From Tupaia tana (taxonomy: Eukaryota; Chordata; Mammalia; Scandentia; Tupaiidae), in NCBI GenBank assembly GCA_026018925.1, contig JAKSZU010000003.1:189941639-190005638 (forward strand): DNA of 64,000 nt, written 5' to 3'. How positions within the stretch are numbered: the stretch's first letter is position 1; each line of letters starts with the position of its first letter. Shown one piece after another: positions 1-64,000 of the stretch. The notes below the pieces were generated by a model, which saw only the letters and a list, made by a program, of their open reading frames with translations, ran no database searches and was not told the DNA's origin. The position numbers and the translations under genes were made by a program.

Positions 1-8
1 TATATATG

Positions 9-42
<34 letters not shown>

Positions 43-46
43 TATG
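1..46. repeat. (TA)n(CA)n dinucleotide repeat at window edge
   Basis: Alternating TA then CA units run from the first base and are probably cut by the window edge. No further function is visible. Confidence 0.95.
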
Positions 47-555
47 TTTTTAAAAAATATGTAGATATTGTCTCATCTCTGATCTTTCCTTTCTCTTGCT
101 AATTTCAGAATCCATGTGCATCTAAGGTGGCCCCAGCCCTATCCCTTTAACCAGAAAGCTTCTGCCCCCTTTTTTTTGTCTTTTTCTTTTTTAAGAAATT
201 ACTTTTTCCCTTTTTATTGTTATTTTTTTCTTTTTTTCCCTTTGTTACTTTCTTTTTACCTTTCTCACTTTCCACACATTGAGTGTCTAGGTAGGTCTAG
301 ATGTACAGTAGTGAAACATCTGAATACTTTTAGGGTCATAGAAAACCTCATCCCCACTGAACTGGTATAGAAAGGGAGAAACTCATCTTTATAAATCTAA
401 ATGGAAATTCCTTTCTGTAGATACTATGTTGCAAAACACAGTAGTAGAGGAGACATAGGCATATAAGTACCTCAGGATAAAGTGAAGCACTTGAGCTTAA
501 GCTTACAGTAGCAAAAATCTCTAACAAGTTAGCCAAATGTGAATATGCCACTAAA
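47..555. other. unassigned AT-rich DNA upstream of the HAL1-like element
   Basis: T-rich and low-complexity near 160-260, otherwise unique. The 84-codon plus-strand frame here is phenylalanine/leucine-rich because it reads a T-rich tract and has no recognisable domain. Part of it may be the outer 5' UTR of the LINE that follows; I cannot place that boundary. Confidence 0.4.
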
Positions 556-908
556 TGACTAAAATCAGAGAAAGGAGTCTGCAAAGTGAGCATCAGGGAG
601 AAATACAGAGCTGCAGTGAGTGCAGTTCATCTCCTCCCACACCTCTGAATTCTTAGTTGAAACCCCATAGCTCAGCCCAGGTGCACCTGTTCCCTTGAAA
701 CTGTGAGGCCTTTGTAACATCCAATTACACTGACAAAAGTGCAAGTTGCTCAGTGAGGATCAGGGAAACAGAACTGCAAAAATATTGCAGGTCATCTTCT
801 TCTGCAAGCCTCTAAGACTCAGAATTAACCTCAAGAAGGTAGGAAGTAACATACAATCCATCAGATGACCAGAAACCACAGCAGAGGCACAAGAAATATG
901 GGAAATCA

Positions 909-1207
909 GGACCAGCCGTTGGCGTAATGGCTATGACACTGGACTCCCATGTAGTTGACCACGGTTAGAGTCCCGGACACAGTGGCTTAAACCCACACCG
1001 GGCATGTGTGCGTGTATGCCCAAGATCCCGAGAAGAAAACGGAGAAGAAGAGACTGTGGTGTGGCCATCCCCCCTAGGGGTGATTTCTCACTTTCCGTCG
1101 CTCTGTCTCGCTCTTTCTGCTTTCTGGCAAGCGCATGCACCCTATAGAAAAAAGAGAGATAGAGATAGAGATAGAGATAGAGAGAGAGAGAGAGAGAGAG
1201 GAAAAAA
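909..1207 (+). mobile_element. SINE-A inside HAL1-like element
   Basis: The tRNA head starts GGACCAGCCGTTGGCGTAATGG and the body reads through to CCCTATAG. The tail is not poly(A) but AGATAG/GA repeats (1153-1201). A diverged 17-bp TSD, 14 of 17 matching, sits at 892-908 and 1208-1224. B box damaged (GGTTAGAGTCC). Confidence 0.9.
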
Positions 1208-1485
1208 AGAAACATAGAAAATCAAGAAAATATTTCTCTCCCAAAGTGAAAGAACAGCCCTTCATCATCCACAGGCGGTACAATGGAACTCCTGGAAATG
1301 TCAGATAAAGCATTTAGAATAGTCATAGTAACAAAGCTAATAAAGTTGCAAGAGAGACAACAAACTCCAGAAAATGCAGGAGAAAAGAAACAATGAGTTC
1401 CAGGAGGTGAGGAAGTTCTTCCACAATCTGAAAGAGGAAATACACAGTATAAAAAAGAGTCAAATGGATCAGAAATAGAAATATG

Positions 1486-1489
<4 letters not shown>

Positions 1490-1561
<72 letters not shown>

Positions 1562-1573
1562 CACACATGCGTG

Positions 1574-1602
<29 letters not shown>
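1490..1602. repeat. (TA)n(CA)n compound microsatellite
   Basis: TA units (about 1490-1525) pass into CA units, a short TA stretch and a second CA run to 1602. It sits inside the ORF1 part of the HAL1-like element, so it grew after that element inserted. Confidence 0.95.
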
Positions 1603-1605
<3 letters not shown>

Positions 1606-1890
1606 AACTGGAAAATTATTGATGATAACATGCATGATGCATGATTAAGCCACTATGCAGTCAGTATATTCTGGATGGGAAATCACATTTTGCATAATGT
1701 GACAATGCTCAGGGAATGAATGTAAATTAATTAATTAAAAAAATATTTCAGAAAAAAAAATCCCATAGAAATATGTGTAATAGGAAAACTATGTATGAAT
1801 TTCAAAAAGTTTTTGTCCAAAATAAATTCATACTGTAATTGTAAAAAAATTAAATAAATAAATAAATAAATAAATAAAATGTATGCTAAA
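1603..1890. other. AT-rich insert in the HAL1-like element, ending in (AAAT)n
   Basis: This segment does not continue ORF1 and ends in six AAAT units at 1853-1877. The stretch 1790-1845 shares a roughly 50-bp motif (ACTATGTATGAATTTCAAAA) with 24765-24812, so it is probably an old dispersed repeat; family not recognised. Confidence 0.5.
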
Positions 1891-2873
1891 AGAATCAAAC
1901 AGAATTGTTAGAGATGAAGGTTGTAATACAGAAAATCAAAACCTCCCTTGAAAGTATTAAAAGCAGATTAGATCATGCAGAAGATCAAATCTCCGATGTA
2001 GAAGACAGAACCTCTGACCTAAAAAATTCACCAGGAAGACTGAGAAAATAACCCCCCAAAATGAGAATAATATACAAGTAATACTAGATACCATTAGATG
2101 CCCAAACATCCAGATAACCGGTATCCCAGAAAGTGAAGAAACTAATCAGGGCATTGATAATCTATTCCATGATATCCTGGAAGAAAACTTTCCAAACCTA
2201 GAGAGGTATTCAAATATCCAGACCCAAGAAATACAAAGGACCCCACATAGAATCAACCCAAGAAGATCTTCTCCAAGACACATCATAGCTAGATTGCCCA
2301 AAACCACAGACAGAGACAAGATACAAAAATTGAGAAAAACATCAAGTTACTTTCAAAGGATATCCCATCAGGCTAACACTAGACCTCTCATCAGAAACAA
2401 TGCAAGCAAGGAAAGAATGGGAAAATACAGTCAAAGTGTTAAGTGAAAACAATTTCAACCAAAAATATTATATCCAGCAAGATTATCCCTCATATAGAAA
2501 GAAAAGATAAAAACATTCCTCAGATAAATGAAACCTGAAAGAATTTACCAATACCAGACCATCTCTTTGAGAAGTTCTGAAGGGAGTGCTATACCAGGAA
2601 AACTAAAGACAGACAGACAAATAAGAGAACAAAAAATGACCAAGAAAAAGGCCAGCTTAACCCTGGCTTTTTACAGAAAGTGGAAGAATATAGAAGATTT
2701 ACTGCTGAGTGAAGCAAGCCAGACTATGAAGGAAAGACATTGTATGTCCCCACTTAATATATACTGAGTGTCCGCAATCTATGACTGAAACGGATTGACT
2801 AAAGGATATAAAAACACAGTAAATGGTTGTATCAACTGGACTAGGGAGAAATGTTCACATGTTGAAAAATTCA

Positions 2874-3125
2874 GGGACCAGCAGTTAGTGTAATGGCCAT
2901 GTCGCTGGACTCCCATGTAGTCAACCGCGGTTTGAGCCTGGACCCAGTGGCTTAAACTCACGCCAGGCACATGTGCGTGCATGCCCAAGATCCCAAGAGG
3001 AGAATGGAGGAGAAAGGATTGTGGCGTGGCCACCCCCCTGGAAGGTGATTTCTCACTTTCTGTTTCTCTGTCTCTCTGTCTTTCCGGCGAGCACACGTGC
3101 CCTATAGCAAAAACCTTTCAAAAAT
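2874..3125 (+). mobile_element. SINE-A in the HAL1-like 3' UTR
   Basis: Head GGGACCAGCAGTTAGTGTAATGG, tail reaching CCTATAGCAAAAACCTTTC. The LINE 3' UTR resumes after it (TTTGTAAATTAAATAATG), which shows that the SINE is the later arrival. TSD blurred by A and T runs. Confidence 0.9.
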
Positions 3126-3385
3126 TTTTTTTTCACTTTGTAAATTAAATAATGTGATTAAATGTATAAAAGAAAATGAAACAAAAAAATGTAAGTAAAT
3201 AATTTTAAAAAAGAAAAAAGCCAACTTAATGGTAGGGACAAGTTCTGAAATATCAATAATAATGTTGAATGTTCACGGAAAGGTCAGACCACAGTAACAC
3301 TGCAAATTCAACAAAAGAGAGATTACCTGAGACTAAACTGGTGAAATAGAATTGTATGACTTTTCTCTAAAACATCACTGATTTT

Positions 3386-3637
3386 TTCTTTTTTCTTTTT
3401 TGGAGAGGTTTTTGCTATAGGGCGTGTGTGCTCGCCAGAGAGACAGAAAGCAAGAAATCACCCCCACAGGGGGGATGGCCATGCCGCAATCCCCTCTCCT
3501 CCATTCTCCTCTCAGGATCTTGGGCACACATGCACACGTGCCCGGCGTGAGCTTAAGCCACCAGGTCCGGGACTCGAACTGCGGTTGTTTACATGGGAGT
3601 CCAGTGACACAGCCATTATGCTAACTGCTGGTCCCCC
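3386..3637 (-). mobile_element. SINE-A
   Basis: Poly(T) start, GCTATAGGGCGTGTG and terminal CTGCTGGTCCC mark a minus-strand copy. The TSD AAACATCACTGATTTT (3370-3385) recurs at 3638-3653 with one mismatch. Confidence 0.93.
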
Positions 3638-3653
3638 AAACACCACTGATTTT

Positions 3654-4284
3654 CTACTATGCTTTGCCTTCCAGATTTAAGGATTTTTGTTTTCTTTTGA
3701 GTTGTTGATAGCTTCAGAAACATGTTAAAAATAATTTTTAAAATTGAAACATAAACTTTTCTCCCTTCCTGACCCTTTTGCAATTGGAAAATATTTGTGA
3801 GCATTCTTATTTTGTGGCATAATGGTTATTTGTATAAGTTCAATAATAACAATAGTATCTGTTGCTTTGCATCAGAAATTGAATTCTTCTGGGGCTTTGT
3901 GCAAATAACAGACCAAATTCAGATTAACCTATCTTTTTTTTTTTTTTTGGAAATAAGTTAATTTATACCTCTCTTTAATAGAAGGGGAAATGGAGAGAGA
4001 AAAAAAAGTTTTGGAAGAAAATTACAGTGCACTTGCCACTAGATTCTAGCTTTGTCCATACTTTGAAAGTAAGATCTTTTGTGAATTAATAAAATGTGAA
4101 AAAAGAAAGTTTACTATGAAAGGGAGGGAGGGGAAAGAGGAAAAAAAAACTGATAAAAGTATGCTTAATTGACCAAAAATGAGAAGCTATTTGCTGATGA
4201 CAATGTATACAGTAATATCTTTGTCTTGACTGAGCATGGTATTTGCATTGGAAAAAGAAATGTATACTATAAAAACATGATTAA
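3654..4284. other. unassigned AT-rich DNA
   Basis: Unique-looking, with a T run near 3934 and purine-rich tracts. No repeat family, gene or RNA recognised. Confidence 0.5.
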
Positions 4285-4601
4285 ATATAAATAAATTTTT
4301 TAAAAAATCAGAAAAATATCCTGAACAAACAGTTAATTACAGAAGATATACAGGTGACAAATACACACGTGAAAAGATGCTTAAAATCTTTGGTCATTCA
4401 GAAAGTTTAAATTAAACCATGGTGAGGTAACACCTCACACCTATTAGAATCATTAAAAGTAAAGAGACTCACCATCCAAATGTTGACAGAACTTTCCCAC
4501 ACCGCTGCTGGGAATGTAAAATAGAATCACAAATTTGGAAAACAGTTTGGCAGCTTCTTAATTGAAACATACCTACTATAAAATCCCAGTATTCTATTCC
4601 T

Positions 4602-4866
4602 TTTTTTTCCTTGAGAGGTTTTTGCTATAGGGTGCATGTGCATGCCTGAAAGACAGAGAGAGACAGAGAGACAGAAAGCGAGAAATATCACCCCCCAGGG
4701 GAGATGGCCATGCTGCAATCCCTTTTCCTCCACTCTACTCTTGGGATCTTGGGCACGCATGCACACGCGCCTGACGTAAGTTTAAGCCACCAGGTCTGGG
4801 ACTTGAACCGTGGTCGACTACATGGGAGTTCAATGACACAGCCATTACGCCAACTGCTGGCCTGCA
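4602..4866 (-). mobile_element. SINE-A inside L1M
   Basis: Minus-strand copy. The 14-bp TSD AGTATTCTATTCCT is perfect at 4588-4601 and 4867-4880, so the pre-insertion L1M sequence can be read across the gap. Confidence 0.95.
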
Positions 4867-5126
4867 AGTATTCTATTCCTAAGTATTTATCCTAGAGAAA
4901 TGAGAGCTTATATCTCTATATAAGCTTGAATGTGATTGTCTTAATGACTTCATTTGTAATAACCTAAAACTAAAAATAACTCAAATGTTCATCAATGGAT
5001 AAATGGATAAACATACTATATATGTATATATCTCTATAGAGTGAATACTAGTCAGCAATAAAAAAAGAAATGAATAATTGAAACACACTACAACATGGAT
5101 GAATCTCAAATTAAGTATGCTGTGTG

Positions 5127-5356
5127 GGGCCTAGCAGGTGGGATGGAGGTTAGGGTGCCTGGATCCCATATGACCGGCTGTGCAGTTTGAGTCCCAGACC
5201 TGGAGGCTTGAGGAACACAACAGGAACGTGTGCATGTGTGCCCAAAATACCAGAGGAGAATGGAGAAGGGATCTTCTGGGGAGTGATTTCTCACTTTCTT
5301 TCTCTGTCACCAGTGAGCACATATGCACCAAATAGCAAACTAAATAAGCAAATAAA
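5127..5356 (+). mobile_element. SINE-B inside L1M
   Basis: Diverged relative of SINE-A with head GGGCCTAGCAGGTGGGATGG and body GGAGAATGGAGAAGGGATC. TSD ATGCTGTGTG (5117-5126) versus ATGCTGCATG (5357-5366). Confidence 0.85.
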
Positions 5357-5654
5357 ATGCTGCATGAAAGAAGGCACAAGAAAAAGAGTATGAACTGTTT
5401 TATTATATTTACATAAATTTGTAGAAAATGCAATCTATAGTGACAGAAGGCAGGCAATGTTCGCTAGGGAGGGTGATAAGGATGACAAAGGGAACAAGAA
5501 AATTGGGGGGGTGATAAATATGTTTGCTATCTTGATTGTGATGATAGTTTCATGGGTGTATACTTACGTCAAAATTTATCGAACAGTGCACTTGAGACAT
5601 GTGCAATTTACAGGAAGTCAATTATACATCGATTAGGCTGTTTTTAAAAAAGTT

Positions 5655-7345
5655 TCTATCCAGGTGATCCTGACACTCAGTCAGATGTTGAAATCACTGG
5701 ACTATAAACCGAAGCCTTCAACACCTATGCCACCCTTGAGGAGAAGGCTATTTTCAAAGAGCTCCCAAGAAAAAATATTTCAAAAAGTTCTTACTTTATG
5801 CTTCAGTATCTAATGACTTCAATAGTAAAAGACTCCTTCCTTTACTAACTAAACTCTTGTTACACTTAAATTCATTTGCTTTCATGGACTCCACTGTGCA
5901 AATTAAAACAAAATTAAATAACTGTTCCATAAACCTATCATGACAAGCTGACATAGAGCTGGTCACTCAATAAATGACTGATATAATACAACACCTCTGT
6001 ACAATTCGAAGAGTGGTCTCTCTTCTCTACTCTTAACTTTAAAGAGACATCTATTCATCTTCTTACATAGTTAGAAAGCTTTTCTCTGGATCCTCTAGCT
6101 TCCCTGCAGTGTAAAATTAGAGGAATCTGAGAGCTTTGATTAAAACCGACTATTGCAAAGTAATGGGGCTCCTCATGCTTGCCAATCATACTCCTCTTTA
6201 TATACCCTAAAATGATGTGTTGCTTATAAATAATAACACAGAATTGCTAAGTAATACATGGACTGAGTTCTACCATGACTCCCAAGTTTTCCTTCATCAT
6301 ATTAATGGCAAAGCTGCTCCCCACTTGCATCTCTCTTTGGTACTACACACAAACACCGCAGTATGTTATTTTGAACTTGGTCCTGAAGCCCTTCATAGAG
6401 TATATAACAGTTTGCTTTTATGGCTTAGGAGCATTTCATTTAAACTATGCTATTTTTCAAAAGGACTTGTATCAAGGCTTTTCTTTGCTCACATGAGTTT
6501 ACTTTCAATTATTTATCCACGGCACAGATAGAAACTAAGAATAACCCCAGCATTAGGGTATGCATTTATAAAACACGATTCATTGTTGACACTGAGCTCT
6601 TGATAATGCTTCTCAAAGGTGACCTCTCGGTGAAGTGGTGTCCTTCATACAGGAACATGGTCTGGGCCACACCACAGCTTTTGAGTTAGGGCTAAAGTGT
6701 CATATGAGGCTGGATCAAAATCCTTTTCTGAAGTTCAGATAAATTACATACCCTGCTTCCTAAATGTCTGTATAAACTGTCAATCTCTTGAAGAAGGAAA
6801 TTAAATCGATCTGGTACAATTTGCTCTTTGCAAAACCAAGATAGTGACTAGCCAGTACTTCATGCTCTACTCTGTGGTGACTAATTGATTTTTCAATGAT
6901 TTCATCTAGTACAGAATCTTTAAAGGTATCAAAATTAACCTGATTGGATTACAGAAGGCATACTTGCCTTTTAAAAAGTTGGGTACTAAAACTTCTGTGG
7001 TTTAATCAACAAGCCTTTTTTACTGTTTGTTTTTTTTTTTTTTTTAAATCATTTCATGCAGATATCCAATTTCCCACTTTAGACCATAGAACCTCCAAGG
7101 AAGGAATTCTGTCTTATTTATCTTCTTCTTCCTTATGGTAATGAATACTATACTTTTTATATAACAGACATTCACAAATATCTGCTGACCTGAATTTGAT
7201 TTTCAAAAATCATTGTTGCATTCTATTATAGCCCACAATGCTCAGTGTCAGGTAAATTTTAGGGCCTCACCAGTTAGTTCAGCATTCTACTTAACAACCT
7301 AAACAGCATTTTACATTACTCATAAATTCTTAGCAAAAAAGTTTA
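5655..7345. other. repeat-poor unique tract
   Basis: About 1.7 kb without a SINE. The frames at 6217-6531 (104 codons) and 6447-6689 (80 codons) overlap in different frames, have no domain I know and no convincing splice sites, so I do not call them genes. A T run at 7029-7045 is the only simple sequence. Confidence 0.5.
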
Positions 7346-7349
7346 TATG

Positions 7350-7577
7350 GGCAGGACTTGTCCTTTTTTTCTCTTTTATTTCTTTCCTAAGAGACAGAGA
7401 CAAGGATCCCTGACAGGGTCTTCCCACACTTCAATCCTTCCTCCAGTTTTCCAACCAGCTGTGATCACAGGTGTATCTGGCATGTTCTGGTCAACCAGGA
7501 ACCAAACCTAGCCTTACCAGGTGGCTTCAATATCACACAGTATCTCCCTAACACCTGTGCAACTGTGGTCAGGCCAA
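7350..7577 (-). mobile_element. SINE-C
   Basis: Minus-strand copy of the second SINE family. Read on the minus strand it has a tRNA-like head near 7577 and then GACCCTGTCAGGGATCC, the counterpart of the GACCCTGTTGGGGGTGCC core at 58,495. Confidence 0.7.
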
Positions 7578-7900
7578 GTCAGATTTGTCTTTACAACAAA
7601 ATTTCATTTGGAGCTAAAAATTATTTCAGTGGGCAACACTGTTCATATATGGTAAATATAAGATAATATCCCAAGTCCTCATGGTTTACAAATAAAAATA
7701 TAACACTATTTTAATCTTACCTTATGGGCACTAAAAAGCAATTTTGTCAATCAACAGGTAAATGAATACATCCATAAAACAGAATTGCTAATCAATAATA
7801 ATAAGGAAAGCACTCCTGATACACACATCGTGGATGAAACTCAGATATACTAGGTTGAGCCAAAGCAGTCAGAGACAACGAGTACATACTGCCCGACTTC

Positions 7901-8171
7901 TTTTTTTTTTTTTTTTTTTTTTTTTTGAGAGGTTTTTGCTATAGGGTGCATGTGCTCACCAGAAAGAGAGAGACAGAGAGACAGAAAATGAGAGATCACC
8001 CCCCCTAGGGGTATGGCCATGCTGCAATCCCTTCTCCTCCATTCTCTTGGGATCTTGGGCACTCACACACAAGTGCCTGGTATGAGTTTAAGCCACCGGG
8101 TCCAGGACTCAAACCGTGGTCGACTTCATGGGAGTCCAGCAACAAAACCATTATGCCAACTGCTGGTCCCG
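7901..8171 (-). mobile_element. SINE-A
   Basis: Poly(T) of 26 bases, then GAGAGGTTTTTGCTATAGGG; ends GCTGGTCCC. The TSD TGCCCGACTTC (7890-7900) recurs at 8172-8182 with one change. Confidence 0.94.
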
Positions 8172-8304
8172 TGCCTGACTTCATTTATCTAAAACTCTAG
8201 GAAAGACAAATCTAGGCACCTGGGAGAAAGTTGTAGATTGTACTGTAGGGAAAAGTACAAAAGAATTTTGTTTGAGTCATGTAAATATTATTTTCCTTTA
8301 AATT

Positions 8305-8555
8305 GCTTGAGGGCACAGACACAGAACAGAGAGAGAGAGAAAGGGAGAGAGAGAGAGAGAAGAGAGGGAGAAAAGTACCACCTATTACGGCATGGTCATG
8401 CCGCAATCTCTTCTCCTCCATTTCTCCATCTGTTGGAATTATAGCCACGCATGCACACCTGCTTGGTGTGTTTTTCAAGCTGCCAGTGCTGGATTCGAAA
8501 AGCAGCCAGCGATGTGGGATCCAGTTCCCTCAATCACTAGGCTACAGGGCCAGCC
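8305..8555 (-). mobile_element. diverged SINE-B
   Basis: Purine-rich GA tail (8320-8370), then a body with CATGCCGCAATCTCTTC, ending in a degraded tRNA head (GGGATCCAGTTCCCTCAATC). Old copy; TSD not clear. Confidence 0.75.
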
Positions 8556-8595
8556 CAACATCCCATACACTGAATGAGGGGATGTACGAGTATGT

Positions 8596-8626
8596 ATACA
8601 CACACACACACACACACATATATATA
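8596..8626. repeat. (CA)n(TA)n microsatellite
   Basis: ACAC units pass into TATATA and lie just beyond the old SINE. Confidence 0.9.
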
Positions 8627-8832
8627 CTTATATACTCATACATGCATTTATATGGATATTTCTATACAGTTGTCTAAACTCATTGAAATATACATTTGTG
8701 GTGTATGTATTTTATTTTACTAAATTCGGTAAATTGAATTTGTTTAAAGGTTGATTTTGAAGAATCCCTATCCTGGAGAAGCATAAAACTAATCTGATTT
8801 CTTAATGGAAAAAACTTCAAATATCATGAATT

Positions 8833-8890
8833 TAAATAAATGATAAAATAATAAAATGATAAAATAAATCATAAAATGATAAAATGAAAC
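8833..8890. repeat. A-rich short tandem tract
   Basis: Repeated AAATGATA/AAAT-like units, imperfect. Confidence 0.6.
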
Positions 8891-8934
8891 TTGCATTAAT
8901 GGAAATAATTATGTAATTAGTTACTTAATATTTG

Positions 8935-9070
8935 CCTTACCCCCTTCCCATCAAGTGCTTATGGAGAACAGGAACCGAACATGTCTTGCTCATTAAGTAC
9001 AGTATTTAGTGTCTCTCATTCTGCCACATATAGGATAGGCATTCAATGAACACTTGTTGAATGAATGTCT
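8935..9070 (+). mobile_element. L2 3' tail
   Basis: Shows the usual end of LINE-2: a region like 'gagaacaggaaccgaac…', then CATTCAATGAACACTTGTTG and GAATGAATG. Ancient and truncated. Confidence 0.75.
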
Positions 9071-9598
9071 ACCTAATTTTAATCAATATTTAACTTCCTT
9101 CTCATACAAAGCATAGTTAAGCAATAAGCGAAATACTAAAATAGGTTAGACAAGAAGAACTAATAGTACAGTAAAATCAGTACACAAATAATGACTATGC
9201 AAGCATTACATGTATTTTAGAGTTCTTTTTGGGGGGCTATGTCAGGAAAGTTGGAATTTCTGAAAATGATGACCATCTTCTATTAAGTACTACTCTGATG
9301 GTATATATTTCAGCAGCTATAAGACACAGGAAAGATATACGCACACAAATTTAGGCTTCTCTTGGAAGTCCTGAAATTTCAGAAACTAAGAGTCACTCTT
9401 TTAGTTAGTTGTCTAGTTTAGATAAGCAACTGTTAAAAGAGTAATGAAATGGCTTCTTTGGTGGTCACAGAGAGAGAAACTACTAAATATCTCAATTTCA
9501 AGTTACCTCTGCTTGTAACTTTCATGAACTTCACCCATTATCTCTTAAAATGTTTTGGGTAAGAAATCAGTCATTTGGTCTTTTAAAAGTGAGAATAT
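9071..9598. other. unassigned unique DNA
   Basis: AT-rich, no repeat or gene signal that I recognise. Confidence 0.5.
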
Positions 9599-9599
9599 A

Positions 9600-9823
9600 A
9601 AATACAGGGTAGATGGTAGCACAGCAGCAAAATCCAATGTTCTGAGAGACAATCCCACATGGAGGTGTTCTTGATTCAAGTCTAGAGACCTCCCTGAGTA
9701 TACCAGACACATGCTTACCCATGATCTGGGGCTGGCTGAAGGCTGAGGGGTAGACCACGACATCAGGACCTTGTTGGGGGTACTGTCTCTCTACCCCAGT
9801 CACTCATGGAAGAGAGAAATAGA
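9600..9823 (+). mobile_element. SINE-C
   Basis: Head GGGTAGATGGTAGCACAGC, middle GACCTCCCTGAGTATACC, core GACCTTGTTGGGGGTAC, end CTCATGGAAGAGAG. Its order of blocks matches the copy at 58,330. Confidence 0.8.
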
Positions 9824-9831
9824 ATATATAC

Positions 9832-9886
<55 letters not shown>

Positions 9887-9961
9887 TATACACACATACA
9901 CACACACATACACACACACACACATACATATATACACACACACACACACATATGTATATAA
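9824..9961. repeat. long (TA)n(CA)n compound microsatellite
   Basis: About 138 bp of TA then mixed CA/TA. It begins at the 3' end of the SINE-C copy, consistent with growth from a SINE tail. A 153-codon frame crosses it only because the dinucleotide repeat has no stops. Confidence 0.95.
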
Positions 9962-9964
9962 AAC

Positions 9965-10640
9965 AGTTTTCAAGGAGGAAAAAGACTGTCACCCAATCAC
10001 GATTCAACAGCTACAATATTTAAGACCAAAGAACACAGTGCTGCTGGTCTTGCTTACAGGACTACTTGCTGAGAGTATGTCTTTAAAATGCCACAGTGAG
10101 CAGGTAACCACTGACCTTTATAAAATAATAGTCAAAGAGCCAACAGAAAGAATGAGACAGCTTACCAGAAACAACGGAGTACATTTAGAAACACAGATCT
10201 ATGTGAAAAATATCTCTTCATCTACTGTGTGAGATTTGAATGATAATTTCCAAAATGTTAACATTTTTATGGCCTCACTTTGTTAGTGCGGTATGCTCTT
10301 TTCATGCCTTTTTCTTTTCAGAGCTAAGTGTCAACACGACATTGTGAACACTGCCAGGTTTTAAAGAATGTATTTGTGGAGTGATTTGAATATCAAAATA
10401 GGTGAAAGGCATTCATCTGTGCTTCCATGTAGTGTCAGAAAGGCCCAGTTTAGGTGTTAGAATGGGATGACCTTCTGTAGTTGCCTGTGATGGGTAGGAT
10501 GGTCCTACAGTGCAAGAGAAGACATACCAGTGAAAATAAGACATGGCAAGAGAAGTAACTGAAGAATTTTCCCACCGAAGCATAACATTCTACTAGAAAC
10601 ATCTAGATTTTAAGCAACAGCCCCCAGCTATAAAATTCAC
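9965..10640. other. unassigned unique DNA
   Basis: No repeat family or gene recognised; moderately AT-rich. Confidence 0.5.
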
Positions 10641-10644
10641 ATTG

Positions 10645-10893
10645 CCTTTTTTTCAAATGTACTTATTTATTTATTTCATGAGTAAGAAAGGTAGAGGGGA
10701 AAAGAGAGAGATGGCACCACCAATGGGGTTTTGACCTCACAAGCCACCTCCAGTCTTCAGCCAGTCGCGGATAATGGGCAAGTGTATACCCAGAATACTA
10801 AGGGAGGCCTCTAGACTTGAACTGGAAACCTTCCCAGAGGGATTATATCACAGAGCATTGCATTTTTCCTCTGGGCCACCATCTGGCCTCCAC
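10645..10893 (-). mobile_element. SINE-C
   Basis: T-rich start (ACTTATTTATTTATTTCATG), then the antisense core CCACCAATGGGGTTTTG and a head ending in CCACCATCTGGCCTCC. Confidence 0.75.
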
Positions 10894-11235
10894 ATCACTC
10901 TCTCTGTAAAATGATTTTGTCTGTAAAAACAGTCCCATGTTAGGCCTTGGTCTTTACAATGTTATAATTATTTAATAGCTCAGATTGTCTCAAAAATCAC
11001 CCAACACAATAATTTATTTAAATAACACTGAGGTTGTTTTAGCTGGGTAAAACTTGAAATCTTTCAGTATACATGTAGTTAATGCTCAGGTTGGATAACC
11101 TAGTAAGAACAAAACAAACACAACTTTATATCCAGAAGAAATAGATTTAATTCCTAGCTCTATCACTCATTGACTGTGTGATTTCAGCCCATTTTCTTAG
11201 TTTAATTAAGTCCTCAATCCTCTTACTAGAAAACA
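10894..11235. other. unassigned unique DNA
   Basis: Nothing recognised. Confidence 0.5.
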
Positions 11236-11247
11236 AGAGTATTAACT

Positions 11248-11495
11248 GACCAGGCCAACCAGTGGCATGGTGGTTAAAGTGGCTGAATCCCATGTGGCTG
11301 ACTGCATGGTTCAGAGCCTGTGGCTTGAAAAACATTCCAAGAGCATGCCCAAAATTCTAACAGGAGAGGAAAATGGAAGAGAAGGGATTAGGGCCTGACC
11401 ATATCCCTAGGGGGTGCTTTCTCACCATTCCCACCCTCTCTCTCTCCCTCCAGCAAGCACACATGCCCTCTCACAAATTTAAAAGAGAGAGAGAG
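11248..11495 (+). mobile_element. SINE-B
   Basis: Head CCAGGCCAACCAGTGGCATGG, body GGAAGAGAAGGGATTAGGG, (GA)n tail. The 12-bp TSD AGAGTATTAACT is perfect at 11236-11247 and 11496-11507. Confidence 0.9.
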
Positions 11496-11568
11496 AGAGT
11501 ATTAACTTACTAGTCATAACCCTTAGTACATGATAACATGCTATACACATAAAGATCTCATTATTATT

Positions 11569-11810
11569 TTTTTTAAGAGGTTTTTGCTATAGGGCGGGTG
11601 CACTCGCCAGAAAGACGGAGACAGAGCGAGAAATCACCCCCTAGGGGGGATGGCCACACTGCAATCCCTTCTCCTCCATTCTCCTCTTGGGATCTTGGGC
11701 ACACACGCACACGCGCCCAGCATGAGTTTAAGCCACTGGGTCCGGGACTTGAACCATGGTCGACTACGTGGGAGTCCAGCAACATAGCCATTACGCCAAC
11801 TGCTGGTCCC
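11569..11810 (-). mobile_element. SINE-A
   Basis: Minus-strand copy from TTTTAAGAGGTTTTTGC to GCTGGTCCC. TSD near AAGATCTCATTATTATT (11552-11568) and 11811-11827, 15 of 17 matching. Confidence 0.93.
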
Positions 11811-11827
11811 AAGACCTCATTGTTATT

Positions 11828-12783
11828 ATCAGCTAGACATGGGCATTTTATCATTACATTCACATGGAGAGACAAAAGGTAAGTTCTTAAAAAGGTAAGT
11901 TCTTGAAAATTTCTCTTTTTGATCTCATCTGAAACATACTGGGACTGCCTAGTTTCCAGACTAGCTATACTCTGATGTTTGTGTAGTCAACCACAGCCAC
12001 AGCAAGCAGGATGGTATTTATCTTTTATAATAATACAGAGTGCTCTGTCGTAGAGTAGGGTCAGTGAAATGAGTAATAATCCCACCAGTGTCTAAGGTAC
12101 AACCAGCAGGGTCCAGGTCAACAGGCAAGCAGCCGATAATTTGCCCAACAACACTGAATTTCATCTGCCCACAGCCTCTATCTACTGATTATACAATCAA
12201 TACACCTCAGATGAGAAGAGCTAACAACTGACCGGGGCAGATCAATGCTAGCAAATAAGCGCTTCATGACAAAAAGTTTGATAATTACCATTCTGAAGCC
12301 GTGTAAATGTTGTTTCTATTGTAACAACATTCATGATGATACTGCTATGATTGCACTGTTATTATAGGTTTAATGTTAGGCAATCAAGCTACAGTGGTCT
12401 AGATATCAACAAACAGCATCAAAAGAAAACATCAAATTGTCCCTATTCTTTTGACACTGTAGCTGAGAAATTTTTCTATGTTAGTGGCCTTAAATGAACA
12501 ATAATAAGTGACAATTTAGTGAAAAACACTATTTTCACATCTTACAAAAGTCATGCAATATAGATTGATACAAGTATGATTATTTCTAGGACCACTTGAA
12601 CCAGGGGATTAAAATAAATTCAGTCCTGTGACCATGGTTTTTCTTTCTTTTTTCCCCCACATACATTATTTAAAGAGGATTTATGTAAATTTTCTCCATA
12701 CTCATAATTTTTCAAGCATTAGTGCAGTCATAAGTATAGGGCACCTTGGCTTGATTTAATTATTATCGTTTCCAATACAGTAC
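11828..12783. other. unassigned unique DNA
   Basis: About 950 bp without SINEs. A short direct repeat of AAGGTAAGTTCTT occurs at 11877-11904. No gene signal. Confidence 0.5.
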
Positions 12784-12784
12784 A

Positions 12785-12814
12785 CTTTATTTTATTTTAT
12801 TTTATTTTATTTTT
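12785..12814. repeat. (TTTTA)n pentanucleotide repeat
   Basis: Five to six TTTTA units. Confidence 0.9.
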
Positions 12815-14150
12815 GAGCCCTGATTGCTAGTTCATTCTCAATCATTAGCATTTAGAAGAACCAGTCATTACTGGTTTTCAATAGCTGCTTGGGTTCCTAT
12901 AAGCACTTAGAGTCTTAAAACACAGAAATGGAAAACAGACATTTCAAAGGTAGAACAAATCACGACTCTTAGAGGTAGGGTACGAGAAGCCCTGCGTGCG
13001 TGGGCACTGAAGCACACACATTCTTAACTTTCCCATTTGCTTTTTAAAAACCACAAGGAATTGGGTCTAAAAAAACTAGGGCACCTCATTTCTGTAAGAT
13101 GCCTGCTCATATAGAAAAGTGGGAGCCGATTCCAAATGAAAGGCTTTTCAAAAGAATGGCAGTGACTTGGGGCCATAATAATAATTTCTGCAAGGGTATG
13201 TCTGACTTTGGGATTTGTGCGACACACACTTTTAATTGTCACTTCCATAAATACATCCCCAGCTGCACCCAGACAGCAATGAAGTTACCTGTCTCAAACT
13301 TGGTCTCCACATCCCCGAGTGGCCAAATCTCACTGTCTGGGAGAAATCAGCTGCCTTTCCATGTAGATAAGAGATACAGAGGGGAGGAGGCGAGCAATGC
13401 TAAAGAGTTTGTCAATAGCTCAAGAGAGAAAGGGCAAACCAAAAAACCTTTTGTGGGCAGTAGTGCGAGCAAGATTTTCAGCATGCTCAGAGGTTGCTGT
13501 TAAATGTCTTTCTCAACCGCATTCTCTTTCTTCCCATGCAGCTCCTACCTCGCAATAGAGTCAAAGAATGTGATGTATATTAAAATGCTTTGCCTCTCAG
13601 ATGGGGCTCATTTTTATTCAGGGACAATTTTGCTGACTGACAGGTAAGCGTTTGGTGCTGAAATTGGACCTGTACAAGAGCTTTGCATTTCATTTGCTCC
13701 ATTACACCAGCGCATGAATTACTGGGCTTCCACGTTGGCATCTTTCCATTACTTTCAAATATCTGACATGAGCAAAATGACTCATCTGACATTTCATGTA
13801 ACAAATTTGTTCCAAAAAGAATAGAACATTATTATACTATTTTATATACGTGGGTACCACAACCTTACACCCTAATCTGACCAGAAATTGTAAGTGTATA
13901 AATAGTAGCTGATATCAGTTTAAGAAAACACACTGCCAGTGACAGCTGTAAAATATTACGGCAAGAAATATGTCTGCTTTTTCATATTATCCACTGTCAC
14001 TTCAACCTACTTCCTGAAATGTTAGCAAACTTCAGTCAAAGATGTAGCTTTGTATTTTGGTTTCATTTCCACCACTGAGTAAACTTGGGGGCATTATTTA
14101 TTCCAATGCACAGTGAGTTGTCTTTCTCATTTTTAATCAGTTGTTTAAAA
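12815..14150. other. repeat-free block, candidate conserved non-coding DNA
   Basis: About 1.3 kb with no interspersed repeat, mixed base composition unlike the AT-rich surroundings and several AT-core motifs of the homeodomain type (GAATTACTGG, CATGAATTAC). A 134-codon frame at 13099-13503 and an exon-like segment at 13542-13643 lie in it. Inferred as possible regulatory DNA; conservation was not testable. Confidence 0.35.
13542..13643 (+). other. exon-like segment with splice-site context (unproven)
   Basis: A pyrimidine tract and CCCATGCAG acceptor precede a 102-bp segment followed by CAG|GTAAGC, a near-ideal donor. Only the frame starting at the second base is open throughout; it reads SYLAIESKNVMYIK and so on to ILLTD, a peptide I do not recognise. 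102 bp is a multiple of three. This could be a chance pair of sites, a non-coding RNA exon or a real internal exon. Confidence 0.2.
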
Positions 14151-15820
14151 GATGTGCTCTCTCTCTCTCTTTCTTACAGAAATATACTTAAAGAAATATA
14201 GAAACTAAGAGAGTGAGGAGTTAACAAGCCCGTATGAAATACACATTTATAGCCATACTACTACTGTTTGCCAACTACTACGGAATTACTTGGTCTCCAA
14301 ATCCTCCTAGCTCCCACCTTCCTTTGAATACTTTTTGTTCTCTCTCTTTTTTTTAAGCAACAACTACACAGACCATGACCCAGGACCTTCAGATAATCCT
14401 CCTTCCAAATCTAATGCCACATCCAATCGCTGAATTTGCCTTGTAGAACTAGGAAGGTGTTTCAATTCTTTGCTAAAGGCCAGTGTTATCAGAGTCTTGT
14501 TCCAGGCAGAAGATTAGAAAGAAAGAATCCTCAGCTTTATGACTCAGGCAGGCGTTTTTCCCTCCTCTTCCCTTAAAAATACTTCAGTAACACATTACAA
14601 CCTGCCATCTAAAGCTGAAGATCTCAGATCTACACTCAGAGAAGGGTTTTTCTAGGTGACAGTATAACATTTCATAAAGTAACAGCATAATTATGTGACA
14701 GTAAAATTTAAAATATCATGTTCACTGTTAGGATGAATACATCAAATTAATACAGTATTATTTCCATATGAAATTATTAGCCTCATTATTATATAATGGT
14801 ATTTTCTGTAATAAATGGTCTCATATTATAAATGTTAAAGTACTTTATATTATGGTATATCCTCCTTAACAATGTTAATTTATCTTCGAGCATTATTCAT
14901 ATGCTGAATTTATATAAAGTTATAATACAAAAATGAGACATTCAAAAAGTCTCATTAGTTTTGTCATTATAACTCATCTGTATTTAAAAGCATGTGGGAA
15001 TTCATGGCTTTTCCCTGGTACATCCAGCATCAAAGTGACTTGCCTACCCTAGGGAATCATTTAACTCAAATGCTTACAGAAGATATTGCAGATGAATAAC
15101 ACCTGCCTTTGAAGAAATGAAATTAAAAGTAAATCTTTTAGAAATAAACTCCTCAAAATAGGTCCAGCCTCTAACACTCCACAGAGACTGAATGAATGAC
15201 TGTTACTTGCAATATTTTGTTTCAGATCCCTCTCCCTCTCTAATCCTAACACACTACTCTCCTCAGGCCTGGGTAATCTCACCAACCACATTGTCCTCAC
15301 CTGCTCCTATGGTTGTCTACTGCTCTCAGTGTAAGTCACGAAATCATTTGACATTGACCATTGATTTCATTCACACTAAAGCCTCACATAATCCAACAAG
15401 CTTCTATTTTTATTATGACAAACATTCTCCCCCATTCAAACTTGCCCTTGTCACCTCATTTTTTAGCAGATGACTACTTCCCAAGTTACTAATATATACC
15501 GAGGTTACTGAACACGAATATCCTATAATGTCTATCCTCATTAATTCAGATTCTTTGTGTCTTCTTTGCTTCCCCATTCTGCCTCCTGACCAACTTTAGT
15601 GCTTCCCTATATGGCTCTGTGTGTGCCAACTCTTTTTTAGAGATATGTGGGTATAAACTTCTACCTTCAAGATAATCATTTCTGTGTCTGTGTGTTTTAT
15701 AATACTCGACTAAAATGAATCATGGATACATTTTAATACAGCACTGTATTTTTTATATTCAGTATGCAGTTTCAAATGTTCATCTAGAAGAATTAATATG
15801 TAAGAACTGTCCATAAAATT
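14151..15820. other. unassigned unique DNA
   Basis: SINE-free 1.7 kb apart from a (CT)n tract at 14157-14171. Frames at 15061-15300 and 15192-15473 lie on opposite strands, are short and show no domain. No gene supported. Confidence 0.5.
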
Positions 15821-15824
15821 AAAA

Positions 15825-16025
15825 TAAAAAAATGTGACGGGATCTACCATACCAGAAATCAAAACATAGCTATAAATATATAGTACTTAAAGCAGAAACT
15901 GACGAATCAGTGAGACATAATAGAGCATCCAGAAACAGGTGCTTACACACATGGATACAGTATATGATAAAGGTTGTACTTCAAAATAGTGACTAAAAGA
16001 TGAACTATTTAATGCATTTTGTTTG
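15825..16025 (+). mobile_element. old L1M ORF2 fragment (first piece)
   Basis: Decayed ORF2 text: ACCATACCAGAAATC, ATAGAGCATCCAGAAACAGG and ATATGATAAAGG occur in L1 order. The element resumes at 16950 and again at 19572, so the three pieces are parts of one L1M split by later insertions. Confidence 0.7.
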
Positions 16026-16202
16026 GGGGCCAGACTGTAGTATTTCAATGCTAATTCAAATGGAACCTATAGGAAAGGTCCGAGATTTGCATCCAGGGAC
16101 ATCCCTCAATACACTGGGCCTATGCTCATGAGTGCCTGTGATTTTTGCATCCAGGGACATCCCTCAATACACTGGGCCTATGCTCATGAGTGCCTGTGAT
16201 TT
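16026..16202 (+). mobile_element. truncated SINE-C with 58-bp tandem duplication
   Basis: The head (GGGCCAGACTGTAGTATTTC) and middle match SINE-C; the TGTTGGGGG core and the tail are missing. Bases 16086-16143 are repeated exactly at 16144-16201 (period 58, no mismatch). Confidence 0.75.
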
Positions 16203-16250
16203 CTTTTTTTGTTCTCCACAACTCTCAGTTCCCTTGACAGCTGTATTTCT

Positions 16251-16530
16251 TTTTCTTTTTCTTTCTTTTTTTTTTTTGGAGAGGTTTTTGCTATAGGGCA
16301 CGTGTGCTCGCCAAACAGACAGAGAGAGACAGAGAGATAGAAAGCAAGAAATCACCCCCCACGGGGGATGGCCACGCCGCAATCCCTTCTCCTCCATTCT
16401 CCTCTCGGGATCTTGGGCACGCACGCACACGCGCCCGGCGTGAGTTTTAAGCCACCGGGTCCGGGACTCGAACCACAGTTGACTATGTGGGAGTCCAGCG
16501 ACATAGCCATTACGCTAACTGCTGGTCCCA
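16251..16530 (-). mobile_element. young SINE-A with intact Pol III boxes
   Basis: Near-consensus copy. On the minus strand the A box TAGCGTAATGG fits TRGYNNARNNG and the B box is GGTTCGAGTCC. The 14-bp TSD ACAGCTGTATTTCT is perfect at 16237-16250 and 16531-16544. The intact boxes make it one of the few copies here that could still be transcribed by Pol III. Confidence 0.95.
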
Positions 16531-16600
16531 ACAGCTGTATTTCTCAAAGCAGAATACATACTACTAATGGTATGCAAGATGGATGAGCTAATTGTTATTT

Positions 16601-16837
16601 AATTTGTCAAAGGGCAGGTGCTCTTGCCATAGAGAATTGGTTTGGGGTAATGATGGTGAGAAGCACCTCCTGGGGGGACTGTCATGTCACAATCTTCTCC
16701 ACGCTCCTCTCAGGACCCTCAATTTGCACACATGCACAAGTGCACAGCTTGTCTCTCAAGTAGCTGGATCCAGGACTCAATGTGCAGTTGGCCATGTGAG
16801 ATTCAGCTGCTTCAACCACCATGCCACTAGCTGACCT
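16601..16837 (-). mobile_element. SINE-B
   Basis: Antisense body CAATCTTCTCCACGCTCCTC and head ACCACCATGCCACTAGCTGAC. Diverged; it sits within the gap of the split L1M. Confidence 0.8.
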
Positions 16838-16949
16838 AAGCATTTTTTATTTTAATATTTTAATGTTATTTTATTATAACATCTATTTATAGCAAGTAAA
16901 ATTCTATTTCAGTAGTGATTTGATATTTTCTTTTACAATAAATTTAAGT

Positions 16950-17115
16950 TAAAAAAAGCAAGTCAAAAGAAAAAATATATGACATCAAAAACATAGGCAA
17001 CAAAAGAAACAAATACATAAATTTCATCAAAAATAAAAAATTTTGTCTTTCAGAAGGTACTATCAAGAGAGTGAAAAAGCAATCCACAGGATAGGAGAAA
17101 ATATTTGTAAATTAT
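16950..17115 (+). mobile_element. old L1M ORF2 fragment (second piece)
   Basis: L1 ORF2 text (TCATCAAAAATAAAAAATTTTG, GTACTATCAAGAGAGTG, GGAGAAAATATTTG) stops at 17115 and continues at 19572 after the younger L1. The final 19 bases are duplicated on the other side. Confidence 0.85.
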
Positions 17116-18621
17116 ATTACAAAGCAGTGATAATCAAAACAGTTTGGTATTGGCACAAAAACAGAAATGAGGACCAATAGAACAGAGTAGAGACCTCAAA
17201 AATAAACCCCAAAATACAGAGCCAGCTCATCTTTGACAAAAAGTACCAGTCAATCCTGTGGGAAAAGGAAAACTCTTTGGCAAATGGTGCTGGAAAAACT
17301 GGGTATCCACCAGCAGAAAGATGAATCTGAACCCCTATCTGTTACCATTAACAAAAATCAACTCAAAGTGGATCAAAGATCTAAACCTAAGACCACAAAC
17401 TATAAAACTATTGGTGGAAAACACTAGGGAAACTCTGGGAGACATTGGGGTAAGCAAAGACTTCTTAAGCAAGACCCCCAAAGCACAGGCAATAATCCCC
17501 AAAATAGACAGGTGGGATTTTATCAGGTTAAGAAGTTTCTGCACAGCAAAGGACAATGTAATTAGTAGGAATCAACAACCCTCAGAATGGGAGAGAGTTT
17601 TTGTTAACTGCACCTCAGATAAGAGACTGATAACCAGAATACACAAGGAACTCAAGCGGCTTACCCAGAAGAAAATGACTGACCCAATTAAGATGGGAAA
17701 TTAGCTGAATAAACAACTCTCTAGAAGACATATGAACAGCCAAAAAGCATATGAAAAAAATGCTCAACATCCCTTATCATAAGGTAGATGCAGATGAAAA
17801 CCACAATGAGATACCACCTACCCCCAGTCAGAATGGCGAAGATTTAAAAAAACAAAAAATGATAAGTGCTGGAGGGGATGTGGTGAAAGGGGAATGCTCC
17901 CACACTGTTGGTGGAAACGTAAATTGGTCCAGCCACTGTGGAGAACAATATGGAGTTTCCTCAAAGACCTTCAAATAGAACTACCATATGATCCAGCAAT
18001 TCCACTCCTAGGTATCTACCCAAAGGACAGGTGAACACTCAGTCAGAAAAGCGCTTACACAAATATATTTATTGCTGCATTATTTATGATTGCTAAGACA
18101 TAGAACCAACCCAAATGTCCACAAAGAGATGAATGGATTGAAAAAGTGTGGCACATATACTCTATGGAATACTATTCAGTCATAAAAAACAATAAGGGCC
18201 TAGAATTTGATAGAAAGTGGATGAATATGGGAGATTTGTTGCTGAGTGAAGCAAGTCAGGCTTCGAAAGAGAGACATTGCATGTCTCCACTTAACATATA
18301 CTGACTTCCACACTCTATGGTAGAATCTGAAAGACTGGAGGACATAAAATCATTAAAAATCGTTATGGACACTAGAGACAAAGTGGAAAGAGAGCGTGGA
18401 AGGGAAAGAACATAGGAAAGTAAATTTGGGGGGAAAATAGAGAGGTAAGACACTGTGGGACACAGATATGGTTTATTATCTACTGATGAGGATGTGTACA
18501 GTATTCTCAACGAGCTGGACTGAGGTGTATATCATGCTGGGTAAAGTCTCTTTATAATCTAAATTATATATAGCAATCGAATGTATGAATAATAATAATA
18601 ATAGTAATAATAAAAGTGTAC

Positions 18622-19287
18622 AGATCATAAATTTCCACACAAGAAATATGCCTTATATTCTGCTCTCAGATCAAAAAACAGGATATTAAAAACACTATAA
18701 ATCTTCTGGGGCTGGCAAGTGGTGTGGTGGTTAAGGTTCTGGACTCCCACATAGCCGACCACAGTTCCAGTCCTGGACCTGGAGGCTTGCTTTCCTACTT
18801 TTCCTTTCTCTCTTTCTGTCTCTCTCTAGTCAAATTAAACAAATAATAACGATGATAATAAGTGAAATAAAATAATTCTTTAAAAATTTTTTAAAAATTA
18901 TAAATCTTCTTTGTATTCTCTATTAATTAGCCCCATCCTGAATGTAGTAAATTATATCTATTGAATTTTGAATAACACCCTTAAATACCTATAGTAAATC
19001 CCAGCCAGTTACCAAATTGCAATGTTTCTTTGTTAGCATTTCACTGACCATTTTGCTAAAAGTTTATTTAGTATGTATCAATATTCATTAGCCTTTAACG
19101 AGTGTACAAATTCACTTTTTAAACATTTTTATCATGATTTTTATTAAGATTCATAAATGAGCTATAATATTTCTTTCTTAATTTTCCAGAAAATTATGTA
19201 AAATGAGGTGTTATTTCTGCTTTATAGTCATATATTTGATTCTATATAGACCATGTTCAATAAAAGTCATCATCAAAATCAAAAAAA
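18622..19287 (+). other. transduced 3' flank of the L1
   Basis: Non-L1, AT-rich sequence between the L1 AATAAT-type end and the AATAAA/poly(A) end. Its source locus elsewhere in the genome should match the two parts around the SINE-D. It holds no gene signal. Confidence 0.65.
18708..18898 (+). mobile_element. SINE-D (short, head-only)
   Basis: tRNA head GGGGCTGGCAAGTGGTGTGG, then GGCTTGCTTTCCTAC, a CT-rich stretch and CAAATTAAACAAATAAT. The SINE-A middle is absent. The 12-bp TSD TATAAATCTTCT is perfect at 18696-18707 and 18899-18910. Confidence 0.9.
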
Positions 19288-19289
19288 GA

Positions 19290-19539
19290 GGGACCAGCAG
19301 TTAGCGTAATAGCTGTGTCGCTGGACTCCGACGTAGTCGACTGTGGTTCGCGTCCCGGACTCAGTGGCTTTATACTCACGCCGGCGCATGTGCGTGCGTG
19401 CCCAAGATCCTGAGAGGAGAATGGAGGAGAAGGGATTGCAGCGTGGCCATCCCCCCTCGGGGGTGATTTCTCGCTTTCTGTCTCTCTGTCTCTCTCTGTC
19501 TGGTGAGCACACACGCCCTATAGCAAAAACCTCTAAAAA
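19290..19539 (+). mobile_element. SINE-A in the poly(A) end of the transducing L1
   Basis: Near-consensus copy; A box slightly changed (TAGCGTAATAG) and B box GGTTCGCGTCC. The 15-bp TSD AAAATCAAAAAAAGA is perfect at 19275-19289 and 19540-19554. Its target was the A-rich end of the L1 insertion, so it is younger than that event. Confidence 0.95.
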
Positions 19540-19571
19540 AAAATCAAAAAAAGAAAATATTTGTAAATTAT

Positions 19572-20485
19572 GTATTTGATAAGAAATTCATAACATAAAA
19601 AGAACTAAAACTCAAAAAAAATCCCTACAACTAAAATAAAATAACATGGTCAGAGACTGGCAAAGAACTTGAATAGACATTTCTCCAAAGAAGATACATA
19701 TGGCCAAGTAGTACATGGAAAGATACTTAACATCATTAATTATTAGGTAAACGCAAATCAAAACCACATGAGATACCACTTTATATCTACTAGGATGGCT
19801 ATTATAAAAATAGATAAATAAAATGGAAAATAACAAGTATTGGTGAGGATTAAGAGAAACCAGAATCCTATGTGTTGTAGGTAGGAATGTCAAATGACAC
19901 AGCCACTATGGAAAATAGTATAGAGGTTCCTAAAAAAATTAAACATAAAATTACCACATGATCCAGAATTTCCACTTCTAGGTATATGTTCAAAAGAAAT
20001 GAAAGCAGGGACTGCAACAGACATTTATACAGCCATATTCACAGCAGCATTATTCATATAGCCAAAAGATGTAAACAATCCAAATACTCATCAGTGGACA
20101 ACTGGACTGACGAATTGTAGTATGTAAATACTGGAATAATATTCAGCCTTGAAAAGGAATGACATTCTGACACATTGCAACACAGAGGACCTTTAAAGCC
20201 ATTTCACTAAGTGAAATAAGCAAGTCACTAATAGACAAATACTGTATGGTTCCACTTATATGAAATCACAGAAATCTACAAAAGTAGAATGATAGTTGCC
20301 AGGGACTAGGGAGGAAAAGGAGAATGTGTGTTATTATTCTATGGGTTAGAAAAATGGGAAAATGAAAAAAGTTCTAGAGCTGGAAGGTGGTGCTATTGTA
20401 TAACAATATAAATATACTTAATGCCACTGAACCTAAAAATGATTAAAATGATAGCCTTTTTGTTCTGTGTATATATATACACATT
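19572..20485 (+). mobile_element. old L1M ORF2 end and 3' UTR (third piece)
   Basis: Picks up exactly where the second piece stopped: GACTTGAATAGACATTTCTCC-like text, GAGATACCACTTTATATC, CAGCAGCATTATTCATATAG and an L1MA/L1MB-like 3' UTR. Confidence 0.88.
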
Positions 20486-20738
20486 TTTTTTTGAGGGAGA
20501 GATTTTAGCTATAGGGCATGTGCACTCGCTGGAGAAAGAGACAGAGAGACAGAAATTGAGAAATCCTCCCCTCATGGCCACACCACAACCCCTTCTCATC
20601 CATTTTCCTCTTGGGATCTTTGGGCACAACCACACATGCACCTAGTGTGAGTTTCAAGCCTTTGGATCTGGGACTCGAACTGTGGTCCACCTTGTGGGAA
20701 TCCAGCTGCCTTAACCATCATGCCACCTGCTGGTCCCC
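20486..20738 (-). mobile_element. SINE-A/B intermediate in L1M 3' UTR
   Basis: Antisense copy GCTATAGGGCATGTGCACTCG to CACCTGCTGGTCCC; GAGTTTCAAGC in place of the SINE-A GAGTTTAAGCC. The L1M 3' UTR continues after it. Confidence 0.88.
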
Positions 20739-20792
20739 TACATTTTCTGTTGTGTATATTTTACCACCATAAAAATATTTTAAAATAGTGAA
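20739..20792 (+). mobile_element. old L1M 3' terminus (fourth piece)
   Basis: TTGTGTATATTTTACCACCA followed by an A-rich end is the terminal sequence of L1MA/L1MB 3' UTRs. Confidence 0.75.
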
Positions 20793-21030
20793 GGACTCAG
20801 CAATAATTCATGAAGGTAGTTCATAAATGAGTGGTATGTCAGACACAAGGTAATGTTCTAATGAATTATTTCATATGAATATCATTTCACATAAAGGTCT
20901 GTACATCATAGCTTTTATTTCTATTTATTTACACCCAAAATCATATTAAAAAAGTCTTAGAACAATGCTGTGTACCTAATATTAGTCATAAATAATTGTG
21001 CAAATATATGAAACCTACTGCACATATAAA
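20793..21030 (+). other. old repeat remnant, L2/MIR-tail-like
   Basis: The phrase CTTAGAACAATGCTGTGTACC with later ATAAATAATTG recalls L2/MIR tails; too decayed to be certain. Confidence 0.35.
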
Positions 21031-21118
21031 TTTTTTTTTTCTTAAAGGGAGACTTTTGTTGTAGGGCATGTGTGTTCACCAGAGAGACAGAGAGAGAGAA
21101 AGTGAGAAATCACCCCCT

Positions 21119-21142
21119 CCCCCCCCCCCCCCCCCCCCCCCC
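21119..21142. repeat. poly(C) run inside SINE
   Basis: Twenty-four consecutive C at the place of the normal CCCCCC/GGGGGG hairpin of the SINE. Confidence 0.95.
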
Positions 21143-21199
21143 GGAGAATGGCCACACCACAATCCCTTCTCCTCCATTCTTCTCTTGGGATTTTGGGCA

Positions 21200-21205
21200 T
21201 GCGCG

Positions 21206-21255
<50 letters not shown>
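21200..21255. repeat. (GC)n(AC)n microsatellite inside SINE
   Basis: Alternating purine-pyrimidine throughout, so it is a candidate Z-DNA-forming tract. Confidence 0.95.
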
Positions 21256-21257
<2 letters not shown>

Positions 21258-21339
21258 GTGAGTTTCAAGCCTGTGGGACTCAAACCGTGATCGGCCATGT
21301 AGGAGTCTCTCAACCACTACATCACCTGCTGGCCTCCAC

Positions 21340-22140
21340 ATATGGATTTTAAAAGTACTTTATTAAGTCCTAGGAACAAAAGAATATACAGGATGGCTGT
21401 GAAAAGATACTATATTAACAGAAAAAAATATGGTACTCAGTTACTAACAGTGAAAAGAGCAGGCTGCATTTAAACTAAGATAATGTTGTTAGTGTCATCT
21501 ACATATATCATTTACTTGAACACATTAAAATCTTATTACCTCGATGGGAAAAATTCTTCCTGCATATTCTAAGAAGACTCCTTCTCTTTAAGCTCATCCC
21601 TACAAACTCTTTATTCCTCTATCTAGAGAAAAAAACAAAACAAAACTCTCTATAAAAGATCACATAGTTCCAATCACTATATAAATCTATCTTTTTATTC
21701 ATATTTTATCTCTTAAATCCCCTTACATTGGTGAACATGACCAGATTTTAAATATCAGCTCTGGTTCCCCCCACCCCCCGAAAAAAAGATTGTCTTAAAC
21801 AGGGCTTTGTTTCTTGATCCTAAAGTCTCTTTCAACATGCCCATGCTTTGAATCTAAGCACTCATGAATTCAGATTATCTAACTTGTAGTTCAAAAAGTT
21901 TTTTGTTTTGTGTCCATAAGTACCTGCCTGAAAGTACAACAGCTGTCTTTTGAAGCTAAAATATGTAACAGCACTCTGATAGCCTATGAATTCCCAATTA
22001 CCACCTTCAAACAACCAAACGAATTTGTGCTTTTCTAACCTAGGTGAGACCACATGACACAGTGGTACAGATTATCTTCAAAACAGTGCATAGTCAATTT
22101 TTGTTGGTTTGCCTTCCACATTTTGTAAAAAGTAGAATGA
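21340..22140. other. unassigned unique DNA
   Basis: No repeat or gene recognised. A short C-run near 21768-21779. Confidence 0.5.
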
Positions 22141-22144
22141 TTTG

Positions 22145-22386
22145 CATTTTCTTTTTCTTTTTTTTTTAAAGTTCATGTATTTATTTCTTCAATGAGCAAA
22201 AAAGAGAGAAAGACTAGCACCTGGAATAGGGTCTCAATGGTGAGATCTGGCCCCAGCTTTAGCCTTAGATCATGAGCACACAAATGCCCACTATATCAGG
22301 GGGGGGTCTCTGGACACAAACCTTAAAACATCTCATGTAAGTCAGCCTCACAGAGCATTTTACCACTGTGCCACGAACCAGTCCCC
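22145..22386 (-). mobile_element. SINE-C
   Basis: T-rich start with CATGTATTTATTTCTTCAATG, antisense core AATAGGGTCTC, head TTTTACCACTGTGCCACGAACC. Confidence 0.75.
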
Positions 22387-22389
22387 ACA

Positions 22390-24095
22390 ACAAACTATCT
22401 AAAAATTAGGCAACTTTGATCGAGTGTGGAGAAATAGAAGTAAATAAGAATAGCTATCGGCATTAGCAGTTTCCATCATACGTTGTTCCTGTTGTGTTTA
22501 GTATCAATGATAATAAACATTTATTTAGTTTTCACTGCACAGAAAGAACTTTCTTCCTTATGTAAATGAACAGATATCCCTGCTATGATGAGATTCAGAT
22601 AATAGTATTTTTGTCAAGTTCCTGGAATGCAATTGTTTGAAAGAAGATGATAAATCCATTCCTTTAACAGATTTAGTTTTGCCACAGGGATTTTATCATA
22701 ATTCAGTCATAAATTAATTGCATTCATCTATCAGCCTCCCATAACAAGTCTGATCATGATTGCTTTGTATGTCTCCACTTGGCACACTCGGGTTATATTC
22801 GCTTAACAGGATTATTTATTAATCAGGTATTTATTGAATAGGGTTTAAAAAACTCAGTGGGTCTGATACAAAATGCATTAGATTTATCACTAGGATTATT
22901 TTTATTACAGATACTCATTTAAATGAACTTCATTGTATTTGGGAGAAATAGTTCTTATAAGATGGATATTTTCTCTTAAATATATTTATCCTGGCTTTAT
23001 AAAATACCTGATATGGAGATAATCTAGTTAAAATGAAAAAAATTAACTATATAGCATCTCTATGAATTTGGTATTTAGAGGGAAAAAAAAACAAAGCTTC
23101 TAAATTAATATCTGATAAAAGAATAATCCTAGTTAAGAAATAAAATCCTCCTTGATCCAAATGGCAACTTTAAAAAAAGGTAACCAACAACTATAAAAAA
23201 CTCCCACACCAATAAAATCTGCCAATTGCTATAAAATCCACATCATCAGACTGATATGCCATTTTGTGTCATACTAGAGAGAAATTGTCATTGCAACAAA
23301 GAGCATTTTATTTGAGGACTAAATGAGTAATGACTGCACTTGAAGCTAATGCACAGAGGAAATTGAGGAAAGAGGGCAGGCAATGACTGGGGCCCAAGCT
23401 CCCCTAGATAACTACACTCTCTGAACATTCTAACTCCCATCTTTCATGCCAGCCACCACCTCCACAAAGACAGAAAGATGGAAAACTGGAAAAAGAGAGG
23501 GGATGAAAGATAGTAAGAGAGGCAGGGAAAAAAGAAAATCATAGAATTTGAGAGGTGGAAGAGATTTTACAGAACCACTGAGGGAGAGTAACAATGGTAG
23601 CAGTGCATGAATTGGGAATGTAAAATTATTAAACTAAACTCATTTTTAAAATAGGGGAAAAAATGAAAATGACTCTTGCAATCATTTGAAATAAATATAT
23701 TCCACTGGATTATGTATGCAAATTTAGTGAAATAACCAAGAAAATAGCCATTCCTATAATAAGCTGTAAGAAGCCTAAGATATTTGCATCTTGATTTATA
23801 GACCTTTTCCATGTAAGCAGAAATATTGCAAATAACTGAACTTAGAACTTTTGAAAATGAAAAACATTTATTTTGAAGCAGTGAGATGATATTATCACCA
23901 GTTATTAATAGTTTTCCTATTGAGGTGTCTCTAAGAACAATTGTCCCATGAATAAAAATCACACTCTTCTGTGATTTTTATTCATGAGGGCAGTCTCTCA
24001 GAGCCCATACTTAGTTTGGGGCTCTCCTTGTCTAGCATTAACCCGAACAATTTATAAACTGAGATAAAATGGCCAGAGCAGCCAGGGGAAATCCT
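22390..24095. other. repeat-poor block, candidate conserved non-coding DNA
   Basis: About 1.7 kb without interspersed repeats. It is AT-rich with homeodomain-type cores (TTATTAATCAGG, CATTTAAATG). The minus frame 23567-23962 (131 codons) has no family resemblance and no initiation or splice context that I trust. A perfect 17-bp inverted repeat lies at 23947-23986. Confidence 0.35.
23947..23986. repeat. perfect 17-bp inverted repeat with 6-base loop
   Basis: CATGAATAAAAATCACA, a loop CTCTTC, then TGTGATTTTTATTCATG. The arms are exact complements, giving a 40-base hairpin in unique DNA. Confidence 0.95.
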
Positions 24096-24099
24096 GACA

Positions 24100-24735
24100 C
24101 TGCCCTTAAGACTGGCATTTTCAATCACCATCACTGCATCTAAGACTTGTCTATTTTACTTTATAAATATATCTTGAATGCTTCCACTTCTCTCCTCCAT
24201 GTTTCTCTCTGTCTGTGTCTCCCAGTTCTCTGATCTGGGATTCTGCAGTAGCCTCTACCATGCTTCTTAGAAACCATGACCTATTCTAGCCCTAGTCTTC
24301 TGTGCATTCTGTAACTAGAGGGTTCTGTAACTAGCCCCTTCTCTTTCCTCTCTGCTTTGCTGGCCTGCAATAGCCAGAGTGGCCTTACTAGATATTTAGT
24401 TCCTTCAAAACCAATCTTCTTAGTACCTCAAGGACTTTGTACCTGCTCTTCCTGCTATCTAGCACACTCTGCCCACTCTTTCACCTCTATCTCCAGTGCA
24501 ACCTTTAGATTTTGCTTAACTGCTACTTCTTAAGGAATGCATGCTTTGATTATCTCGCCCCCACCCCCAGAAAGTTCAGATCTCCTTATTATAAGGTCTA
24601 AGAGCAACCTGTGAGCAGATAAAGAGCCTCAGTCTCACGGACTTACTTTTAAAATTTATGTAAGCAGGAATGGTATTTTGCTTCACACATTCGTTTCTCC
24701 AGTGCTAAGTAAATACTCAATATGAGAGATCTTTT
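24100..24735 (+). mobile_element. L2 3' region
   Basis: LINE-2 ORF2 end and 3' UTR in order: CAATAGCCAGAGTGGCC, AAGGACTTTGTACCTGC, CTAGCACACTCTGCCCA, AGTTCAGATCTCC and a final CTCAATATGAG. Frame destroyed. Confidence 0.8.
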
Positions 24736-24764
24736 AAAAGTTCATAGAAATGCATATTATGAAA

Positions 24765-24812
24765 AAACTACACATGGATTTCAAAAAATGTTTGCAACAA
24801 AATAAACTTCTA
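24765..24812. repeat. copy of an unnamed dispersed motif
   Basis: AACTACACATGGATTTCAAA plus CAAAATAAACTTC resembles 1790-1845. It continues beyond the inserted SINE-C at 25080-25140 (CCATGAACTTCTGAAGTACC), so the host is one old repeat. Confidence 0.45.
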
Positions 24813-24814
24813 TT

Positions 24815-25071
24815 TTTTAACATTTATTTTATTCCTTTTATGACAAAGAAAGTGTGCATGAAAGAGAGACAAAGAGCAAGAAAGAGAGAAATGGACATCG
24901 CTGACATGGGCTCACCATGATCCTCTTCTCCCAGCCCTCAAGCTGGTCAGAATCCTGGGTGCTCACATGTGCCTGTGTGTTTCAGGTCAATTCGGGCCCA
25001 AACTGGCAGTTGACCATGTGGTTTCCAGCACTGCCGAGCAGCAAACTATTGCCTGCACCATTATGGCTAGG
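24815..25071 (-). mobile_element. SINE-C
   Basis: ACATTTATTTTATTCCTTTTATGAC start, antisense core, head ending ACCATTATGGCTAGGCC. Confidence 0.75.
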
Positions 25072-25139
25072 CCAGAAACTTGTACTTAATTCCATTTTTT
25101 TGCCATGAACTTCTGAAGTACCTTTGTAAATGTAACTGG

Positions 25140-26379
25140 CTAGTACTAGCCTAAATTAAAACAAACAAAAACCCTAGTGCTAACTGCTATTTTGTGGGTT
25201 TGTGTAAAGGACGTGCTGGGGAAGGCTGAGTGACCTAAAGTTGACTCCCGCTGCAGGGAGGGAGTGAAAATGCTGGCTATGACAGCATCCAGTCAGAAAA
25301 GTACCAGTTTCCCTAATGGGCCAGGGGGATTGCTACTTGACTTAACCAATTTGACCCACACAACTTTTGTCCTTCATTTGTACACACAGACCTGGTTGAA
25401 GACTTGGGCAGGGATTTTTTCTCTATAGAAGTCCATCTTTGTATATACTTGGAGAGGGAGTTTTTTAAGCAAAGCTAGTTGTCTCCCAGTTGAAGTCACT
25501 CATTATAAAGTCTTCCTCCTCAACCAACTTTGTGGTACAGAGATTGGCTCTTCTGGCAATGAGTGATGAGTGACTGATTCCCAGTCTGTACCTACTTAGA
25601 TTTGGTAACATAAATACCTGCTGAATGAATGACTCTAGAGCCACAGAGAGCAGTAACTGTCAACTTGAAAATCAGCTTCTATGGCTGTGCTATTGGAAAA
25701 ACACTTTTAATTCTACTTTGGCTCCCATATTTTAAATTCTGCCAAAATTTATGCTAGCAGGATGCTCCAGGACAACAGACATTACTGCAAAAGACACCTG
25801 ACACAGAAAAATCTCTTTTATCCTCTTTCAATTCTCATGTTCCCATGTCTCTAATGGCAATCTTTTGCTTCCAGAAAATAAGATGAGAACTAAATTGAGC
25901 TTCCTTCAAATGGGACCCTACTTCCATCAGAGTATTCACTCAGAAACTGTTATTTAAAAGTGTGTGTGTGTGTGTGTGTGTGTGGTATCTTTTCCCTGAT
26001 CCTATTATAAAGGATTTATATGGAAGAGAAGCAAGATATTTCAAGACTTTCCCGAATGAACATAATTTTCCCATCACAGTTGATAGCTGTTGCCATGTGC
26101 TTAGGGCAGAAACACGAGTATTCCTGCTCTGCAAACATCATGTCCACACAGAGGTCACCCACAGTTCTGTGGTCCTGTGGAGAGCATTTTAATATGCCAC
26201 TGACTGATGGTTGGATTGCATATGTCACATAAGCTTGACAGAGGGCTGAATTAACGTTAATTAAGACACTCTGTGAGTTCTCTGGATAACCTAAGTCTGA
26301 ACCAGAATTACTGAAAAAACTGCAGGAAAATTTCTGTTCTTCCATGACATCATTTTAGGAATGCCTTACTGAAAACATT
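25140..26379. other. repeat-poor unique tract
   Basis: No SINE in 1.2 kb. (GT)12 at 25960-25984. Overlapping short frames at 25962-26345 on both strands are mutually exclusive and unrecognised. Confidence 0.45.
25960..25984. repeat. (GT)n microsatellite
   Basis: Twelve GT units in unique DNA. Confidence 0.93.
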
Positions 26380-26390
26380 AGATTTGACCC

Positions 26391-26656
26391 TTTTTTTTTT
26401 TTTTTGGAGAGGTTTTTGCTATAGGGTGTGTGCGCTTGCCAGAATGACAGAGAGAGACAGAGAGACAGAAAACGAGAAATCACCCCCCCACCAGGAGAAG
26501 GCCACGCTGCAATCTCTTCTCCATTCTTCTCTTGGGATGTGGGGCACGTACACACACGCTCCCAGCGTGAGTTTAAGCCGCTGGGTCCAGGATGCGAACC
26601 GCGGTAGACTACATGTGAGTCCAGCGACATAGCCATTATGCCAACTGTTGGTCCCA
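26391..26656 (-). mobile_element. SINE-A
   Basis: Poly(T), GGAGAGGTTTTTGCTATAGG, end GTTGGTCCC. TSD AGATTTGACCC (26380-26390) and AGATTTGACAC (26657-26667). Confidence 0.94.
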
Positions 26657-26667
26657 AGATTTGACAC

Positions 26668-28042
26668 TCTTTACAAAACCACATAGGAATCTTTTAGTCA
26701 ACTGATAACTCTCGTAAGCAAAATTTGTTTCTGAAATACTGGTTCCTGTGGTACCTGTCTTTCAAGGTTCTGATTTTGGCTATATGGCAACATCACAATT
26801 CTGCTTTCTGGTAGCACTAGGTGTTTAACCCTAGAATCTTATCTCTCTGAGAAGTATATACAGATCACAGTCCAGTTCTTAAATATATATTTTACTTCTT
26901 GTTATAAGCATAAGAGACCATGGCAACTGAGGTGCTTTTACATGTACATTTTCCGTTTAACTTCATTTTTTTCATTAAAAGCATCCTTTAACTGATTATT
27001 CTTACATAATTCCTCAAACCTTATCTACTCATAAATGTCAGGCTGAGTTCTTAGATTGTCAGTTAAAAGGCCTAGATTTGTTTCAATTCTGCCACAACTC
27101 TTTAACTTCCTCTTCTTTTGCTGATATATATATTTTTTAATGATGTTAACATCATGTTTCGCTGCTATGGTGAAGAAGGCTGCTTGATCCTTCCACCATC
27201 AACTAGAAGCCCCCACCGTGGCCTTGCAGTTCATAGGCCTTTAAGACTGCCCCTGAGTGAGTCAAACAATAGATCATGAAGGATCCTGTAGCCAGACTGA
27301 AAGGAAATTCCAAATTCTGCCCCAAAGGACTAATTGAACTTAGCAATTTGTTCTCTTTCATAAAAAAAATACTTGTAGTACCTTTTTGTAATACACAATA
27401 CGCTACCATGTGGATTTCTGCAGAATTCTGGAACAATGCCAAAGCAACAATAGCTCTTTTTCTTAAGGAATAAGACCCATATGTCAAAATTTATCTAGAA
27501 ACTCAATTTGGCTTGCTGCTTCATCATGCTAGGAGAATAACTACAAAATTATATTACAGTTCATTATGTCCAGGGGGATCCCAATTTATTACGATTCGTG
27601 CCAGAGAAGTACAGTAGCCTCAGCGATGGCTATTGCTGTATGGAGATGTGCCAGTCTCCTAATAGTATGAGTGGATCATAATACCATACTTGGTTTGTAC
27701 AAATGTTTAATTGACATGAAAGATTCAATGGCTAGTGGAGATAAATTATAATCCTCAATTCCTTTTTAGCTCCATCTAATTTACCCAACAGACTGACAGG
27801 CCATATATACTTGTGCGTGAATTCACTTCACACACAAATGTGTTGTTGCATGACAAACACAATGCTGAACATCAACTTCCTCTGTGAAAAGAGCTGAAAT
27901 AGTATCACTAACTTCAGAAAGCTCAGCCTTCCTATTTATGTTTAGGGTCAAAAGAGTAACACTAGAGGATAATCAGGATTTCCTCAATTATTAATAAGAC
28001 ATGGGAAAACTTTCAAAACAGAAGTTTTAGGTGTATACAGAA
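26668..28042. other. repeat-poor block
   Basis: About 1.4 kb without SINEs. A weak MIR-like stretch is possible near 27040-27120 (GGCCTAGATTTGTTTCAATTC). The 94-codon minus and 65-codon plus frames at 27203-27487 overlap each other and lack support. Confidence 0.4.
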
Positions 28043-28056
28043 TCACTTTGGGATTT

Positions 28057-28314
28057 TTTTTTTTTTTAATTTGCTATAGGGCATATGTGCTCGCTGGAAT
28101 AGAAAGAGAGAGAGGGATAGGGAAAGTGTGAAAGCACATCCCCAAGGGAAGGCCACACAACAATCCCTTCTCTGTCATTCTCCTCTTGGGATTTTAGGCA
28201 TGCACAGCAGGCACCTGGCATGTATGTTAAACTGCTGAGCTGAGTCCAGGACTCAAACTGCACAGTTGGCCAAGTGGGATCCAGCTGCCTTAATCACCAT
28301 GCACCCAGTTGGCC
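28057..28314 (-). mobile_element. SINE-B
   Basis: Antisense copy GCTATAGGGCATATGTGCTCG to CACCCAGTTGGCC; TCACTTT flanks both ends as the core of a decayed TSD. Confidence 0.87.
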
Positions 28315-28559
28315 TCACTTTTGAGCATTTTTAAGTTCCAGACTCAGGTCACACTCCAGACTTAGGTTAGATTCTCCAAGGTGGGATCTCAACATCAGTT
28401 TAGTTTAGTTTTTAGTTTTGCTGAAAAGTTCCCTACTCCCCAGGTGATTCCAATGTGCACCTAAATTTTAGAAGAACTGCTGAAACTGTACAATCTGTTT
28501 ATTCCTAAGGTAAAGTAAGTACACACTCAAGCAACCAATATCAATTTACAAATCACTTC

Positions 28560-28900
28560 TGGGAAGATTTTAAAAACCACCTCATGTAATATCTTCATTT
28601 CCCGGAAGGAGAGATGAAGACACACAAAAGTCAAGTGACTTTCCCCAAGTTCTCTCAGCAAGCTAGTGCAAAATTTTACAGCTACATCTTTTTGTTTGTT
28701 CTTGTGTGTGTGTGTGTGTATTTTCTTTTCTTTTCTTTCTTTCTTTTTTTTTTTTTTTTTTTTTTTGGATAGTTGTTTCATCATGTTGCAATTCTCCTGG
28801 CCAAGACTGAAATCAAGCTTGGTCCTCTCATGTGGTCTCAGCTGCCATGGGACTGGGCCTAAAGCTACATCTTCTTACTCTAATCCAGTGTTATTCTAAC
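28560..28900 (-). mobile_element. MIR, interrupted
   Basis: CAAGTGACTTTCCCCAAGTT, AGCAAGCTAGTG and later ACTCTAATCCAGTGTTATTC are the antisense MIR text. The segment 28691-28862 is inserted into it. Confidence 0.75.
28691..28862 (-). mobile_element. non-tRNA retroposon with poly(A), possibly 7SL-derived monomer
   Basis: An 11-bp TSD AGCTACATCTT (28680-28690, 28863-28873) brackets a minus-strand insert: GT/T-rich tail, then about 95 bp with none of the tRNA-SINE text. On the minus strand AGTCCCATGGCAGCTGAG and CTTGGCCAGGAG with AACATGATGAAAC loosely recall 7SL/Alu-left-monomer text. The resemblance is weak; it could be a fragment of another processed RNA. Confidence 0.45.
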
Positions 28901-29345
28901 ATCCATTTTTTAAAGAGTTGAGCTTCTTTTCTTGAGCATTCTTGATCTGATTTATGAATTTTAAAAACATTTGAAGGCATTGCCAGTATGCTATCACATT
29001 AAGTGACCATAAATTCAAGTTTAACCTCTTGGGATGGTCCCTTTGACCAGCACTATGCTAGGAAACATTAGAGATACAAAAATGAGAAAGATTATGCATA
29101 CTCCAAAGAATCTATAATCTGGTAGAAAAATAAGATGAGAGCACACACAGCTCCAATGATAGGCCCACCAAGTGAGGAAACAACGGGGAGCCCTGGGACG
29201 GCTCCTTAGACCGGGATTCCCTGTGCAAACATTAGTAGCCATTGGTGGGGTGACTTAGTTCAGGAGATTAATTTACAGATAATGGGGAATAACTGCATAT
29301 TGGTAATGATACTACAAAGTCCAACCAAAAATTATAGTGTTACCA
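28901..29345. other. old repeat-like and unique DNA
   Basis: 29045-29150 (CACTATGCTAGGAAACATTA with GAATCTATAATCTGGTAG) resembles a common mammal-wide repeat whose family I cannot name; the rest is unassigned. Confidence 0.35.
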
Positions 29346-29348
29346 GCT

Positions 29349-29600
29349 TGGGTCAGCTCTGTAGCCTAGTGGTTAGAGGAGCTAGATCCCACATGACCAA
29401 CCACAGTTCAAATTCTGGCCCCTGAAGCTTGAAAGACAAGACATGTGCAAACATGCCCAGGATTCCAATAGGATGAAGAAAAAGAGAAGGGACTGTAGCA
29501 TGTCCACACCCTACAGGGGAATTCTTTCTCTGTCTTTGTTTCTCTCTGGTGAGAACAGGCATGCTCTGCCAATTAAAATAAGTTTTAAAAAGTATTATCA
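29349..29600 (+). mobile_element. SINE-B
   Basis: Head GGTCAGCTCTGTAGCCTAGTGG, body AGAGAAGGGACTGTAGC, end CTGCCAATTAAAATAAG. Confidence 0.82.
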
Positions 29601-29921
29601 CCTTGATAAACAATAGGAACGTAGGCTTTTATTCACTGTGGAATACGTTACAACTCACTAATGAGCTTTGAACCTCAACTGTATGAATAATGTGAAACTA
29701 TAGATTTTATACTCTCTTACATTAATATCTTTACTAAGTTCCCCCATGAGACAGTATCAGGAGCACAAAGGGTAATACCCACATAGTGAAAACAATACAA
29801 CTATGAAAATAATACTGTAGAAGAATATGTAGTCACATTGAAAATGTTCGTAGCATATTTTGAAGTTAAAAAATTATAAAATAGTATATGTAATATAATC
29901 CTCTTTAAAAAAAGAAATACA

Positions 29922-30190
29922 GGGACCAGCAGTTAGCGTAATGGCTATGTCGCTGGACTCCCATGTAGTCGAACGCGGTTCGAGTCCCAGACCCGGTGGC
30001 TTAAACTCACGCCGGGCGCGTGTGCGTGTGTGCCCAAGATCCCGAGAGGAGAATGGAGGAGAAGGGATTGCGGCGTGGCCATCCCCCCTGGGGGGTGATT
30101 TCTCGCTTTCTATCTCTCTGTCTGTCTCTGTCTGTCTGGCGAGCGCACGCGCCCTATAGCAAAAACCTCTCCAAAAAAAGAAAAAAAAAA
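29922..30190 (+). mobile_element. young SINE-A with intact Pol III boxes
   Basis: Best type copy in the window. A box TAGCGTAATGG, B box GGTTCGAGTCC, body with CATCCCCCCTGGGGGG hairpin, end CCTATAGCAAAAACCTCTCC and a long A tail. The 14-bp TSD AAAAAAGAAATACA is perfect at 29908-29921 and 30191-30204. The head is tRNA-like and the remainder tRNA-unrelated. Confidence 0.97.
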
Positions 30191-30344
30191 AAAAAAGAAA
30201 TACAAATTTTTATATACAGTTGTGGGAAATATATCCCAAAGAGTTAAGAGTAGACACCTCTAAATAATGGAATTATGAGATTATTTTTATAATAAGGAAA
30301 TAATTTTTAAAAGAATTATTAATTTAATTTTAGTTAATATTATT

Positions 30345-30497
30345 ATTTTTAAATTTGCTATGAGTCATGTGCACTTACCAGAGAGAGAGAGAAAGAGAGA
30401 GAAAGAGAGAAAGCAAGCTACCAGGTCTGGGATTTGAACCATGTTTAGCCATGTGGGAGTCCAGCACCTTAACCTCCACGCCACCTGCCAGCCCAAG
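30345..30497 (-). mobile_element. SINE-D
   Basis: Short antisense copy: GCTATGAGTCATGTGCAC, a GA-rich stretch, then AAGCTACCAGGTCTGGG and head GCCACCTGCCAGCCC. Confidence 0.85.
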
Positions 30498-30535
30498 AAA
30501 AGAATTTTTAAAATTCAATAAAAGTAAACGTTTGT

Positions 30536-30715
30536 GGAGCCAGCAGGTGGTGGCGTGGTGGTTAAAGGCACTGAATTACCACGTGGCCGACCATAGTTTG
30601 AGTCCTGGACCTGGCGACTTGCTTTCTCACTCTCTCTCTGTCCCTCACTGGTCAAATTGAAATAAACAAATGAATAAATAAATAAATAAAGTTAAATAAA
30701 ATAATTATTTAAAAA
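30536..30715 (+). mobile_element. SINE-D
   Basis: Head GGAGCCAGCAGGTGGTGGCG, then GACTTGCTTTCTCACTC and an AAATAAAT tail. It lies 40 bp from an antisense SINE-D, giving an inverted pair. Confidence 0.88.
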
Positions 30716-30719
30716 AAAG

Positions 30720-30845
30720 TAACCCTTTGTGTAGATTCACTTAATATCTCAACCTTAATTTTCTTTTCTATAAAATAGGAATAATAATTGTTACAGCACA
30801 GGATTATTAATTAGATAAAATGATGTAATGTCTGTTAAAAAAGAA
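30720..30845 (+). mobile_element. MIR remnant
   Basis: TTAATTTTCTTTTCTATAAAATAGG with TTAATTAGATAAAATGATG is the 3' half of MIR. Confidence 0.6.
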
Positions 30846-30895
30846 AAACAACTTTTGATATTATGAAATGCATACTTATTTATCATGTTCCCATC

Positions 30896-31153
30896 TTTTT
30901 GAGAGAGATATTTTTGCTATAGGGTATGTGCGCTGGCTGGAGAGACCGACACACAAGTAGAGAGACAGAAAGCAAGAAATCATCTCCCAGGAGAGACAGT
31001 CACGCTGAAATCCCTTCTCCATTCTCTTCTCAGGATTTTAGGTACTCAGGCACAGGTGCCTGACATGAGTTTCAAGTTGCCAGGAATGGGACTCGAATCA
31101 TGGTGGCCATGTGAGAATCCAGCACATTAACCACTATGCCACCTGCTGGCCCC
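30896..31153 (-). mobile_element. SINE-A/B intermediate
   Basis: GCTATAGGGTATGTGCGCTGG to CACCTGCTGGCCCC. Decayed TSD TCATGTTCCCATC (30883-30895) and 31154-31166, two mismatches. Confidence 0.88.
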
Positions 31154-31214
31154 TCATGTTACCCTCTCTCATCACCAACACCAACATCAATGATTCTGAT
31201 GGATTCACTCCTCC

Positions 31215-31475
31215 TAAGCACAGTAGGTAGAAGAGAATATGGTATTAAGTGCTTGGCTTTAACAGACAGATGCAAATCCTGGTTTACACACTGTGACCTT
31301 TGGCAAGTTACTCAATGTCTCAAACTAAGCCTCAGTTTCCTCATCTGTTAAAGGAAAATGAAAATTCCCACCTCACAGGGCTATTGTGAGAATTAAATGA
31401 GTTAATATTTGTATTTAGCATGTAATGAGAACTCTTCAAGTGTTAGCTATTATTGTTGTTAATGGTAAACAATCA
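31215..31475 (+). mobile_element. MIR
   Basis: Nearly full length: GTGACCTTTGGCAAGTTACT, CCTCAGTTTCCTCATCTG, ACCTCACAGGGCTATTGTG and GAATTAAATGAG occur in order. Confidence 0.88.
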
Positions 31476-32469
31476 TCATAATAATTACACTATTAGCAAA
31501 TTGATTAGAAAAGAGCAGAAGATAAACAGAGACTGTGGCTAGTATCAAGAAAAACAGAATTAGCTTGTGAAAACTGCTCTGGATCCAAAATTCTGACATA
31601 AAACACAGGGTGGAGTAGAAAAGGGTGGGGTTGACGGGGTTCTTTCTCACTAACTCAACACTCAGAAGAATCTTTAGTCAAAGACAATAGCTAGGTGACA
31701 AGTCCTTGACAGAATACTCCAATTAACCTCCTATTCAGTTTCCAGGCATCTTGCATTTTCATTCTGTATGATCCTTACCAATTGTAGCAAAACACTCCAC
31801 ACCACTGGCACTTCTCACCACCTGTGCCAACACCAATCTGAATGGAGGCTCAGTTAGGCTCTCTGGCCCTGTCCTGCATTCACTTCTTTACTTGGCCACT
31901 GCCCGGTGATTTCCCGGTCATTTCCTAACCAATCCATGCCCTGAAAACCTCTCATAGATAATTCAGCTTCCTCATCCATTTAACAGCCTCAGATCTACTT
32001 TATTTTCTCTGTGACAAGTAAGTGAGGGTCCAAGGTGACCAGATCATCAATGTCTTCGTTACCACATGTCCTAAACCCCATACGTGGCTTTCTGACTAGC
32101 CTTAAGCTAACAGATTTAAAACACCCTGATGAGGGAGTAGAACATGTTTGACAAAATCTGGTTGAACTGATTCAGATAAAATGGGAATATTAAAAAAAAA
32201 AAAGGTCTATAGGTGTGACTTCACCAGAAAATTATATTGGAAGTGGTCTCCAGGTAATCTCAGGAGAAAACAAACAAACAAAAAAAGAAAGTCAAATGCT
32301 TAAATGCCAACTCACAGGGATGAATAATAAATTGTAGGTTAAAATATATTTGCCTACATGAAAATAAAGCATAAAGGAAGAAAGAATAAAATAGAAATTA
32401 AGAAAGGAAAATAGCAATGGTGGTCTTGAGGGGTATATATACTATAAACTAACAGTTAAATAGATGATT
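31476..32469. other. unassigned DNA
   Basis: 31640-32160 has a long pyrimidine-rich, LTR-like composition but no terminal repeats that I can define; the rest is A-rich. No gene signal. Confidence 0.4.
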
Positions 32470-32485
32470 AAAATGATCTATTTCT

Positions 32486-32739
32486 CTTTTTTTCTTAAAA
32501 AAAAAAAAAGATTTTTGCTATAGAGTGTTGTGCTTGCCAGAGAGACAGAAAGTGAGAAATCACCCCCCAGGGGGGATGGCCGCACCGTAATTTCTCCTCC
32601 TCCCTTCTCTTTTTAGGACTTGGAGTACGCATGGACATGTGCCCAGTGTGAGTTTCAAGCTGCTGGGTCCAGGACTCTAACCATGGTCAGCCCATGTAGC
32701 AGTCCAGTGACATAACCACTATGACATCTGCTGGCCCTG
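32486..32739 (-). mobile_element. SINE-A
   Basis: Minus-strand copy ending CTGCTGGCCC. The 16-bp TSD AAAATGATCTATTTCT is perfect at 32470-32485 and 32740-32755. Confidence 0.95.
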
Positions 32740-33599
32740 AAAATGATCTATTTCTAAACCTACATATGAACTTGACATTTTGATAAGATATTGCAGTGAT
32801 AAGCAACTTCACCAAACTTAGGCTGCAAAGTTGGTAGAAAACAATAAAACACTTTGTCAGAAAGACTAAATTCCACAATGCTGAGCTTGCAAGAGGATAG
32901 CAAATAAAGACTACAAGGAGGTTGTTTAGAATAAGATAGACTGTTTAAGATCCAGTGTTCGAGTTATAGGACATAATAATAAAGGGTAACAGGGAGAAGA
33001 CAGTACTTATCAATTCTTTTTTGGCTCTGATTTAATTTTCTTTCTGGGAAGAACAGAACAAGAATCAAAAAGAAGGACTCAAAGCCCCATTGAAGATGTA
33101 AGATAGTAAGAAAACAGCATGAAGTCACTTCAGGTGAATTCAAGTTTGCAAGCTTAGACGAATTACATCCCAAGGTACTGAAAGAACTTGAGGGCTAGTG
33201 TGCAGAATCAATATTAGTAACTTTGAGACATCCCAAAGGACGGAGGAAGTGTCAGGAGAATGGAGATAAGCAGAGGTTTTGTTTAGATTTTTAAAAAGTA
33301 AAAGTAGATGAGACATAGATATAGCCCAAAGAACTTCACTAAACTGCCACCCAAAACATACTAGATATTAAGAAATGGAAGTATGTGAAGCTCATATCTT
33401 TTTTTTTTCTTTTTAGACAGATCAATCAAGCTATCATTAGAAGAATGCCACAGAGTATCTCTTAATTTCAAAAAGGTATTTAACTAAACCTCAGGAAAAT
33501 CCTTATGGATAAGATCAAGAACAACCAGCCGACTAAGTTGATGGATGTCAGCGTGTCTTAGTAAAAATAGCCAGAATAGTATGTTTAGATATAACCTAT

Positions 33600-33795
33600 T
33601 CAAAAAAAATTTTTGTATTTCATTTTTGTTATTATTTATACATTTAATTGCTATACATCATTTAGATTGTAAAGAGACTTTACCCAGCATGATATACACC
33701 TCAGTCCAGCCCAGTTGAGAATACGATACACATTCACATAAACAATAAAACCATCTCTGTAAATTTTACTGACAACTTGGAAAAACTTCAAAGAC
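33600..33795 (-). mobile_element. lineage L1 3' UTR, 5'-truncated
   Basis: The minus-strand text matches 18490-18600: GGACTGAGGTGTATATCATG, CTGGGTAAAGTCTCTTTA and AATGTATAAATAATAA. Confidence 0.88.
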
Positions 33796-33878
33796 AAGCT
33801 TATCAAACTTATCAAATTTCCAATTGCCAAAGCAGGAAGACTAGTAAATAATCTGGATGAGGAATAAAAATTTGAATT

Positions 33879-34116
33879 GGGGACTGTCAGTGGTGCACTG
33901 GTTAAAGTGGCTGAAACTCACATGGGAGACTGTGTAGTTCAAGTCCCAGACCCAGCAGCTTGAGAAATATGCCAGGCACATGTGTGTGGATGCCAAAAAT
34001 TCTGAGAGAAGAATGGAAGAGAAGGGACTGCAATGTGGTCTTCCCCTGAGAGGTGCTTCCTCATTTTCTCTCTCCCTGGCAAGCGCATGCATCCTCTAGC
34101 AAATTAAAAAAGATTT
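33879..34116 (+). mobile_element. SINE-B
   Basis: Head GGGGACTGTCAGTGGTGCAC, body GAAGAGAAGGGACTGC, end CCTCTAGCAAATTAAAAAAG. Confidence 0.87.
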
Positions 34117-34852
34117 TTTAAATTGGTTTGATTGGCATAAAAAATTAGTTTTAAACCAACATTACTCAAATTCAAATGAAATTTAATAGGTAAAAACATA
34201 GAGAAATTTATTTATATTAAAATAAAAAGTCAAGTTCTATGTATAAATAAGAGAAAACCTAACTTGCTAGCAGTTCAAAAGAAAGGGATGATTCTCAATA
34301 GCCATAAAGTGCTTTATCATGAGCCAATAATTCTAATTCAGGCTCGGTGCTAGCCTCTTTTACCTACTTAGCTTCAGTGTTAGGCTCTTCCTTACTTAGG
34401 CTTCAGTCAATGTTGCTAGATAGAGGGTCCAGATCCACAGATATTAAAGTCTGTTATACTGGATCCTGTACAAGACACAGCTTTCAAAGGGGTGGCAGAT
34501 ATGACATAAAAAAGGTAAAAAGACCAAGATTTTTTAAAAAATGAATAAAATTGAAATTTTTAATCTTTGACATAAAGATATAGAAAAAGCCATGAGAGCT
34601 GCCATCACACATTTGAAGGACCCTTGTGAAAACAGGGTGATACTCTGAAGAGCAAAACAGTGGCTGTATGTTATAACAGGTACATTTAGGCTCATTATGA
34701 GAACCATTTCCTCGCATCTGCAACCGTTCGACTGCATCCTAACTCAAAAGAAACGCACTTCCTATTAGTGAGGATGCTCACAAATCTGTCAGAACGCTAT
34801 AGGAGGGGATTTTCCATGGGGGAAGTTGGGATAGATGACTGCACAGCCCCCT

Positions 34853-35120
34853 CCTTTTTTCTTCTCTTTCTTTTCTTTTTTCTAGCTAGAGGCATGTATC
34901 CTTCCCTGAGAAGAGAGACAGAGAGAAGGAAGGTGAGAAAACACCTTCCCAATAGCAGATGGTGAAGCCACAATCCCTTCTCCTTCATTCCTCCTTTCAG
35001 GATTTTTGGCACAGACACACACAGCCGGCACGTTTGTCAAGCTGCTGAGTCTGGGACTTGAACTGTACTGTCAGTCATGTGGTATCCAGCCACCTTAACT
35101 ACCACGACACTAGCTGGCCC
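34853..35120 (-). mobile_element. SINE-B
   Basis: Antisense copy with CAATCCCTTCTCCTTCATTC and head CACTAGCTGGCCC. TSD TGCACAGCCCCCT (34840-34852) and 35121-35133 with one change. Confidence 0.9.
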
Positions 35121-35165
35121 TGTACAGCCCCCTTTCAACATCATTTTATGATTCTGCAAATAGCA

Positions 35166-36163
35166 TGTCCTAATTAAAACAACATCATCACTAGGTTGTG
35201 CCTCTAATCCCACAATGCTTAAATTGGATGACTTTGGCTGTTTGAAGCCTTTGAAGAATCATCTGTTGTAGATACTGAGAATTAATTAATGGGTGTCTCT
35301 GAACCTTGTTTCTTAAAGATGGACTTCTGCCTTAGGAAACACCCTTTGAGGCTATAACAGAAGATAAAAGCATTCACTATATCCTCTTCCTATATATGTA
35401 AATTGACCCATCTCAAGGTCTAAACTTAGCAAGCACCAAAGAAGCTGTGAGAGTAAAATAGAGCTCTTAAAAAAAAAAAAAATTGATACTAGCACTGCAG
35501 TTGATCATTGCAAGGAAAAACTCATTGCATACGTTTCCTTTAATGTCAGTCAACGTCTTGGTAAAATATATTTCAAATTGACGATGATGCGGGATGGGTA
35601 AAGTATCTAGATTGATACAGAGTGAAGATCAATGATTAATCTAAATTCTTAAAGTTTCTCTTCTATCTGTCTCTTGTATTTTAAAAATAGGAACATAAAA
35701 TGGAAAAATCTAGAAAACAAAAGTGCCATTCAAAAAATTGTCTCTCCATATAAAGTGATTGTGGGCTGGTAACAAGCAAATAGACAGTGACTCAGAAATG
35801 AGGCATTAATTTTCCTTTTAATTTTAAAATGTTTTTCCTCATGCCTGTCCTGTTGTCATTGTTTTTATTTCTTTGAAGGAAGGAAGAGAGATGGAAGAAA
35901 GGAAGAAGGGAGGTAGGGAGAGGGGAAATTAATTGACTTGTTCAAGGTATTCCAACATCTGAGACCAAAGATCTGAAGCAACACCACCTGACCACCCCAC
36001 TAATATTTCGTTTTTCAAAAAAGCATTGCCTTCTAAACAAACAAATGAACTGGCCCTGTAGTACTGCAAAATTAAGGGCCTTATTGAGCACTGCTCAGTA
36101 TTGCTTCCTACTTGTTTCATGTATTAGTCTTTTTTCCTCAAATGAGGAAATGCCTTAGCATTT
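35166..36163. other. repeat-poor unique tract
   Basis: About 1 kb. A purine-rich GGAAG tract lies at 35875-35925. 35560-35660 (GACGATGATGCGGGATGGG, GATCAATGATTAATC) is unusual in composition and a candidate conserved element. No gene. Confidence 0.4.
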
Positions 36164-36173
36164 GAAAACAGGC

Positions 36174-36429
36174 TGGGCCAGTTGGTATGGAATGATGGCT
36201 GGATCCCACATGGCTGACTATGTTGTTTGAGTCCTGGATCCAGTGGCTTAAAAAAAAAAAGTTCCAGGCACTGGTGCCTGCATGCCCAAAATCCCAAGAG
36301 GAGGATGGGGAAGTAGGGATTGCAAGTGTGGCGATCCACCCCCCAAGGGGATGCTTTCTCACTTCTCTCTTTCTCTCTCTGCTGAGTGCACATTCCCTGT
36401 CACTAAATAAAAAATAAATAAATAAAATT
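36174..36429 (+). mobile_element. SINE-B
   Basis: Head GGGCCAGTTGGTATGG, body AAAATCCCAAGAGGAGGATG, tail AAATAAATAAATAAAA. TSD AAAACAGGC at 36165-36173 and 36430-36438. Confidence 0.88.
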
Positions 36430-36530
36430 AAAACAGGCAAAAATAAAGAAAAAGCAGAAAATGTTCCAGATTTTCACATTTCAGTGCTATTCTCCATCAG
36501 AGCTATGAAACAATTAAAATGATGTCAGAC

Positions 36531-36779
36531 GGGACCAGCAGATGATATAATGGTTACATTGCTGGACTCCCATGTAGTTGACGGTGGTTCGAGTCCCAGA
36601 CCCAGCAGCTTAAAATGTCGGGCGTATGTGCCCCAAATCCCAAGAGGACATTGAAGGAGAAGGGATGGTGTGGCCATCCCCCCAGGGGGTGATTTCTCGC
36701 TTTCTATCTCTCTCTCTCCATGTCTTTGGTGAGCACACACGTCCTATAGCAAAAATCTCTCTCTCAAAAAAAAAAAAAA
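36531..36779 (+). mobile_element. SINE-A
   Basis: B box intact (GGTTCGAGTCC); small deletions after GGCGTATGTG and in the body. TSD AAAATGATGTCAGA (36516-36529) and 36780-36793, one mismatch. Confidence 0.94.
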
Positions 36780-37059
36780 AAAATGATGCCAGAAAGAGGA
36801 CACAGTTATTACCATTATTTTTTCTACTGGACATTTCTGTGACCAAATAATACATGCAAACCACATAATTGTTAATTACGAATGAATCCAGCGTCTGTGT
36901 AAATTAATAAACAAAGCATTTCCTTGGTGAGAAGAGTTGAAGCAAACTATAAGAGCAGAGTGAAAAAAGATGAACTTTTGCATGCTATTGTATTTAAAAG
37001 AAGTGGACGGGAGGTATTTTCTCCCTGAAGTAAACTGACATCCTCCTAATTTGTATGTA

Positions 37060-37225
37060 TTTTTTAAAGAATTATTTATTTTATTTTATAATAATTATTA
37101 CTATTATTTAAATTTGGTCAGAGAGAGAGAGAGAAAGTGAAAGTAAGAAAGCAAGCCAAGACTCAAACCCCTGTCAGCCATGTGTGAGTCCAGCACCTTA
37201 ACCATCACACCACCTGCCAGCTCCA
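37060..37225 (-). mobile_element. SINE-D
   Basis: ATTTATTTTATTTTATAAT tail, GA-rich stretch, head ACCATCACACCACCTGCCAGC. Confidence 0.85.
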
Positions 37226-37329
37226 CTTGTATCTATTTTTTAACAGCCTTTCATTTGCGATGAAGATGCCACTTACAACACAGACGGGTGTAATCCTGCA
37301 CTTCCTTATCTACTGTCTTATGTCTTGAT

Positions 37330-38765
37330 TTTCCTTTACAGACAAGCTATACTTGTGCTCCTCCCATTCACTCATTCCTCCACCCATGCAATCTGGCAGC
37401 CACTCCTTATTCTCCCCTGGAAGCCTCTCTGGCCAAAATCAATAATGGCCTCTTTGTTGCTGAATTCAATGGACACTTTTCTATCCTCATCCTACCCAAC
37501 AGCTCTGCGGGATTTGACATGGTTGACCACTCTCTCACTCTTGAAAGTTTCTCCTTTGGTTTCTATGACAACACCTTCTCCTGGTTTTCCTCCGCTCTGG
37601 GCATTACTTTTCAGTCTATTTCCCATGTTTTATCTGCTAGCCCACCCTTCAAATTAATGATCACCAGGAATCTATCTTCAATTCTATTCTTTCCTTAGTC
37701 CTCTTCTTAATCTCAGCCACTCTCATAGCTTCAACTCACGTTCATTTGAAGACTTCCCAAATCAATTTCTCTGGCTGAGACCTCTCTCCTGACCCTTAGA
37801 CTTTCTTAACAGCCAAAGGCCTACTGGGTCAGCTCTTCTAACTGTCTCACAGACTCTATACACTCAAAATAGCTAAAACAAAATCTTCCCTCCCTCCCTT
37901 CCCTACCCTAATCTGTTCTTCCTGTAGTCCCTGCTTCAGCAATATTTGTCAAACGAGAGACTTGGGATTTGCACTTTGTCTTTTGTCCCAGATCCTAACA
38001 ATTCTACTTTCTGAACAGCTCTCTCTTCAATCTGACTAGTAACACCCTCAGTGTGAGGCCTCAGTTTTTTAAATCTGAACTACATCAACCACCTCTAACT
38101 AGTCTCCCTTCTTCTGGATCATTCTCCCTTCCTCTGTCATCCATGCAAATACTGTAAACATATGATTCTCCAAATGCAAATCATTACCATGCTTCCTACG
38201 AGACTATATAATGTGATTCCTGCTCATCGCTCCAGTTTTTTTCTCTCACATCTGCCTCCTTTTCACTCTTTTCGGCAGTTCTAAGATTGCTCTCGCCAAT
38301 TCTTCTATAGAGGCAGTTTGTCTTGCTGAACTACCCTGTCTCTGGCACTTGACCCCAAATTCCGTTCATCTGGTTAATTCCTATCCATTTGTTCTGTTTT
38401 AAATTACCTTATTTACAGACCCTAATGCAGCATTTATTAAGTATTAAGCCCTGTTCTAAAGGTTTTATAACAATATTATCTCATTTAGGGACATGGCAAC
38501 CCGTGACATTGTCACTTCTGGGTCCAGCTACCACTTATTTACTTACTCGCTGGGAAAACTTCTGTAGTCCCATGCCATTCAGCGTGTATCTCTATCATAA
38601 CACTCCACTACTGAATTTTCCTAGTTTCTTGTCCATCTCCGCCATAAAATGGTCAACTTCTTGAAAGAGGAAATGATACTTCAGTCATCTTTGAAAGTCT
38701 AATGTTTATCCCAATAACTGCCACTGAGCATACAGATGTCAGAAATTCACTGACTAAATTAATGA
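37330..38765 (+). mobile_element. L2 (ORF2 part to 3' end)
   Basis: LINE-2 ORF2 text in order: CTCTGGCCAAAATCAATAATG, GGATTTGACATGGTTGACCA, CACCTTCTCCTGGTTTTCC, then the 3' segment near 38630-38760 (ATAAAATGGTCAACTTCTTG). Frame shifts break it; the 110-codon frame at 37325-37657 is a relic of ORF2. 38410-38480 may be an inserted antisense MIR. Confidence 0.8.
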
Positions 38766-38929
38766 GAGCCAAACAGTCACAAAAAAAAAAAAAAAGTAAA
38801 ATTTTCTAACATGGTGCTCTTGAATGAGATAAACAGGCGTCCATTTTCTAAGATTTTACATACTTCTATATTCGCAAGCCACATGATACTAACATCCAGG
38901 ACCTCTTGTTTAAAAACTTTATGTTTGGG

Positions 38930-39199
38930 GGAACCAGCAGTTAGCGTAATGGCTATGTCGCTGGACTCCCATGTAGTCGACCGTGGTTTGCATCCCGGAC
39001 CCGGTGGCTTAAAACTCATGCCAGGCGCATGTGCGTGCGTGCCCAAGATCCCGAGAGGAGAATGGAGGAGAAGGGATTGAGGCGTGACCATCCCCCCTGG
39101 GGGGTGATTTCTCGCTTTCTGTCTCTATGTCTCTCTCTGTCTGTCTGGCGAGCGCACATGCCCTATAGCGAAAACCTCTCCAAAAAAAAAAAGAAAAAG
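38930..39199 (+). mobile_element. SINE-A inserted at the 5' edge of a SINE-D
   Basis: A box intact (TAGCGTAATGG), B box changed (GGTTTGCATCC). The 17-bp TSD AAAACTTTATGTTTGGG is perfect at 38913-38929 and 39200-39216. The last GGG of that TSD is the first GGG of the SINE-D behind it. Confidence 0.96.
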
Positions 39200-39213
39200 A
39201 AAACTTTATGTTT

Positions 39214-39446
39214 GGGAACCAGCAGGTGGAATGGTAGTTAAAGCTGTAGGCTCCTAGACTTTTTTAACAGCCAACACATGGTCAACTGTGGTTCAAGTTC
39301 CAGACCTGGTGGCTTACTTTCTCATTTTCCTTCTGTCTCTCTCTGTCTTTCTCTGGGGAATGCACATGCCCTACAGCAAATTTAAAAAGTAATAATAATA
39401 ATAAATTAAATTAAATAAGTAATTATTTAAAAAATAAATTAAAAAA
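39214..39446 (+). mobile_element. SINE-D/B copy, older partner of the nested pair
   Basis: Head GGGAACCAGCAGGTGGAATGG, a CT-rich body, CCCTACAGCAAATTTAAAAAG and a long AT tail. Its own TSD (AAAACTTTATGTTT before, AAAACTTTGTGTTT after, about 39448) is one base different. Confidence 0.88.
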
Positions 39447-39775
39447 TAAAAACTTTGTGTTTTATAGAAACAGAATACCCAACCAAATAATAAAAGGAAC
39501 CAATATGCTATTAAACAAAATCTACTTTACGAGAGTGATGTCTTAAAATTTTAATTTATTAAAACACTTTCATTTAATAAATAATTCTTTTTATTTTAGT
39601 GTAAAATTACATTAGAAATTTTACTAGAGTCATGAGAATAATTGTATCATTTAATAGAATAGGGAGATAAAAAAAGGATACAACTGTTGGATATCTTATC
39701 ATCCAACTTCGATAAGTCATAAAGAAGAAATGTCATTCTCAGACAACTTGTCTAACTTAAAAAAAAAAAAAAAAT

Positions 39776-40028
39776 CAGGTCCAGCTTCATGGTCTGGTAG
39801 TTAAGGCAGCTGGATCCCACATGGCCAACCACATTTTTCAAATTCTGGACCCAGTGGTTTAGAAAAAATACAGTAGGCACATAGTGTGCATGCCCAAAAT
39901 CCCAAAAGGAGGAAGAAATGGAGAAGAAAGGGTTGCAGGTAACTATTCCCCATGGAAAGTGATTTCTTCTGTCTTCTCTTTGGCAAGTGCATGTGCCCTC
40001 TAGCAAAAACAAAATAAACAAATGAACA
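39776..40028 (+). mobile_element. SINE-B
   Basis: Head GGTCCAGCTTCATGGTCTGG, body AGAAAGGGTTGCAGG, end CCTCTAGCAAAAACAAAATA. Confidence 0.83.
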
Positions 40029-40262
40029 AAATTGTGTTACCCAGCTGTAGCACTATGCTCTGCATGCAGGAGGTCATCTGGAAGACTGGGGTTCAGTTGC
40101 CAGGTCCACCTGTAAATGACAGGCACACATGCATGCCAGTCATCCTGGTCCACTGGGAAAGGTGGGGGTGAGGGGATCGTGGGGTGAAATCCTGTTGAGG
40201 CTGATTATCTTTCTCTGTCTCACTGTCTCTTTCTCTCTGTCCAATGAAAGAACATTTTAAAA
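40029..40262 (+). mobile_element. SINE-C
   Basis: Head CAGCTGTAGCACTATGC, ACAGGCACACATGCATGCC, core AAATCCTGTTGAGGCTG, CT-rich end and CCAATGAAAGAAC. It starts where the previous SINE ends. Confidence 0.75.
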
Positions 40263-40280
40263 AACCAAGTCTCACTCTAT

Positions 40281-40367
40281 CCATGCAAATTCATCTATAG
40301 TGACATGAGTTTTCAACAAATCTTTTCCATTACTGCCATTTAAAAAGCATTCTTTGGTTTAGAGCCC
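40281..40367 (+). repeat. 87-bp dispersed duplication, copy 1
   Basis: Identical to 42004-42090 at 85 of 87 positions. It starts CCATGCAAATTCATC and ends AGAGCCC. It carries no SINE or LINE text that I recognise. Confidence 0.95.
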
Positions 40368-41160
40368 TGACCAAAAAGATGCCATGTCTTTTCAATAGCT
40401 AAAATGATATAGAACAGAGGTTAAAAGTCAACTGGTTTTTTCTTAGGAGTGCTTATAGGTAGTTGCCCAAATCACAGCGTTTGTATGACAGAATAGAGTA
40501 TAGAGTGAAGAAGGTTCGTGTGATATCTACAAATGTGATCCGGGTCAATGGTCAACAGAGTGCCAGCAGTACAGTATTGTACTGGCCAATTGCAGGTGTT
40601 TGAATAGTGTCCGCTACTTGCTGAAGATGTTACAGATTTTTCAACAAAAGACTCTGATGTGCCATGAAACTTTAATTCATAACACACAGCACTTAACTTC
40701 TGTAAAAAGGGAGCATTCTGACTTTAAACTCTTTGGCTAAACTTAATTTTATCCAATGTATACTTCACGTCGAGCAGAATTTGCCCAAGTACTTGCGCAA
40801 CAAATGTGTGCCATGAAGATTTACTAAATTTTAATCAGTCCGAAAGAGAATTTTAATTTTGGGGCTAAATGTCTGAAAACCTCTGTCCTGTCAACCAGAA
40901 TAAGAATCGCAAACACATTCTCAAAAGCCTAGAGTGGCTGTACAGTCTAATGTGCCTGAACAGCCCTGGTTTATGCCTATTATCCAGCACAGTTTTTAAC
41001 AGCATTCTCTTTCTTTCTCTCCCATTTTCCTATTCTCTTCCTCTAAAATATTTGCCTCTTCTAAAGCCATTGCTAATTTGTTTGATGACTGTTGGAAATA
41101 TGTCCTACCTAAATGATATAAACTTACTTTGTCCCCAAGGCTGAATAATGAACAGTAAGT
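40368..41160. other. unassigned unique DNA
   Basis: No repeat recognised. The 91-codon frame 40869-41144 has no known domain. Confidence 0.45.
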
Positions 41161-41162
41161 GG

Positions 41163-41625
41163 TAGGAGGTAGGGTTTGAAGTCAAACAGACTGGTTTTCA
41201 CATCTCAGCTCTATCATCATATATTATGCATTTTTGGACAAATTGCTTAGCCTCTCTGTGCCTCAATTTTCTCATCTGTAACATAGGGATAATATTAGCA
41301 GAACAGGGGACCAGCAGTTAGCGTGATGGCTATGTCGCTGGACTCCCACATAGTCAACCGTGGTTCAAGTCCTGGACCCAGTGGCTTAAACTCACGCCAG
41401 GCACGTGTGCGTGCATGCCCAAGATCCCGAGAGGAGAATGGAAGAGAAGGGATTGCAGTGTGGCCATCCCCCCTGGGGGGTGATTTCTCGCTTTCTATCT
41501 CTCTGTCTCTCTCTGTCTGTCTGGCGAGCGCAAGTACCCTATAGCAAAAATCTCTCAATAAAAAAAAAAAAATTAGGACAGTTGTGAGTACTAAATGAGA
41601 TATAGTTTATAAAGTCAGAAGTAAA
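41163..41625 (+). mobile_element. MIR split by SINE-A
   Basis: TCTGTGCCTCAATTTTCTCA and ACATAGGGATAATATTAG precede the SINE; GTTGTGAGTACTAAATGAG follows. Confidence 0.82.
41307..41571 (+). mobile_element. SINE-A inside MIR
   Basis: Near-consensus; A box TAGCGTGATGG, B box GGTTCAAGTCC. TSD imprecise around ATTAG and ACAG on the two sides. Confidence 0.94.
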
Positions 41626-41834
41626 ATGATTTTATTTTTATTTCTCTTCTGAATTTGTTAAAAAGATTCAGAAGGAGCAATGACTATAAACAAAGCATCA
41701 TTGCATATCATTGTCAATGTATAGTCAAGCTGTACATTAGAAACCCACATTACTCTTTGCCCTGAGTAAGCTATGCTGGTATAATGATATAATGCCAACA
41801 CACTATTAAGGAAAGATCTTTACAGACAACCAAA

Positions 41835-41968
41835 GGTAGGTCACCTATAGGCCTCAATTTTTCTTGTGTAAATGGGAATAACACCATGTGATTCCCAGGG
41901 CTTATTATGAAGATTAAAAGAAATAACATGTACAAAAGCACTTTGCACAGTGCTTCACTGTGATGTGC
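41835..41968 (+). mobile_element. MIR 3' half
   Basis: CCTCAATTTTTCTTGTGTAAAT, then GAAGATTAAAAGAAATAAC and CACTTTGCACAGTGCTTC. Confidence 0.75.
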
Positions 41969-42003
41969 CAAAGTCTACTGGGCTGATAATGATCTCTATT
42001 CGT

Positions 42004-42090
42004 CCATGCAAATTCATCTATAGTGACATGAGTTTTCAACAAATCTTTTCCATTGCTGCCATTTAAAAAGCATTCTTTGGGTTAGAGCCC
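42004..42090 (+). repeat. 87-bp dispersed duplication, copy 2
   Basis: Partner of 40281-40367, same orientation, start-to-start distance 1723 bp; two substitutions (A to G, T to G). Confidence 0.95.
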
Positions 42091-42700
42091 AGCCAGGATG
42101 TTTTGAAGAAAGCATGGCCTCAATGCTAATGGACTGGCTCTGTTCCAGCATCTTTTTGTTGGGAACTCTCTCTTGCAAGTAAATATTAAATATACATCAC
42201 AGGTGACCCTGACAAAACTACTGAAGAAGGCAAATTTGACATCTTTTTTATGCATAAGACTCCAAGGAGTTTCAAGGCCCATTGGTAATGGCCAGTGGAA
42301 CACAAAGGGCAACATGCACAATTCCCTTTAGAACTTCCAACCCTTCCAATGTTATGCATAAACCATCTGCTTAGTCACCTGGACAATGAGATTTAAAGTC
42401 TTCTTGCTCAGTAAATTATGAATTTACTCAAGTAAATTTATAAATTCAATTAATATGACATATAATGCATGCTCATGCACTGCATGACACTCCGTTTTTT
42501 GTATCAGCAATCTAAGAGAGAGACCCTATAGATATGGGTTGCTGGCCCAATTTAATAGAATAACATAGTCTTATGATTAGATTACTGCATGCATTCTACC
42601 CCAAACCCTGAAACACTGCCTGGAATTGTGTGACTAAGTAGAACAGAAGGGATTTTTTATAGAACAAAACCCTGGAAAAACTATTTTAAAAACAACTGGC
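42091..42700. other. unassigned unique DNA
   Basis: Nothing recognised. Confidence 0.45.
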
Positions 42701-42707
42701 TTTCAGA

Positions 42708-42939
42708 GCCAGCCATGGTGGTAGAGTAGTCAAGTAACACTCCAGGATTCTGAAGCCACATGGGAGGTCCCAGGTTCACGGCCCAAGGTGTCCCTGTATA
42801 TGTCTACGCTCACTATCCTGACTAAGTGAGGCTGGGGGGATTACAGCATGAGGACTCTGTTGGAAGTCTCTCTCTCTTTCTCTCTCTTTTTCTTTCTCTC
42901 CCACAAGAAATAGGAAAATAAACAAAACAAAAAAAATGA
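42708..42939 (+). mobile_element. SINE-C
   Basis: Head GCCAGCCATGGTGGTAGAG, then GACTCTGTTGGAAGTC and CT-rich end; CTTTCAGA flanks both sides as the core of a TSD. Confidence 0.78.
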
Positions 42940-43144
42940 CTTTCAGATCTTTCAAGTTGTCATAATATCATAATAGGGTTTAGGTAGATGGACATTAATG
43001 GAGCTTAAAGCTAAATTTTAAAACTTTACTAAGTATCTCCTCAATAATATATGATGCAATACATCACTGGTATAATCTTAAATTATAATTACAAAGAGAG
43101 AATTACAAAATTCCACTCATCCAGACACTGTAAGATTTTCGAGA

Positions 43145-43535
43145 ATATCTTTTTAATATATTTTATTTAATTTTAATTTATTTTATACATTCAATCACTA
43201 TATATCAGTTTGTAAAGTGAATTTTCCCAACAAGAATACACTTCACACCAGTCCAGTTGAGGATATTATATACATTACTATCAACAGATAATAATCCATT
43301 TCTGTGTCCCATAAATGTCTTGCTTCTCTGTTTCTCCTTAATGTCTTTCCTCACACTCTCCTCCTCCCATTTCTTTAGTTCAGAAGACAGTGGCTCAACA
43401 GCTATTATTTGGTAACTGACCTTTCTTATATCTACCACATGGAGATATAAGGAGGAGCCTATAAGCCCCCTGGCTAGGTTCAGTGCCTCCCCTAGAGTCC
43501 AGTGTGAAGTTAACCTTATAGTAGGCATTCCATAA
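43145..43535 (-). mobile_element. lineage L1 3' UTR, 5'-truncated
   Basis: Minus strand reads GGACACAGAAATGG, CCTCAACTGGACTGGTG, AAGTGTATTCTTGTTGGG and AATGTATAAAATAAATT, parallel to 18440-18600. Longer than the 33.6-kb copy. Confidence 0.85.
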
Positions 43536-43925
43536 TTGATTTTAACCCCTTTAGCAAGAAAGAGACGTATTTGTTTTCTCTTGTATTCTATATATTACAT
43601 TTTCCATATATGCATTTTATATGTGATGGCACTCTTCAGAATACCTAGCTGTCAGTTTTTAAAATATATATGCCAGTGTTCTTTGAGCTGGTATTGGCTC
43701 TTTAGCGAGGTAAGTCTATGAATATGATTCTGCCACATACTCCTTGTTTGGACTCCAAAACTCCCTTCCTTATTCCCTTCCCAATTTCTAATATCACTTC
43801 CAATTCAGGCAGATCAGAATGAATCTGCCATATTTTAAAAAATCCTACAATTTACAGCTCATCAGAACTATACACTGAATGAAGGAAGGAGGGAGTAAAG
43901 ATATCCTTCACATAACTCCATGACT

Positions 43926-44217
43926 TTTTTTTTTTTTTTGAAAGATTTTGCTAGGGAGAGAGAGAGAGGCAGACAGAGAGAGAGACAGAGAAACAGAAAG
44001 CAAGAAATAACCCTTCAGGGGGGATGGCCATGCCACAATCCTTTCTCCTCCATTCTCCTCTCAGGATTTTGGGTGTGCACATGTACGCATGCACACACAC
44101 ACACACACACACACACACGTGTCTGGCGTGAGTTTCAAGCTACCGGGTCCAGAACTCAAACCACAATTGGCCGTGTGGGAGTACAGCAATGTAACCATTA
44201 GGCCATTTGCTGGTCCT
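43926..44217 (-). mobile_element. SINE-A with internal CA expansion
   Basis: GAAAGATTTTGCTAGGG to TTTGCTGGTCC. The GTGTGCG part of the body has become an (AC)n tract (44092-44118). Confidence 0.92.
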
Positions 44218-44429
44218 GATGATTTTTAATATGACAGAGCTGGATCTGGGACTAAAACACATGGTCTTAGTCAGGAAGACCCATTCTGTCCTTCTAAATA
44301 CAAATGGGGTTTAGAGACTCACATCAGATATAGACGTACTGGAGCTTGAGGCTTTTGGAGTCCTTAAGGTAAGATAATAAACAAAAGTATAATAATTTTT
44401 TGCAAAATGCTTTAAAAACATATGGGTAC

Positions 44430-44625
44430 TGGGGCCAGCAGGTAGTATAGTAACTAAGGCATTGAACTCCCTTATGGCCAACCGCGGTTCAAGCCTCAGA
44501 CCCAGAAGCTTGAAATTTGCACCACCAGCATGGTCATCCCCCGGGGTGGGGGGTGGGGCCTGGTTTCTCACTTCTGTCTCTCTCTGTTCCTCCAGTAAGC
44601 ATGCACACCCTATAGCAAAAATCTC
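44430..44625 (+). mobile_element. SINE-A/B with internal deletion
   Basis: Head GGGGCCAGCAGGTAGTATAG; about 70 bases between CTTGAAATTTGCACC and the CATCCCCC segment are missing. End CCTATAGCAAAAATCTC. Confidence 0.87.
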
Positions 44626-44628
44626 TAT

Positions 44629-44637
44629 TATATATAT

Positions 44638-44679
<42 letters not shown>

Positions 44680-44680
44680 T
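44629..44680. repeat. (TA)n(CA)n microsatellite in SINE tail
   Basis: Takes the place of the poly(A) tail of the preceding SINE. Confidence 0.93.
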
Positions 44681-44700
44681 TCAAGAGATTGTACCAGCAG

Positions 44701-44974
44701 GGCCAGCAGGTGATGTGGTGGGTAAGGTGCTGGGTTCCCGCATTGCCAATAGCAGTTCAAGTCCCGGACCCAGCAGCTTAAAAATTACTCCAGGTGCATG
44801 TGTGTGTACCCAAAATCATGAGAAGGGAATGGAGGAGAAGGGATTGGGGCATGGCCATCCCCCCAGGGGGTGATTTTTCACTTTCCCTCTCTCACTCTAT
44901 CTCTGTCTCTCTCTCTCCCTGGCAAGCATCCTATGACAAAAACCTAAAAAAAAAAAAAAAAGAGAGAGAGAGAG
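44701..44974 (+). mobile_element. SINE-A/B intermediate
   Basis: Head GGCCAGCAGGTGATGTGGTG, B box near-intact (AGTTCAAGTCC), poly(A) then (GA)n. AGAGATTG before and after marks the TSD. Confidence 0.9.
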
Positions 44975-44999
44975 AGAGATTGCAGCAGGTAGTTTGACA

Positions 45000-45415
45000 G
45001 GAAAAAAGTAAGTCTTCCTGCTGTGAGAGAGTTCTTACTTTCCCTTGGGGTGAATAATATTTGCCACTCAGTGTACATTTTCAGTGTTTTTAGGATTATA
45101 AAACTATAATCTTATTCAGTACTCTGGCAGAGAATTTCCCCAGGGGGTGGGGAGAAGGAGTGCTTGAGTGATTAGTCAGCAAAGAGAGCCCAAAGAAGTG
45201 GACAGAGCTGGTAAACTAATGAGAAAGCCTTAGGCATTATCTAGCTTTGGAAGATCACAATCATCTCTTTCTGCAAATGAACTGAGAACATTTTCTTCCA
45301 ACAGAAAGAAGAGCTGAATACAGGACCCAGAAATGGACAAAAGATTTGAAAATAGCCAAAAGACCTAGAAGGAAACTAATGTGGAACAGGCAATATTTAA
45401 AACAAGGGAATGTAT
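45000..45415. other. unassigned unique DNA
   Basis: Nothing recognised. Confidence 0.45.
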
Positions 45416-45417
45416 TG

Positions 45418-45970
45418 GTTTTCTATTGATATATAACAAATTATCGCAAATTTAGTACCCAATTATTAGTTCAGAGGTCTGTAAGTCAGAAGTCTGGTAT
45501 AGCATGCTGAATCTTCTGTTCACGGTATAGTAAGACAGAAAATCAGGGTGGCAGCCAGTTTCAAAGCTCATCCTCCTTGGTAGAATTTAACTCCTTGAAG
45601 TTATAAGATAGAGGTCCCATTTCCTGTTGCTTGTCATGCAGGCACCATGCTCAGCTCTAAGATACCACCCATATTCCTTGCCATGTGGCTCCCTCCATCT
45701 GTAAGCCAGCAAATCCTCCTGCAACCAGTCTCTGACTTCCTCTATCTCTAACCCAGGCTTAAAGGGCTAATGTAATTAATTAGGTCATGTAATCTCCCTT
45801 CCTTAAGGTCAACTGATTTGGGACTTTAACTACATTTGCAAAGTTTCTCCATGGCAGCACCTAGATTGCTCTTGGCTAAATACCTGGGAGGAGGTATGTG
45901 TGTAACATTGACAGGAATCTTGGACAGCATCCTAGAAGTCAGTCGACCACAGGAGACACTGTTACTGGGG
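45418..45970 (+). mobile_element. MLT1-like LTR (ERVL-MaLR)
   Basis: TTGGTTTTCTATTGATATA, CAGAGGTCTGTAAGTCAGAA, GCCATGTGGCTCCC and AAGGTCAACTGATTTGGG follow the order of MaLR LTRs. Solo, decayed, with no coding part. Confidence 0.6.
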
Positions 45971-46599
45971 ATGGTGCTTTCCTATGAGACCCTGGTTTGC
46001 TAGCTCAGAAAGACAGGCAAAGAATCAGTGCAAACCAAAGCACGTAGAGAGAAACGGAGTTTGGGCAATTGTAGAGCTTTTCACACTCTAGATTGACATA
46101 GAAATGAAGAATAGGACTAGAAGTGGCATATTTCTGTCTGTTATTCTGTGATACCCAATAGAGTAATGAAGGAGGCAGGAAGGGACCTGGAGCTGGTGGT
46201 CCTTATAAACTATGCCAAAGCATTGAAAATACATAGTAGGGTGCTATGTAAATGTTTGCTGAGGAAAAGAACCACTTAAGGTAAATACTAGCTAACATTA
46301 GAATCAGAAATCTAAAGTCAGCATGTTCTATGCTTTCATCTTTCTTCCATTTCCCTAATTCACAATAAAATGTCCCAAGCTAAGGCTTTTCTCCTTCTCC
46401 CATCAGGATATTCAGACTGATCAGTGTGCCTCTGAGTGCCAAGCACATTCATATACCGCAGGGACAGTACTGTAGGAAGGATGGCCAGGGACATTCAACA
46501 CAACAATCCTCTTCCACCTGAGCTTCAGTTCAAAACTGTCCTCCCTACTGCGTTGTCATCAACCAAATTCAGGCCTGCACAGATAAGGAAAGAGAAAAG

Positions 46600-46990
46600 G
46601 AGGAGTAAAACCATTTGAGTACTCCTTTCTGGGTGCCAAATACATTGCATAAGATCTTATGTAATTCTCAAAATGACCCTATGGAATAGGTACTTCAAGT
46701 AAAGAAATTATGGTACAGAGAGGGGATTTTTTAGAAGTCTATTTACTTCTTCCATGAGCAAGAGACAGGAGAGAGAGAGAGACAGTATCTCCAATAGGGT
46801 ATTGATGTCACGATTGCCAGCTTTGACCAGTCCTGGATCATGAACATCTGTATGCCTAGGAAGGACTTCAGAGGCAAATCTGGAATCTTCAGAGATGAGA
46901 TTTGTACCTGGGTATTTCTGATTTCAAACCCCACATGTGTTCCGTGTAATTAACCATTACATCTTCACGGCCGTTTTCAAGCGTTAGGTT
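46600..46990 (-). mobile_element. MIR with inserted SINE-C
   Basis: MIR antisense text (TAATTCTCAAAATGACCCTA, GGTACAGAGAGGGG) runs to 46725. 46728-46985 is a minus SINE-C: CTTCTTCCATGAGCAAGAG, core CCAATAGGGTATTG, head TTAACCATTACATC. Confidence 0.72.
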
Positions 46991-48455
46991 AATCTTTCAC
47001 CTACTGTTTCTTCACTGACTTATCTGAATTCCTAACTTGATCAATGTCTGCTGAGGCACTGTCCTTCCAACCACCAGCCTAGAACAGCTTTTACTCTGAC
47101 TTCTGCTAAGCTAATTTCTGAGTGACTGCCAATAAAACCACTGATTCTGTCCTAGTGGAGGTGATTGCACCTGGATAAGGTCCTCTGAGTTGTATGCATT
47201 CACATTTTCTTTGGGGATAGAGAGAGAAACTTAGCAGCTTGTCCTCTTCTGCCCATCATGTTCTCCTCACCACCTCGAGACCCCTCAACACAAGACACAT
47301 TGTACAGAGCCAGACAAGCCAACCCAAGGAATTTATCTTCGCTCACCCTTAGGGATTTACAGCCTATATTTTAAAGTAAAAATTTTCACTAAGAGGGCAA
47401 CTTTACTGAGGAAGAAATGAAACCAACACCATGTCATGTGTCACTTTGTTGTATGGTCAGTCTCTCAGTGTGCACTACACTGTATCAGCATTAGGGAAAA
47501 TTAAGTGAGAAAAACATTACAACAGCCCAGGGACACTTCTACCTAAATTTTGTGATTACATTTTAAGTGCTCTCTGTCACAGATATCATAAACTGATTAA
47601 ATCATTTCATGCCTGACCCCTACTGACTATGCTAAGTGAAAAGAGAGGGCTATTAATAACTACCCATTTCTGACAGCTGCCCAGGGGCAATGCAGCCTTT
47701 TGCAGCAGTGAAATGACTCCCCAGCTCACTTACTGAATGCTGAATATTGATTCATATTATGAGTGTTGTCAAACACAGAGTGCAGTGCTGCAGATCCGTA
47801 GTGGCAGGTCATCAGGAATAGCATTAGCAAATGTCAGGTCAGGAATCAAAGGCCTGCTGGACTCTTTAGGGATGAGATTTATCGATTCCATAAAACGTGA
47901 AACAGATCAAGTACTTGTGATGATGGAAATGGTCGTGGCAGAATGAGGCTGAGCCTGCTCTGATGTAGACCTCGGGAGAGATGCATCACACAAGTGACCA
48001 CTGAAGAAAATGCTCCAAGTTGCAATGTCCAGGACAAGGACAACAGGAGCTTTGGGCTAAGGAGATTTTAGGGCTAAATGTCAGATCTTAGAAGTGAAGT
48101 TGGTCATAGGTATGAGTGTGTGAATGTGCATGTGAGTGTATCCTAGCAGTCTACAGTAGTTCGATAGCCAAATGCAAAAGTGATCAGGTGCTGAGGAATG
48201 TGATAGACAAAAGATAACTCCATATAGGATGTGGTTTGTTATTTACTGACACCTTTGTTTGAAGACATGTAAATTGCATCTGGTTTCTAGATTTCTATCA
48301 CTAGAATTAATTTAGGAATCAAATACTCCCTTATTGTGACTCCATTCTCATTCCACAAAGTGTTCGTTAAAACTGTGCCTTCATAATCCCCTTCTCCTCT
48401 CTAGTGTCTTTGTCTTGATACAATTTATAAAAAAGAAAGAAAGGAAAAAAAGCCC
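46991..48455. other. repeat-free block, candidate conserved non-coding DNA
   Basis: About 1.46 kb with no interspersed repeat. Motif-rich parts lie at 47690-47900 (TGAATATTGATTCATATTATG, GCAGCAGTGAAATGACTC). The 69-codon frame at 47737-47946 has no known domain. Judged non-coding by default. Confidence 0.35.
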
Positions 48456-48477
48456 TAGATTAGAAATCAGAATTAGT

Positions 48478-49285
48478 GGGACCAGCAGTTGGTATAATGG
48501 CTATGTCACTGAACTCCTATGTAGTCGACTGTGGTTCGAGTCCTAGACCCGGTGGCTTAAACTCATGGGCGCATGTGTGCGTGTACCCAAGATCCTGAGA
48601 GGAAAATGGAGGAGAAGGGATTGTGGCGTGGCCATCCTCCCTGGGGGGTGATTTCTCACTTTCTTTCTTTCTTTTTTTTTTTTTTTTGAATTGGCAAATT
48701 TAATGTGTGAAAAGAAGACTCCAACTTACATATATTTACTTGATTGAGAGCTTTCTTCTTGTACATAAAATGTTTTATGTGGTTGATCTCAGCTGTGTTT
48801 ACACTGACTTCAGGTTCTCTATGATCAAGATTGTGTAAAGTGTTTCTGTTGCTGTTGTTTTTTTTTCTTTCAGGATCAAGGTGGGTGCTTTCATACAGTA
48901 TCATACTTTTAATACTTTCTCCAGCAATTCTTTCTTGGATTCTTTGCTTTGCATAATTATACCTACAATGGAACTAGTTAACAAAAAATGTCCAAGGCCA
49001 GCCAAAACAGATCCTAATGAACCATATAATATCAACTCCCGTGCACAGGGAATGTTTTCAACATCTAAAATTCCTAGTAGCTAGAATGGCTTCCCCTTCG
49101 CCCGCTCGCCGGGCTCCTGCGAGGCGGCCATGGGGACAAGTTGGTGCATGCAACCCCACCCTACGTCCCTGATTTCTCGCTTTCTGTCTCTCTGTCTCTC
49201 TCTGTCTTTCTGGCAAGCACACGCACTCTATAGCAAAAATCTCTCCAAAAAAAAAAAAAGAAAAGGAAAAGAAAAGAAAAAAGAA
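48478..49285 (+). mobile_element. SINE-A split by a processed pseudogene
   Basis: The SINE 5' part (48478-48664) has A box TGGTATAATGG and B box GGTTCGAGTCC. It stops in GTGATTTCTCACTTTCT; the 3' part resumes at 49170-49255 with the same words and ends CTATAGCAAAAATCTCTCC. The outer TSD begins AGAAATCAGA (48462-48471, 49286-49295). Confidence 0.93.
48665..49169 (-). pseudogene. COX20: COX20 (FAM36A) processed pseudogene
   Basis: Intronless antisense copy with poly(A) (T run 48665-48687), a 3' UTR, coding remnant and GC-rich 5' end. The ATG is at 49131-49129, giving MAASQEPGERAKGKPF and then an in-frame TAG. Past that, LLGILDVENIPCARE and GSLGSVLAGLGHFL match the COX20 N-terminal part, and ILYESTHLDPERKKNNSN matches its C-terminus. 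About 65 bases between them (second membrane segment) are missing and shift the frame; the native stop is lost. COX20 is a mitochondrial inner-membrane chaperone for COX2 in cytochrome oxidase assembly; this copy cannot make it. The 16-bp TSD TGATTTCTC(A/G)CTTTCT (48649-48664, 49170-49185) lies in the host SINE-A. Confidence 0.9.
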
Positions 49286-49467
49286 AGAAATCAGAGCATT
49301 GGGTTCTTCTAATTCTTGTTCTGCCACTTATCTGGTGACTTTAGACACATTACAATCTCCTTGTATTTCATTTCCTCACTGACAAAAAAATAAACCAAAA
49401 ATAAAAAAGTCTATATGTGTACTAGCTCTGCAAAAGGTTTATGTAAAGGAGTAATAATAGTTCACAA

Positions 49468-49565
49468 AGGGGGCCAGCAGGTGCCGTGGTGGTTGGGGTG
49501 CTGGACTCCCTTATGGCCAATGGTGGTTCATGTCTCAGACCTGGTGGCTTGCTTTCTCATTTTTT

Positions 49566-49602
<37 letters not shown>

Positions 49603-49659
49603 GGTAAGTGCACTTGCCTTATAGCAAACACAAATAATATAAATAAAATAATAATAAAA
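49468..49659 (+). mobile_element. SINE-D
   Basis: Head GGGGGCCAGCAGGTGCCGTGG, GGCTTGCTTTCTCATT, (CT)n 49571-49596, CTTATAGCAAACACAAATAA. TSD AATAATAGTTCACAA (49453-49467) and 49660-49674, one mismatch. Confidence 0.92.
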
Positions 49660-49727
49660 AATAATAGATCACAAGTTGCGTGAGGAAAGGCAGGGTACAG
49701 ATATTATGACTTATTTTGATGTTTTCT

Positions 49728-49935
49728 ATATGGTCATGCACCACATAATGACAATATGCAGACCACAGATATGGCTGTGCTTCCATAGGAGGAGTAAATA
49801 GGCCATACCATCTAGCCTAGGTGTGTAGCAGGCGATTCCATCTGAGTTGGTGTACCTACACTCTCTGATGTTCACACGACAAAGAAATTGCCTAACAATG
49901 CTTTTCTCAGAATGTTAGCATGACTATGCCTGGTA
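49728..49935 (+). mobile_element. ancient DNA transposon remnant
   Basis: The 5' end GGTCATGCACCACATAATGAC and the 3' end TTAGCATGACTATG form imperfect inverted ends around TAGCCTAGGTGTGTAGCAGG, a common mammal-wide non-autonomous element whose exact name I cannot assign. Confidence 0.55.
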
Positions 49936-51925
49936 AAGTGACAGAATCAGAGTAGTAATTTAGTTTTTAATTTAACTAAATAAAAGATGGATACACTTTG
50001 AGACTGCAAAGGTTGACTAAACTGTATGTTCTTATTATTATATGTTTATTTGCTAAATATGTAGTACTTGGTCTAGCATCACTGGGAATGTTTTGGAACT
50101 TGCCTTGCTAATGGAGGTTTGCAGAAGCAATCTTTTCCTTTCACCTCTCCTAAGAGCAGGTCACAATGCCTTCTTTAATTTTGCCCCATACTGTGACAGA
50201 GCCTCGAGCTCTGCATACAGGAAAGCTAGCAGCTGCTAAGTTCTAATTCTATTTATTATATTTGAATAGGTAAATGTAAGTTGGTTGTTACCCAAAGCTT
50301 GAAAGAGTTTTTAACTCTCTGAAAAAAATTTGGCCCTTTGACCACTGTAGTATGTCCTCAGTGATTAGCTTTTATCTACAAAGTGAATTTCAGAATATTA
50401 AACAAAACTATTCTGTAAAAACATATTTATAATAACCTAGTCATCATTAGTGACAACAGACCATTCTACCTTTTGAATAAAAATTTTAAGAGAAATTTAC
50501 CTATACTTTTTTTTTTCTTTCCTTCAGTATTACTTAAATTCTACACTTTCCACTGAAAAGGGGAGGGAGAGTGGTATTAGGATCGAATAGCCTGCATATC
50601 AAAGGATCGCCCTACTCTTGTTTTAAATGGGTTGATGAGAGAAAATGAACAGGTGCTACAGGTTACTCAGCTGTTCTGAAATTAAAGATTGATATTTTTC
50701 CTCTTGTTCTATTAGCAGACCTTTAGTGACATGTTAGCACTGGATAATGGTTGCAGCAGTTTAAGCCTCATGCTGTGATTTTTAACAGAAAGCCTAGCTA
50801 CAGCAGCAAACAATGACATCCCCCCATAGCCAGTAACCTAATAAGGAAGGAGTTGCAGCCTCAGGCAGTTTGACTAAACAGCAAGAGAAATCTGACTTCC
50901 AATGTACTGACTCCACTTTAAAGACAATGGCCTGGCTTAATTAACACTGTATTCATTTGTAACTCAATCAATTTAGAATTTTTGTCCTTTAACCATTGAC
51001 TTTACCAGCTTAAAAAGAGAAAGAAGGCTCAAGCTGTTGGAAATCCCTGTTGATTTGTATAAACAGGCATTTCTGAACCAGCAATAGAATAAATAACCCT
51101 TGACATTAATTGCTAAGTTTTCCAAACGTCCAGGTAACCATTAAAATCATCTTTTACAAAAGAGAGTTCCATTGACTAGTTTAGGAATGAATAAACATAG
51201 GCTGCATTTAACATAATGCCAAAATTGAAATTATTTTATTACACTCCTTGACTGGCAGTCATTACATTCAAAAAATAAAGAGAAGCCTTGCCCAAAACAT
51301 ATTTATTTCAATGATTACTTCCTGTGGTAACCTAGTGGATTTTGGTCTAGCAAGCTTCTAGGATCTCATAAATTTCATTTGGCCTATCTTGGCCCCTTAG
51401 TTTTATTTTAACAGATATATACCACCATCTAAACAGAAACTAGGAGAAATACTAACTCAGATTATTATCCTACATTGATTTTCATTTTAAAATACATGGT
51501 CAACAAATAAGGAAAGTTACTTAGATAAGATGCTAGACTAAGATAACATTTTGAATCCTCATAAGTGAGTATACAATTTTAAGAGAAATAAAGAACATGA
51601 TTAACGCAATAGCTCAACTATTTTATGTAAATATTTGGTAAACATTTGCATTTTGTGCCTGGCAAAACCAACCACATAATATTTCCTGAATATCTCTGCA
51701 TTCCCCCAAATTATGTACCTAAAAATTATAGAGTTTCTGAGAAAAATAAGGTTGGGTCAGACCACTCAAAACTCTTCAAGCAGAACATTAATAAAAATAA
51801 TAACAATTCTGATAAAAATACTGGATAGTATAGTTAATCACACTTAAACCTTGGGGGTCACTTTTCTCCTTCTTGCTACAGGTCCTAAAGGGCATTTGAT
51901 TTTAAAGCCTTCATTAGTTCATTGG
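49936..51925. other. 2-kb SINE-free block, candidate conserved non-coding cluster
   Basis: Longest stretch without a recognisable mobile element. 50700-51350 is dense in AT-core sites (GGCTTAATTAACACTG, CATTTGTAACTCAATCAATT, GACATTAATTGC) of the sort seen in developmental enhancers. No open frame of note. Function is inferred from composition only. Confidence 0.4.
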
Positions 51926-52146
51926 TTTGTTTTTGTTTTTGTTTGTTTGTTTTGTTTTGTTTTGTTTTGGGTTTTGTTTTGTTTTGTTTTTTGCCAGAGG
52001 GTAAGTGTGCTCACCTGAGAGAGAAAGTGAGAAATCATGTCCCCAGAGGGTATGGCCTGGAATGATAGCCTCCAGATCCAGGACTCAAATCCTGGTTGAT
52101 CATGTGGGAGTCCAGTGCCTTAATCTCCACTGCAACCACTGGCCCC
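51926..52146 (-). mobile_element. SINE-D/B, short
   Basis: (GTTTT)n tail, TTTTGCCAGAGGGTAAGTG, head ACTGCAACCACTGGCCCC; middle partly deleted. Confidence 0.8.
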
Positions 52147-52279
52147 AACTAATTCAATATTTTAATGGGGGGGGTGGGGAGGAGGTTTGAATGTCTCTGT
52201 AGCCTTTTCTTCTGTCCTTACATTACATGAGATGGCTTAACACTGAAAGGAATGAAAATTCTCACTAAAGAAGCAACTA

Positions 52280-52345
52280 TTGGGTCCTCGGAAAAGTCAT
52301 GACGCCTTTTGCATAAAAAAAAATATGTCACGACTGATGACCCAA
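52280..52345. mobile_element. mariner-type MITE (66 bp)
   Basis: TTGGGTCCTCGGAAAAGTC at one end and CGACTGATGACCCAA at the other are inverted ends, flanked on both sides by TA (52278-52279, 52346-52347), the Tc1/mariner target. The middle holds TTTTGCATA and an A run. No transposase. Confidence 0.7.
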
Positions 52346-52411
52346 TATTTGCACTAAAAGAAGGCATTTCTGTAGATTTTCAGCTCTTAAGGTCTTCATA
52401 AAGTTCTTGAC

Positions 52412-52689
52412 CCGAGGAACCAGCAGTTAGCATAATGGCTATGTCATTGGACTCCCATGTAGTTGACCACGGTTCAAGTCCTGGACTCGGTGGCTTAAAC
52501 TCACGCTGGGCGCGTGTGCATGCGTGCCCAAGATCCAGAGAGGAAAATGGAGGAGGAGGGATTGTGGCGTGACCATCCCCCCTGGGGGGTGATTTCTTGC
52601 TTTCTGTCTCTCTGTCTCTCTCTGTCTTTCTGGCAAGTGCATGCACCCTATAGCGAAAAAAAAAAACCTCTCCAAAAAAAGAAAAATAA
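52412..52689 (+). mobile_element. SINE-A
   Basis: Head AACCAGCAGTTAGCATAATGG, A run interrupting the end (TATAGCG then 11 A). The 12-bp TSD AAAGTTCTTGAC is perfect at 52400-52411 and 52690-52701. Confidence 0.95.
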
Positions 52690-52867
52690 AAAGTTCTTGA
52701 CACAAATCACTTCAAGTAACGATCAAATAATGGGAAAACTCCACATAAACTAACATAATTTCCATGTTACTCTTACTTCAGTCTCCTATTTACTCATTAC
52801 TTTACATTAAAGAAGTGTTATGATACATAAACCAGGTCCTCTTTTACAATAGTTAAGTACGACTTTT

Positions 52868-53131
52868 TTTTTTTTTTTTTTTTTGGAGAGGTTTGCTATA
52901 GGGAATGTGCACTCGCCAGAGAGAGACAGAGAGATAGAAAGCGAGAAACCACTCCCCAGGGGAGATGGCCACACACCGCAATCCCTTCTCCTCCATTCTC
53001 CTCTCGGGATCTTGGGCACGCACGCACACATGCCTGGTGTGAGTTTAAGCCACTGGGTCTGGGACTAGAACTGCAGTCGGCTACATGGAAGTTCAGCGAC
53101 ATAGCCATTATGCCAACTGCTGGTCCCGGTG
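52868..53131 (-). mobile_element. SINE-A
   Basis: GGAGAGGTTTGCTATAGGG to CTGCTGGTCCC; B box lost. TSD AGTACGACTTTT (52856-52867) and 53132-53143, one mismatch. Confidence 0.94.
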
Positions 53132-53158
53132 AGTAAGACTTTTAAAAGCTAATGAGGA

Positions 53159-53321
53159 GAAGCTGGCAGCTTGCATGGTGGTTAAGGGTGCTGGACTCCC
53201 ACATGGCCAACCACGGTTCCAGTTCAGGACCCTGATAGCTTGCTTTCTCACTGACCACGCCTCCGGCCCCTAGTCAAATAAATAAATAAACTTAAATAAA
53301 ATAATTCTTTTTTAAAAAATT
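53159..53321 (+). mobile_element. SINE-D
   Basis: Head GAAGCTGGCAGCTTGCATGG, TAGCTTGCTTTCTCACTG, tail AAATAAATAAAC. The 12-bp TSD AGCTAATGAGGA is perfect at 53147-53158 and 53322-53333. Confidence 0.93.
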
Positions 53322-53334
53322 AGCTAATGAGGAT

Positions 53335-54415
53335 GAGGAATAGAGAATGAAGGGAAACAGTCTAAATTGTCTAATCTTGTACTCATCAACTGACCATTGG
53401 TCTAGATTTCCAGACTTACTTCCCATGCACAGCTTACCAGATGAAGCCATGCCAGGAAGACCTTTCACTTAGTACCTGCCTCATGTATTCTAGCACTGCT
53501 CTCCTGAGTGTGCTGTCTCCTTGAATACCATCCTACTTCTAGGCCTAATGGTATTTCCACCTCTTCCAGAAGACCTTCCTCCTACCTTCACTTTCCTCCT
53601 CTGACCACTTATTGTGCAACTAATCCATTTAGTTCCTTCTACGTAATTCCTTGAACTGCCAGTCAAGGGTGGACAGAGAGCTACAGAGAGAGAGAAGGAG
53701 ACTTAGATGGTAAACAATTTGAGTAGAAGTCATTGTTGGCATTGTTCTCTGGTTTTTTTCTTTGTTAGGGATTACAAATCTGTAGCAGTATTTACGCATG
53801 GTAATAGCATAGTAAGTATTTGCTTTCAGTTTTTCTAGTTGATTTTTGAGTGCCTTATATAGAAAAAATATATATTTGTATAGTGGCCATTCTACATTTG
53901 AATATATTTCAAATTTTTATTCTTCTACTTTTGAATAAGCTTCAAACTTTAAAAGCAAAAACATGAAACTACATAAATACCATAGGAAAACATTGGGTAA
54001 ATTCCTTTATAAACTAGGTGTAGTGAAAGGCTATGACTAAACTACAGGTGCAATAAATTTTGGGGGTTGGGGGACTAACCCAAGTAACTTTCTAACGCAG
54101 TTAGCTTCATACCTCAGTCAAAATACAAAAAGAACTGTGAACAAATACTGAATTCCAGTAAATAGGTTTGGTTTCTGCTGTGCTTATGGGTTACCAATTC
54201 TGAAACTATTTTCTATGTATTCTAGGATTCAGCAAATGAATAAATAAAGAGGATAATGGGAACCAAATTTCTCACTAATAAAGGAGAGCTACAAATATGA
54301 AAAGGGAATAAGCAAGGATGAATTCTGTGCTGTTGGGATTGGATTGGAGACATCAGTATGAGTTCATACGTACAAATATAATTTAAAAAAATTTTGTCAC
54401 TTGCGAGAGCCTGAA
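53335..54415. other. unassigned, partly L2-like DNA
   Basis: 53440-53640 (CTTCCAGAAGACCTTCCTCC, CTGACCACTTATTGTGC) resembles an L2 3' region on the plus strand. The rest is AT-rich and unassigned. Confidence 0.45.
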
Positions 54416-54419
54416 AGCA

Positions 54420-55720
54420 ATTACATCTCAGTAACTAGCACATCTAGAACCCATAACTGTGATCTAAATAACACTTTCCAACAACAAAGAACTGGTGTTC
54501 CTTCAAGAATTGGTTGGTTGCTTAGTTGGGGCAGGGAAAATACAAAGAACTTATAATACTTTGTTTTATTATAAAGCAAAAAATGTACAGAGAATGATTG
54601 CGACATGTCATAAGATAAAGCAGCTAGCTTTAAGGACTCCCTCAGACCAAATCTGGGACAATTTAAGTATCACAGCAAATAATGAAAGGAAAAGATTTTA
54701 ATCCACTGAATGGAACAAGAGTCCATGAATCCATACTAGAACATACTTGTACATACAGACATGTATATATATATTAATACATACTTATGGGGGGATAGGA
54801 AGCTCTTTTTTTAGTTCTTTTAAAAATTGTTTTAATTAAATTAATTAATTAATTCATTTTATTTGGCCAGAGAGAGGGAGAGGGAAAGTGAGAGACAAGC
54901 TGCCAGGTCCAGCACTGGAACTGTCATTAGCCATGTGGGAGTCCAGCACTTTAACCCCTGTGTCACCTGCTGGCCCCAGGAAGCTCTTCCTTACAATAGA
55001 CTGCCAACTAACAAATGCAGAAAGAATGATTTGGCAACCATTATAATAATAATGGATTCAAGCATGATTCATCAATGTATGCTAAAGTGGGTGGGTGAGT
55101 TTGATAAGAAATAGTATATTTAAATAGTCTAAAAGTATCTCCTCACAATTTCTTATTATTGGGTCATGCATTTTTGCATAGGAAAATACATCATGACTTT
55201 CCCAATGACCTAATAATTATAAAAGGAAAAATTGTAACTGTACAGTGGAAAACCTGGAAGACAGCATCTTTATTGTCATTAAGTGATTGGAGTCAATGTC
55301 ACCAATGACAGGGTAGACCAATAATAAGCACCCCCAATACAAGGCACTAACTGGTCTTTACTATTCAAATATGTGAGAGTCAAAAGAGACGAAGGTTAAA
55401 GATCTGCTCTGGATTAAGAGACTAAATAGACATGGCAAGTAAATAAAATAAATGTTTGTAAACTGGATACTGATGTGGAGAAAAAAAACTATAAAGAATA
55501 TCAATGAGACAAGTGATGAAGTCTGAATATGGCTTATGGGTTAGATAATAGTTCTATGCCAATATCAAATTTCTTGATTTTAATAACTGTACTGTGGTTA
55601 TATAAGAGAATATTCATGTTCTTAGAATAATCCACACTGAACTATTTAGGATTACCCCTAAGGGATACCATGTCTGCAACTTACTTGCAAATGGTTTAGA
55701 AAAACAATACAGATAGATGG
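54420..55720 (+). mobile_element. old LINE-like repeat, family uncertain
   Basis: AAGGACTCCCTCAGACCAAAT, GGAACAAGAGTCCATGAATCC, GGAAAACCTGGAAGACAGCATC and GTACTGTGGTTATATAAGAG follow the order of a widespread old mammalian repeat, probably an L1M-type 3' UTR. A SINE-D (54808) cuts it. Confidence 0.4.
54808..54977 (-). mobile_element. SINE-D
   Basis: AATTAATTAATTAATTC tail, GA-rich stretch, head ACCTGCTGGCCCC. The 11-bp TSD AGGAAGCTCTT is perfect at 54797-54807 and 54978-54988. Confidence 0.93.
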
Positions 55721-55768
55721 ATAGACAGTTCTAAAGAGATAGAGAGACGTATTTCTCTCCCTCTCTCT

Positions 55769-55769
<1 letters not shown>

Positions 55770-55816
<47 letters not shown>
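55770..55816. repeat. (CA)n microsatellite
   Basis: About 23 CA units, abutting the repeat at 55818. Confidence 0.95.
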
Positions 55817-55817
<1 letters not shown>

Positions 55818-55820
<3 letters not shown>

Positions 55821-55930
55821 ACCCTTTGCCTAGGCCATTCTGATTTACGTCTGTTTTATGCCTGTGGTCCTGACATGTTAATAGGACCTAAAAGTATCCA
55901 GATTTGGATAATAAATTATATGACCACTAT
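55818..55930 (+). mobile_element. ancient DNA-transposon-like repeat, copy 1
   Basis: GTGACCCTTTGCC, TTTATGCCTGTGG, AATAGGACCTAAAAG and ATAAATTATATGACCAC. The ends are loosely inverted (GGTGACC/ATGACCAC). Related to 56470-56590. Confidence 0.5.
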
Positions 55931-55965
55931 ATATGGCTTACATAAGTTTTTGTACTGGGTGTGTG

Positions 55966-55966
55966 T

Positions 55967-55993
<27 letters not shown>
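55966..55993. repeat. (CA)n microsatellite
   Basis: About 13 CA units. Confidence 0.92.
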
Positions 55994-55997
<4 letters not shown>

Positions 55998-56469
55998 TAT
56001 GAGAGAGAGAGAAAGAATGATAAAGTAAATGGGGCAGACAGACACAGTGTATCCAAGAAAGGGTATACAAGTATGAGTGAATGATACACAACTTTTCTTT
56101 GAAGCTAAAAATCATAAAAGTATATGTATAAGGATACAATGTGTGTGTTTAAAAACATGACCAACATAGTACTCCCTGGTGGACAGTATCACAGACAATG
56201 ATCATTTCCCAATGAGGAGACTCTGGGTCACTTGGAAAATAACTTTGAAGGAAAGACCAATTTGTCCCCAGGGAAAGAAAAGCCATCAAAATATATTGAG
56301 TATATTGGTCATGTTGGTGTTAAAAAAAAAAAAAAAAGCAAATGAGAACCCAAGAGATCAAATGGGCTACAGACAGAGAATCAATCATTCATATGGAGTG
56401 CCTTTTTGCAGAATGAAAACAAATTATCTGTAAGAGAAGATGATATTCAAAGATACTCTATGATGGCAA

Positions 56470-56590
56470 AGTAACCAGAGGTCTCACTTTGTCCAGGATA
56501 GCCTAATTTATGCCTGTAATCTGGTATGTTATTAACAGGACCTAACAATGTCTAGCTTTGGTTGATAAATTATATGATCACGTTATGTCA
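56470..56590 (+). mobile_element. ancient DNA-transposon-like repeat, copy 2
   Basis: AGTAACCAGAGGTCTCAC, TTTATGCCTGTAATC, ACAGGACCTAACAATG and ATAAATTATATGATCAC, parallel to copy 1 in the same orientation. Confidence 0.5.
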
Positions 56591-56896
56591 TGTATAGCCT
56601 TCCTTTTTGAACTGATTTTTATTTTATTACTTCTTCCTGACACTAGGATCAGAAAGAGCCATACTCAGAAAATATAATGTACATGCAAACACACATACAT
56701 ACCATGTACAGGATTATAGGAGGTCACTATGAGATCCTATCTTTGATTTCTATAACATAAGATTTGTTTTAACATCACTGAATAGTCCCTAAAACTATAC
56801 TTTCCAGTCATCTATTTTCTAATACTTGAACTCCTCTAGCAGTTGCTTAGAATTATATGAACCACTTTTACACTGCCATAAGACAAAAATTATGCT

Positions 56897-57139
56897 GACC
56901 CTGTGGATTAGTGGTTAAGGGCCAGCTGCATGATTCAAAGCTAGACCTGGTGGCTTGAGAAACATTTGGGTACATGCACATGTGTGTCCAAAATCCCAAA
57001 AGTAAAGAGAAATTGAAAAGTGACTGCAGCATGGTCATACCACTTGGGGAGAGGGTGCTTCCTTCCACTTCCTCTCTCTCCCTCTCTATTGAGACATCTA
57101 CCCTTTGTCAATTTTTTTTTAAAGGGGGGTAATATGCAG
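56897..57139 (+). mobile_element. SINE-B
   Basis: Short head, GGTGGCTTGAGAAAC, ATGTGTGTCCAAAATCCC, AGTGACTGCAGCATGGTC. The 10-bp TSD AAATTATGCT is perfect at 56887-56896 and 57140-57149. Confidence 0.9.
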
Positions 57140-57241
57140 AAATTATGCTATTTTAAATGTATTTTAAAACATTTGTTTTATTTTTCTGAAATGTGATTGT
57201 AATATTATGAGGCTCAAAGGTTTATCAAAATTGCTATCATA

Positions 57242-57524
57242 GGGACCAGCAGTTAGCGTAATGGCTATGTCGCTGGACTCCCACGTAGTCGACCACAGTT
57301 CGTGTCCCGGACCTGGTGGCTTAAAAACTCACGCCGGGCGCATGTGTGTGCGTGCCCAAGATCCCGAGAGGAGAATGGAGGAGAAGAGATTGCAGCACCC
57401 CCTCTGGGGGGTGATTTCTCGCTTTCTGTCTTTCTGTCTGTCTCTGTCTGGCGAGTGCACGCGCCCTATAGCAAAAACCTCTAATAAATAAATAAATAAA
57501 TTAATTAATTAATTAATTGCTATC
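57242..57524 (+). mobile_element. young SINE-A with AAAT/TTAA tail
   Basis: A box TAGCGTAATGG intact; B box region AGTTCGTGTCC altered. Tail is TAAA then TTAA units. The 13-bp TSD AATTGCTATCATA is perfect at 57229-57241 and 57525-57537. Confidence 0.96.
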
Positions 57525-57539
57525 ATATAGACAAACCTC

Positions 57540-58328
57540 AAACAAAATAAAAACACCAGTTCATGCCACAAAGATTTGCAGTATTACTATTTATTTTACA
57601 TAAAACAGATATGTATAATGATAATGAGCAAAAATCATAAAGTAGGAAGCCCTTGGAAAAAGGTATGAATGACTAAAATCAAAGAGTTGTTTCCTGTGAC
57701 TAATAATGCTTTGGCCTCTGACAGAACTCTGCATATAATGTCAACTGTCTTTCTCATTCAGTTGAAATCTCTTATATCCACATCAGCACAGCAGTGTTAG
57801 TTGTGGGCTGTCAGCCAGGACATTTAAAGAACCTTAAAACAGCTGGATTTTTACAAAGAAATCCTTTATAATGAGATTGTACAGTCTCAAATTATTCCAC
57901 GGTATATTAAACAGGGCAAACGTAAAAAGGAAAACCACATAAAACATTGTGTAAGTAGAGCCATATATTTCTGGGATTTGAACTCCATGTAACCCGTTGT
58001 ATTCAACCCATTATTTAAAAAGAGACCTACTCAGAATTGGACTTAATTCTTAAATTTAAAAATAGAATGGAACAAAAACTATTAAAATTCTATGGAATAA
58101 TCTTTAAAAGAATAGATTACCTACCTAACCATATAATCCAGAGAAGGAAGAATTATCTTCAGTTTGTCTCCTGACTAAACAATTAGATTTTGATAAGCCA
58201 CATATTTTTAAAAAATACATATCGGGCTTTCAGTAAGTTCATATACACAACCTAGAAGATCCTTGTCATCTTGATCCCTCTAAGGCTACCACACTATCAC
58301 ATTATTAATAATAACTTTTGAAGAGAAC
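57540..58328. other. unassigned unique DNA
   Basis: AT-rich; 57700-57960 is free of recognisable repeats. No gene. Confidence 0.45.
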
Positions 58329-58329
58329 C

Positions 58330-58558
58330 TACAGGTCTAGACGGAGGTGCAACGGTAAAACATGACACTCTGCAAACCCGATCCATATGGGAAGCTTCCA
58401 AGTCTTTATAAATGGCAACCTCCCTGATTACACCAGGCACACATGTACCCATCACCCAGGGCTGGCCAAGGCTGGGGTTAATCGAGGCATCAAGACCCTG
58501 TTGGGGGTGCCTGTCTCTTTCTCTCTCATGGAAGAAATAAATAAACTTAAAAATATAT
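58330..58558 (+). mobile_element. SINE-C, type copy
   Basis: Head GACGGAGGTGCAACGGTAAAAC, CAACCTCCCTGATTACACC, AGGCACACATGTACCCATC, GACCCTGTTGGGGGTGCC, end CTCTCATGGAAGAAATAAAT. Clearest statement of this family in the window. Confidence 0.82.
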
Positions 58559-58660
58559 AACCTAGGTTTGGGAATATTGTGAAATAGTCAGAGGTTATTC
58601 AGACATTTTAAATTGCAGACATTTTAAATACTTCTCTACAAACTAAAATTTCAGAATTTT

Positions 58661-58916
58661 TCTTTTTTAAGAGATTTTTGCCAAAGGGTGTGTACACTCA
58701 CTGGAGAGACAGAGACAGACAGACAGAAAGTGAGATATCACCCCCACCCAAGGGGGATGGTTATGTCACAATCCCTTCTCCATTCTCCTCCTGGGATTTT
58801 GGGCACTTACATACACACACCCAGCATGAGTTTCAAGCTGCTGGGTCTGGCACCCAAACCGTGGTCAACTATGTGGGAGTCGAGCAACGTAACCATTCTG
58901 CTGTCTGCTGGTCCCC
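58661..58916 (-). mobile_element. SINE-A
   Basis: AAGAGATTTTTGCCAAAGGG to TCTGCTGGTCCCC. The 15-bp TSD AAATTTCAGAATTTT is perfect at 58646-58660 and 58917-58931. Confidence 0.95.
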
Positions 58917-58941
58917 AAATTTCAGAATTTTAATAAAAATT

Positions 58942-59200
58942 TAGAGCCTGTGGCAAGATAGTTATGGCATATGGATCCCATAAGCTGACAACTCAGTTTG
59001 AGTCCCAGATCCAGGGGTTTGAGAAACAACTGGGCATGTGTGTGTGTGTGCGCGGCCAAAATCTCAACAGGAGAGAGAAATGGAGGAGAAGGGATTACGG
59101 GGTGACCATATCTATGTGGGCTGCTTGCTCACTTTCCCCTTCTCTCTCTCTCTCTCCATCTCTCTCCCATAACCACACATGCTCTCTGGCAAATTATTTT
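58942..59200 (+). mobile_element. SINE-B
   Basis: GAGCCTGTGGCAAGATAG head, GAGGAGAAGGGATTACGG, end TCTGGCAAATTATTTT. It follows directly on the preceding SINE-A. Confidence 0.85.
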
Positions 59201-59209
59201 TTTTAAAAA

Positions 59210-60812
59210 GGAAAAGAAACAAAATCAGAAATTAAGTAATTTCTTAAAATGCATCAGATGCCCTCCTCTTTTCTTTTCCCTAATATATTAGAGAGGGTCA
59301 TTAGGAAGGCATATTATTCAAGACCATCAATTTGCTTGTTTTAGCAATAGTGATATTACAAGTGATGGGCCCTTTAAGAACCTTAAAAGTATCCAGTTGG
59401 AGAAAATGCATTGACTGAACAGCTGACAGAGTACAGTGCTGTTAGAATCATTCACATCAAACACATCATCAGTGATTTTCTGGACAAAATGCCAAAAATG
59501 TAGCTAATCTTTTCAGTTAAACAATGCTTTTAGAAGTGCCTTCAGAGTTAAAATGAATATCTAAAAATTCTTTCAAATGCTATAAGGCCATTAGTAGACT
59601 AACACATTTGTCAACAATTTAATTAAATATTTTTAAGTCATCTCAAAGTCACATAGTGGTTGATTTTTTTGTTTTCAAAGCATCACACTTGTTATTGATA
59701 TGCTATATAACAGATAATACATTCTGAATTTTTCTTTGTTTATTAACAAGCCCTTGTAATTAACTTGCTTTTAAATCATAAGTATGATACTATTTTAATT
59801 TCCCTCACATTCTCTACCCTATCATTTGAAATCACATTAAGCTGACTCTTAGAAGGCCACCTGGTGTAATACTATGACATTGAAGTGAGCTGTTCTGGTA
59901 TGCAGGAAAATACTGACAGTCTTCTATGCTAAAATCCATTTCTCTCACTGATGACAGAACTAGGGGAAATTAATTTTTGCTATTCATAAATACCTGACAG
60001 GTTTAATGTAAATGTTTTGAAAAAGACCTCAGCATATGCTGCACATACATTACATATGCAGCATTTCACTGGAATATTGTATTTGAAACCCATTCAATTT
60101 CTAGATCACTACTGCTGAAACTGTTGAAATTTCTCAAATTACTCACAGATTGCAATTTTCTCCATATACATGTAAATAACAACAGAAGTCCCCATGAAAC
60201 CTTTCAGTCACTGGAAAAATCAGCAATTTGACACTTAGGACAAATTTCTTTGATAGGAATACTATGAAAATGCAGGTAAACCTGACAAATCACTAAGCTT
60301 TAGCCCAGCTCACCTCCTGAGGTCTGAGCTGAAGAACTTATTCCAAGGAGGTTTGGCTCTTTGTTTTTTTTTTTTTTGTTTTTTTTTTTAAGATCTGGAA
60401 GGGCTGCTGCAGAATGACTGCCACCTCAGAAACAACTGTAGCTCAAAACAAATGGCTCAGAATTTCTTTCATAAAGTGAACATGAAATCATTCCTTAGGA
60501 TATCATACAGAGATACGTACTAACATGTTCATTTAAGCATGTATGCATAATAAAGCCTCCGTTCAGGCTCAACCCATTTTATGTAGTAGATCTATGCCTG
60601 AAAAATCATGTGTAACTACATAGGGAAGCTTTTTATTTAAATAAGATCTATGGGAAACCACTTAAAATGAAATCACCCATAACTGATTCAATTTTTAAAT
60701 TTTATGTCCATTTTCAATTTTGAGCATCAATAGAAGAATAACTGTAAAGGATAGAAACACATCAAATAGGTTAAAAATCTATTAGGTCATAATGATAGTA
60801 ATAAAACAAACC
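59210..60812. other. 1.6-kb SINE-free block, candidate conserved non-coding cluster
   Basis: No mobile element recognised except T runs at 60365-60390. Contains AT-core motifs (TTTAATTAAATATT, GGAAATTAATTTTTGC) and CATACATTACATATGCAGC. Composition resembles the block at 50-51.9 kb. Function inferred only. Confidence 0.35.
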
Positions 60813-60816
60813 AAGT

Positions 60817-60973
60817 GGGGGTCAGCAGGTGGCCTGGTGGTTAGGCTGTTGGATTCCCATGTGGCCAATTGCAGTTTGAGTCCCAGACCCAGCAGTTTGA
60901 AAACCACAACAAGTAAATAGATAAATAAATAAATATATAAATAAATGTAAAAAATAAATTAAAAACAAAACAA
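60817..60973 (+). mobile_element. SINE-D
   Basis: Head GGGGGTCAGCAGGTGGCCTGG, then directly AAAACCACAACAAG and AAATAAAT tail; the CT stretch is lost. AAAACAA and CAAGT occur on both sides as the TSD. Confidence 0.88.
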
Positions 60974-61079
60974 AAAACAATCAAGTAAAAGCTGGTTAGT
61001 CTCCTTTGCGGTGTGCTAGACCAATTCATTGCTCTGAAAACTGGTAAAGGAAAAGAAATCCAGTTGTTAATTGGCCTTT

Positions 61080-61645
61080 TCTATATGAAATGTACCTTAG
61101 GTAATGGATAAGAAAAAAATTTCTTTTATAGAAGGATTCCAGCTAATGGATGAAGAAAGATAAACACACTAGAATATCGCCACCCTACAACCTCCTAATG
61201 AAATAATGGCCGCTAACAGAATAAAACAGCAACAACTGGATACTTGGTAGAAAGAAAAATGCTGAGTGCTACCAATGAAATACTCTTGCCCCCCCCCCCC
61301 AAATAAAAAGCAGATCAAGTTTCTTGAGTTAACTATCAGTTTACAGGAGGAAAAAAAAATGCATTAGACAATACGTCAGTGGCATGGTAAGCAAATCCTG
61401 AGCGAGAGACAGAATGAAGGACCTAGTTTCTCCATCAAATAAGAAGCAAGAAGAAGAAGGAAAGACGGGAGGGAAAACTCTAGACAATAAAATGAGACAA
61501 TGCAATATAAAGATATTTGCATGTGACTCAAAACAGCTGACAGTAAATAAAAAAGTTTTAAGACACTGGGAAAATTTGAAAAATGATTATTTAGTGCTAT
61601 TTCAAAATTACTGGCAATTTTTAAAGTATAATAATGGTGTTGGTC
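61080..61645 (+). mobile_element. old LINE-like 3' UTR, family uncertain
   Basis: GCAGATCAAGTTTCTTGAGTT, AACTATCAGTTTACAGGAGG, AGAGACAGAATGAAGGACC and TTTCTCCATCAAAT resemble a dispersed L1M-type 3' UTR. A C-run of 11 at 61290-61301. Confidence 0.4.
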
Positions 61646-61671
61646 AATAGTTTTTTTCTTCTCTGTTTTTT

Positions 61672-61903
61672 CTCCTAAATTTTGCTAGAGGGCACCTGCT
61701 CACCAGAGAGAGCAGAGAGAGAGAGAAAGCACATCCCATGGGGGTGGTCACACCACAATCTCTTCTCTACTTCTCCTTTCATGATTTGGGTCATGCACAC
61801 ACAAGAATCTGGCATATTTTTCAAACTGCAGGATCTGGGATTTGAATCACACAGTTGGCCATGTGGGATCCAGCCGCCTTAACCACCATCACCAGGTGGC
61901 CCC
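61672..61903 (-). mobile_element. SINE-B
   Basis: TTTTGCTAGAGGGCACCTG to ATCACCAGGTGGCCCC; diverged. Confidence 0.84.
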
Positions 61904-61909
61904 TCTTTC

Positions 61910-62166
61910 TCATTTTTTAAAGTTTATTTATTTCTCTTATGAAAGAGAAAGAGACAGAGATAGAAACAGACAGACAGACAGACAAGCACTCCCAATAAGG
62001 TCTCCATGCCATAATCCAACCCCATACTCAGCCAGCATGAACCATGGGCACCCATAGGTGTACCTCGTGTACCTCAGCTGTGTCAAAGAGGTCTAGGATG
62101 TGAATCCAGGACCTTTCCCACGTGGGCTCACTTAAGTGTATTACCACTGTGCCACCACTTTGCTCC
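61910..62166 (-). mobile_element. SINE-C
   Basis: GTTTATTTATTTCTCTTATG, AGACAGACAGACAGAC, core CCCAATAAGGTCTCC, head TATTACCACTGTGCCACC. Confidence 0.78.
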
Positions 62167-62289
62167 TGTTTTTTTTTTTGTTTTTTTGTTTGTTTGTTTT
62201 TTCTCTTAAAATATGTATCTTTTAAAATATATACTGAGACATGTATAGATAAAATGCTATGTTTATGAATCATTTCAAAATAATGCAGT

Positions 62290-62550
62290 TGGGGGGGATG
62301 GCAATGAATGGAAGACTTCATGAAAAGAGAATGGAACTTACACCACTGGCTCTCTTGCTCCCCAGTCTTTGGGCTTGGAAAAAAAACTATACCACTGACT
62401 TTCCTAGACCTTCAGCTTATAGACAGCAGGTAGTGGGACTTCCCAGCCTTCATAACTATGTTACCCAATCTTCTATAAATCTCTTTCTATATATCTATAT
62501 ATACCCTATTGGTTTCATGTCTCTGGAGAACCCTAACTAATTTATGTCTG
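62290..62550 (-). mobile_element. MLT1-like LTR fragment
   Basis: TACACCACTGGCTCTC, GCTTATAGACAGCAGG, GGGACTTCCCAGCCTTCATA and TCTCTGGAGAACCCTAACTA read as the reverse of a MaLR LTR. Solo, non-coding. Confidence 0.7.
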
Positions 62551-62586
62551 AATACAGGAAAAAGAAAATCAAAACTTACCTGTGAA

Positions 62587-62852
62587 GGGAACCAGCAGTT
62601 AGCATAATGGCTATGTCGCTGGACTCCCACGTAGTTGACCGCGGTTTGTGTCCCAGATCCGGTGACTTATAAACTCACACCGGGCGCATGTGCGTGCATG
62701 CCCAAGATCCCAAGAGGAGAATGGAGGAGAAGGGATTGCGGCGTGACCATCCCCCCTGGGGGGGGGTGATTTCTCGCTTTCTGTCTTTATGTCTCTGTCT
62801 GTCTGGCGAGCGTATGCGCCCTATAGCGAAAATCTCTCCAAAAAAAAAAAAA
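62587..62852 (+). mobile_element. young SINE-A
   Basis: Head GGGAACCAGCAGTTAGCATAATGG, B box GGTTTGTGTCC, hairpin G-run extended to 8. The 16-bp TSD AAAACTTACCTGTGAA is perfect at 62571-62586 and 62853-62868. Confidence 0.97.
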
Positions 62853-62969
62853 AAAACTTACCTGTGAATGTCCTTATGAATTTTCTGAAACAGTAGCTAC
62901 AGTTTCATAAGATTATTTACATTTGTATTCAATTTACTGATACAAAATTTCACTTTGAAATCTTGGGAA

Positions 62970-63168
62970 GAGGCATATTGCTTAAGACAAAAGGCTTTGA
63001 GGCCCGATAGATCCAAGTCTGAACCCTAACTCCGCTACTTACTAGTCAAGGACCTCAATTAGTTATCCTCTCTCAGTCTCAGTTTCTCATCTATAAAATG
63101 AGTACAATTCCCACTGAATTAAGATAATGAGTACAATCATTCTCACCTAATAAGGTGATGATGATGAC
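62970..63168 (+). mobile_element. MIR
   Basis: TCTGAACCCTAACTCCGCTAC, CTCAGTCTCAGTTTCTCATC and TATAAAATGAGTACAATTC. Confidence 0.8.
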
Positions 63169-63169
63169 A

Positions 63170-63435
63170 GGGCTGGTGCCATAGCACAAAGGTTAAGCCC
63201 AATACATACGGAGCCAGATTCCACATAGCCAGCTGTGGTTCAAATCCCAGCTCTGGTGGCTTAAAAAACATAAATGTGTGCTTATGTGGTCCAAATTATG
63301 ATGGAATGGAGAAATGGAGGAAAAAGAATTGTGCATAATCATGCCCCATAGGGAGATGCTTTCTCTCTCTCTGTCTCTCTGTCTCTCTATCCTAATCATA
63401 TGTACTCTCCAGCAATTAAAAAGAAAAAAAAAAAC
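63170..63435 (+). mobile_element. SINE-B
   Basis: Head GGGCTGGTGCCATAGCAC, body GAAATGGAGGAAAAAGAATTG, end CTCCAGCAATTAAAAAG. Confidence 0.85.
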
Positions 63436-63547
63436 ATAGAATGGTATAAAGTGCCTCACACTTAAAAAATGAAAATAATTATAATTTCTTCTGCTAAGAT
63501 GTGTAATGATATTTTCAAAAGGAGGGAAGATCATTTTAGTATTTTTT

Positions 63548-63817
63548 TTTCTTTTTCTTTTTTTGGAGAGGTTTTTGTTATAGGGCGCATGCACTTGCCA
63601 GAAAGATAGAGACAGACAGAGAGACAGAAAGCAAGAAGGTACCCCACCAGGGGGGATGGCCACATCGTAATCCCTTCTCCTCAACTCTCCTCTCGGGATC
63701 TTGGGCACACATGCACACATGTCCAGTGTGAGTTTAAGCCACCAGGTCTGGGACTTGAACTGCAGTCGATCACATGGGAGTCCAGTGACACAGCCATTAT
63801 GCCAACTGCTAGTCCCA
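63548..63817 (-). mobile_element. SINE-A
   Basis: GGAGAGGTTTTTGTTATAGGG to CTGCTAGTCCC. The 16-bp TSD CATTTTAGTATTTTTT is perfect at 63532-63547 and 63818-63833. Confidence 0.95.
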
Positions 63818-64000
63818 CATTTTAGTATTTTTTAAGACAATTTTGTAATGCTTACAGTTGGATTTCAGTTATCAACAAGCTAAATGTGGACAGTTTTAAA
63901 ATAATAATCCAATTTAATTTTATACATTTTTGTGTCTTCAAAACTGAGACATTTGTATAAATGACTATTTCCAGAACTACTATTATTACTATAACTACTA

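Follow-up and report, generated by a model that had tools for sequence, protein, structure and literature searches.

L1 3′ transduction is already known, and donors without an L1 have already been reported in apes and macaque. The portion of PMC4862182 drawn upon here describes L1 3′ transductions in chimpanzee, orangutan and macaque, with validated transduced lengths of 51–1570 bp, and includes 23 validated cases (13 from macaque, 9 from orangutan and 1 from chimpanzee) whose donor is without an L1 fragment within 5 kb. For human populations, the sections of PMC9311842 used here report L1 3′ transductions with L1 lengths of 8–997 bp and a median of 63 bp, in which a weak L1 end signal is read through to a downstream signal. 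In dogs, 3′ transductions account for about 1.8% of dimorphic L1s, and some sources are common to several insertions, according to the excerpted text of PMC12458276. L1 chimeras are treated in PMC13174262.

The window, which is the whole stretch of 64,000 nucleotides analysed here, belongs to contig C531 of a 2.95 Gb genome and contains an insertion, termed W, that is very probably (at roughly 0.92) an L1 3′ transduction with a target-site duplication. The first-pass annotation had proposed this reading, and it is strengthened by the presence of the extra DNA at two other places: copy A (on contig C864, the reverse complement of L012), where it again follows this L1 3′ end, and locus B (on contig C975, L013), where there is neither L1 nor poly(A). 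W resembles the primate cases, as set out in the portion of PMC4862182 cited above, in combining an L1 with its downstream flank, a 5′ truncation and an A-tail. Unlike those insertions, which the same portion presents as polymorphic and young, W is old, has a whole SINE as cargo and is accompanied by a second copy of the unit elsewhere in the genome. With the human cases in the sections of PMC9311842 used, it would share a weak L1 end signal read through to a downstream one; its ~0.66 kb is long against the median of 63 bp, yet inside the range. The dog insertions, as excerpted from PMC12458276, offer the same outline in a non-primate.

Boundaries and content of the insertion

The target of the insertion is an old L1 on the + strand, the 5′ part of which (16830–17115) is broken at 17115 and resumes on the same strand at 19572–20470. 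The 19-mer GAAAATATTTGTAAATTAT, noted in the first-pass annotation as a perfect repeat around the insert, is exact at both 17097–17115 and 19553–19571, and with one extra base on the left it becomes a perfect 20-bp repeat, AGAAAATATTTGTAAATTAT, with zero mismatches between 17096–17115, where the 5′ part of the old L1 closes, and 19552–19571 (+), where the L1 target-site duplication recurs. The leftmost A of the 20-bp repeat could be a base of the A-tail instead, which gives a duplication of 19–20 bp. When up to 3 mismatches are allowed, the 19-mer has three matches in the window (two exact and one with 3 mismatches) against 0.13 expected, the only exact copies being those at the two ends of the insert, and when 2000 pairs of 81-bp stretches lying 2–3 kb apart were drawn at random, 1 pair shared an exact word of at least 20 bp. 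The 19-mer is not rare genome-wide, with 60 exact places, so that its weight rests on its position at both insert ends.

That the old L1 is interrupted between these points is confirmed by its relatives. Eight comparison loci, which are paralogous old L1 copies fetched by means of the 19-mer, were compared with the flanks joined over 17115/19572, and in three of them (L001, L002 and L004) the alignment runs through the join and well beyond it. The old L1 is thus contiguous in these relatives and the DNA between the two positions is an insertion.

The insert begins with a 5′-truncated L1 (17116–18615, +), which comprises the 3′ part of ORF2 with broken frames and the 3′ UTR. Matches to human ORF2p chains were obtained with two of its frames (E=1.9e-52 and E=8.8e-16); the PDB sequence search was run on 2 of the 6 ORF2 fragments and matched L1 ORF2p with both, and Pfam returned no family for any of the six. 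The L1 has an AATAAA of its own at 18609, just before its end at 18615, and two other window copies of the L1 3′ end stop at the matching position. An Rfam search of 16000–21500 with E up to 0.1 gave a sub-gathering match to mir-297 in a CA repeat as its sole result. L1 relatives with an ORF1 (Pfam PF02994) are found at 784–2816 of the window and at 4930–5319 (−) of L012, with E=1.2e-20 and 2.8e-28. In the window copy the end of ORF1, at about 2660, directly adjoins DNA with 79% similarity to the inserted L1 in its ORF2 end and 3′ UTR, nearly all of ORF2 being missing, and by resemblance we take this element to be a candidate of the HAL1 type (half-L1).

The L1 3′ end is followed directly by non-L1 DNA, and both lie within the one target-site duplication. 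At the junction there is a stretch of 13 nt, GTGTACAGATCAT (18616–18628, +), which is present in W and A and is absent both at B and from the two other L1 3′ ends seen in the window; a short transduction of earlier date is a possible origin. The non-L1 DNA amounts to about 0.66 kb, is AT-rich and has a SINE (SINE1) within it. Its first part (18629–18707, +) ends with the first copy of the SINE1 duplication, SINE1 itself occupies 18708–18898 (+), and the second part (18899–19280, +) runs to a seven-A tail at 19281–19287 (+), which is shortly preceded, where the extra DNA ends, by an AATAAA at 19259–19264. SINE1 is bracketed by an exact 12-bp repeat (18696–18707 and 18899–18910). The region it fills had been left out of the pieces that the first-pass annotation put forward for searching, and proves to be a second SINE with a duplication of its own. 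Outside the two SINEs, no separate duplication was seen in the extra DNA. Together with the contiguity of the old L1 in its relatives, this leaves neither of the refuting findings named in the first-pass annotation in evidence.

The truncated L1, the extra DNA, the AATAAA at 19259 and the A run had all been recognised in the earlier description of the insert, but that description overlooked a tRNA-type SINE, which separates the A run from the downstream copy of the L1 duplication. This element, SINE2 (19290–19539, +), is flanked by a perfect 15-bp duplication, AAAATCAAAAAAAGA, at 19275–19289 and 19540–19554. As the last transduced bases, the A run and the start of the target all fall within this duplication, SINE2 is later than the L1. 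Its divergence is a poor fit to this order and counts against the transduction reading, since SINE2 differs by 7.8% from its family consensus, above what is expected for an element younger than W, whose own changes come to about 4%; 15 window copies of the family span 2.2–9.1% (non-CpG sites), and subfamily differences may explain the high value. The family, which is presumably similar to the colugo CYN family, is a single tRNA-type SINE family with many copies across the window. One of its members, at 16262–16529, is adjoined by two perfect tandem copies of a 58-bp unit (16086–16202).

Copies of the flank elsewhere in the genome

A genome search with the extra DNA, as had been suggested, led to three places. 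With 18899–19274 as the query these were the window, C864 at 93% and C975 at 85%, which were all of the three candidates scored, and the query 18600–18707 found the identical three, again three of three scored candidates. Both pieces are thus present at each place, and no fourth copy of the flank was found with these two pieces, in a search that skips simple repeats and very common words and that more diverged copies could escape.

The match between W and A, at 89% over 880 bp, opens in the L1 3′ UTR, takes in the tail and the 13 nt, continues in the same order through flank and SINE1, and ends beyond the AATAAA. They share the L1 3′ end, the junction between L1 and flank to the base, and the poly(A) region. 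From the same junction in both it follows that the joined L1-flank form once existed in DNA. At B (genome G000, contig C975, about 7405360–7406010) the flank alone matches, starting at AAATTTCCACAC, and the surroundings are different. SINE1 occupies the identical site in W, A and B, so that it was in the flank beforehand and travelled as cargo. Past the AATAAA, B continues without an A run, W has its seven A and A has AAAACAAAAACA 27 nt on; the extra DNA therefore exists elsewhere without an A-tail. The similarity of all three stops in the poly(A) region, and that of B stops also at the L1 junction. Such a three-way split at the poly(A) region is expected if W and A passed through RNA and B did not.

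The expectation that a longer L1 of the same family would lie directly upstream of the donor flank was not borne out, as the inserted-L1 pieces of W and A had no match in the 7.86 kb upstream of B. Across 9.9 kb of B these pieces gave nothing but a 16-bp match far downstream, and the 535 bp upstream of the A-rich tract of B matched itself alone in the genome search. Since donor loci without L1 are reported in the portion of PMC4862182 drawn upon, the absence of such an L1 at B is compatible with 3′ transduction. A source that bears the L1 together with an untailed flank was not found in the genome search, which is counted against the transduction reading, as are the 13 nt missing at B and the failure of any target-site duplication to stand out at A.

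Of ORF2, the L1 of copy A retains 1178 bp, whose best frame holds 11 stops; the sequence then passes abruptly to the 3′ UTR. More than 1 kb is lost at this jump (about 7522 in the reverse complement of L012), with an apparent short shared AGGAAAG. A comparison of 17.4 kb upstream with 70 bp downstream of A, made for a target-site duplication, gave one match with a score of 12, against 9.5–25.5 in 15 controls, and copy A may have lost one end or been inserted without such a duplication. We infer from its A-rich end and the shared poly(A) region that A is a retrotransposed copy as well. As a working source it was rejected, on account of the 11 stops in its 1178 bp of ORF2 and of DNA past the poly(A) region that is unlike that of B.

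Source of the joined L1 and flank

In the transduction reading, transcription of an L1 would have run past the AATAAA of the element (18609) to a second AATAAA some 650 bp on (19259), and target-primed reverse transcription would then have placed a 5′-truncated copy, with the flank, in the old L1, producing the duplication of 19–20 bp. Read-through and reverse transcription are proposed as steps after established L1 biology. W and A would be two retrotransposed copies of one missing source, with B as the donor flank, and the source L1 would at one time have occupied B, in an allele that has been lost, or else have been a lost intermediate copy. An L1 insertion lost from B is, we infer, the simplest reading of the source. 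The DNA shared with B starts at AAT/AAAATTTCC, so that the opposite strand reads TTTT/A, which we take to be a site of the L1 endonuclease type, a weak indication at an A-rich locus.

The intermediate copy deserves separate consideration. The L1 may have taken up the flank from B elsewhere, as a full-length copy that is now missing and was the parent of W and A, so that the flank served as the 3′ end of the element for more than one round; this is a tentative proposal that we hold to be on the unlikely side. The 13 nt missing at B speak for it, as do the private changes outside SINE1 (W 17, A 12 and B 29 of 436; p=0.02), which hint that W and A share a history away from B. When SINE1 is included the support fades, since the 622 flank sites free of gaps then show 26 changes private to W, 29 to A and 38 to B (at 2 sites all three differ), counts that are compatible with an even split (p=0.28); the lack of a fourth flank copy in the genome search weighs against it too. 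On the 13 nt and the p=0.02 we lean slightly towards such an intermediate. It is a more doubtful suggestion that a small L1 lineage adopted the captured 0.66 kb flank, with its whole SINE, as a new 3′ end over more than one round and that its master copy is gone from the genome.

A chimera made at the RNA level, with reverse transcription that began on a polyadenylated transcript of B and switched to L1 RNA, would agree with a locus B that is without this L1 and with the otherwise unexplained 13 nt at the junction; the L1 would never have stood beside the flank. It is nevertheless quite improbable, since the W and A junction is the same to the base at two sites and a chimera plus subsequent copying would be needed.

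A later and separate event, in which a transcript of B was retrocopied into the tail of the L1 and gave rise to the extra DNA, is very improbable. Separate insertion does hold for SINE2, which has its own duplication, and an A-tail does close the extra DNA, but the outer duplication lies beyond that DNA and the identical junction at A led to the rejection of such an event for the extra DNA as a whole. The three similar stretches of DNA might finally be ascribed to segmental duplication among W, A and B, an explanation that is hardly credible and was discarded, as the three cease to be alike at the poly(A) region, and B also at the L1 junction, the flanks are unlike and the DNA upstream of B matched itself alone.

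Age of the insertion and its significance

Returning to transduction from a lost source, the divergence of the copies provides some indication of age as well as a difficulty. At the rates usual for mammals, the private changes of W, about 4% (26/622), presumably represent tens of millions of years. Between W and A the L1 3′ UTR differs at 23/200 positions and the flank without SINE1 at 30/436 (Fisher test, calculated with 30/437, p about 0.06), and this higher divergence in the 3′ UTR than in the flank is counted against the transduction reading.

The sequence-shuffling role that the first-pass annotation had attached to the L1 of this lineage finds no backing beyond the carriage of AT-rich DNA and a SINE. 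No movement of exons was seen in W, A or B, and the mechanism is not a new one. What the locus does provide is an example, in this mammal, of L1 3′ transduction that took a complete SINE along as cargo and in which the flank remains traceable though the source L1 is gone. It also provides one candidate donor locus, B, and one sibling copy, on C864, for the dating of L1 activity.
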